Shown here one piece after another: positions 1 through 39,031 of a DNA stretch of 39,031 nt (position 1 is its first letter; every line of letters begins with the position of its first letter). This DNA is from Kiritimatiellia bacterium. GTDB taxonomy: Bacteria > Verrucomicrobiota > Kiritimatiellia > RFP12 > UBA1067. The translations under genes and the position numbers were made by a program. Under the pieces are notes generated by a model. It saw only the letters and a list, made by a program, of their open reading frames with translations, was not told the DNA's origin and did not search any database. The stretch is from contig JAQIBS010000128.1 of assembly GCA_027858965.1 (NCBI GenBank), positions 1-39,031 on the forward strand, written 5' to 3'.

Positions 1-10
1 GCTGAACCAT

Positions 11-1370
11 GTTTCAATCCACGCGCCCGCGAAGGGCGCGACGAAGAGCCTGCATGGACATTGGTTCTCGCTGACCTTGTTTCAATCCACGCGCCCGCGA
101 AGGGCGCGACGTGTCGGTGTCGCTGAATGATGCGAGCTCGCCAAGTTTCAATCCACGCGCCCGCGAAGGGCGCGACAAGCCACCGCGCGCACATCGAGGA
201 ACTTGTCAAACAGTTTCAATCCACGCGCCCGCGAAGGGCGCGACAACTGAAAAAATCTTATCCCCATGTGCCAGCGTGTTTCAATCCACGCGCCCGCGAA
301 GGGCGCGACAGTCAATACCCGTGCATCCTCAATGCCGGCCGAAAAGTTTCAATCCACGCGCCCGCGAAGGGCGCGACAATCGGCCAGTATGTGGATCAGA
401 AGCTCATCAGGTTTCAATCCACGCGCCCGCGAAGGGCGCGACCAGCGGCCTCAGCTGAGAGGTCGAGAGAGAAGGGTTTCAATCCACGCGCCCGCGAAGG
501 GCGCGACGTTCCGCCTGGAAGCTGATGAGCCGGCCACCGTTGTTTCAATCCACGCGCCCGCGAAGGGCGCGACCTGTCACAAGTAGGTTATCCATTACGA
601 TAGACGATGTTTCAATCCACGCGCCCGCGAAGGGCGCGACTCTTTGAGTCTTTTGTTAAGTTCGAGCGTTGCATTGTTTCAATCCACGCGCCCGCGAAGG
701 GCGCGACACCAAGGTTCTTCCGATGGGGTTCCGACGAGCGTTTCAATCCACGCGCCCGCGAAGGGCGCGACGGAAACGGATCTACGATAATGTATGCAGG
801 ATGGGGTTTCAATCCACGCGCCCGCGAAGGGCGCGACTGGCGTGGCAACCGTGAGAGGTTAATCAATCATGGTTTCAATCCACGCGCCCGCGAAGGGCGC
901 GACTGGCATTTATGATATGGGCTTGCCGCCTCATCCAGGTTTCAATCCACGCGCCCGCGAAGGGCGCGACAGATGATTATGAGAGAGCATGGTATTGGAT
1001 GGTTGTTTCAATCCACGCGCCCGCGAAGGGCGCGACGACAGTATTGCGATGATATGCCGGGATGTGATGCGGTTTCAATCCACGCGCCCGCGAAGGGCGC
1101 GACCCTCAATGGGTGACGTGTCCGGATCAGACAATGACGTTTCAATCCACGCGCCCGCGAAGGGCGCGACCCGTGGAGCACTGATTAAAAACTCACCAAT
1201 CAAAGTTTCAATCCACGCGCCCGCGAAGGGCGCGACCAGCGGTAATCCATTCATCAATTCCGTTCCCCTTGTTTCAATCCACGCGCCCGCGAAGGGCGCG
1301 ACACGGACATCCCGCACAAGTAGCCTCTTCGTAAATCGGTTTCAATCCACGCGCCCGCGAAGGGCGCGAC
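11..1370 (-). CRISPR. Type I-C CRISPR array, 21 repeats, continues past left edge
   Basis: Twenty-one copies of a 32-bp repeat, identical as far as I can read, start at 11, 79, 145, 213, 278, 346, 411, 476, 542, 609, 676, 740, 806, 872, 939, 1005, 1072, 1139, 1205, 1271 and 1339. They are separated by 20 spacers of 32-36 bp; bases 1-10 are the end of another spacer. Read on the minus strand the repeat has a GC-rich stem (CGCGCCC pairing with GGGCGCG) and ends in GTGGATTGAAAC, the form typical of I-C repeats. Transcription is therefore right to left, the same direction as the cas genes, with the leader at the right. No decay is seen toward the left, so the distal end lies outside the window. 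I saw no spacer matching another part of the window. Confidence 0.99.
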
Positions 1371-1565
1371 AGTTTATTTATAACACACTCATATTCAGTA
1401 GTCTACGGCATTGTTTCCGCAGACCTACTGAATATGAGATTGCTTTTTTGCCTCTGAAAAATATTTTTTGTCTAATCAGTTGTCAAAGAACAAGTTGTGA
1501 AAATCGCAGGCCTTTCAGTGTTTTTCTGTCTGCTTGAGGTTCGCGATAGCTTAAATACGCAAAAA
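1371..1565 (-). promoter_or_regulatory. CRISPR leader with candidate promoter
   Basis: This AT-rich stretch lies between the cas2 stop codon and the first repeat, the expected leader position. On the minus strand it holds a perfect -35 TTGACA (1481-1486), a 17-bp spacer and a -10-like TATTTT (1458-1463), so transcription would start near 1450 and cross the hairpin at 1388-1438 before the first repeat. The -35 is embedded in GTTCTTTGACAAC (1479-1491), which also resembles a boxA antitermination element. If it acts as boxA, the true promoter must lie further upstream. The choice between promoter and boxA is inference. Confidence 0.7.
1388..1438. repeat. Long hairpin inside the CRISPR leader
   Basis: Arms 1388-1401 and 1425-1438 are perfect 14-bp inverted copies (CTCATATTCAGTAG). 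The pairing continues inward with TCTACGG (1402-1408) against CCGCAGA (1417-1423), broken by one mismatch and one bulge. The hairpin ends 17 bp from the leader-proximal repeat. On the plus strand it is followed by ATTGCTTTTTT, so it could terminate antisense transcription coming out of the array. On the minus strand it has no T-tract and would be a structure at the 5' end of pre-crRNA. Confidence 0.75.
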
Positions 1566-1859
1566 TCAAATTACCAAAATGTCAGTTTGCAGGTCGGGCA
1601 CACCTTTAATCCCATGGTGCTCAACCTTCTTCTGCCACCCCGCGCCCAGCTGATAAAAGCGAAGGCTGTCTTCATCTTCAGCATAAATATTCAGCAGCTG
1701 CGTTCTCAGATCCACCCATTGAGCAGGTTCTACCAGACACTCAAATACTGAGTTCTGCACACGCTGTCCGAAATTAAGGCAGGTTTTTGCAACGCGCCTC
1801 AGTCGCTTTCGTCCTTCAGGCGTGGTTGTTGCCACATCGTATGTAACCAGAACCATCAT
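1566..1859 (-). CDS. cas2: CRISPR-associated endonuclease Cas2
   Basis: This 97-residue protein forms the Cas1-Cas2 spacer integration complex with its neighbour. The N-terminal strand MVLVTYDV carries the conserved Cas2 aspartate (residue 8), and the length and ferredoxin-like pattern fit the family. The reading frame is open further upstream, but those extra residues come from low-complexity intergenic repeats. The start at 1859 is preceded by a GAGGTG ribosome site 7 bases away; the adjacent in-frame ATG at 1856 is an equal alternative. About 120 bp of repeat-rich sequence separates it from cas1, an unusually wide gap for these two genes. Confidence 0.95.
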   Translation of the reverse strand: MMVLVTYDVATTTPEGRKRLRRVAKTCLNFGQRVQNSVFECLVEPAQWVDLRTQLLNIYAEDEDSLRFYQLGAGWQKKVEHHGIKGVPDLQTDILVI

Positions 1860-1939
1860 TATACACACCTCACTATCAAGCTTGTTCTCTACTCTGCGTT
1901 CTCCGCGTCTCTGCGAGGACATCATTCCGAAGCGCACCT

Positions 1940-1974
1940 AATTCTCAATTCTCAATTCTCAATTCTCAATTCTC
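1940..1974. repeat. Tandem heptamer AATTCTC x5
   Basis: Five perfect head-to-tail copies of AATTCTC lie in the cas1-cas2 gap. They are preceded by CTCTGCG-like units (about 1890-1918). See the finding on intergenic short tandem repeats. Confidence 0.9.
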
Positions 1975-1979
1975 CCCCA

Positions 1980-3005
1980 CTATCTCCAGAAAAAGGGTGG
2001 ATATGCATCCAGATCGCCCCGCATATATCTTGCCAAAATCTGAGCCTGTAGAAAGGGCAGTAAACCCAGGTGTATCCGATCATTGGTAAATGGATGTGTG
2101 ATTTCATCCTGCTTGCGTTTCTGCCAGGCAACAAGCACTGTTTTACGTCCTTTATCATTAAGAAGCACACTGCCGGAATCAGAGACATCAAAATCTTTTA
2201 CAGACAGCTGCTGTCGATTTACCAGAGTCAAGGCAAGGCGGTCAGCCCAGAAAGTGCGCATCTCCTCCATCATGTCCAGAGCAAGACTGTGCCGTCCGGG
2301 TCGGTCTCTATGTAAAAAACCGACAGACGGATCCAGGCCTACTGATGCCAATGCACCTTTCATCTCATTATAGAGCAGAGTGTAAGCAAAACTCAGAAGC
2401 GCATTAATTCGGTCCATAGGAGGTCTGCGGCTACGTCCGTTGAAAACAAATTCCTCCTTATCAACGGTTATCATCTTATTAAAAACACTGAAATACACCT
2501 TGGCTGCATCGCCCTCTATTCCGCGCATTTTATCAGAATCCAATGCGGTTCCTCCAAGTCGTCCAATGCTGCCTTTCAAATGGGCGACTGCATTTTTCAA
2601 ATCCTCATCATCAGGCCTTTCACGAGCTGTCCTCAGCAGAACCTGGCGGGCATTAACTATCTTCCCTGCCACAATGGAACGAACCACAGAGCGTGTTTTT
2701 TCCACATCATCGGCCCATCTATACTGAGTTCTACGCAGCAGCACATTACCGGAAACAGGGCCATCAAAATGTCCGAGATAATAGCCATGCTCGGAAAGCA
2801 TACTCACAGAAAGACCATGTTTTGCACATGAACCCAGCAGAAAGGGACTGCACAGAACATTGCCGAATGTGACTATGCTGCAGAGAGAGAGCAGAGGCAC
2901 ACGGAGCTTCGTTTCCTTTTCAATCTGAACGACAACCGACTCCCCCTCTTTCTTAAGGTAGGCCCCCTGCGTTCTAATATAAAGAGTGTTGAGAATACGT
3001 TTCAT
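1980..3005 (-). CDS. cas1: CRISPR-associated integrase Cas1 (type I-C)
   Basis: Cas1 is the metal-dependent integrase that inserts new spacers at the leader end of the array. The 341-residue length is normal for I-C. The catalytic triad is visible as E164 (RGIEGDAA), H232 (GFLHRDRP) and D244 (LALDMMEE) in the C-terminal helical domain, after an N-terminal beta domain. The ATG overlaps the cas4 stop codon by 4 bp, so the two are probably translationally coupled, in keeping with joint action of Cas4 and Cas1 in PAM-aware spacer selection. Confidence 0.98.
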   Translation of the reverse strand: MKRILNTLYIRTQGAYLKKEGESVVVQIEKETKLRVPLLSLCSIVTFGNVLCSPFLLGSCAKHGLSVSMLSEHGYYLGHFDGPVSGNVLLRRTQYRWADDVEKTRSVVRSIVAGKIVNARQVLLRTARERPDDEDLKNAVAHLKGSIGRLGGTALDSDKMRGIEGDAAKVYFSVFNKMITVDKEEFVFNGRSRRPPMDRINALLSFAYTLLYNEMKGALASVGLDPSVGFLHRDRPGRHSLALDMMEEMRTFWADRLALTLVNRQQLSVKDFDVSDSGSVLLNDKGRKTVLVAWQKRKQDEITHPFTNDRIHLGLLPFLQAQILARYMRGDLDAYPPFFWR

Positions 3006-3640
3006 TCGTCATCTTCCTTTTTCAGAAAACGTTCAATATATCGTTCTGCACTAATGAAAACTTTTTTCGGCATGCAGATATCATACAGAGAGCAGGAACG
3101 ACAACGCGGTGAATATACCGGTGCCGGAGTTACACAGGAATTAAGAAGCTGGTGCACTTTTCGGCACAGCTCTGCGGTTTCAATTCTTAAAGCATCCGTC
3201 AACGCAACCGGTTCACGCCTGCGGCTGCGTCCATAAAAGAGAGCACCTTCAGGAACAGCAACTTTGAGCATGGATTCCAGGCAGAGAGCCTGTGCGCAGA
3301 GCTGCACCCGATCGCAGTTACCCTCTTTCGGTTTTCCATGTTTGTATTCAACGGGAAAAGGAACAGAGCTGCCGTCAGGCTGTCTATGGAACTCCACCAC
3401 ATCGGCCACACCGGTGATGCCTAATTCAAGAGAACGCAGAGCAAGACCGCGGGCTATGTGCACATCACCACGTGTTTCCGAGTCGCCGGAGTGAGCTTTT
3501 TCGTGCATGGCACGTCCTTCGGCAGTGAGCATATTCTCCTGCCACACGCGTTCAATGTGAATCAAGGCACACTGACGCGGGCAGAAGGAGAAATGCTGCA
3601 GCGCGGAGATTGGAAAAAGCTCATTCTCGGGACAGCTCAT
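3002..3640 (-). CDS. cas4: CRISPR-associated exonuclease Cas4
   Basis: Cas4 is a RecB-family exonuclease with an iron-sulfur cluster that trims prespacers and helps enforce PAM choice and orientation. In this 212-residue protein the cluster ligands are C20 (SFCPRQC) and C180, C183 and C189 (RCRSCSLYDIC). The nuclease motifs are D80 (GVADVVEF), E98-x-K100 (PVEYKHGK) and Q113. Length is typical. It overlaps cas1 downstream and the HEAT-nuclease gene upstream by 4 bp each, so these three form a tightly coupled block. Confidence 0.97.
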   Translation of the reverse strand: MSCPENELFPISALQHFSFCPRQCALIHIERVWQENMLTAEGRAMHEKAHSGDSETRGDVHIARGLALRSLELGITGVADVVEFHRQPDGSSVPFPVEYKHGKPKEGNCDRVQLCAQALCLESMLKVAVPEGALFYGRSRRREPVALTDALRIETAELCRKVHQLLNSCVTPAPVYSPRCRSCSLYDICMPKKVFISAERYIERFLKKEDDE

Positions 3641-4503
3641 CGAAGTTTCTCCAGCTTTTCCTGAAGCAATTTTTGCATAAGCGGTTTATCATCGGGATAA
3701 AGAGAGATAAGTTTCTTTCCCTGCTGCTGATATAATTTCTGTTTTTTAAGCATACCGATTTTATAGTCGGTGGTATTCATTCCCCAGTATTCAATATAGA
3801 CATCAAATTCCGGCAAGTAGAAATCGGGTCGAATGGCATATCCATCCAGAATGCGGAAACGCTCATCATAGCGATACTTGATGTCTGCGGCATCCAGAAT
3901 TTCGCAGATACGCCGCTCACCATCAGACTGCACCCAGGTACCATCCTTAGAGCGGATTTTTTTTTGTAACTCGACCTTCGTTTCAAAGTTGCGTCGTTCC
4001 AGAAAGACTTCATCAAAGCAGTAGTTACAGAAAGAGCGCTGGAACGCCCTCTGCGAGCGCACGTATTCATCATGCTGCAGTTCAACTCCGCAGCGCTGGC
4101 AGCAATGCACGGCTTGTCTCTCTTCGATTTCAACAGCAGTGTTAATCATCTTGCCGGCGGTAAGTACACTGCGTTTTACATAATCCTTTTCAACCGGACT
4201 TTTGTAAAGATCGCGCAGATCAGACAGAGCCTCTTTTGATGCCGCACCAAACGCACCAAGAGCCTTAGCCGCATATTGCCGCACCTGCGGATGCTCATCC
4301 TGCAGCAGAGGGTGAAGGGCTGCGACAGCAGAAGCAGCGGACACGATCTCCGCCAGCTTTCCGAGTGCCGAGGCAGCCAGGCGCCTGACAAGTGCGGATT
4401 GCGAACTGGTCAGCGGCACAAGTTCATGCAAAGCCTGCGGATCTACGCTGTTGCCCAGTTCCGTAGCCCTAGCTGCCAATTTCTTTTCGTTTGAGGTGTT
4501 CAT
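3637..4503 (-). CDS. HEAT-repeat, zinc-site, PD-(D/E)XK-like nuclease protein within the cas operon
   Basis: This is not one of the standard type I-C genes. Three parts can be read in the 288 residues. Residues about 20-100 form HEAT-like helical pairs (SALVRRLAASALGKL, HPQVRQYAAKALGAF). Residues 135-162 hold a four-cysteine zinc site (C135/C138 and C159/C162). Residues about 190-288 resemble the PD-(D/E)XK endonuclease fold: E196 in GERRICEIL, D227 in RPDFYLPEFDVYIEYWG, E238 with tryptophan where the usual lysine sits, then YKIGMLKKQKLY and KKLISLYP. The catalytic lysine may have moved to K253/K254; this is inference from related helicase-tail nuclease domains. The 4-bp overlap with cas4 suggests co-translation and a role beside adaptation. 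DNA binding or a repair role unrelated to CRISPR remains possible. Confidence 0.85.
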   Translation of the reverse strand: MNTSNEKKLAARATELGNSVDPQALHELVPLTSSQSALVRRLAASALGKLAEIVSAASAVAALHPLLQDEHPQVRQYAAKALGAFGAASKEALSDLRDLYKSPVEKDYVKRSVLTAGKMINTAVEIEERQAVHCCQRCGVELQHDEYVRSQRAFQRSFCNYCFDEVFLERRNFETKVELQKKIRSKDGTWVQSDGERRICEILDAADIKYRYDERFRILDGYAIRPDFYLPEFDVYIEYWGMNTTDYKIGMLKKQKLYQQQGKKLISLYPDDKPLMQKLLQEKLEKLR

Positions 4504-4605
4504 GGTGCTTACCGACTCTTTCCGGCTCGTGGAGCCTCTACAGCGTCGTTACCGGAACAAGTCAGGATGACGCTATGGATGTCGCTTGTTAAAGCATTTT
4601 AATCA

Positions 4606-5421
4606 TTAAAACCCATCGATCACTTCAGGGATTAATCCATCCATATTGTTCAATTTAATTGATCCATCAGGCTCAACGTTCAAACTTCTATGAACTTTTG
4701 CAGAAGAGTATTGTCCATGAGGGCAATCATGCTGCCACCACACAACCTTCAGCACCTCCATGCTTCCTTCTGGCCTCGCGCTGGATGCATCATTCTCAAA
4801 GAGCTTTGGCAGAATACCTTTAATAACGAGAGCGTCTTCGTCGCTAAATCCCGTTTTCTGCGCTAACTGCGGATTCATGCTTCCATAGAACGAATATATC
4901 GCTTCATCAACGCGATGTTTCATGCCCATTGTATCCGCAGATTTTTTACTTCCATCCCCATCGCCACTTACACTCTTAGTTATCTGAGTGCTAGTTATGC
5001 TAACCCTATCAAGTGAGAATGCTGTCTGAACAGAAACTGGGCCTCGCACAGGTATTGAAACGCCCGCACCTTTTTTATCTCCACTATAAGCAAACACCTG
5101 TCCAAAAGCCCGAACATCAAACCACTTTTCACATGCAATCTTTACATTCTCATCAACCTTCTTTTTCTTTTCCAACACCTTATCAGCTCTGGCACGTAAA
5201 GAGGGACAATCATCAACTTTATTATCATCGGATTGCACAAAAATCTCCTGGCCGCTCTCCATTAAACGATTTCTAATCTTTCGTTTAATACAAACATCTG
5301 AAACCTCACCAGTCCCGCTATAGTTTGTTCTTGGTCTATTCCCATTAAGTGGGTCGCCATTCGGGTTCGCATTTTTTACACTAAAAACAACTGCGAAATC
5401 AATTTTCTTCGTTAAACTCAT
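4606..5421 (-). CDS. cas7c: Cas7c (Csd2), Cascade backbone
   Basis: Cas7c subunits polymerise along the crRNA spacer to form the I-C Cascade backbone. The N-terminus (IDFAVVFSVKNANPNGDPLNGNRPR) is the hallmark RAMP start of the Csd2/Csh2 family, and FSLDRVSITSTQITKS with the later GMKHRVDEAIYSFYGSMNP fits as well. At 271 residues it is near the usual length. It overlaps cas8c upstream by 4 bp. Downstream, 102 bp without a gene (4504-4605) separate it from the HEAT-nuclease gene. By eye it is more AT-rich than the adaptation genes. Confidence 0.97.
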   Translation of the reverse strand: MSLTKKIDFAVVFSVKNANPNGDPLNGNRPRTNYSGTGEVSDVCIKRKIRNRLMESGQEIFVQSDDNKVDDCPSLRARADKVLEKKKKVDENVKIACEKWFDVRAFGQVFAYSGDKKGAGVSIPVRGPVSVQTAFSLDRVSITSTQITKSVSGDGDGSKKSADTMGMKHRVDEAIYSFYGSMNPQLAQKTGFSDEDALVIKGILPKLFENDASSARPEGSMEVLKVVWWQHDCPHGQYSSAKVHRSLNVEPDGSIKLNNMDGLIPEVIDGF

Positions 5422-5798
5422 TCTACTTCTCCTTTATTTTCTTTACTACTCTTAAATAACTCTGCGCGTTGACAATGAAATCCGAGCAAAAACTCTCCTG
5501 ACAATGGAGTTTTATCATCATTGAAATCAACAGGATCAAATGCATTCATTATCTCCAATAGCTCATCATCATGTTTTCTTATCTTTGATCCAAGGCGTGC
5601 TTTATATGGGTGCAATCCCAACTCAAGCGTACGCCAGGCACTACATGGATGATCCGCGAAATACGACATTAGCCGAGCCGCATTTGTTTGTCGTTTCTCC
5701 CCTGCTTGATTTAAAGCCCACTGCTCTATCCCATCTGCAACGGCCAACAAACGACCAAACAGATAAGAGCGTGTTTTTCGTTCTCTATCTAATGCCAT
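5418..5798 (-). CDS. cas11c: Cas11c small subunit from an internal start within cas8c
   Basis: Type I-C systems are known to make their small subunit by internal initiation within cas8c. Codon 512 is an in-frame ATG at 5798, starting MALDRERKTRSYLFGRLLAV. An AGGAG ribosome site (5808-5812) lies 9 bases upstream inside the coding sequence. The 126-residue helical product matches the length expected of Cas11c, which lines the Cascade belly and stabilises the displaced strand. The ribosome site and ATG are seen; separate translation is inferred from family knowledge. Confidence 0.75.
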   Translation of the reverse strand: MALDRERKTRSYLFGRLLAVADGIEQWALNQAGEKRQTNAARLMSYFADHPCSAWRTLELGLHPYKARLGSKIRKHDDELLEIMNAFDPVDFNDDKTPLSGEFLLGFHCQRAELFKSSKENKGEVE

Positions 5799-7331
5799 AA
5801 CATAATTCTCCTTTTCTTTTGTATAATGTTTATAAACTGCACAAGTAATCCCCAAAACTTTTTCCCACTCCCAGTGATCAAGACAATTTCTTTTCACGGC
5901 CCTGTGAATACAGGATTCTACAATATCTTGCGGTATTTGAGAGCTCTCTAAAATACACGGTAACAATCGCATAATTGTTGCACGTTTCAATTTGTCGTCA
6001 AGCTTATCACCGTAAGCTGCTTTTGCAATATCATGAGGCGAAGGAGCGCCGGTAAACTTCTTATCATTGCTATATCTTTGCAGCCAGAAACAACTAGAGT
6101 GCCAAGCATCAACGCGCTTAAGGAATTCAGCCCCCTGCAATTCACGATAAAGCACTATTGCCATGCGACCAGGTGTCGCAGAATCTAAAACCATTACAAC
6201 AACTTCTTGGACAGATCCCAACGCAGCAAAATAGCCAGAGATACGCTGTGTCAACTTGACTCCAAACTCTTGTGCAGTATACACACAATCGTCATCATCT
6301 TGGATTGCAATGAAGAGAGAATTCGTATTATCCATAATCTTTGGAATATCAGCGCCTGATACTGCCCAAGCGACAATTGCCAAATCGCCACTTTTCCATC
6401 CTTGCCTGTCTAACAACCAGCGCAGGGCATTATGCGCCTTCTGAGAAACATCAAAGCCAACACCACAAACCTGTGATTCTTCAGTAAAACGTCCTCGGTA
6501 TGTAAAACCGGAAGAATCATTGGACGATATTAACTTAGCCTTATCCCCCGGATTTCTGATTTTACCAGGGTGAGACTCAGCCAAAACGGTATTTTTACCT
6601 GTCACAAAGCACAAACCATTCTCTTGATTCAGGCTAGTATAATATGCAACCCAGCTTTCCTGCAATTCACGATCTGTTTGCGTAGAACTATCCAAAAAGC
6701 CAGCCTTTTCAACTCGCCATCTAACAAATGCATCCGACTGCCATTGACCACGTTTCCCTTTTCCATCCACTTTCCCTGACAACAACCCAAATATTGCGGG
6801 TTTTGCCTCTTCCGATTCCCACTGATAAATCAATTTACCTGCACGTTCACCTCCTTCTGATATCCTCAAGATAGAGGCATCTACCAGATCTTTGATCAAC
6901 GTCCCCTTTTCAACATATGCTAGCACGGCACAGGCCTTCCAATGGGAGTTCTCGGAATCACACCAACGCTTCAGATCTCTTATATAATCGGAGTTCGGCT
7001 TTTGTGGCTCTTTTGAAAATCCAACCGTAACTGCTCCTCCATAGTCAGTAAGATTTCCGGATAAATATTGCAGTTTATCGGCTAAAGGGTGATGTATTGG
7101 CTTACTTCCTGACCGAGTAGCAGACTTTTCAGTACATGGGACAATAGTTTTGGAATCTTCTTTAGAAATTACTTTTGCTCCACGAAACAGACCCATATCA
7201 TCAATCGTAACTTCTATATGAGCCACCTGCGTTGTATGACAAATCGGCAGCAAAACATCATGATTATCAGCATTCATCGAAGCACTGAAATTATTTTCAT
7301 ACGTTTCATAAAGTTTATTAATCCAACTCAT
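5418..7331 (-). CDS. cas8c: Cas8c (Csd1), Cascade large subunit
   Basis: Cas8c is the large subunit that recognises the PAM and recruits Cas3. The start at 7331 gives MSWINKLYETYENN, the usual Csd1 opening, with an AGGAGG ribosome site 8-9 bases upstream; it overlaps the end of cas5c by 14 bp. The 637-residue length is normal. Conserved Csd1 segments are visible (ENGLCFVTGKNTVLAESHPGKIRNPGDKAKLIS, SYLFGRLLAVADG, HPYKARLGSK). The C-terminal fifth probably also gives a separate Cas11c protein from an internal start. Confidence 0.97.
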   Translation of the reverse strand: MSWINKLYETYENNFSASMNADNHDVLLPICHTTQVAHIEVTIDDMGLFRGAKVISKEDSKTIVPCTEKSATRSGSKPIHHPLADKLQYLSGNLTDYGGAVTVGFSKEPQKPNSDYIRDLKRWCDSENSHWKACAVLAYVEKGTLIKDLVDASILRISEGGERAGKLIYQWESEEAKPAIFGLLSGKVDGKGKRGQWQSDAFVRWRVEKAGFLDSSTQTDRELQESWVAYYTSLNQENGLCFVTGKNTVLAESHPGKIRNPGDKAKLISSNDSSGFTYRGRFTEESQVCGVGFDVSQKAHNALRWLLDRQGWKSGDLAIVAWAVSGADIPKIMDNTNSLFIAIQDDDDCVYTAQEFGVKLTQRISGYFAALGSVQEVVVMVLDSATPGRMAIVLYRELQGAEFLKRVDAWHSSCFWLQRYSNDKKFTGAPSPHDIAKAAYGDKLDDKLKRATIMRLLPCILESSQIPQDIVESCIHRAVKRNCLDHWEWEKVLGITCAVYKHYTKEKENYVMALDRERKTRSYLFGRLLAVADGIEQWALNQAGEKRQTNAARLMSYFADHPCSAWRTLELGLHPYKARLGSKIRKHDDELLEIMNAFDPVDFNDDKTPLSGEFLLGFHCQRAELFKSSKENKGEVE

Positions 7332-8019
7332 TTTTAATGGCCTCCTCTTGCAATCCAATCGATGCTGGTGGATTTGGTTCCATTTCACGAACAAACTTAG
7401 TAATCACACAATCTTCTGGTCGGATAAACTCAACAATCCCTTTCTTGACTACAGGCATCCAAAAGCGACTGTGCAGTTCATTCACACCTGTTTCATCAGG
7501 ATAATCAAAACCATGAAACATTCCCCCATAGCACAACTCATGAATATCATCATAAGCTCCCTCTCCTTCTCCAAAAGCACACTCTTCCACGTAAGCTTGG
7601 CACTCGCGCGTACCAAGAAATATGTCCTGTCGTCCTCCTTTATCAACCATTCTATTAGCAATTGCGAAATGCTTCCCATTAATGCGGTCACCCTCCATAT
7701 CCGGCCGAAATTCGTTCCACTCAAAATGAGCCTGCACCTGATATTCTACGTCTGCAAGATAGGTATAGATTGCTAACGTATTACCTCCCCCGTAATTCAA
7801 AGGCTTCATATTCCTTGACTGAGTTTGAATCGGCTTTATTACACGCACCTTATCCACCACCCAAATAATCGTTGGCTTCCAATATATTGATTTCAAAACT
7901 CCTTTCAAAGCCTCATACGTAGGAATGTGATACGAACATTTTTCACCACCAATCCTGCTTACAGGATCAGTAAACAGCGCCATAGGCCCGCTTACCTTAA
8001 ACTCTATGCTATTTTTCAT
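7318..8019 (-). CDS. cas5c: Cas5c (Cas5d), pre-crRNA endoribonuclease
   Basis: In type I-C, which lacks Cas6, Cas5c cleaves the repeat at the base of its hairpin and stays bound to the 5' handle. Residues Y46, K116 and H117 (GVLKSIYW and NGKHFAIANR) fall at the same positions as the catalytic residues reported for the Bacillus halodurans enzyme, so the protein appears active. It has 233 residues, and a TAAGGAG ribosome site precedes the ATG. It starts 9 bp after cas3 and overlaps the start of cas8c by 14 bp. Confidence 0.97.
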   Translation of the reverse strand: MKNSIEFKVSGPMALFTDPVSRIGGEKCSYHIPTYEALKGVLKSIYWKPTIIWVVDKVRVIKPIQTQSRNMKPLNYGGGNTLAIYTYLADVEYQVQAHFEWNEFRPDMEGDRINGKHFAIANRMVDKGGRQDIFLGTRECQAYVEECAFGEGEGAYDDIHELCYGGMFHGFDYPDETGVNELHSRFWMPVVKKGIVEFIRPEDCVITKFVREMEPNPPASIGLQEEAIKNELD

Positions 8020-8028
8020 TGTTTCTCC

Positions 8029-10512
8029 TTACACTTCACAAAATGGCATCAATGATACCGGCTCCAAATTCAAACCTGTTTGTGGGCAATAATAATGCTC
8101 AGCTAACGCATATATCCCGCTGCCCTGCCTAACTTCACAAAGAGCTGTCCTTTGTTCCATCAATTTATCCCGTTCATATGAAAAGATATTAACGGAATAT
8201 TGCTGTAACTTTTTCCGCAGAACCTTTTCCATTTTAAAGTCAGTATTTAAGAGCAAATCTGCGATTAGCTTTTCCGCATATCCCTTTTTATCTCTCACCC
8301 CTTTATAGGGCACTATCACCCCTATTGTTGGAGCATCAATGACTTCAAATTTATCGCATGCACTCTTAAATGATTGCTTTAAAATTCTCTTCCCATCAAT
8401 ACCGCCTGCACGAGCGGATTTCTCAGACAACCTATTTGTCGATAACAATGAAAGCAAGTCATCATCGCGTCCGAAATCAGAACGGTGCAGGTTGTAGACC
8501 ATTTCATTTGATCTCTCATAAAAGTAGTAAGAGTAATAAAGCTCCACTGCTTTCTTCGATATAAGGCTGTTATCAAACAAATCAGGATCCTCATTGAAAT
8601 CATTGATTACTCGCTCTGCCTTTTCCTGCGCGATTCGTATATCAGGTAGTTTATCCAAATTTTCGCCTTTCAAATTGACTATGACAACCTTCCCGCCTGA
8701 CGACCTTTTGTTTTCCCTATTGCATCTACCAGCGGCTTGAGCTATCGAATCTATCCCCGCTAAAGAACGGAAGACACAACCAAAATCCACATCAACACCC
8801 GCCTCAATTAATTGTGTACTGACACAAACAACGGGTTTTGGATTTACGGGATCTAGATGTTTTTTCAGTTCACTTAAAACATCCATGCGATGAGCTGGAC
8901 ACATCTTGGTACTTAAGAAAAATCTTTTGGCGGACAACTCTTTAATTGATCCAAAAATGCGCTCAGCATCTTTTTTTGTGTTTGTAATTACCAGCACACT
9001 ACCATAAGCAGCGACCTTCTCTGCTATTGCATCTTGCATTTCATCCACGCACCAGCCGCTTGGCTTACAGCTATTCACTACCTCAACTTTTCTAAACTCC
9101 TTAAAGAGCGATTGATCCCTGACCAATTCCATATCTTCACAATAAGAGACAGCTCCTTTTTTCGGATCAACATCATGTAACAGGGGTTGTGTCGCCGTAC
9201 AAAACACAACTGAAGACGAACACACATTTGTCAGAAAATTTATTGCGTTATTAAATAAGTGCACAGTTTTAATCGGAAGAGTCTGAACCTCGTCAAAGAT
9301 TACAACAGAATTAGCTAATGCATGCATTCTTCGTGCGCCTCGTGTACGTCCTCCAAAGAGTGATTCGAGTAGCTGTACTGACGTTGTGAATACAATTGGT
9401 GCATCCCAATTTTCGGATAACAACCTATTTAGCTTTGTATCTTTTGATTCTGCTAAATTCGAGTGGTGTTCCAAAACTATTTCATCTACATCTACCCCCT
9501 TAATCCCATTAAATATTTTTCTTACCGTTTCCGCATTTTGATCAATGATAGATGTATATGGGATTACATAGATTATGCGCGACATCTTGTGTTTGCGAGC
9601 ATGATGAAGGGCAAAGCGCAGAACAGCCAGCGTTTTACCCCCACCAGTAGGAACTGTTAAATAAAACAGCCCTTTTGCAGACATGGCCTTTTGATAACAT
9701 GCATCGGAAACAATAGAACGTTTGATATTTATCTCCGAATCAATGATAAAATCAGAGTTGTGCACTTCAAATATATCAACAAGAACAGACCAATCAAGAT
9801 ATTGCCCTAATGCACGTAGTGATTTGTTGTTTTTTAATTCAAAATCTGCCGTATCAGTTCTATCCGCATCAATTAGGCAGCTAAATAGATAACGAGCCAC
9901 TAGAAAAAGCCCAAAGTTACATAATTTATTGTATTGAGCAGCCTTATTGACTTCAGCGATTATTCTAGAAATCTCCGCTGTTAATTCATCAAAGCGGATA
10001 TTTTTTACAGCTTCAATTATCTCTGCATCAGCCACATGATTAACCTTATCAACACTTGCATACTCTAATAATTTTTGCATCCTTTTTGAATATGCATCTT
10101 CCCCATCAATCGATAGGCAATCAATCAGCCCTCCATGGTGAGAACAAATACACAACGTAATAAATTCTTTTGTAGCTTGATCAAGCGCGGTAACACATTC
10201 CATATTATTGCAAACCCACTGAGCGCCTATAGTTGCATGATCAATCTTGCCTTTTAATTTTCGATAGTTAACATAACAGGGATGCGCCGGTTTATAAAGA
10301 CCCACAGAAGATTTGATATATTTCTGAAAAAGTTCGCCATACTTTCCAAAATCATGAAGAAGCCCCATAGTTCTGCCGCAGGCTGATAAACCCAACTTTG
10401 CAGAAAGCCTCTCACACGTATCGCTAACAGCCAACAAGTGCTCCTTAACCTCTTGGATTTCATCATCCTCTTTCCGATAATGAGCCACATTAATTATATC
10501 AAGATCTCTCAC
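8029..10512 (-). CDS. cas3: Cas3 nuclease-helicase
   Basis: Cas3 is recruited to Cascade-bound DNA, then unwinds and degrades it. The N-terminal HD nuclease domain shows H53-D54 (GLLHDFGKYGELF) and a histidine pair near 125 (CSHHGGLID). The helicase has Walker A TGGGKT (289-294), DEVQ (407-410) and the later AAGRCNRENKRS arginine motif. I place the start at the GTG at 10512 (827 residues) because a perfect AGGAGG (10519-10524) lies 6 bases upstream; an 11-residue longer TTG start at 10545 has no ribosome site. It is the first cas gene of the operon. Its 5' region holds the candidate guide-RNA target. Confidence 0.97.
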   Translation of the reverse strand: MRDLDIINVAHYRKEDDEIQEVKEHLLAVSDTCERLSAKLGLSACGRTMGLLHDFGKYGELFQKYIKSSVGLYKPAHPCYVNYRKLKGKIDHATIGAQWVCNNMECVTALDQATKEFITLCICSHHGGLIDCLSIDGEDAYSKRMQKLLEYASVDKVNHVADAEIIEAVKNIRFDELTAEISRIIAEVNKAAQYNKLCNFGLFLVARYLFSCLIDADRTDTADFELKNNKSLRALGQYLDWSVLVDIFEVHNSDFIIDSEINIKRSIVSDACYQKAMSAKGLFYLTVPTGGGKTLAVLRFALHHARKHKMSRIIYVIPYTSIIDQNAETVRKIFNGIKGVDVDEIVLEHHSNLAESKDTKLNRLLSENWDAPIVFTTSVQLLESLFGGRTRGARRMHALANSVVIFDEVQTLPIKTVHLFNNAINFLTNVCSSSVVFCTATQPLLHDVDPKKGAVSYCEDMELVRDQSLFKEFRKVEVVNSCKPSGWCVDEMQDAIAEKVAAYGSVLVITNTKKDAERIFGSIKELSAKRFFLSTKMCPAHRMDVLSELKKHLDPVNPKPVVCVSTQLIEAGVDVDFGCVFRSLAGIDSIAQAAGRCNRENKRSSGGKVVIVNLKGENLDKLPDIRIAQEKAERVINDFNEDPDLFDNSLISKKAVELYYSYYFYERSNEMVYNLHRSDFGRDDDLLSLLSTNRLSEKSARAGGIDGKRILKQSFKSACDKFEVIDAPTIGVIVPYKGVRDKKGYAEKLIADLLLNTDFKMEKVLRKKLQQYSVNIFSYERDKLMEQRTALCEVRQGSGIYALAEHYYCPQTGLNLEPVSLMPFCEV

Positions 10513-10649
10513 TGCAATCCTCCTGTGAGATATGCTCAATTCCAATTAAACAATAATCATTCATCTTTTGTTTATCCTAATAAAATCAGCCAGCTTGCCT
10601 CTTTAAAAATGACAATAACAAATTTATTCATCCACCGTCAATTATTTCT

Positions 10650-10669
10650 TTCATTTATGTATAAATATA
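10650..10669 (+). promoter_or_regulatory. Candidate Cascade operator upstream of cas3 (TTC PAM plus partial protospacer)
   Basis: TTC (10650-10652), the type I-C PAM, is followed by 17 bases (10653-10669) that equal the pseudo-spacer at 10778-10794 except at positions 6 and 12. The site lies 141-157 bp upstream of the cas3 start codon in very AT-rich DNA with several -10-like hexamers on the minus strand (TATAAT, TATTAT, TATACA), so bound Cascade could block transcription of the operon. I could not fix one promoter with a good -35. Confidence 0.7.
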
Positions 10670-10747
10670 ATAAAGATTATAAATATTACCTTGCGAACTA
10701 ACATAAATTCTGTTTCACTAACGCAATTCGTTGGGGTATCAGGTACT

Positions 10748-10818
10748 TTAAGCCTCGCCCTTAATGTGGATTGAAACATTTACGTATACATATAGGCGAA
10801 GGTAACACTTCGCCTTTT
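10748..10818 (+). ncRNA. Candidate crRNA-like autorepressor RNA (CreR-type)
   Basis: The plus strand carries GTGGATTGAAAC (10766-10777), identical to the last 12 bases of the CRISPR repeat and covering the 11-nt crRNA 5' handle known for I-C. Upstream, CGCCCTT is left from the repeat but the stem is lost. A 17-nt pseudo-spacer (10778-10794) follows, then a terminator hairpin. The pseudo-spacer matches a TTC-flanked site upstream of cas3 at 15 of 17 bases, with mismatches only at 6 and 12. A weak promoter, TTCACT (10714-10719), 17 bp, TATCAG (10737-10742), would start the RNA near 10748. Short guides of this design, letting Cascade repress cas genes without cleavage, are known in other CRISPR types. 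The transcript itself is inferred. Confidence 0.65.
10794..10818 (+). terminator. Intrinsic terminator of the candidate guide RNA
   Basis: An 8-bp perfect stem (AGGCGAAG 10794-10801 with CTTCGCCT 10808-10815), a 6-base loop and a short T run follow the pseudo-spacer directly. It points along the plus strand, away from the cas operon. It could double as the 3' hairpin of the guide RNA. Confidence 0.7.
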
Positions 10819-10909
10819 CCACTCCAACTTCCGCACCTTCCAACCAACCTCGCGACTTCAACTTATTTCCAAAATACCACATCAACAGTGACATAACGTG
10901 TCACTGGAA

Positions 10910-11896
10910 TTATTTTTCTATAACATTTTTCATCGCCAGAATCTCTTCATAAACGAGGGTTTTGAGCTGTTTCGGCGAGATAATTTCAACATCGCGGCCC
11001 ATGCTGAGTATCCACTGTATAAGATTGTAGAAGGGTTTTCTTCCAGCCGAACTGACCGGAAAAGCGATTTCAAAGCCATTCCTGATATTTTTTGTCGTCT
11101 GCTGTGGATGAAACTGACGTCCGGCAAACAACTCCCCCATATCTCCAGTGATTCTCAACCGGACGTTCTTTAATTTTTCAGTGCTGCCGAAACTGCCGAA
11201 GCTGCATTCGGTGATTTTCTTGATGTCAAATCCGCTGTTTATCTCAAAGACCTCTTTAAGAACCTTTACCGTACTGATACGGTATAATTGAAACTGGCTG
11301 ACTCGGTTTCTCAGATGATCCCATGCATAGAGATACCAGTCGCCCTGCATATTGAGAATGTGATATGGATCAATCCGACGTTTACTCTGTTCACCGGAGT
11401 GACGACTCTGATAAACGATCTCCAATGAACGGCTGTTACGGATTGCTCCAAGCAAGCGGCTCCAGACCTTTTCATTCACCTCCAGAACCGGCTCGGGGGC
11501 AAAGCTGAGTATTCCGCCTGAGGGATAGTCCGGGTGCACATGAATGGTTTTTGAGAGTGAACCGGCGATTTTGTTGAAAATCTGTGTCAACCGCTCCTCT
11601 AAGGGGGTGCCGCGATAAAGTCCTACGGCTCGCCTGGCAATGAGAAGAGAAAATAGATCTCGTTCCGTGATTGGTATGGAGGGCATCTCCCAGTTGGGTA
11701 ATGAGTAAAAATAGCCTCGCTCCGGATTGTGCTCCAACGGAGCTTCAAATCGGTAGCGAAGGTCATCAAGATCACGCTGAATAGTACGTTTGGTGACCTC
11801 GAGTTTCTCTGCCAGCAGCATTCGAGTAACTTTTGTCCGCCCGCGAATATAGGAATCTATCTTAAACAACCGCTCATACTGCGCATTAACCGCCAT
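10910..11896 (-). CDS. WYL-domain transcriptional regulator next to the cas operon
   Basis: This 328-residue protein is a YafY/WYL-type regulator. An N-terminal winged helix-turn-helix (about 20-55, MLLAEKLEVTKRTIQRDLDDL) precedes a WYL ligand-sensing domain (about 140-215, IDPYHILNMQGDWYLYAWDHL) and a C-terminal extension. The start at 11896 has GGGAGGA 4 bases upstream; the longer open frame would need a TTG. It reads toward cas3 and stops about 400 bp before it, with the candidate guide RNA and cas promoter in between. WYL regulators are often linked to CRISPR and other defence loci, and control of this cas operon is the natural guess, but no binding site can be named. Confidence 0.9.
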   Translation of the reverse strand: MAVNAQYERLFKIDSYIRGRTKVTRMLLAEKLEVTKRTIQRDLDDLRYRFEAPLEHNPERGYFYSLPNWEMPSIPITERDLFSLLIARRAVGLYRGTPLEERLTQIFNKIAGSLSKTIHVHPDYPSGGILSFAPEPVLEVNEKVWSRLLGAIRNSRSLEIVYQSRHSGEQSKRRIDPYHILNMQGDWYLYAWDHLRNRVSQFQLYRISTVKVLKEVFEINSGFDIKKITECSFGSFGSTEKLKNVRLRITGDMGELFAGRQFHPQQTTKNIRNGFEIAFPVSSAGRKPFYNLIQWILSMGRDVEIISPKQLKTLVYEEILAMKNVIEK

Positions 11897-12167
11897 ATTG
11901 TCCTCCCTCATAATAATATTATTAAATATAACGTATTTTATCAGTCCAGACAAGGGACTAGGGCATAATTCGGATTTTTTTGCAGAAGAATCGGAAGGTT
12001 ACTACGGCTCAGCAGGAGCTGGCCCCTCGCACACTTTGCTTTAAAGGTCAGCCGCATAGCGACTGACTTCCGGTGTTGCTTCGCTATGCTCACTGTGCAT
12101 GACCTAAGGTGCGGACTTCAGTATTTCATCGTTTTCATCTCTGCACTCTCAGCGTCTCTGCGAGCAC
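11897..12167. other. Gene-free gap
   Basis: I see no gene here. It holds a stretch near 12000-12110 (CTACGGCTCAGCAGGAGCTG) that looks like an intergenic repeat, and CTCTGCG-type short repeats near 12140-12172 like those between cas1 and cas2. Confidence 0.5.
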
Positions 12168-12878
12168 TCATTCTTTTGCCAGGTCGCGGATAGGAACGCC
12201 GCCCACCTCGAGAGATTCAATCAGGGCGTAGCCGTTGCGGACACGGACATTGAGAACAGCATCCTGCTTACCACGACGAGAGTTATCACGGTAGGCCTGC
12301 TCTGCCCTGGGTGCCAGTTTTTCATCCATGTAGTAACGATCAAAAGGAACTTCTATCTTGGTTACGTATTTACCGGTGTATTTATATTTATCAACTGTAT
12401 TTGTGCGTACCTTATCGTAAGTAAGATTATACCGCGCAACATCTTTCTCACTACGCCAGCGCCGATATTTATCGTTTTTCTGCTGGCAGTAGTACATAAA
12501 ATTAGTATCAACAACACCGGTCTTAACACGGTCTTCATAGCAGCGGGAGCACTTCACTTTTATATATGGATCATCCTTCGGAGGTTTTATAAGAATATCC
12601 GTCATAACGGCAAGACCATCTGCATCAACACCGAGCGGAGCATAGAGTTTCTGCCCGCGTTTATACTCCACCTTGTTTGTAAAGGGGCCATCTCCATCGA
12701 TATCCACGCGCACAAACTTTCCGCGAAAGGCATCATGCGGGTCCACCGGTGCGGTCTTAAAGCTGAAACGTTCACCTTTATCAAGGGTAATCTCACGTTT
12801 GATTATCATATATGCCATTATTCCTGCATGCAGGATAAAAGCGGAGGTAGCGACAATCAGGAAGCTCTGTGTTTTCAT
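12168..12878 (-). CDS. GDYXXLXY-family membrane-anchored protein
   Basis: This 236-residue protein has one N-terminal membrane segment (FLIVATSAFILHAGIMAYMII) and an extracytoplasmic domain. The opening ITLDKGERFSFKTAPVDPHDAFRGKFVRVDID and the C-terminal VRVRNGYALIESLEVGGVPIRDL match the GDYXXLXY family, whose function is unknown. It also has two CxxC-like cysteines (KCSRCYE). It overlaps the DUF2157 gene by 4 bp; the two families commonly occur together and probably form one membrane unit. Confidence 0.85.
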   Translation of the reverse strand: MKTQSFLIVATSAFILHAGIMAYMIIKREITLDKGERFSFKTAPVDPHDAFRGKFVRVDIDGDGPFTNKVEYKRGQKLYAPLGVDADGLAVMTDILIKPPKDDPYIKVKCSRCYEDRVKTGVVDTNFMYYCQQKNDKYRRWRSEKDVARYNLTYDKVRTNTVDKYKYTGKYVTKIEVPFDRYYMDEKLAPRAEQAYRDNSRRGKQDAVLNVRVRNGYALIESLEVGGVPIRDLAKE

Positions 12879-14317
12879 GACTGCTCCTCCTTTCTGAGTT
12901 TTCGCGCAAATATTGTATTAACGATAAAAAAGATTACACCACTGACAATAAAGACAACTCCCTTGATGGTGAAGGAATATTCCTCGCTGAAGAACTTGCC
13001 AATCACCAGCGCAAGGAAAAGAAGCATCCCGAAGTTGATCATCCACAACATTCGAGATCCTATCCCCTCCGCGATGGTCAGGAGACTCAGCGCAGCAACA
13101 TATAAGCATGTAATAGCAGAGCAGATCTCCTCGACTTCACTGGAGGCATACGAAGCTATACCGTAAATGACTGTCACTACTAACGGAGCCGAATACCAGA
13201 GGGCTTTTGTAATTATGGACAAAAGCGAACTGTCGCAATTTTCTCCATTACTCTGGTTTTTACATGATTGGCTCTGAGAGCCAACGCTACAGTTCTCTTG
13301 GCTCTGAGAGCCAACGTTACAGAGACGAGATGTTTTTCTGCGCCACAGAAAAAATAAAACCAAGGTTGCGATAAGAAGCACAGCTGTTAAAGAGAAATCA
13401 TAAATAACTGATGCCCATAGGTGATGTCCACATCCATGTCGATAGTGCTCCGGACCAATATTGTCCCAGGGCCACTTGTAACAAAGGAGGTACAGCACCA
13501 CAGTCAGTCCTCCGCCACCGCATAGCGAAAGAGGTCTGGACCATATGCCGACATCCTCCCTGTCCATCACAGAACTCCACAGCAGCATAACAACAAAGAA
13601 GGATGTGTAAATTATGAGCCATAGCCCGGGCAATGACCTCTCCATAGTCATTCCAAGCGCAATAATTGAGCTAACAAGAAGCGACCAGAACATAAAAACG
13701 CCACGCATTCCATCCGGAGCCCTGCGACGAACATCAAGCACAACAGGAAGAACCAGAGCCGACAGCGGCCAGTACCAGACAGCCACCCCTAGTTTATCCT
13801 GCACATAACCGGACCAGAAAAGGAGCCCGATATAAAAACCTGCAACACAACCCAGCGAACGTGTAAGCCAGACCACGGGAACCAAAAGCAGCATCCAGAC
13901 CAGAATAAATATCTCCAGATCCCCCGGCAGATGATAGGTTTGCGATATCAGGGCAATCCCCGCCCCGATGGAGAGTCCCCAGAATATTCCAAGAGGCTCT
14001 TTAAAGGCTAGAGAGGTTTTCTTTTTCAGACCAATGAAGAGAGCAGTTCCATAGGATATAATCAGAGGAAGAAAGGATATTACGGCACGGGTATCACGCG
14101 GAATATCACCCCAGTTGGCAGCCAGCAGAGAGATTATTCCCAGACCAATCAGCAAGGCCCCAAGCGATCCGAGAATGATAAGGCCTACCAGGCGCTGATC
14201 TTTTTTAGCCAGCTCATAGCGTGATTTCAGCTGTTGAGCGAGTGCAGAACCGATTATCGCCTCGGCATGCCAGGTTTCGATTTCACCCAGCAGCCAGTTG
14301 ATCTGTTTTCTGTTCAT
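12875..14317 (-). CDS. DUF2157-family integral membrane protein
   Basis: This 480-residue protein opens with the cytoplasmic DUF2157 segment (INWLLGEIETWHAEAIIGSALAQQLKSRYE) and then has about a dozen hydrophobic membrane segments. No catalytic motif is visible; the family is uncharacterised. A hydrophilic cytoplasmic or periplasmic loop near residues 330-365 contains VGSQSQ twice, encoded by a duplicated palindrome that looks like an intergenic repeat inserted in frame. It is coupled to the GDYXXLXY gene downstream. The ATG at 14317 has an upstream GGAG-like site. Confidence 0.85.
   Translation of the reverse strand: MNRKQINWLLGEIETWHAEAIIGSALAQQLKSRYELAKKDQRLVGLIILGSLGALLIGLGIISLLAANWGDIPRDTRAVISFLPLIISYGTALFIGLKKKTSLAFKEPLGIFWGLSIGAGIALISQTYHLPGDLEIFILVWMLLLVPVVWLTRSLGCVAGFYIGLLFWSGYVQDKLGVAVWYWPLSALVLPVVLDVRRRAPDGMRGVFMFWSLLVSSIIALGMTMERSLPGLWLIIYTSFFVVMLLWSSVMDREDVGIWSRPLSLCGGGGLTVVLYLLCYKWPWDNIGPEHYRHGCGHHLWASVIYDFSLTAVLLIATLVLFFLWRRKTSRLCNVGSQSQENCSVGSQSQSCKNQSNGENCDSSLLSIITKALWYSAPLVVTVIYGIASYASSEVEEICSAITCLYVAALSLLTIAEGIGSRMLWMINFGMLLFLALVIGKFFSEEYSFTIKGVVFIVSGVIFFIVNTIFARKLRKEEQS
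13268..13318. repeat. Two in-frame copies of a palindromic unit within the DUF2157 gene
   Basis: The 13-bp palindrome GGCTCTGAGAGCC occurs at 13270-13282 and 13300-13312. It lies in a 30-bp unit (TTGGCTCTGAGAGCCAACG then YTACAG), so the copies are exactly ten codons apart and the frame is kept. Confidence 0.85.
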
Positions 14318-14455
14318 GGGGAACTCCGGTTATTTAGGAATTGGGAGTTAGGGAGCTGGAGGGGTTAGGGGCAAAAGTGCCGAGTGGATCGACTTAATCA
14401 ATAAAGTCGATCCAGACACATCTCATCCTACGTCCAACATTCTACATTCCACAAC

Positions 14456-14482
14456 AAGTGACGTGTCTGCGACACGTCACTT
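14456..14482 (-). terminator. Hairpin at the end of the SPFH gene pair
   Basis: A perfect 12-bp stem (AAGTGACGTGTC with GACACGTCACTT) and a 3-base loop overlap the stop codon of the downstream SPFH gene. There is no clear T run, so it may protect the mRNA end or terminate weakly. Confidence 0.5.
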
Positions 14483-16216
14483 TGTAACCGGCAACGTGGG
14501 TGCCAGAGTTTTCAGGTCGGTCCAAAGCGTACCTTCACCAGCGTGGATAATGCGTATGCCAACCGCCGGGTTAAGTTCTTCGACAAACTGAAGTTCAGCC
14601 AATGTAGCGGGATCTTCAAATACCGATGCTCGCAATTTACGACCAAGAGCCTCCTCATTAGCCACAATATACTCCGCCTGCACCTTTGCCTCACCGCTCA
14701 CTTTAGTGATTTCAGCCTGAACAACAGCCTTCTCAAGATTAATACCAGCCACTTCGAGTTCAGCATCAACCTTTATACCAGCCACCTCTTTTTTTGTATT
14801 GGCCGCAATGGTGGCCACCTCTTTTTCTGTTTCCTGCTCAACCTGTTTTTTGAGCTGATCAATCATAGCAGTCTCTGTATTCAACTCAGCCTGCTTTTGA
14901 GCGGTCTTCTGAAGTTCCTGATTGGTCAGGTCCTGTTCAACTGCCACACTGGCCAACTGAATAGGATCAAGAATCTCTTTGGGGACCTCCACATGACGAA
15001 TAATGGCATTATGAATAACGATATGCTTATCCTTCATAACCCGAGTCAACTCCGTTGTCAGGTCGGTCTGAAACTGCTGACGTCCCTCACCATCGATAAA
15101 ATCACGGGCGCCATAGCTGGAACCTTTGATACGTGAGATCGAGAGAATCTGCGGTAGAATAATCTTGTCAACAACTGCCGGCAAATCGCCATAGAGCATA
15201 TAAATCTTTGAGATATTCTCAGGCATCAACTCAAACTCAACCGTCATATCGATCAGAATCTGGAATCCATCGCGCGAGGGAAATTCAACAAACCTTTTCA
15301 ACCCGAAGGCAACCGACTCAGGAGCCGGAGTTGTATCAATCTTATCTCCGCCGGAAGATGGTTGAGCACCTTTAGCAAGTGCTAGCTGTTCTTTTGGCTT
15401 CATCAATTTGCGCGCTGACTGAACCATGCTGGAGATATCATCACTCTGCTGAGAGATAAAGCCACGGCTTCTATTCTGCTCCAGATATTTATTACGCTTC
15501 TTCTGCTGGGCCTGAATGGTATTCTGTTGCAGAGAGTCCAACGCACTGCTGGCATTAGAGATCTGACTCTTGGTTATAACAACCGATCCTGAACGCCCCA
15601 GGATAGAGACCTGATTCATACCGATCTCAAGCACATCCACCTGATGCGCACGGTTATTGATATAATAAAGCCCTGGTTGAAGCACATCCTTCATAACTCC
15701 CTTCTGACCAGGTCCGGCAAATTCACCGGGTTTGACCGGCTCTCCGGTCTGCGAAGTCACCACACCAACATAACCGATCGGAATATTAATCACATCCAGC
15801 TCGGTAACCTCATATCCCTCAGGATTCAAGCGATAGGTTCCAGGCCCAAGAACATCCTTCCAGATACCCTTGCTGTCGTTATCAGCAGAGAGAATCTCTC
15901 CTGACGGCAACTCTTTTCCAACCTTGGATGTCACAACACCAACCTTACCCACAGGAATATTAATTGCCGGCACAATACGCCAGTCATACATTACCGGATT
16001 CAGAAAATGGCGTCCCTCCGGCAACGGGGTACGACGAACACCCTTCTGCCCTGGACCAGCCAGAATCTGTCCGGGAGGCAATGGATCACCGGTTTTCGCG
16101 GTTACAATTGCCATATAACCAGCCTTAACAGGAATACGACAAACCGTCCATAACATAAAAGCAATAAACGCAAGAACGATCAAAACAGGAACAAAAACTA
16201 TTGATAGGCGCTTCAT
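14477..16216 (-). CDS. SPFH (band 7) membrane protein with three N-terminal repeats, first of a pair
   Basis: This 579-residue protein has one N-terminal membrane anchor (VFVPVLIVLAFIAFMLWTV). Three repeats of about 60 residues follow, each of the form GYVGVVTSxxGxxxPxGxxxAGPGxKGVxxDVLxPGxYxxNP. Next comes an SPFH core (FPSRDGFQILIDMTVEFELMPENISKIYMLYG) and a long charged coiled coil rich in A, E, K and Q (about 430-540). SPFH proteins oligomerise into membrane scaffolds like flotillin or HflK/C. The exact role is unknown. The 4-bp overlap with the upstream paralogue suggests a heteromeric complex. Confidence 0.85.
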   Translation of the reverse strand: MKRLSIVFVPVLIVLAFIAFMLWTVCRIPVKAGYMAIVTAKTGDPLPPGQILAGPGQKGVRRTPLPEGRHFLNPVMYDWRIVPAINIPVGKVGVVTSKVGKELPSGEILSADNDSKGIWKDVLGPGTYRLNPEGYEVTELDVINIPIGYVGVVTSQTGEPVKPGEFAGPGQKGVMKDVLQPGLYYINNRAHQVDVLEIGMNQVSILGRSGSVVITKSQISNASSALDSLQQNTIQAQQKKRNKYLEQNRSRGFISQQSDDISSMVQSARKLMKPKEQLALAKGAQPSSGGDKIDTTPAPESVAFGLKRFVEFPSRDGFQILIDMTVEFELMPENISKIYMLYGDLPAVVDKIILPQILSISRIKGSSYGARDFIDGEGRQQFQTDLTTELTRVMKDKHIVIHNAIIRHVEVPKEILDPIQLASVAVEQDLTNQELQKTAQKQAELNTETAMIDQLKKQVEQETEKEVATIAANTKKEVAGIKVDAELEVAGINLEKAVVQAEITKVSGEAKVQAEYIVANEEALGRKLRASVFEDPATLAELQFVEELNPAVGIRIIHAGEGTLWTDLKTLAPTLPVTK

Positions 16217-17868
16217 TTTACACCTCCTTTATTAGCTGAGGATACCGGGGGCGATTTTTTAGTAACAGGTTTAGGCTTGGGTTTGACTACGGGTGCAACC
16301 TTTGATTTAACAGGCGCATCTGAGTGGACCTTAACAGGCAGGCCAAACATATCGCCACCCTCATCGGTCGTGAGAATGCTCTGAATATTTGGAGCAACCA
16401 CATTATACAACTGCGCCCGAACATAGTCAGACTCATCTTTATATACAGAGACCTGCTGTTTAAGAACATCAGCATCCGCCTTGTTTTTGGTTGCAACAAC
16501 GGTACGATCAGCCTCGGCCAGTGTCAATAAGGCCTCGGCATCTGCACGCGCGGCTTGCAGCTGAACTTTCGAAACAGCCAGTTCCGTTCCGGCGGCAATC
16601 GTTTTTTCCAGTTTATCCTGTTCAGCCATAACCAGCTGACGAATTTTCTCAGTCTCGGCATCAACCATCAGTCTCTTCTGCTCGGCAAGCGCATTCTGCT
16701 TCTCCAGTTCAGCCTTGGATTTTGCCTGGACAATCTGCTGTTCAAACTTTTTGACCTCCTGAGCCGCCAACTCGCGATCACGAATAATACCGGCTATCTC
16801 CTGAGGAACGATAATATCACGGATCAGCACTGAGTTAAGAGAGATGCCCCATCCCTCACAGACACCTTTCAAGTACTCCTGAAGGCTGTTTTGAAATGCC
16901 TGACGCGATTCGCCCACAATGAACTCGTTTGCCTCTTTCTTACTGCCCTCAATGCGGAAAAACCCACGGGCACTGGGAAGTATAAGCTTCTTCATAATAT
17001 CATCCATATCGCCAACTTCATGGGTCAATTTAGCAACACGGTCAACATTGAGATTAAACTCCAGAGTCCCTTCAACCGTCACTGAAAAACCATCCAGAGT
17101 CAGAAACATAATGGCCTCATCACCGGAGAACTCAAATCGCTGGCTTTGAATATTAACAATGGAAATGGCTTTAAGATATGGGTTCAAACGATGAGTACCC
17201 TCTTTCAGCACATCACGTTGAACACCCTTCCAACCCTCCTCTGCCAGAAAGCCGTCATCGACGGAATCCACCTTATTAGAGGAGGAGAGCACATCATTTC
17301 CATGCAGAGATGTCACAACCCCCACATGACCAGGAGCAATCTTGATATCATCAAAAAGTTTGATCTCGTAGGCATACGGATTGATACGATGTTTACCGGT
17401 GCCCAGCACATCACCCACAATACCTTTATATGTTTCATCCGGTGCAATAATAGATCCTCCCGGCAGATCCTTGCCAAACTTCCTCACAAGCACACCAAAC
17501 TTTCCGGCAGAAACATCAGTGGCCTTGATAATGGTCCAGCTATAGGAGTATGGATTCTTAAAGAAACGGCCCTCTGGAAGCACATCAAGCTGAACACCCT
17601 TGTATTCATCAGAGGTTGCGATAATTTGATCCATGGCCAGATTCTTTCCTGTTTTTTTGATTAAAACAGCAATATCACCATTTCCTGGCTCAATCCGCCA
17701 CCAGAACCAGACCCAAAGCGGAATTGCCACTATGAATATAAGTATTAAAAAGGGGATAACCGGCAAAGCACTTGAATGCTTTTGCATCGTCGATCTTCTT
17801 GCAGAACTCGCAGTTCTTCGATTGCCGCGCGGAGGCGGCGGAGGTGTAACAACTTTTGCTTCATCCAT
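16213..17868 (-). CDS. SPFH (band 7) membrane protein, second of the pair
   Basis: This 551-residue paralogue is upstream of the preceding gene. A proline-rich and basic cytoplasmic start (VVTPPPPPRGNRRTASSARR) precedes a membrane segment (ALPVIPFLILIFIVAIPLWVWFWW). Three degenerate G(F/Y)GV...KGV..DVL..G.H.xNPY repeats, an SPFH core (FLTLDGFSVTVEGTLEFNLNVDRVAKLTHEVG), a coiled coil (about 375-480) and a lysine/proline-rich tail follow. Its different tail and poly-proline start suggest different partners from its neighbour. Both likely form one oligomeric scaffold at the membrane. Confidence 0.85.
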   Translation of the reverse strand: MDEAKVVTPPPPPRGNRRTASSARRSTMQKHSSALPVIPFLILIFIVAIPLWVWFWWRIEPGNGDIAVLIKKTGKNLAMDQIIATSDEYKGVQLDVLPEGRFFKNPYSYSWTIIKATDVSAGKFGVLVRKFGKDLPGGSIIAPDETYKGIVGDVLGTGKHRINPYAYEIKLFDDIKIAPGHVGVVTSLHGNDVLSSSNKVDSVDDGFLAEEGWKGVQRDVLKEGTHRLNPYLKAISIVNIQSQRFEFSGDEAIMFLTLDGFSVTVEGTLEFNLNVDRVAKLTHEVGDMDDIMKKLILPSARGFFRIEGSKKEANEFIVGESRQAFQNSLQEYLKGVCEGWGISLNSVLIRDIIVPQEIAGIIRDRELAAQEVKKFEQQIVQAKSKAELEKQNALAEQKRLMVDAETEKIRQLVMAEQDKLEKTIAAGTELAVSKVQLQAARADAEALLTLAEADRTVVATKNKADADVLKQQVSVYKDESDYVRAQLYNVVAPNIQSILTTDEGGDMFGLPVKVHSDAPVKSKVAPVVKPKPKPVTKKSPPVSSANKGGVK

Positions 17869-17947
17869 TATTTTATTCCTTTAATTTAAATTATTTTTAA
17901 AAAAGCACAGAGAGTAAAGAACCGCCGCTACAGCTACACGCCCTCAA

Positions 17948-18001
17948 CCCCTGATACCTGACCCTGACGCCTGTCGCCTGTCGCCTGATGACTGATGGCT
18001 G
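17948..18001. repeat. Degenerate heptamer array (CAGGCGA-type)
   Basis: On the minus strand about seven consecutive units start with CAG (CAGTCAT, CAGGCGA, CAGGCGA, CAGGCGT, CAGGGT, CAGGTAT, CAGGGGT), nearly all 7 bp long. They lie directly downstream of the glgB stop codon. Confidence 0.8.
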
Positions 18002-18002
18002 T

Positions 18003-20024
18003 TCAGCTTCCCGGCTCCCTGCGTTTTATCACCATTGCGGTCCGACAGGGCAGATAAACCTTAATGATATTGCAACACTCCACATCGCGCACATCATTCA
18101 TTAAAGCAAAATTCTGATGAGATTCAATACGTCCCAGCCCCCCGAAATCTTCCTGATCGCTATCTAGAAGCAGCTGATACTCACCGGGCGGGACAACAAT
18201 TGAATAGTCAGCCACCGACCGAGCATTGTGAAAATTGAAGGCAAAGATCAAACCGCCCCGTTCAAAAACCAGTATTTTGTCATGGTCGTTCACATAAAGA
18301 CGCCGAGGCAGGCTCCCTTCAAGGGCTTTATGATCCTTAACCAGATTAATGATCGCTTCATCAAACTCAGCCAGACACCAATAGGATAGTTCCTGATTAT
18401 CTCTCAGCGACCATTGACGTCGTGCATATTTGTAAGAGAACCCATTTCCTTCACGCGGAAAATCAATCCACTCGGGATGGCCAAACTCATTACCCATAAA
18501 ATTCAGATAGCCGCAACCACAAGTACCCAGAGTGGCAAGTCGAGCCAGTTTATGCAAGGAAATTCCACGTTCGACCCCGATATTCTCAGCGTTCCGTGAC
18601 ATTGAAGTGTAAATAGCGTCATCAACCAGCTCAAAGAAAAGAGTTTTACCTCCTACAAGTGCCTGATCATGACTCTCAACATAGTTGATTGTCATTTCAT
18701 CCGAGCGGCAGTTGGTCAACTCATGCCACAGATATCCAATGTTCCAATCTTCATCTTTGACATCACGAATCAGTTTAAACCAGCACTCGGGAACCCCCAT
18801 CGCCATGCGGGCATTGAAACCGGCACCCATATGATCAACCGGAGCTGCCAATCCAGGCATTCCGCTGACATCCTCCGCAATAGTAATGGCATCGGGACGC
18901 AGTTCATGAATCAGACGATTCGCCATGCAGCAATAGACCCAGGCATCTTCATCCACGGTCATATCAAAATACTGACTGTAGTCGACAAAATCCACGCCAA
19001 GCCCATGATGCAGATAGAGCATACTGGTGATACCGTCAAAACGGAAACCATCAAAATGAAACTCATCCAGCCAATAGCGACAGTTAGAGAGCAGAAAATG
19101 AAGAACATCAACCTTGCCATAGTCAAAACAGCGCGAATCCCAGGCTTCATGCCATCCACGCATGCCATCATGAAAATATTGATACTGAGTGCCATCAAAA
19201 GCACCGAGGCCATCGCGTTCATTCTTTACCGCATGCGAGTGAACAATATCAATAATAACCGCAACATCGGCCGCATGGGCGGCATCAACCAGCGACTTAA
19301 GCTCCTCCGGGGTGCCAGAGCGTGATGACGCTGCAAAGAAACTGGAGATATGATAACCGAACGATCCGTAATAAGGGTGTTCCATGACGGCCATCAACTG
19401 AATGGTGTTATAACCGGCTTTAACAATCCGGGGCAGAATCTTCTCTTGAAACGCAATATAGGAGCCAACGCCCTGCTCCTCCTGCGCCATTCCCACATGG
19501 GCCTCATAAATGGTCAAACCATCGGCCGGCACCTTGAAATCCAGAGTTTTCCATTTATACTCAGGGGTATCCCAAACCTGGGCGGCCTGCAGCAGCGAGG
19601 CCTTATCCTGAACCACTCTACGGGCATAAGCAGGTATACGCTCACCACGTCCCCCATCCCAGCACATCTCGAGACGGTAAAACTGCTCATGACTGATCGC
19701 TTTCAGAGGCAGCTTTATCTCCCAGACATCACGCCCAGCAAGACGGACAAGTTTAAATTGATCAAGAATCTTCCATGCGGAAAAATCGCCCACCAGCCAG
19801 ATCTCAGATGCATTGGGAGCCCACTCCCTGAAAACCCATCCATCTGAATTTTTATGCAATCCATAATATTCATGGGCACAGGCAAATTCAGCTAGAGAGC
19901 CAGGCGTTGCGGTAATTTCACTGATTCTTTTCTCAACCAGATCATAACGCCTTTTGATTATATCAGAGTACGGCTCGATATAGGGATCATCAAGCAAGCG
20001 GGTTCGCTTCACATTACGCGACAT
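18003..20024 (-). CDS. glgB: 1,4-alpha-glucan branching enzyme (eukaryote-type, GH13)
   Basis: This enzyme makes alpha-1,6 branches in glycogen. The 673 residues give an N-terminal CBM48-like domain (WVFREWAPNASEIWLVGDFSAW), a GH13 barrel and a C-terminal beta domain. The catalytic nucleophile D330 (DGFRFDGITSM), acid E384 (ITIAEDVSGMPG) and D453 (VESHDQA) are present. The DGFRFDGITSMLYLHHG signature and short N-terminus are those of eukaryotic-type branching enzymes found in some bacteria. The ATG at 20024 has GGAG 6 bases upstream; a GTG four codons earlier is less likely. It follows glgA by 23 bp. Confidence 0.96.
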   Translation of the reverse strand: MSRNVKRTRLLDDPYIEPYSDIIKRRYDLVEKRISEITATPGSLAEFACAHEYYGLHKNSDGWVFREWAPNASEIWLVGDFSAWKILDQFKLVRLAGRDVWEIKLPLKAISHEQFYRLEMCWDGGRGERIPAYARRVVQDKASLLQAAQVWDTPEYKWKTLDFKVPADGLTIYEAHVGMAQEEQGVGSYIAFQEKILPRIVKAGYNTIQLMAVMEHPYYGSFGYHISSFFAASSRSGTPEELKSLVDAAHAADVAVIIDIVHSHAVKNERDGLGAFDGTQYQYFHDGMRGWHEAWDSRCFDYGKVDVLHFLLSNCRYWLDEFHFDGFRFDGITSMLYLHHGLGVDFVDYSQYFDMTVDEDAWVYCCMANRLIHELRPDAITIAEDVSGMPGLAAPVDHMGAGFNARMAMGVPECWFKLIRDVKDEDWNIGYLWHELTNCRSDEMTINYVESHDQALVGGKTLFFELVDDAIYTSMSRNAENIGVERGISLHKLARLATLGTCGCGYLNFMGNEFGHPEWIDFPREGNGFSYKYARRQWSLRDNQELSYWCLAEFDEAIINLVKDHKALEGSLPRRLYVNDHDKILVFERGGLIFAFNFHNARSVADYSIVVPPGEYQLLLDSDQEDFGGLGRIESHQNFALMNDVRDVECCNIIKVYLPCRTAMVIKRREPGS

Positions 20025-20047
20025 ATTGTACTCCACATAAAACCGGG

Positions 20048-21589
20048 TTATTCAAATGACTTCACCAGAGGCCGATCAAGCATCTTCTCATAGATATCAA
20101 TATATGCTTTAGCGCATACACCATGGTTGAACCGTTGCTTGCCCTCAGACATAATACGGGATATCTGCGTCTCGCGCACGTCACTATCCTGCTTATAAAA
20201 ATCCATTGCACGATCCATAGCCCAGGAGAGCCCGGAACTGTCATAAATTTTAAAAACAAAACCATTCCCTTTGGAATCAGAACCACACTCAAGATGCTCC
20301 ACTGTATCGTGCAATCCACCTGTGTCATGAACAATCGGCAATGAGCCGTAAAGCTGCCCGACCATCTGCGGCAATCCGCAGGGTTCAAAGCGCGAAGGAA
20401 CCAAAGTGAAATCGGAGGCAGCAAAGCCCTGTTTGGAAAGCCCTTGCTCAAAATCACATACCGCCAGACGTCCGTACAGATCATGGAAGTTCAATATTTC
20501 ACAGAAAGGATGCTGAAACGTTCCACTGGCAACCATAGCCACCTGGGCACGCTCTTTATCATGACGTGCCAGAAACTTGAATAAAATATTGGAGAGCAAC
20601 TGCGGCCCCTTCTGAATAGGATCAAGCCGCGAAGGCCAGAAAAAGAGCGGCGCATCGGCATTCTCCTCCAGGCCCAATAGTTTTTGAAACGCAAGTTTGT
20701 TCTGGCGTTTAGCCTCGCGATGTGTGTCAGCCGTATAGTTCACTTCAAGATGCGAATCAGTAGCGGGATCATCATTAATATCAGGGGCATTCAAAATACC
20801 GGCGGCGCATCCGGAGTTGAATTTACTGCGCATCTCTCTGCGCAGGTCCTCCGGCACAAAATCATGCCATCCATTGACAATCTCTCTTAAGAATGTAGGA
20901 CTGACTGTATTGATAAAATGAGATGCAAAAACACCGCTGGCCTGCATATCGATCATATTACTGTTGCGTGACTCCTCATAGTTGAAAGGAATCCGCTTAA
21001 AGTAAAGGTTAGCCCAGAACTCAGCTGCATCAATGCCGCTATCTTCAACCTGTGCCAGGGTAAGATCCTGAGTGTGAATATTATGAACCGTGAAGAGACA
21101 GGGAATCCCCATACGCCGTGCAGCAGCCGGTATTAAGCCGGTCATCCAGTCATTACAATGAATCAGATCCGGCCGAACTGTCGGAATAATATTGTTAATC
21201 ACCTCACGGGAAAACGCCAGTGCCAGCTTGGGATTCTCGTTACCAGCACTGTAAACAGTATCACGGTAATAAAAACAGCGATCTTCGGCAAGGTGAATAC
21301 GGGAATCAGGAAGGCGGCTTTTATAGACACGCAGCTCATCACTGATAAGCTGTCCCACATCCACATGAAACATGCGTCGGTAATGAGGCAGGGCCACATG
21401 CACATCAGCCCCCAGATCAAAGAGCGAGGCAACCAGGGAAGCTGAGACATCCGCGAGGCCTCCGGCCTTGGCAGTCAATTTGTGCGCCATATTCCCCATA
21501 CCAGGCGGGAGATATGTAATCTCAGGAGTCACAATCAATATTCGGGGCTTTCTTGACCCTGTGTTGCTTTTTTTCTTTGAGACTGCCAT
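20048..21589 (-). CDS. glgA: Glycogen synthase (GT5)
   Basis: The enzyme extends alpha-1,4-glucan chains from a nucleotide-sugar donor. Its 513 residues are a GT-B fold. The N-terminal half has KAGGLADV, a variant of the KTGGLADV donor-binding loop, plus HCNDWMTGLIPA and FTVHNIHTQ. The C-terminal half has FWPSRLDPIQKG, PSRFEPCGLPQMVGQLYGSLPIVHDTGGLHDTV. The start at 21589 is preceded by GAGGAG 8 bases upstream. It is in an apparent operon with glgB; glgC is not in the window. Confidence 0.96.
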   Translation of the reverse strand: MAVSKKKSNTGSRKPRILIVTPEITYLPPGMGNMAHKLTAKAGGLADVSASLVASLFDLGADVHVALPHYRRMFHVDVGQLISDELRVYKSRLPDSRIHLAEDRCFYYRDTVYSAGNENPKLALAFSREVINNIIPTVRPDLIHCNDWMTGLIPAAARRMGIPCLFTVHNIHTQDLTLAQVEDSGIDAAEFWANLYFKRIPFNYEESRNSNMIDMQASGVFASHFINTVSPTFLREIVNGWHDFVPEDLRREMRSKFNSGCAAGILNAPDINDDPATDSHLEVNYTADTHREAKRQNKLAFQKLLGLEENADAPLFFWPSRLDPIQKGPQLLSNILFKFLARHDKERAQVAMVASGTFQHPFCEILNFHDLYGRLAVCDFEQGLSKQGFAASDFTLVPSRFEPCGLPQMVGQLYGSLPIVHDTGGLHDTVEHLECGSDSKGNGFVFKIYDSSGLSWAMDRAMDFYKQDSDVRETQISRIMSEGKQRFNHGVCAKAYIDIYEKMLDRPLVKSFE

Positions 21590-21612
21590 GCTTACCACTC
21601 CTCAACCAATGA

Positions 21613-21978
21613 TTACTTTTTCAAATCTTTAATCTTTTTTTCCAACACCGCTTTCTGGGTCTTCATTGCCTTAACTTTCTCAGCCTTTTTCTGCATCTCC
21701 GGCAGTTTATTTACTTTGGCTTTCAGCTTTTCACGTACCTCAATTATCTCAAAATTAAGTTTCCGATAACGATCACGCAATTTTTCAATCTCAGGAGATG
21801 AAAGTTTCTTATCGTTCCAGGCTTTATTTATCTGATCTTCAGCCTGATACGTTTTCACCATCAAGGCGGCACGCTCTGCCATGGCGTCATTCAACTTCTT
21901 ATTACCGACAGATTGCTCACAAAAAGCGCTTAACTGCGTAATAATCACAACAATAATGCTATATAAATATATCTTCAT
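21613..21978 (-). CDS. Small exported coiled-coil protein
   Basis: This 121-residue protein has a short signal-like hydrophobic start (IYLYSIIVVIITQLSAFC; C could be a lipoprotein cysteine, but no clear lipobox is seen). The remainder is nearly all charged helix (EIEKLRDRYRKLNFEIIEVREKLKAK) and likely forms a periplasmic coiled coil. I do not recognise the family. It is 23 bp upstream of glgA on the same strand, but nothing ties it to glycogen metabolism. Confidence 0.7.
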   Translation of the reverse strand: MKIYLYSIIVVIITQLSAFCEQSVGNKKLNDAMAERAALMVKTYQAEDQINKAWNDKKLSSPEIEKLRDRYRKLNFEIIEVREKLKAKVNKLPEMQKKAEKVKAMKTQKAVLEKKIKDLKK

Positions 21979-22168
21979 ATCTCAATCTTTCTCAGGTCAC
22001 AAGCTCATAATAATAAATATAGAGAAAAATACCAAGCTTATCCGAGATATATTCAATGAAAACGTAAATGATTATTCTGTCACGAGATAGTTCCAGTGCA
22101 TTACAAACCGGTTTTATGCTAACTTATCCAAGTTCACATGCATTAGTAATATTTCAGAGGAGAGCGAT

Positions 22169-22491
22169 GTGGCTCAGAGTATACCAATAATAGAGAGTAG
22201 CTGGAAAGAGGCACTCCTGAGCGAGTTCAACACAGAGTATTTTCAACAGCTTCAGAACTTTCTGGCTGAAGATAAAAAACAACATGAAATCTACCCACCG
22301 GAATCTAAGATTTTTTCCGCTTTTTTGCACAGAAAAAAGAGGAGCTGATTGACTCAGAAACGCATTACATCCTGACAGCGCCACACCCATCGCCCTTATC
22401 AGCGCATCGGGGCTTCTTGGGATGCAGACACTTTTCCCAGACCAATACTATTCTGAAAAAGCAGGAATTACAGACCATCGACTGGAGCTGA
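22169..22491 (+). pseudogene. ung: Uracil-DNA glycosylase remnant with its catalytic centre deleted
   Basis: The first 60 codons from GTG 22169, after GGAGAG, read like a UNG N-terminus ([36 protein letters not shown]). They run to a stop at 22348. In another frame the family C-terminus follows directly: [30 protein letters not shown], then [14 protein letters not shown] and a stop at 22491. About 120 central residues are absent, including the GQDPYHG catalytic loop and the uracil-binding region. The sequence joins at a short shared TTTT-rich stretch (about 22318-22327), suggesting a single internal deletion. The gene cannot be active. Confidence 0.85.
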
Positions 22492-22591
22492 AAAAATACA
22501 GACGCGTCGGATAACTCCAACGCATCTGATTTAAATCAACATTCTACATTTCACGTCCTACATTCCACAACTCACGGAGCGGAAGCGACTC

Positions 22592-24412
22592 TTACGCCCT
22601 TGCATCCTGCCGACGTTGCTGACGGGTACTAACAACTTGGGCATCCTCTATTTCATCATCGTGCTTGTGTTGACTCTTACGACGAATTACCAGCATCTGC
22701 ACAATGGCCAGAATCTGACTGACTGTCCAATAGAGAGATAGCGCAGCTGGAAAACTGTAGAACATAAAGAGCATCATTGCCGGCATCATGATCATCATCA
22801 TCTTCTGTTGCTGTGGATCACCGGTAGATGGAGTCAGGTAGCTCTGCAGTGCCATAGTACCAGACATCAGGAAAGGCAGAATATTTAGAGAGCCAACCAG
22901 CGGAACCATTCCGGCAAAAAGATTCTCCGGCTCACTCAAATCAACAATCCAGAGGAAAGAAGCATAGCGCAACTCAACCGCGCTTCGCAGAACCGTAAAA
23001 AGGGCAATAAATACAGGAATCTGAATCAGCATCGGCAGACAACTGGACATGGGATTGACCTTATTCTTTTTATAGATAGCCCAGGTCTCTTTCTGTAATT
23101 TCTGCGGGTTCTCCTTATGCAAAGCCTGAAGTGCCTTCAACTCCGGTTGCAGCTCCTGCATCCGGCGCATGCTGACAGTACTCTTATGGGTAAGCGGCCA
23201 GAATATGATACGCACCAGAATTGTCAGCAGAATAATGGCAATACCGTAATTAGGAATCAGCTTATAGAAAAAGTTAAGTGTTGAGACCAAAGGCTTACAA
23301 ACAATCTTAAAGAAGCCAAACTCCATGATTGCATCCATGCCATTGCCCATTTTCTTAAGCAGATCAAGCTTTTTTGGGCCCACATACATGGTATACTCGC
23401 GAGTGAAACTTTTTCCCTGCTCAAGCACCTGACCGGGAAAACGCATCTTGGCCGCTAAACAGCCCAGAACATATTTATCTTTTGAAACATCACGTTCAAG
23501 AGCACCCTCATAACCGCAGTTAGGAACTGATGCGGTGAGAGTGGAGACAAAAAAGCGTGATTTAACAGCCACCCATTGCTGGGCACCCGCCATAGGGACA
23601 GAGACCTGATCCGACATTCCAAGAGCCGATTTGCTCCCACTCTTACAACCAAAGCCCCCTGCTCCGCCGATAAATCCTTTGGTTTCCTTGAATTTATCCC
23701 AGTGAACCACCTTAGATTTCTCACCAACAGGAAGAGCATCAATAGAAACAATATCGTTTTTAGAGTTGCCCCGACACATCAAACCCAAACAGACACTGTT
23801 TGTCCCGAACGCAAGCGTTGATTTACCAAGATTTTTAAAGGTATCAGAAACACTTACCTGATAGTCATCTTTCAACTCCATTTTACGCTCAATCAACAAG
23901 CCATCCTGCGTAGCACTCCTTAAAATAACGCTACGAGCATCAGGGCCCTTTTCAATTTCGTAAGCGGCATTCCGGGGAAGACCGGGTATACCACTAAGTT
24001 CAAATCCGGGGAATCTTGAGAAATCCAGCACAACCGGCGGGTTATTCTCACCTGCTTTACCAGGTTTAGTATTAAACTTTTTCAGAATAACGCTTTTAAT
24101 CGATCCGCCATAAGATGAAAGCGCAAGCTCAATATCATCACTGGCCACTCTCACAATTTCCTCAGGAGTATCAGGTGTATACGCAACCACTGAGGTGGCT
24201 GCAATCGCTTTATCCGCGGTGATCGTTGCGGGCGGGCTCTGCACAGCGGCTGCAACTCCTTTGGTGGTACCGGCAGCGACAACCGCAGCGGAAGGAGGTG
24301 CATTCAGACGGGCCTCTTCAGCACGTTTAGCAGCAGTCTTACTGGAATACATAACCCAGCCAACCAGTGACAAACCCATCAAGGCAGCTATAATCATCTC
24401 TTGTTTATTCAT
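22592..24412 (-). CDS. yidC: Membrane protein insertase YidC
   Basis: YidC inserts and folds inner membrane proteins, alone or with SecYEG. The 606 residues show an N-terminal anchor (MIIAALMGLSLVGWVMYSS), a linker rich in alanine, a periplasmic beta domain (about 90-350), and the conserved C-terminal five-helix core (FFKIVCKPLVSTLNFFYKLIPNYGIAIILLTILVRI, MRRMQELQPELKALQ, NPMSSCLPMLIQIPVFIALFTVLR, GDPQQQKMMMIMMPAMMLFMFYSFPAALSLYW). It is last in the conserved rpmH-rnpA-yidD-yidC order. Confidence 0.97.
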   Translation of the reverse strand: MNKQEMIIAALMGLSLVGWVMYSSKTAAKRAEEARLNAPPSAAVVAAGTTKGVAAAVQSPPATITADKAIAATSVVAYTPDTPEEIVRVASDDIELALSSYGGSIKSVILKKFNTKPGKAGENNPPVVLDFSRFPGFELSGIPGLPRNAAYEIEKGPDARSVILRSATQDGLLIERKMELKDDYQVSVSDTFKNLGKSTLAFGTNSVCLGLMCRGNSKNDIVSIDALPVGEKSKVVHWDKFKETKGFIGGAGGFGCKSGSKSALGMSDQVSVPMAGAQQWVAVKSRFFVSTLTASVPNCGYEGALERDVSKDKYVLGCLAAKMRFPGQVLEQGKSFTREYTMYVGPKKLDLLKKMGNGMDAIMEFGFFKIVCKPLVSTLNFFYKLIPNYGIAIILLTILVRIIFWPLTHKSTVSMRRMQELQPELKALQALHKENPQKLQKETWAIYKKNKVNPMSSCLPMLIQIPVFIALFTVLRSAVELRYASFLWIVDLSEPENLFAGMVPLVGSLNILPFLMSGTMALQSYLTPSTGDPQQQKMMMIMMPAMMLFMFYSFPAALSLYWTVSQILAIVQMLVIRRKSQHKHDDEIEDAQVVSTRQQRRQDARA

Positions 24413-24438
24413 AATTAAAAATCGTTTCTTTATTTAAC

Positions 24439-24580
24439 TTTAGCACTCTCGCACTCTCGCACTTTAGAACTGCAAAGCGCAACTTTGTTAAAACTCTCAC
24501 TCTTCGTTTTCAACCTGTTCATCAGCCACTTTAGCACTCTCGCACTTTAGAACTTTAGAACTGCAAAGCGGAGCTTTGCC
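24439..24580. repeat. Duplicated short-repeat block overlapping the yidD 3' end
   Basis: TTTAGCACTCTCGCAC followed by TTTAGAACTGCAAAGCG occurs twice (about 24439-24480 and 24530-24571). GCACTCTC is doubled in the first copy and TTTAGAAC doubled in the second. The second copy lies within the yidD reading frame. The same 8-mer (TTCTAAAG in reverse) recurs at 37790-37880. Confidence 0.8.
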
Positions 24581-24811
24581 AGGCACAGGGTCATATCCTG
24601 AGTGTCCAAAAGGGTGACATCGCATTATTCGCTTAAAACCCAGCCAGCTACCCTTGATAACTCCATGAATCCGTAAAGCTTCGATAACATATTGAGAACA
24701 GGAAGGTTCAAAACGACAACAGTTCCCGATATGTGGCGAAATAACGATCTGATAAAACCTTATTAAGGCTACCATAATTCCACGTATAAGCCGGCTGATA
24801 ATCGAAATCAT
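24497..24811 (-). CDS. yidD: Membrane protein insertion efficiency factor YidD
   Basis: This is a small membrane-associated helper of YidC insertion. The conserved core is complete: [63 protein letters not shown] start at ATG 24811 (104 residues), 13 bp after rnpA ends; the frame is open further upstream but only inside rnpA. The last 20 or so residues ([21 protein letters not shown]) are encoded by the intergenic repeat block and are unlikely to be part of the ancestral protein. Confidence 0.93.
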
Positions 24812-24824
24812 CTCTGCACCCGCT

Positions 24825-25220
24825 CTATTTCTGCCAAATTCCGGCTCGGCGGCACAGCATTTCCAAATCGCTGCAGACATCACTGCAACATTTTTCAGCC
24901 ATGCCACGCCTTGCTGACATAATCAGATCCGCATCTTCAGCAATATTACAGCGGTTTTGACGATATGCCTCACGCATTAAACGTTTAGCACGATTTCGAT
25001 CCACCGCTCTGCGAAAGTTCTTTTTAGATACAACAACGCCGGCCCTACGGCCGGCGTCTGTTGTGCACCTGACCCATATAGACAATGTACGACCATGCAG
25101 AGGGCGTCTGCTATTAAAAACCGCCCTGTAGTCGGATGCATCCAACCGATACATCCTGAACAATCTGGTCCTATTATCGGAAATACGGGTACCTGGTTCT
25201 GTGATGCCGTCAGGCAACAC
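24825..25220 (-). CDS. rnpA: Ribonuclease P protein component
   Basis: RnpA is the protein cofactor of RNase P in tRNA 5' maturation. The diagnostic motif [25 protein letters not shown] is present, after [20 protein letters not shown]. The full open frame (131 residues) starts at a GTG 5 bp after the rpmH stop, without a clear ribosome site, perhaps coupled to rpmH. An ATG at 25154 would give a more typical 109 residues (MYRLDASDY), and the true start may be there. Confidence 0.93.
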
Positions 25221-25225
25221 TGATT

Positions 25226-25363
25226 TTAAGCCACTGAAAGGCGTCTACGACCCTTACGACGACGAGCATTAATAATGGCACGACCACTCTTGGTAGCCAT
25301 ACGGGCGCGAAACCCAATTTTACGGGCGCGCTTCAAATTTGATGGTTGCCATGTCATTTTCAT
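25226..25363 (-). CDS. rpmH: 50S ribosomal protein L34
   Basis: This 45-residue, highly basic protein ([20 protein letters not shown], then [21 protein letters not shown]) is a clear L34 of the large ribosomal subunit. AGGAG lies 9 bases before the ATG. It begins the conserved rpmH-rnpA-yidD-yidC cluster. Confidence 0.97.
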
Positions 25364-25403
25364 TTGTGTAATCTCCTAATTCTTCTAATAAATATGGTTT
25401 TTT

Positions 25404-25432
25404 AAAATATCATAAGACTCCCTGAGGGTCAA
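25404..25432 (-). promoter_or_regulatory. Candidate rpmH promoter
   Basis: On the minus strand TTGACC (25427-25432) and TATTTT (25404-25409) are 17 bp apart, about 40 bp upstream of the rpmH start codon. Confidence 0.5.
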
Positions 25433-25456
25433 CGCGTAAAAGTCAAAAACGTTTAT

Positions 25457-25490
25457 AAAAAAGGCAGTAAGGCACTTACTGCCAAAAAAA
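25457..25490 (-). terminator. Terminator-like hairpin between the rpmH and fba promoters
   Basis: A perfect 9-bp stem (GGCAGTAAG 25463-25471 with CTTACTGCC 25475-25483) and a 3-base loop are flanked by A runs on both sides. On the minus strand the stem is followed by TTTTTT, an intrinsic terminator form, but no gene upstream on that strand needs one. Confidence 0.65.
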
Positions 25491-25514
25491 CACAAAAAGC
25501 TAATATATTTCGAC

Positions 25515-25543
25515 TTGAAGAGAGTGTTTCGAGCGGTTATACT
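25515..25543 (+). promoter_or_regulatory. Candidate fba promoter
   Basis: TTGAAG (25515-25520), a 17-bp spacer and TATACT (25538-25543) form a good sigma-70-type promoter, giving a 5' leader of about 75 bases before fba. Confidence 0.6.
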
Positions 25544-25625
25544 ACACAATCTTTATTTCACATGTAGTAGCTTTATTTATAATTTTACTGCGAATTTAAC
25601 ATAAACCCTCCCTTTGGAGCTAACA

Positions 25626-26570
25626 ATGATTGTCACCACAAAAGAACTCTTCCAGCAGGCCTATGGCAAATATGCTATCGGCGCTTACAATATTAATAAC
25701 CTTGAACAGACAATGGGTTTGTTTCAGGGCAATGTAGACAGCAAAGCCCCCTTTATCGTACAGCTTTCCAAAGGAGCCCGTTCTTATACACATAAGAGAA
25801 TGCTCGAAACCATGATGCAAACAGCTGCTGAGATCTTTCCTGAAGCAGTTTTTGCAGTACATCTGGATCACGGCGATGAGGCATCCTGCATGGACTGCAT
25901 TGATTCCGGCGTTTACAGCTCTGTTATGATCGACGCATCCCACGAAGAACTCGAAAAGAATATTGAGATCACTAAGCGCGTTGTTGAAGCAGCACACGCC
26001 AAAGGTCTGGTCGTTGAAGCTGAGCTCGGTCTTCTTAAAGGTGTCGAAGAAGACATTAAGTCGGATGGCCATGTTTTCACAAAGCCCTCTGAAGCTGAGT
26101 ATTTTGTAAAGCAGACAGGTGTTGACTCTCTGGCATGCGCCATCGGCACATCCCATGGGGCTTTCAAATTCGCCGGTGAGCAGAAGTTGCGCTTCGACAT
26201 CCTTGAAGATATCCAGAAGCTTCTTCCCGGATTTCCTCTGGTTATGCATGGTTCATCATCTGTTCCGGCAGAAGAGGTTGCACGCATCAATGCAGCCGGT
26301 GGCAAAATTAACGGTGCCAGCGGTGTTGACGCAAGCCAGTTTCTCGGCGCTGCCAAACTGGGCGTAACCAAAATCAACATCGATACCGACGGACGTCTGG
26401 TCTGGTGCCGCGTACACCGCGAGTTTTTCCGTGATCATCCAGAAGAATTTGACCTGCGTGGTCCAGGAAAGGTCTTTATTCCTGAGTATGCCAAATTCAT
26501 CGCAGCAAAGAATGTCCTTCTTGGCTCAGCTGGGCAACTCGACGAAGTTCGTGCAGCACTGAAAAAATAA
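25626..26570 (+). CDS. fba: Class II fructose-bisphosphate aldolase
   Basis: The enzyme splits or forms fructose 1,6-bisphosphate in glycolysis and gluconeogenesis. The 314 residues show zinc-site histidines in VHLDHGD, GTSHGAFKF and VMHGSSSVP, and the ELGLLKGVEED and KINIDTDGRLVW segments of class II aldolases. The start at 25626 is set by GGAG 6 bases upstream. It lies about 95 bp before the pyruvate:ferredoxin oxidoreductase gene on the same strand, so the two may be partly co-transcribed. Confidence 0.96.
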   Translation: MIVTTKELFQQAYGKYAIGAYNINNLEQTMGLFQGNVDSKAPFIVQLSKGARSYTHKRMLETMMQTAAEIFPEAVFAVHLDHGDEASCMDCIDSGVYSSVMIDASHEELEKNIEITKRVVEAAHAKGLVVEAELGLLKGVEEDIKSDGHVFTKPSEAEYFVKQTGVDSLACAIGTSHGAFKFAGEQKLRFDILEDIQKLLPGFPLVMHGSSSVPAEEVARINAAGGKINGASGVDASQFLGAAKLGVTKINIDTDGRLVWCRVHREFFRDHPEEFDLRGPGKVFIPEYAKFIAAKNVLLGSAGQLDEVRAALKK

Positions 26571-26580
26571 GTAATTTTAC

Positions 26581-26617
26581 GGCGCATTTGATTTAAGTCA
26601 GATGCGTCGGTTGTTTT
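26581..26617 (+). terminator. Imperfect hairpin between fba and nifJ
   Basis: GGCGCATTTGA (26581-26591) and TCAGATGCGTC (26598-26608) pair with two G-U pairs or mismatches around a TTTAAG loop, followed by GGTTGTTTT. It may be a weak terminator of fba. Confidence 0.45.
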
Positions 26618-26664
26618 CATGACGCTTAATCGCGCCTTGTTCTGTTTTAAATAAGGAAAATAAA

Positions 26665-29600
26665 ATGTCAAATAAAGTAATGCTTGACGGCAATCAGGCC
26701 GCAGCAAAAATCGCATTTGCCTGCAGTGAAGTAGCCGCTATCTATCCAATCACCCCCTCTTCACCGATGGGCGAGTGGAATGATGAATGGGCCGCCAAAG
26801 GCCAAAAAAATCTCTGGGGCACAATCCCGCACATTGCGGAACTTCAGTCCGAGGGCGGCGCTTCTGGTGCAGTGCATGGTGCACTCACAACCGGTGCTTT
26901 AACAACCACGTTCACAGCATCACAGGGTCTATTGCTGATGATCCCTAACATGTATAAGATTGCAGGAGAGCTGACAGCCTGTGTTTTCCACGTCAGTGCG
27001 CGTTCACTGGCCTGCCAGGGCCTCTCAATTTTCGGTGACCACAGCGATGTAATGGCCTGTCGTCAGACCGGTTTTGCAATGCTGGCATCCAATAGCGTTC
27101 AGGAAGTTATGGACATAGCTTTAATCGCCCATGCAGCAACACTTGAATCACGCATCCCCTTTATGCACTTCTTCGACGGATTTCGTACATCTCACGAAGT
27201 TCAGAAAATTGATGACATTGAACAAGAGACAATCAGAGCCATGATCGACGATGATCTGGTTATTGCCCACCGCGCCCGCGGTCTTGATCCTGAAAAGCCA
27301 TCTATTCGTGGTACAGCACAGAATCCCGACGTGTTTTTCCAGGGCCGTGAAACTGTTAACAAGTACTACGATGCAACACCCGCCATTGTACAGAAAGCAA
27401 TGGACAAATTCGGTAAACTGACCGGCCGCAACTATAAACTCTTCGACTATGTCGGAGCAGAGGATGCAGAGCATATCATCGTGATCATGGGTTCCGCTGC
27501 CGAGACAACCCACGAGACTGTTAGTCAGATGACCGCCGCAGGCGAGAAAGTCGGAGTTATCAAGGTCCGCCTCTACCGTCCGTTTGCAACAAAACAGTTT
27601 GCACTCACTCTGCCTAAGACAGTCAAGACTATATCCGTTCTTGACCGCACGAAAGAGCCCGGTTCAATCGGCGAGCCTCTTTATAATGATGTGCGTACAG
27701 CAATCGGCGAAGTGATGCAGAATAAGAGCGTGGATATCAAAAGCTGGATTCCCGTCTATGGTGGACGTTACGGATTAGGTTCCAAAGAATTCACCCCGGC
27801 TAACGTTAAAGCTGTTTTCAAAAACGCAGCTTCCGAAACCCCGAAGAATAACTTCACAGTTAACATCATTGACGATGTAACCAATCTCAGCATTGAAACA
27901 CCTACAGACTTTTTTCTTGATGCAAAAGGACGCACAGAGTGCATGTTCTATGGACTGGGTTCAGACGGCACAGTTGGCGCGAACAAAAACTCTATCAAAA
28001 TCATCGGCACCGACACCGACAACTATGCACAGGGATACTTCGTATATGACTCCAAGAAAGCCGGAGCTATCACTGTTTCACATCTGCGCTTCGGCCCAAA
28101 TCTTATCCGCAGCCCTTATCTCTGCACAAAACCTGATTTTGTTGCCTGTCATCAGTTCTCATTCCTTGAGAAATATGACATGCTCTCCACTATCAAAGAC
28201 GAAGGCACCTTCCTGCTGGCAACACCTTTTGATGCCGACCAGGTATGGGACAACGTACCGGATGAAGTTGCAGAGCAGATTATCGCTAAGAAGCTTAAGC
28301 TCTACATTGTTAACGCTCAAAAGCTTGACAACGAACTGAAACTCGGCGGACGCATCAACACTGTTATGCAGACAGCCTTCTTTAAAATCTCCGGTATTAT
28401 TCCAGCTGACGAGGCTATTGCCGCGCTGAAAGCCGCCGCAAAGAAGAGCTACGGCAAGAAGGGCGATGCAATCGTTCAGATGAACTGGACAGCTATCGAC
28501 GCAGCCGCAAATGCAGTTGTGCAGGTAAACTACCCTGATGCCCCCGCCGGCAAAACAAAGAAACCCTCTGTTGTGTCTGAGAAAGCTCCTGCTTTTGTTC
28601 AGAACGTTACAGCCGAAATCATGGCTCAACGTGGCGACAAGCTGCCTGTATCAGCAATTCCTGAAGACGGCACATGGCCGACAGCAACAACTCAGTGGGA
28701 AAAACGTAACATTGCGCATGAAATTCCTGCTTGGGATCCCAATACATGTATCCAATGTATGCAATGCTCGTTGGTATGTCCTCATGCAGCAATCCGCGGC
28801 AAGGTCTACGATCCAGCTGAACTCGATGATGCCCCCGAAACATTCAAATCCGCAGATGTCAAGGGCCTGCTGGCTAAGTCCTATTCAGGCATGAAGTACA
28901 CAATCCAGTGTGCTCCTGAAGACTGCACGGGTTGTGGCCTCTGCGTTGCACGCTGCCCGGCCAAGAACAAAGAGGTTGAAGGACGCAAAGCCATTAACAT
29001 GGAAGAGCAGATTCCTCTACGTACAGAAGAAGTTAAAAACTGGGATTTCTTCCTCAACCTTCCTGAGACAGACTTCAGCAAAGTCAACCCGGTATCTATT
29101 CAGGGCAGCCAGTTGAAACGGCCCCTGTTTGAGTTCTCCGGTGCCTGCGCAGGTTGCGGCGAAACACCGTACGTCAAGCTGCTCACACAGCTCGTCGGAG
29201 ACCGTCTGCTGATTGCAAATGCAACTGGCTGTACATCTATATACGGAGGAAACCTGCCCACTACTCCGTATTGCACACGCGAAGACGGACGCGGCCCGGC
29301 ATGGTCCAACTCCCTCTTTGAGGACAACGCTGAGTTCGGATTCGGTATGCGCCTGACTGCTGATAAGATGCAGGAGTACGCTTTTGAAATGCTTGAGTGC
29401 ATCACCCAGAACGACAAAGCTCCCGACGGGCTGAAGACGCTCGCCAAGCAGATCATTGACGTTGACCAGAAGACAGAAAATGGCATTAAAGAAGTACGTA
29501 AACTTGTTGCCGAGCTGAAAGCTTCTCTCACAGAAGCCAACTGCCCCGTCGATTGCAAAGAGTGCACATCAATGTCTAAGAACCTCCTCTCCGTTGCCGA

Positions 29601-30261
29601 TTACATCATCAATAAATCCGTATGGATTCTTGGTGGTGACGGATGGGCCTATGACATCGGATACGGTGGACTGGACCACGTTCTGGCATCTGGACGCAAT
29701 ATCAAGATTATGGTTGTTGACACCGAAGTTTACTCCAATACAGGCGGACAGGCATCTAAGTCCACTCCGATGGGAGCCATCGCCAAGTTTGCCGCATCCG
29801 GCAAACCCCAGATGAAGAAAAACCTCGGCGCGATCTCAATGACATACAAGAACATCTACGTTGCACAGATCAGCATGGGAGCCAACCCGGCAGCAGCTGT
29901 TAAAGCTATCGCCGAGGCTGAGGCCTATGACGGACCGGCCATTGTGATTGCATACTCCCACTGTATTGCGCACGGTATCAACATGGTTGACGGACTTGAT
30001 CAGCAGAAGATCGCGGTACAGAGCGGCCATTTCCCGCTCTACCGCTACAACCCGGAGCTTTCAGCCGAGGGCAAAAATCCTTTGATACTGGACAGCAAAG
30101 AGCCCTCAATCTCATTTGCGGATACAGCCGCAACAGAGAATCGCTTCAAGCAGCTCAGCAAAGTTAATCCACATGCGGAAGAGATGCTTAAGAAAGCTGA
30201 ACAGGGTTTCAAAGAGAACTTTGAAATGCTCAAAGCTATCGCAGCTCTGCCTAAAGCATAA
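26665..30261 (+). CDS. nifJ: Pyruvate:ferredoxin (flavodoxin) oxidoreductase, homodimeric
   Basis: This enzyme converts pyruvate and CoA to acetyl-CoA and CO2, reducing ferredoxin; it is central to anaerobic carbon metabolism. The 1198 residues show the fused domains in order: the N-terminal pyruvate and TPP-binding domain (YPITPSSPMGEWNDEW), the CoA domain, two [4Fe-4S] motifs (CIQCMQCSLVCP near 694 and CTGCGLCVARCP near 752), and the C-terminal TPP domain with its proximal cluster cysteines (CAGCGETPY) and GDGWAYDIGYGGLDH near 990. An AGGAA ribosome site precedes the ATG. The reduced ferredoxin could feed Rnf, one subunit of which lies near the right edge. Confidence 0.98.
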   Translation: MSNKVMLDGNQAAAKIAFACSEVAAIYPITPSSPMGEWNDEWAAKGQKNLWGTIPHIAELQSEGGASGAVHGALTTGALTTTFTASQGLLLMIPNMYKIAGELTACVFHVSARSLACQGLSIFGDHSDVMACRQTGFAMLASNSVQEVMDIALIAHAATLESRIPFMHFFDGFRTSHEVQKIDDIEQETIRAMIDDDLVIAHRARGLDPEKPSIRGTAQNPDVFFQGRETVNKYYDATPAIVQKAMDKFGKLTGRNYKLFDYVGAEDAEHIIVIMGSAAETTHETVSQMTAAGEKVGVIKVRLYRPFATKQFALTLPKTVKTISVLDRTKEPGSIGEPLYNDVRTAIGEVMQNKSVDIKSWIPVYGGRYGLGSKEFTPANVKAVFKNAASETPKNNFTVNIIDDVTNLSIETPTDFFLDAKGRTECMFYGLGSDGTVGANKNSIKIIGTDTDNYAQGYFVYDSKKAGAITVSHLRFGPNLIRSPYLCTKPDFVACHQFSFLEKYDMLSTIKDEGTFLLATPFDADQVWDNVPDEVAEQIIAKKLKLYIVNAQKLDNELKLGGRINTVMQTAFFKISGIIPADEAIAALKAAAKKSYGKKGDAIVQMNWTAIDAAANAVVQVNYPDAPAGKTKKPSVVSEKAPAFVQNVTAEIMAQRGDKLPVSAIPEDGTWPTATTQWEKRNIAHEIPAWDPNTCIQCMQCSLVCPHAAIRGKVYDPAELDDAPETFKSADVKGLLAKSYSGMKYTIQCAPEDCTGCGLCVARCPAKNKEVEGRKAINMEEQIPLRTEEVKNWDFFLNLPETDFSKVNPVSIQGSQLKRPLFEFSGACAGCGETPYVKLLTQLVGDRLLIANATGCTSIYGGNLPTTPYCTREDGRGPAWSNSLFEDNAEFGFGMRLTADKMQEYAFEMLECITQNDKAPDGLKTLAKQIIDVDQKTENGIKEVRKLVAELKASLTEANCPVDCKECTSMSKNLLSVADYIINKSVWILGGDGWAYDIGYGGLDHVLASGRNIKIMVVDTEVYSNTGGQASKSTPMGAIAKFAASGKPQMKKNLGAISMTYKNIYVAQISMGANPAAAVKAIAEAEAYDGPAIVIAYSHCIAHGINMVDGLDQQKIAVQSGHFPLYRYNPELSAEGKNPLILDSKEPSISFADTAATENRFKQLSKVNPHAEEMLKKAEQGFKENFEMLKAIAALPKA

Positions 30262-30281
30262 TCAGCTTATACAGCTATACT

Positions 30282-30321
30282 AAAAAAAGCTCCGGGATTC
30301 ACTCTCGGAGCTTTTTTTTTC
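30282..30321 (+). terminator. Intrinsic terminator of nifJ
   Basis: AGCTCCG (30288-30294) pairs with CGGAGCT (30306-30312), flanked by an A run and a run of nine or more T, about 25 bp after the stop codon. Confidence 0.9.
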
Positions 30322-30710
30322 ACAAAAGCCGCTCACTGTAAGACACAACCAACGAAATTCATCCTTTGGTATTCGCAGAAGATTTTAGTTTCAGGCTCTT
30401 CTTATGCCTCTCATGCACTCAAACACTCGCCTGCCCAGAGCGTGTCGAAAGAGAATCGAGTCCGGTCGTGGAGGCAGCAAAAATAAAACAGAAACCGCTA
30501 TTTTCTATTTTTCGGTTTGATACCCCGACGCTGCCCCTGACGATTCTGCGCGAAGGCACCATCACATCAGAGCAGACCTACGCCGTGCTTTAGGTCCCAT
30601 CACTACTTCTCTTCTGAAATGGTTACGATGGCCCGACAATTCACTTGCGACTTACCAAACAATAATATATCTTACTTATATTGATAGAAATAAAAAGTAA
30701 GGAGTTCGCT
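30322..30710. other. Gene-free gap with a dispersed repeat copy
   Basis: No convincing gene. A 75-codon open frame on the plus strand (30366-30593) has no ribosome site and spans the dispersed repeat at 30458-30520, so I do not call it. The last 50 bp hold the AT-rich upstream region of the vapBC pair. Confidence 0.6.
30458..30520. repeat. Dispersed 62-63 bp repeat, copy A
   Basis: This runs from GAGTCCGGTC through AGCAAAAATAAAACAGAAAC and CGCTATTTTCTAT to CGGTTTGA, and is about 90% the same as copy B at 32014-32075. Confidence 0.85.
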
Positions 30711-30956
30711 ATGACGGCAACATTGAGTGTTAAGGGACAGATCACAATGCCAAAACCGATTCGTGAAAAATGCGGGTTGGAGGTTGGCGACAAACTCAAC
30801 TTCCTCTTACGAGATGATGGAGTGCTTGAGTTAGTTCCAATCAAGCAGCCTGCATCGCGTCTTAAAGGTATGCTCACACTACCGGAAAAGGCTGTTTCGA
30901 TTGAGGAGATGAACGTGGCAATCGCTAAGGGAGCTTGCGGCCATGAGAGGGATTGA
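30711..30956 (+). CDS. vapB: AbrB-fold antitoxin (VapB type)
   Basis: This 81-residue protein is the DNA-binding antitoxin paired with the PIN toxin that follows. SVKGQITMPKPIREKCGLEVGDKLNFLL is a typical SpoVT/AbrB swapped-hairpin domain, and the C-terminal part is the toxin-binding tail. An AAGGAG ribosome site lies 6 bases before ATG 30711; a start ten codons earlier is less likely. The gene overlaps the toxin by 14 bp. Such pairs usually repress their own promoter. Confidence 0.92.
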   Translation: MTATLSVKGQITMPKPIREKCGLEVGDKLNFLLRDDGVLELVPIKQPASRLKGMLTLPEKAVSIEEMNVAIAKGACGHERD

Positions 30957-31353
30957 CACTAATATTCTGGTGCGCTTTGTCGTGCAGGATGACAAAAGAC
31001 AGTCCGCCATTGCAACCACGCTGATAGAGAAGCGATGTTCCTCCGCAGAACCGGCACTTATCAGCCTCGTAGTACTCTGCGAGTTCGTATGGGTCCTTTC
31101 CGCAGCTTACAAATATCAAAGGCGTGATATCGCGGCAGTACTAAAGCAGGTTCTCGTCACGGAATGCTTCCATATTCCGAAGCATGATATCGCTTGGGGT
31201 GCCATGCTTGACTACTCTTTTGGCCAAGGAGATTACGCCGACTACATCATTGCCCGAATTAATGAGATGAACGGAGCTGAGACCACGCTGACTTTCGACA
31301 AGAGAGCGAGCCATGATAAACGCTTCACTCTGCTTTCCGAACAGAGTTTGTAA
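30943..31353 (+). CDS. vapC: PIN-domain ribonuclease toxin (VapC type)
   Basis: This 136-residue PIN-domain protein cuts RNA when not bound by its antitoxin. The acidic metal-binding residues are visible in RGIDTNILVRF (D5), LVVLCEFVW (E), GDYADYIIA (D) and LTFDKRAS (D). All are present, so the toxin appears intact. It overlaps vapB by 14 bp. It marks the start of the accessory region that ends with the RIT element. Confidence 0.93.
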   Translation: MRGIDTNILVRFVVQDDKRQSAIATTLIEKRCSSAEPALISLVVLCEFVWVLSAAYKYQRRDIAAVLKQVLVTECFHIPKHDIAWGAMLDYSFGQGDYADYIIARINEMNGAETTLTFDKRASHDKRFTLLSEQSL

Positions 31354-31407
31354 CCATTAGGACAAATCCGATCTCAGGCCCTATAAAATCAATATCTCCG
31401 ACCTGAT

Positions 31408-31707
31408 TCAAAACGAGCGCAACCAAATTATTTTTGCTACAGATGTAATTATCCACAAAGAACGCATAGAACGCAAAGAACGCAAAGAACGCAAAGAAAG
31501 AGAGTGTGTGTGAATGAAAGATAGATTGCTGATTAACTTTGGTTCATTCAAGTCTTCATGTTTTGTTATATGTCCTTTTCTTGAATCCTCCAATCCACGG
31601 TCAATCATTTGAGCAAATATCAGCTCCCTTATTATTTCATTATAAGAACTGTCGTCGGGTTGTTTTTCAACCAGTTTGTTAATTTTTTCTTTTGCAATAG
31701 CTACCAT
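31408..31707 (-). pseudogene. Antitoxin gene truncated by repeat sequence
   Basis: The first 55 or so codons encode a small antitoxin of the kind paired with RelE/ParE toxins (PDDSSYNEIIRELIFAQMIDRGLEDSRKGHITKHEDL), with AAGGA before the ATG and a strong upstream promoter. The rest (LRSLRSLRSMRSL onward) comes from a 9-bp tandem repeat and is not antitoxin sequence. No toxin gene follows, so the operon has lost its 3' half. Confidence 0.7.
31460..31495. repeat. Tandem 9-mer GAACGCAAA x4
   Basis: Four units (one with ATA for AAA) run in tandem at the point where antitoxin homology ends. Confidence 0.9.
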
Positions 31708-31796
31708 GTCATATCCTTGCTCAAACGGTAATTAAAATATTTGCTCAAATTATACCCAAAACGGGGTAATCAGCGCAAGGTTACATTGCTAACCCA
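31664..31796. repeat. 133-bp direct repeat, copy 1 (antitoxin start and promoter)
   Basis: This copy and 32996-33128 align without gaps with about ten differences (about 92% identity). Copy 1 holds the first codons of the antitoxin, its ribosome site and promoter. TTGCTCAAA occurs twice inside it. Confidence 0.9.
31749..31778 (-). promoter_or_regulatory. Promoter of the truncated antitoxin
   Basis: On the minus strand TTGCGC (31773-31778), 18 bp, then a perfect TATAAT (31749-31754), about 42 bp before the ATG. The same elements are kept in the second copy of the direct repeat. Confidence 0.6.
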
Positions 31797-31801
31797 TGCC
31801 C

Positions 31802-31948
31802 TTATGGAATCAGGTCGACAGTGACTCTGTAAAACTGTCTGTTCTGCGATTGAGAGACTGCGACAGTAAGAGGCGCTCCCGTACCGTCGACGTTGAGGAT
31901 CGGCTGGGCGGACCAATTCAGGAGATCGGGCGACTCATAGACCCGATA
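31802..31948 (-). pseudogene. C-terminal remnant of a secreted surface protein
   Basis: The frame encodes YRVYESPDLLNWSAQPIL, then LTVAVSQSQNRQFYRVTVDLIP and a stop. This S-x-DLxNW ... FYRV ending resembles the C-termini of large secreted proteins in the PVC group, as far as I recall. Upstream the frame runs into a dispersed repeat and has no start or signal peptide, so only a fragment is left. Confidence 0.5.
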
Positions 31949-32013
31949 CCGGCGATGCGCGGCAGATCCACGTGAGCAAGAGGCTGGATTCTGCTGATTC
32001 GGATTGCGGCAGA

Positions 32014-32075
32014 GAGTCCGGTCTTGGAGGAAGCAAAAATAAAACAAAAACCGCTATTTTCTATTGCCGGTTTGA
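32014..32075. repeat. Dispersed 62-63 bp repeat, copy B
   Basis: Nearly identical to copy A at 30458-30520, in the same orientation, next to the secreted-protein remnant. Confidence 0.85.
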
Positions 32076-32098
32076 CCCCTGACTCCGACCAGATAGTT

Positions 32099-32428
32099 TT
32101 ACACGGGATATGCCTTCATTCCCGCTCTCATGGCACCATCGACTGTTCCGTCCACCTCGTCCTCTCCTGGAAAGAAAAACTCATCTGCGGAGTATCGTTG
32201 AGTGCTGTACTTGAAAATCGCGAATTCCCACGCACTTGATTTGCCCGAAAACGTCAAGCGACAGACGGGACCTTTGGAACTAAACTGCTTCCGGTCCAGA
32301 TAGACGTGTCGGCCCTGAAATCGGGCAATGTACTCAATCTCCCAATCTCCGAAGGTCAGACGATTGAATTCCGCGACAGACTTCAAGACAGCCGTCTTCA
32401 CCTCCTTTGGTATGCTCTGGGTGGTCAC
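32099..32428 (-). CDS. Small protein of unknown function
   Basis: I do not recognise this 109-residue protein. A GTG start at 32428 has GGGGAG 6 bases upstream. The sequence is a plausible compact alpha/beta fold, with EVKTAVLKSVAEFNRL as a first helix, strands WEIEYIARFQGRHVYLDRK and VCRLTFSGKSSAWEFAIFKYS, and an acidic segment FFFPGEDEVDGTVDGAMRAGMKAYP. No signal peptide or membrane segment is seen. It lies between the two copies of the 133-bp direct repeat with the next gene. Confidence 0.65.
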   Translation of the reverse strand: MTTQSIPKEVKTAVLKSVAEFNRLTFGDWEIEYIARFQGRHVYLDRKQFSSKGPVCRLTFSGKSSAWEFAIFKYSTQRYSADEFFFPGEDEVDGTVDGAMRAGMKAYPV

Positions 32429-32518
32429 ATTGTACTCCCCTTCTGTCTGAACCGAACGTGTTCCTCTGGGGCTCTTTGCAGCGCAGCGGAAAAGAGTCCC
32501 TAGCGGGCAATTGTTCAG

Positions 32519-32941
32519 CTATTTTTGCATTGTCTTCTTTGCCAGTCGTGCCTTTACGGCGCTGTAGTGACTCTTAATAAGCGTTATCCATTTCTCGTCG
32601 AGCAACGCATGAAAGAAAGACAGCATACCTTGGGGGGAGACTCTGTTAGGACTGGTGATATCGATTGTTGCACCGTGTAAATCAGGCATGGATTCATCCT
32701 CATCACCGCCCATCCACTTCCGGTAAAATTCGGGAGACTCCCATCCAAAGTTGATTGTGCCCACGTGGATACCATTGCGCATAACCTGAATCATTGTCTT
32801 CCTGCAATCGCAGTCGGGATCGATACAATACATATCAACAAATGTGTAATCACCGTCGGGCAGGTGTGGACTCTTTCTCAATCCTACTGTGCGAACTCGA
32901 TGCGCTTCGCCGATTATTTCACCGGCAGGTATAAACTCCAT
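32519..32941 (-). CDS. Small cysteine-motif protein of unknown function
   Basis: This 140-residue protein starts at ATG 32941 after AAGGAAA. It has a compact cysteine motif DMYCIDPDCDCRKTMIQV (three cysteines within 8 residues), likely a metal site, then WESPEFYRKWMGGDEDESMPDLHGATID. I recall similar YCxDPxCDC motifs in uncharacterised bacterial proteins but cannot name a function. It is in line with the 109-residue gene, about 90 bp apart, and may form an operon with it. Confidence 0.7.
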   Translation of the reverse strand: MEFIPAGEIIGEAHRVRTVGLRKSPHLPDGDYTFVDMYCIDPDCDCRKTMIQVMRNGIHVGTINFGWESPEFYRKWMGGDEDESMPDLHGATIDITSPNRVSPQGMLSFFHALLDEKWITLIKSHYSAVKARLAKKTMQK

Positions 32942-32995
32942 GATTACGTTTCCTTGTTAATATGACGGCAATTCCACGTCAAAAAAAGGTCTATC

Positions 32996-33128
32996 TTTTC
33001 AACCAGCTTGTTGATTTTTTCTTTTGGAATAGCTTACATATCATATGCTTGCTCAAACGGTAATTAAAATATTTGCTTAAATTATACCCAAAACGGGGTA
33101 ATCATCGCAAGGTTACAATGCTAACCCA
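32996..33128. repeat. 133-bp direct repeat, copy 2 (decayed antitoxin start)
   Basis: This is the second copy of 31664-31796. The start is now ATG followed at once by TAA, and antitoxin coding ends after about 12 codons, so only promoter and operator-like sequence survive. Confidence 0.9.
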
Positions 33129-33227
33129 CCCTCAGTATTTTTATCTTAAAAGCACACTGAAGTGTGAACAACGAACGTTAATAATGTTTGTTGTCCAGCC
33201 TTTAGGCTGTAAAGCGCAACGATTCGC

Positions 33228-33333
33228 AGTTATGTTGCGAAGAGTATTATGTTGCGTACTTTGGTAAATATTCGTAAATCGTCTTGTATTTGATGCTGAT
33301 AGAGGATTCTGAAGGAATTTACGCAACATAATG
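33228..33333 (+). repeat. RIT left inverted repeat
   Basis: 106 bp, a perfect reverse complement of 36329-36434. It contains TTATGTTGCG at 33230-33239 and 33248-33257, and its inverse at 33322-33331, likely recombinase binding sites. Confidence 0.95.
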
Positions 33334-33393
33334 TCAGCGACTTTTATGTGTATATCCTTGATTATGATGGAAATCGTAACAAGGAGATACATT

Positions 33394-34356
33394 ATGAGTT
33401 CAAAGCCTATCAAGTTTGATGAAAATCAATTGGCCATGCCCGATACTTTATCGGCTCTGGCTGAAGAGTACCATGAAAATGCTGTGAAAGTCCGTGGTGT
33501 ACTTGAAGAAAGCGCAAAGGCCGAACGGCCTTACCTCAAGCGCTTTTTTGAGTATTTCGGGCCGCCGGATTCACCTGCTTGGCTGTTTGCCGAGATCTGC
33601 CCTGACTCAATCACAGATTGCCTTATTAAATATGCTTCACTCTATGGACATGGTTCACGTCGCTGTCTGCAAAAGACGGTGCGCCTGTTCCTGCGCTTCG
33701 CTTATCTTTCCGGGTACCTGGGCTCTGATCTGTCTGCATTGTCGCCCTCCGTGCGGTCTCCCCGGATGGGAAAAGTCCCGAGATCTATTCCACCGGATTG
33801 CATTGATGCTTTAATATCGAGTATCGCACAGGAGACACCCGCCGATATCCGTGATTTCGCAATCATTTTTCTGCTAAGCACTTACGGAGTCCGGGGCGTA
33901 CAGATCAGGAAGCTTTGCCTGAAAGATATTGACTGGGTCAACAACCGGATCCACTTTCCCGCAGTGAAGCGGGGACGTCCGGTTGAACAGTACCTTACTG
34001 CCAAAGCGGGAAACCGCCTTGCGGATTACATAATCAAGGCCCGTCCTCAGTCTTCCTGCCCTGAAGTGTTTCTGGGGATGAGTGAACCATTTAAACCGAT
34101 AGCCCATCCCCGTCAGTTGTCCCGTATCATTCGTAAACGGATGGAAGCGGCGGGTCTGGATCTCCCGGAAGGTGTCGCGTATGGTTCACATTGTTTCCGG
34201 CATGCTTTTGCTTCGCGTCTGTACGGAAAGGTGCCGTTCAATGACATTGTGGACATGCTCGGCCACCGTAATCCGTCAACCACTCTGATCTACGGCAAAG
34301 TGGATGTTGATAACCTGCGCAGAGCCGCTCTTCCGTGGCCGGGAGGTGTTAAATGA
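33394..34356 (+). CDS. ritA: RIT tyrosine recombinase, first
   Basis: This 320-residue integrase starts at ATG 33394 with AAGGAGA upstream; the frame is open further left only through the terminal repeat. The catalytic residues are R in TYGVRGVQIRKL, K in AVKRGRP, H-xx-R in GSHCFRHAFASRL, H in MLGHRNPSTT and Y in LIYGKV. The N-terminal SAM-like DNA-binding domain spans about 20-120. It overlaps the next gene by ATGA. Confidence 0.95.
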   Translation: MSSKPIKFDENQLAMPDTLSALAEEYHENAVKVRGVLEESAKAERPYLKRFFEYFGPPDSPAWLFAEICPDSITDCLIKYASLYGHGSRRCLQKTVRLFLRFAYLSGYLGSDLSALSPSVRSPRMGKVPRSIPPDCIDALISSIAQETPADIRDFAIIFLLSTYGVRGVQIRKLCLKDIDWVNNRIHFPAVKRGRPVEQYLTAKAGNRLADYIIKARPQSSCPEVFLGMSEPFKPIAHPRQLSRIIRKRMEAAGLDLPEGVAYGSHCFRHAFASRLYGKVPFNDIVDMLGHRNPSTTLIYGKVDVDNLRRAALPWPGGVK

Positions 34357-35315
34357 AAGAGCGGGTTGACTTCTCCAGTTCACTGGCCGACCGGCTGATC
34401 GGGTTTCTCGCCTTTAAACGAATGCAGGGACACGACTATTCCGGCAACATTTTTCGGCTCAGGCACCTTGACGCATTTCTCTCGCGGGAAGGGTCCGATG
34501 ACGGAGTACTTCATGCGGAGGTACTGAAGCGCTACTGTGATGAAGTGGCAGGCCTCTGTGTAAACAGCGCGTCCGGTTATCATACAGTTGCACGTCAGTT
34601 CAGCATCTACCTGCATGCCTTTGAGACAAGGAGTGCTGTTCTTCCCGCCCGCATTCAGCCGCAGCGCTCCCATCAGATATGTTTTTACCCGCTGAGTGAA
34701 GATCAGATCGCCGACCTGATGGCCGCAACTGATATCGCTGGTTTCAGGTGCGCGATACGGAGACACTGCTTCCGTTTTCTGATAGGTTTTCTTTACAGCA
34801 CCGGTCTTCGTATCAGCGAAGCACTGGCTCTGAACATGCAGGACTTGGACACCCAGCATGCAACGTTATTCATACGCAGGGGCAAGTTCCATAAGGAGCG
34901 TCTCGTCGCAATGAGTTCCTCGACTTTTGAGGCAATGAAAGTCTGGCTCGGACAGCGGCAACAGTATGCGGGGGACGAAGCATCCGCACCTCTGTTTGTT
35001 GTTGAGCTGCATAAAAGGCCCGACCGGTATCAGATCTCGCACGCTTTCCGCAGGATCTGTCAGCGCTGTGGCATTGAAGGTGATCCGCACCCGCGCCTCC
35101 ATGATCTGAGACACAACTACGCCTGCAGGTGTGTTTCCCAATGGCGCGAACAGGGAAAGGATGTCAATGCTCTGCTTCCCATCCTTGCAAACGCTATGGG
35201 GCATGTCGATTTCCACGCAACTCAGCTCTATATTCATATCAATGCGGCATCCCTCAGGGATGCCTCCAATAAGTTTGATGCACACATTAGAAACACTCTG
35301 GAGAACTCAAAATGA
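34353..35315 (+). CDS. ritB: RIT tyrosine recombinase, second
   Basis: This 320-residue recombinase has the catalytic R in STGLRISEALAL, the K region FIRRGKFHKERLV, H-xx-R in LHDLRHNYACR, H in MGHVDFHATQ and Y in LYIHI. All residues needed for strand exchange are present. It is translationally coupled on both sides by 4-bp overlaps. Confidence 0.95.
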   Translation: MKERVDFSSSLADRLIGFLAFKRMQGHDYSGNIFRLRHLDAFLSREGSDDGVLHAEVLKRYCDEVAGLCVNSASGYHTVARQFSIYLHAFETRSAVLPARIQPQRSHQICFYPLSEDQIADLMAATDIAGFRCAIRRHCFRFLIGFLYSTGLRISEALALNMQDLDTQHATLFIRRGKFHKERLVAMSSSTFEAMKVWLGQRQQYAGDEASAPLFVVELHKRPDRYQISHAFRRICQRCGIEGDPHPRLHDLRHNYACRCVSQWREQGKDVNALLPILANAMGHVDFHATQLYIHINAASLRDASNKFDAHIRNTLENSK

Positions 35316-36343
35316 AAATTTCATTCTGCTACCTCGTCACCACTTTTTTCACCTCACACCTCTCTTCCGAACAAGGACTCTCTCCAAATACTGTCGCAAG
35401 CTACAGCGACTGCATGAAACTGCTTGTGAATTACCTATGCAAGCGTTTCAGCATTGAAACGGAAGCAATCGATATACAGATGATCAGCTCTGATATCGTT
35501 CTGGATTTTCTGGACAGTCTTGAGGGTGAGCGCCACAACTCTCCGACAACCCGCAATCAGAGACTTGCCGCTATCAAGTCCTTCTTTCACTTTCTTGCAA
35601 GAAGCGTTCCCGAATTGATGCACCAGAATGAGCGTATACAGGCCATTAAGATCAAAGCAACCTCTCATCAACCCCCTCCAAGTCTGACAGCGGAGGAAGT
35701 CGCGGCAGTTCTGGCGGCTCCGGACACAGCAACTCTTCTCGGCGCACGAGACAACGCTCTGTTGCAGCTCATGTATAATAGCGGCGGCCGCGTCCAGGAA
35801 CTGGCCGACCTCTCTGTTTCCGACCTGCATTTAGACAGTCCGCCTTCTGTCAGGTTGACAGGAAAAGGAAGAAAAACACGCGTCATTCCGCTATGGGAGA
35901 AAACGGTTGAATCTATACAGCACTATATCAGGGGCAGAGAAGAAAACAGCATCAGTTCCGAGCACCTTTTTCTGAACATTAAAGAGGAACCCATGACGCG
36001 TTTTGGAATCGGCAGGCGACTCAGTAAGCACGTTGAAGCTGCATCAAAGAAATGTCCTTCCCTGTGCAATCGAAGTATCACTCCGCACGTGATCCGGCAC
36101 ACAACAGCCCTTCATCTAGTTGAAGCCGGAAACGATATCACCATTGTCAAGGACTGGCTCGGACATGCCGATGTAAAAACCACTATTCTATATGTCGAAA
36201 TAAGCATCGAACGCAAACGCAAGGCCCTTGAGAAGCTGCCTCCACCCGACAACGATGCTCCTCCAGAGCTTCCTGTATGGAAGCAGCCCGACCTGATGAA
36301 GTTTCTCAACGAGTGCTCCAACAAAGCGCATTATGTTGCGTAA
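35312..36343 (+). CDS. ritC: RIT tyrosine recombinase, third
   Basis: This 343-residue recombinase resembles XerD-like integrases. It has an N-terminal core-binding domain (GLSPNTVASYSDCMKLLVNYL) and the catalytic R in NSGGRVQELADL, K in LTGKGRKTRVIPL, H-xx-R in TPHVIRHTTALHL, H in WLGHADVKTT and Y in LYVEI. Its last codons and stop lie inside the right inverted repeat, so the repeat encodes the tail HYVA. Confidence 0.95.
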   Translation: MKISFCYLVTTFFTSHLSSEQGLSPNTVASYSDCMKLLVNYLCKRFSIETEAIDIQMISSDIVLDFLDSLEGERHNSPTTRNQRLAAIKSFFHFLARSVPELMHQNERIQAIKIKATSHQPPPSLTAEEVAAVLAAPDTATLLGARDNALLQLMYNSGGRVQELADLSVSDLHLDSPPSVRLTGKGRKTRVIPLWEKTVESIQHYIRGREENSISSEHLFLNIKEEPMTRFGIGRRLSKHVEAASKKCPSLCNRSITPHVIRHTTALHLVEAGNDITIVKDWLGHADVKTTILYVEISIERKRKALEKLPPPDNDAPPELPVWKQPDLMKFLNECSNKAHYVA

Positions 36344-36434
36344 ATTCCTTCAGAATCCTCTATCAGCATCAAATACAAGACGATTTACGAATATTTACCA
36401 AAGTACGCAACATAATACTCTTCGCAACATAACT
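36329..36434 (-). repeat. RIT right inverted repeat
   Basis: 106 bp, a perfect inverted copy of the left end. It overlaps the last 15 bases of the third recombinase gene. Confidence 0.95.
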
Positions 36435-36553
36435 CTCGTTTGGTGCATTTTCCGCCAACACAACAATGCCCTTCACATGCAAACCCTACAGTTTACATTA
36501 AAGAAAGGTAACGCTATAATTACAGGCAAATAAAAAGATAAAAGGAATTTAAT

Positions 36554-36805
36554 ATGCCGGTATATGATTATGAAGCCAAGGAATCCCAAAAATCCTGTCC
36601 GTACTGCAAGGATGGATTTGAAATTGTTCAATTTATGAAAGATAAGCGGCTAGATAAATGCCCCAAGTGCGGCAACTCGATTATAAAGCTTATCACCGCA
36701 CCTGCCATAGGCCGCTCCAAGTCAAAACTGGATGACCGTGCAAAGAATGCCGGATTTACAAAGCTGAAAAAAGTCTCCAAAGGCGAATATGAAAAGATGT
36801 ATTAA
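36554..36805 (+). CDS. FmdB-family zinc ribbon protein
   Basis: This 83-residue protein has the FmdB start MPVYDYEA and two CxxC pairs (CPYC and CPKC) forming a zinc ribbon. The rest is a basic tail (KSKLDDRAKNAGFTKLKKVSKGEYEKMY). FmdB proteins are often called regulators, but their role is unproven. AAAGGAA lies before the ATG. A terminator hairpin follows immediately. Confidence 0.9.
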   Translation: MPVYDYEAKESQKSCPYCKDGFEIVQFMKDKRLDKCPKCGNSIIKLITAPAIGRSKSKLDDRAKNAGFTKLKKVSKGEYEKMY

Positions 36806-36806
36806 T

Positions 36807-36847
36807 AAAAAAGCTGCGCTTTTTTATGAAAACGCGTTTCACGCGTT
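36807..36847 (+). terminator. Terminator and second hairpin after the FmdB gene
   Basis: AAAAAAGC (36807-36814) and GCTTTTTT (36818-36825) form a perfect stem with a 3-base loop. Then AACGCGT (36831-36837) and ACGCGTT (36841-36847) form a second hairpin just before epmA. Confidence 0.75.
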
Positions 36848-36860
36848 AAGATAGATAAAT

Positions 36861-37778
36861 ATGCAACCAGACTTAGATAACATCATTACCCGTAGCAGGG
36901 CATTGCAGGCGGTACGGGAGTTTTTTCATAGCCGCGATTATGTCGAGGTGGAAACCCCTGTACGTATTCCGACACCGGCTCTTGAAACGTACATTGATGC
37001 CCCGCAATCCGAAGAAGGCTGGCTGCGGACCTCTCCTGAGCTGCATATGAAACGGTTGCTGTGCGCTGGTCATGATAAAATCTTCCAGATCGGCCCCTGT
37101 TTCCGTACAGGCGAATGCGGGGCACGCCACAACCCTGAGTTCACGTTACTGGAGTGGTATAGGCTTAATGCGGATTACATCGATATTTTGAACGAGACAA
37201 AGGAGCTTCTGACTCACACATTCAAAACCATAACCGGTTCGGCCTCCTTTGACTACCTGGACCAAAAGATCTCGCTGGACGATGAATGGAATATCCTGAC
37301 GGTTGCTGATGCCTTTAAAAATAGTGCTGGATGGAATCCGGTCATTGATTGGGATGAAGAGCGGTTTGAGCTGGATCTGATGAGCAAAGTAGAGCCAGCA
37401 CTGCCGAAAAATATACCCTGCGTGCTGATCGACTACCCCGCGCCAGCAGCTGCCCTGGCCCGTCTGAAACCGGGTAAGCCGCTGGTAGCAGAACGCTGGG
37501 AACTATATATAGGAGGACTTGAAATTGCCAATACCTACAGTGAGCTCTGTGATCCTAAAGCACAACGCAAACGCTTTGAAGAGTGTGCCGACCAACGAGC
37601 TGCGCTCGGGAAAGAAGTTTATCCATTGGATGAGCCATTTCTGCAGGCACTGGAAAACGGGTTGCCCCCCTGCTCTGGAATTGCGATGGGTATCGACCGT
37701 CTGATCATGCTGCTCTGCAATGCCGCCAGCATCCAGGAGGTGCGGCTCTTTGCGCAGAAACCAGGAGAGATGTTCTAA
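36861..37778 (+). CDS. epmA: EF-P beta-lysine ligase EpmA (PoxA/GenX)
   Basis: EpmA is a truncated class II lysyl-tRNA synthetase that attaches beta-lysine to elongation factor P, relieving stalls at proline stretches. The 305 residues are the catalytic core only, without the anticodon-binding domain. Motif 2 (FQIGPCFRTGECGARHNPEFTLLEWY) and motif 3 (GIAMGIDRLIMLL) are clear. The ATG at 36861 lacks an obvious ribosome site. EF-P and EpmB are not in the window. Confidence 0.95.
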   Translation: MQPDLDNIITRSRALQAVREFFHSRDYVEVETPVRIPTPALETYIDAPQSEEGWLRTSPELHMKRLLCAGHDKIFQIGPCFRTGECGARHNPEFTLLEWYRLNADYIDILNETKELLTHTFKTITGSASFDYLDQKISLDDEWNILTVADAFKNSAGWNPVIDWDEERFELDLMSKVEPALPKNIPCVLIDYPAPAAALARLKPGKPLVAERWELYIGGLEIANTYSELCDPKAQRKRFEECADQRAALGKEVYPLDEPFLQALENGLPPCSGIAMGIDRLIMLLCNAASIQEVRLFAQKPGEMF

Positions 37779-38131
37779 TGAAGTGCGAGAGTTCTAAAGT
37801 GCGAAAGTAAGCTGTCGCATCCATGGCCGAAGGCTGTAGGGGTTTGGGAAGTTCTAAAGTTCTAAAATTCTAAAGTACATTACTAAGCAACTGTGGCGTG
37901 ACATGAGGGAGCTGGAAGTTGGTGCGCCGGGTGGGGCACCCAGCCTACAACTGCGGAGCCTCTTTAACCGCTTCAGCTTTTTTAACCATCAACCCTTTTA
38001 ACCATCTGTACAATGCAACGCGAAGCGTTGTTGTCTAAAGCTGCGGCGTTTAACACACAAAGGGACATTGGGAACAAATAGGTCCGTTCATCACAAGAGC
38101 TTAATTTGGTTGCGGCTAAAAGCAGCTTTAG
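37779..38131. other. Gap between convergent epmA and rnfE
   Basis: No gene is seen. Short repeats of TTCTAAAG type fill about 37785-37880. Two small hairpins follow (GGGTG/CACCC at 37929-37941 and CAACGC/GCGTTG at 38016-38030), possible termination structures for the convergent genes. Confidence 0.6.
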
Positions 38132-38809
38132 TTATTTCCCGAATTTACAGATATTGCAGTGTCGACAATCCATTTCCAAAGGAAGTGGGGCAACTCCGCC
38201 CTTGGCACGTGCGGCCAGCGCCTGGATATGATTGATAAATCCAATGATAAGCCCCAGTGAAATAAATCCACCGGCAGGCAGAACAAAAAGAACCATTGTT
38301 TTATTGTGAATACCCTTTAACGCAATATCACCCCAAACTGTAATGGAACCAGCCCCCAGAAATTCACGCATTGAAGCAATTATTGCCAGTGCTACCGTAA
38401 AACCGATTCCCATGCCAATACCATCGGCAATGCTATATATAACAGGATTCTTGGAAGCAAATGCCTCTGCGCGTCCAAGGATAATGCAGTTAACTACAAT
38501 CAGCGGAATAAAAATACCGAGACTGGCGGCAAGTGCTGGCGCATAAGCCTGCATCAAAAGATCAACCACAGTTACAAATGTGGCAATCACCACAATAAAA
38601 CAGGGAATACGGACTGCTGAGGGAATCACATTACGTAATAATGAAATCACAACATTTGAACAGACCAGTACAAACGTCGATGCCAGTCCCATGCCGAGGG
38701 CATTCTCCAACGAAGTGGTCACAGCAAGAGTCGGGCACATACCCAGCAAAAGCCTGAAAATTGGATTCTCTCTAAATAAGCCCCGGGTAAAATCTGTAAA
38801 AAGCTTCAT
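38132..38809 (-). CDS. rnfE: Electron transport complex subunit RnfE
   Basis: RnfE is a membrane subunit of the ferredoxin:NAD+ oxidoreductase (Rnf) that couples electron flow to ion pumping. From ATG 38809 the 225 residues start MKLFTDFTRGLFRENPIF, then the signature LLGMCPTLAVTTSLENALGMGLA, and six membrane segments. A longer frame starts with TTG and is less likely. The tail has an extra cysteine cluster (MDCRHCNICKFGK). No other Rnf gene is adjacent here: downstream is empty to epmA, and upstream is 180 bp of gap and then a plus-strand gene. Confidence 0.92.
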   Translation of the reverse strand: MKLFTDFTRGLFRENPIFRLLLGMCPTLAVTTSLENALGMGLASTFVLVCSNVVISLLRNVIPSAVRIPCFIVVIATFVTVVDLLMQAYAPALAASLGIFIPLIVVNCIILGRAEAFASKNPVIYSIADGIGMGIGFTVALAIIASMREFLGAGSITVWGDIALKGIHNKTMVLFVLPAGGFISLGLIIGFINHIQALAARAKGGVAPLPLEMDCRHCNICKFGK

Positions 38810-39025
38810 AGTGATATTGATTGCATCCTTAAATTCTGATTTTGTCAAAAACAGCTATAAATTATGCCTGATTTCTGCAGTAATTGCAAACCACGAATTG
38901 ATAGCAAATTGTAATGCCAAATTGTAATATTAAATGCGACAAACATATGGACAAAAAAAATGTTCCATGTGACGATAAACCCTCAACAAAAATCGTTCAA
39001 AAAATTGCAGAAAGGAAAAAGTAAC

Positions 39026-39031
39026 ATGGAA
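39026..39031 (+). CDS. Start of a gene cut by the right edge
   Basis: ATG GAA at the last six bases follows AAAGGAAAAA, a plausible ribosome site 6-8 bases upstream. Nothing more can be said about the product. Confidence 0.4.

Follow-up and report, generated by a model that had tools for sequence, protein, structure and literature searches.

The window analysed here, which is the whole stretch of 39,031 nucleotides, contains a complete type I-C gene set (cas3, cas5c, cas8c, cas7c, cas4, cas1c and cas2). The operon is located on the minus strand, where cas3, cas5c, cas8c, cas7c, an accessory gene, cas4, cas1c and cas2 are followed by the CRISPR array. The first gene of the operon, cas3 (8029..10545; P0001, 827 aa), likely starts at the GTG at 10512, which comes after AGGAGG. 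The genes for the type I-C Cascade occupy 4606..8019 on the same strand (cas5c, 7318-8019; cas8c, 5418-7394; cas7c, 4606-5421), and the calls were made with the profiles TIGR01876, TIGR01863 and TIGR02589, respectively, all of which scored over their cut-offs. A profile search also placed cas4, cas1c and cas2 at 1566..3640 (minus strand). The accessory gene between cas7c and cas4 (3637-4503) encodes HEAT repeats and belongs to the PADLOC family HEAT_CxxC_PDDEXK (E 1.7e-159). The array itself (11..1370) has 21 repeats of the unit GTCGCGCCCTTCGCGGGCGCGTGGATTGAAAC, all on the minus strand, and the same repeat was found again at one end of contig C31. Beyond the gap upstream of cas3 lies a gene for an HTH-WYL-WCX regulator (10910..11953, minus strand), which is read in the same direction as the cas genes.

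Within the WYL-cas3 gap, the 12-mer GTGGATTGAAAC at 10766-10777 on the plus strand, opposite to cas, is identical to the final 12 nt of the array repeat and is its sole copy outside the array within the window. It includes a predicted 11-nt 5' handle, TGGATTGAAAC (10767..10777, plus strand), the same as the 3'-terminal 11 nt of the array repeat; the crRNA tag in type I-C is 11 nt long. A putative guide (psi-S) of 17 nt, ATTTACGTATACATATA, follows directly after the handle (10778..10794, plus strand). Its target, or protospacer, is found at 10653..10669 on the plus strand, where 15 of 17 positions are matched and the only mismatches are at positions 6 and 12, and a TTC PAM directly precedes it (10650..10652, plus strand). 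The preliminary description of this DNA had claimed both the lone repeat end on the strand opposite to cas and the 17-base match behind TTC with its two exceptions, and both are confirmed at these positions. In Cascade structures every sixth guide base is flipped out, and the two mismatches fit this pattern. For type I-C of another species, TTC and TTT are given as PAM (PMC10865793).

The handle and guide are flanked by two potential stems. Upstream, a degenerate repeat stem (psi-R; 10746..10766, plus strand) can be formed by the 7-nt arms CTTTAAG and CTTAATG (10746-10752 with 10760-10766) around a 7-nt loop with one U-U mismatch, and it ends 11 nt before the guide, as the stem of the array repeat does. 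This stem is weak to marginal (local fold of -2.6 kcal/mol), and it is not part of the minimum free energy fold of the longer piece 10740-10830. Downstream, a hairpin and a short T run (10794..10818, plus strand) are the predicted terminator of the RNA, with arms at 10794-10801 and 10808-10815, a 6-nt loop and a following TTT; the first base of the stem is the last base of the guide. Of the perfect 8-bp terminator hairpin proposed earlier, the 8-bp stem 3' of the guide and the TTT after it are thus present, whereas the consensus terminator scan of the window did not list it. No promoter for the predicted RNA stands out in the consensus promoter scan of the window, and an Rfam scan of 10500-11000 gave no family at E up to 1. 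With respect to the features by which CreR genes are recognised, the element lies by the cas locus, in the WYL-cas3 gap, it has a repeat-like potential 5' handle, and its spacer is partly complementary to the cas promoter, itself a consensus prediction, next to a PAM.

The bare 12-mer is not significant alone, because single copies are also present on contigs C79 and C139 of the same genome. The combination of handle, guide, PAM and place is significant. The 364-nt gap was shuffled 20,000 times with dinucleotide counts preserved and the guide kept constant. Of the 15 positions outside the sixth-base phase, all 15 agree at the real site, whereas the best TTC site of a shuffled gap had 13 in agreement twice and never 14 or 15. 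Moreover, TTC plus guide with positions 6 and 12 left free has this one exact site only in the genome (5.93 Mb).

The predicted cas promoter, TTGACG-N18-TATTGT (10612..10641, minus strand), is a consensus match only, and the PAM is situated 8 nt upstream of its -35 box. Promoter matches in the window are no more frequent than expected by chance (2 found against 2.1 expected from shuffles), and on the far side of the target there is a candidate that scores better, ATGTTA-N17-TATAAT. Directly after the WYL gene, at 10870-10906, a palindrome GTGACA..TGTCAC is followed by TGTGGTA. This arrangement is common to the window, L077 (as GTGACA..TGGCAC) and L121, and a similar one was seen by eye in L109. 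It looks like an operator and promoter under WYL control, and a transcript from such a promoter in the window would cross the guide RNA antisense, heading to cas3.

For a comparison of the same region in other genomes, 206 loci were collected by Cas8c or Cas3 similarity, without each being confirmed as type I-C. They came from same-phylum genomes (PF09709 present in 82 of 387; 80 regions taken), from same-class genomes (the Cas3 of the window found in 79 of 345; 40 regions taken) and from genome_contigs with a Cas3 alignment (the best 80 of at least 587 confirmed stretches). Six loci without cas3 and 16 without upstream sequence, among which L103 and L204 are one place, were left out, so that 184 were usable; an earlier, narrower count covered 143 of 162 loci.

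Besides the window, five loci have a handle and a guide matching a TTC site upstream of cas3, namely L007 (same family as the window), L089 (same order), L077 and L210 (same class) and L178 (Clostridiaceae bacterium JG1575). Under a looser rule two more are included: L111, from the same phylum, with mismatches at positions 8, 12 and 18, and L186, from a Synergistaceae MAG, with a TTT PAM and mismatches at 6, 7, 12 and 16-18. Judged from the organism names, the loci with the element presumably belong to three phyla. The eight loci represent seven lineages including the window, and correspond to seven changes on the Cas3 tree of 184. The guide sequences differ between lineages and each is matched to the upstream region of its own cas3. 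The covariation of guide and target that the preliminary description had proposed to look for in related genomes is accordingly seen in L007, L089, L077/L210 and L178, and in a looser form in L111 and L186; L121 and L127, where a handle stands alone and no target turned up near cas3, count against it.

The match is retained although the orientation of the element to cas3 varies, being opposite in the window, L077, L210 and L178 and the same in L007, L089, L111 and L186. A stem folds downstream of the guide in all eight loci. The T run after it is clear in L089, L077 and L186, short in the window and poor or absent in L007, L111, L210 and L178, and hence not every one of these hairpins is a textbook terminator. 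An apparent two-repeat mini-array with a different first spacer is found about 400-500 nt upstream of cas3 in L111. The scores of the eight element loci range from 11.5 to 18, against at most 9.0 in 18 comparison loci, which are mostly near relatives.

The targets of the eight loci lie between -216 and +37 relative to the estimated cas3 start, an interval chosen post hoc from a scan of about 2,300 nt in seven loci and 956 nt in L210. Several of them are placed close to predicted promoters. For instance, the PAM of L007 is, as in the window, 8 nt upstream of a predicted -35 box (TTGAAT-N17-TATAAC), that of L089 is 1 nt from TTGCAT-N17-TATTAT, and that of L178 overlaps TTGAAT-N17-TATACT. The target of L077 and L210 spans the -10 box of the predicted promoter TTGACA-N16-TATTAT, and in L186 there is an overlap with TTGACA-N17-TACACT. 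The promoter touched by the target is the top-scoring one in L007, L178, L077, L210 and L186 and the second-best in the window and L089. For L111 the scoring lists no promoter at the target; TTGACA with a weak -10 box is visible there by eye.

TTC was compared with the other trinucleotides over all handle-like sites. Handles lying 55-90 nt from a second handle were taken to be array members and discarded, which most likely explains why the handle of L111, recovered by other scans, is missing from the filtered lists; L186, with its TTT PAM, does not enter the TTC counts. With mismatches allowed freely at 6, 12 and 18, the 106 handle-like sites that passed this filter, in 75 of the 184 loci, yielded 6 TTC matches (in 6 loci), and the other 63 trinucleotides combined also yielded 6. 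In the seven loci counted, roughly 2-3% of positions are TTC. Without any phase rule and at a threshold of at least 13/16, TTC accounted for 6 rows from 5 loci (including the window, and L007 twice) against 4 for all others, or for 5 against 4 with the window excluded; at 12/16 or more the numbers were 7 and 27. The mismatches in the 6 TTC rows fall at position 6 in 5 of 6 and at position 12 in 4 of 6, and are spread in the other rows. At least one TTC row may be due to chance, since L007 has a second TTC site (13/16, with mismatches at 5, 8 and 12). In eight offset controls the guide start was displaced from the handle, by -9 to +30 nt, and none of the 49 rows returned had TTC.

The handles also follow the arrays of their own loci. 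Six loci include an array in the fetched region, and in all of them the first 11 nt of the handle equal the local array repeat end; this identity spans four repeat-end variants, some of which are present in only 6-7% of 94 loci. The last base of the handle is unlike that of the array in four of these six (L178, L089, L111 and L007). An exception is L210, whose handle is GTGGATTGAAAT while the array elsewhere in its genome has GCGGATTGAAA; no array lies within the fetched region of L186.

L077 and L210 belong to one genus and have closely related Cas3 proteins (0.07 apart on the tree). Guide and target of both loci share the same bases at positions 1-5, 7-11, 13 and 14. Each locus has a mismatch at position 6, and at position 12 L077 reads T/T and L210 A/G. 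The repeat stems of the two loci differ in sequence with the pairing intact in both. Such a pattern would be expected from selection on a Cascade pairing that is blind to every sixth base, but since the pair is closely related, the single changed position is weak evidence alone.

The distribution of the element is patchy. No such element was detected in 176 of the 184 loci, including those of the near Cas3 relatives L202, L120, L102 and L230, and the gap of the window is therefore without a close orthologue in this set. Among named Cas3 relatives, those closest to the window come from Verrucomicrobia and Kiritimatiellia MAGs; the nearest Cas3 relatives share at most 57% identity, and a search of the DNA of relatives (L202, L120, L230, L102 and L109) revealed no element. 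Lone handles with no target near cas3 occur about 41 nt upstream of cas3 in L121, where a lone repeat with a paired stem was noted by eye, and about 136 nt upstream in L127, and these two may be aimed elsewhere. Seven plasmid I-C loci (7 of 11 records) contained no full case. One of them, L273 on a Paenibacillus amylolyticus plasmid, has a lone repeat, a guide and a hairpin between cas3 and cas5c (4770-4850), with only 10/16 positions matched at the best TTC site for this guide. Two other plasmid I-C operons, L275 and L276, have listed genes that start at cas5c and no cas3 in the annotation, from a gene table that is incomplete. Among viral_contigs, the handle plus guide pattern has one exact match, on phage contig L271 (14118-14141), which carries the letters of the target at positions 6 and 12 and shows no visible repeat-like stem; by a rough estimate for this AT-rich pattern with 22 set bases, the copy is within chance and was set aside.

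From these observations, the element in the gap is very probably a type I-C CreR, by which Cascade would repress its own operon, with transcription, loading and repression as predicted steps. A short RNA would be transcribed on the plus strand from about 10748 to 10818, and Cas5c would cut it at the base of the stem. Cascade assembled on this RNA may then find TTC with the 17 mostly matched bases and occupy the cas promoter, repressing it presumably by blocking RNA polymerase. Binding would probably proceed without cutting by Cas3, given a pairing of just 17 nt with mismatches at positions 6 and 12. By analogy with CreRs of other subtypes, repression might be relieved when array crRNAs or an anti-CRISPR draw Cascade away. 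A Cas3-less I-C Cascade from Neisseria lactamica is reported to repress a gene when its spacer lies over the -10 box (PMC10865793). With regard to the first reading of this DNA, the guide-target part is supported and the part on regulation is still a prediction.

The two similar 17-mers could instead be tandem operators for a protein such as the WYL regulator, with an incidental handle-like 12-mer. Direct repeats often mark operators, and both copies here are AT-rich, upstream of cas3 and near the WYL gene. In such a case, the repeated unit would hardly be expected to begin exactly at the end of the handle and exactly after TTC, nor would moving the guide start of every handle by -9 to +30 nt be expected to remove all TTC matches at 13/16, as it does. 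The repeated sequence moreover changes between lineages while the layout is constant, and a different palindrome by the WYL gene is common to the window, L077 and L121. We therefore regard tandem operators as improbable.

Even less credit is given to a leftover of an earlier CRISPR array, or an isolated repeat, whose match to the target arose by chance. In favour of this, two other contigs of the genome each carry the 12-mer once, and L121 and L127 have lone handles for which no target was found, whereas the shuffle test, the hairpin immediately 3' of the guide and the recurrence with its controls are all against it. Equally hard to sustain is a CreA-type guide of an addiction module, which would repress not cas3 but some toxic RNA or small gene located within the gap. 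The layout of creA genes is the same, including a one-repeat form with a terminator (PMC8501985). Against this, no separate transcription unit is evident in the 108-141 nt (depending on the start) from the target to cas3, where a very small toxic RNA would still fit; in addition, Rfam has no match in the gap, and the targets of all eight loci are close upstream of cas3.

The CreR reading connects the element to several systems that are already described. CreRs autorepress cas genes and are reported for I-B, I-E and V-A (PMC13131331), and a review describes them as widespread in type I and V-A (PMC12737573). The likeness lies in a crRNA-like RNA that partly matches the cas promoter and in a Cas effector that represses its own genes (PMC13131331, PMC12737573); for the element in the window it is limited to sequence features, repression being predicted. 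The subtype, however, is different, as Cas5c replaces Cas6 in the crRNA processing of I-C (PMC7684278), and so is the composition of one repeat and a hairpin, while CreR is termed a mini-CRISPR RNA in PMC12948488. With CreA, in the one-repeat form of CreTA from Haloarcula hispanica I-B, the element shares psi-R, psi-S, a terminator, a partial match and a TTC PAM (PMC8501985), as well as a degenerate repeat of the ectopic kind (PMC9458426). The target of CreA is a toxin RNA, whereas that of the window lies by the cas promoter.

Lone repeats are also a feature of Racrs, or solitary repeat units, of which RacrIC1 inhibits type I-C (PMC10651486); these are virus-encoded repeat mimics, whereas the element in the window stands beside host cas genes and has a matched guide.

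Standalone repeats and mini-arrays whose spacers partly match cas promoters have reportedly been described by Shmakov et al. in 2023, and this partial match is what they have in common with our element. The tracr-L study is said to describe a natural single guide of Cas9 systems with which the effector represses its own operon. It is similar in being a natural guide for self-repression of an operon and differs in both the effector and the RNA. Our literature search, whose coverage stopped short of Liu et al. 2023 and Shmakov et al. 2023, found no I-C CreR, and we claim no priority.

We somewhat favour a broader proposal, in which the self-repressing guides of I-C systems form a class of their own, present in at least three phyla and usually built from a single degenerate repeat and a hairpin that replaces the second repeat. 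In these short guides, mismatches at positions 6 and 12 would have evolved to follow the six-base step of Cas7, allowing Cascade to bind its own promoter without licensing Cas3. The class would repeatedly arise and be re-aimed, and I-C cas operons would thereby be self-metering. If true, RNA-guided autoregulation of cas genes would extend to a CRISPR subtype that ranks among the commonest, and would do so compactly, mostly without a second repeat. These natural guides would then let evolution reveal the cost of a mismatch at each Cascade position, and the arrangement suggests a possible route for I-C systems to sense the loss of Cascade to anti-CRISPRs.
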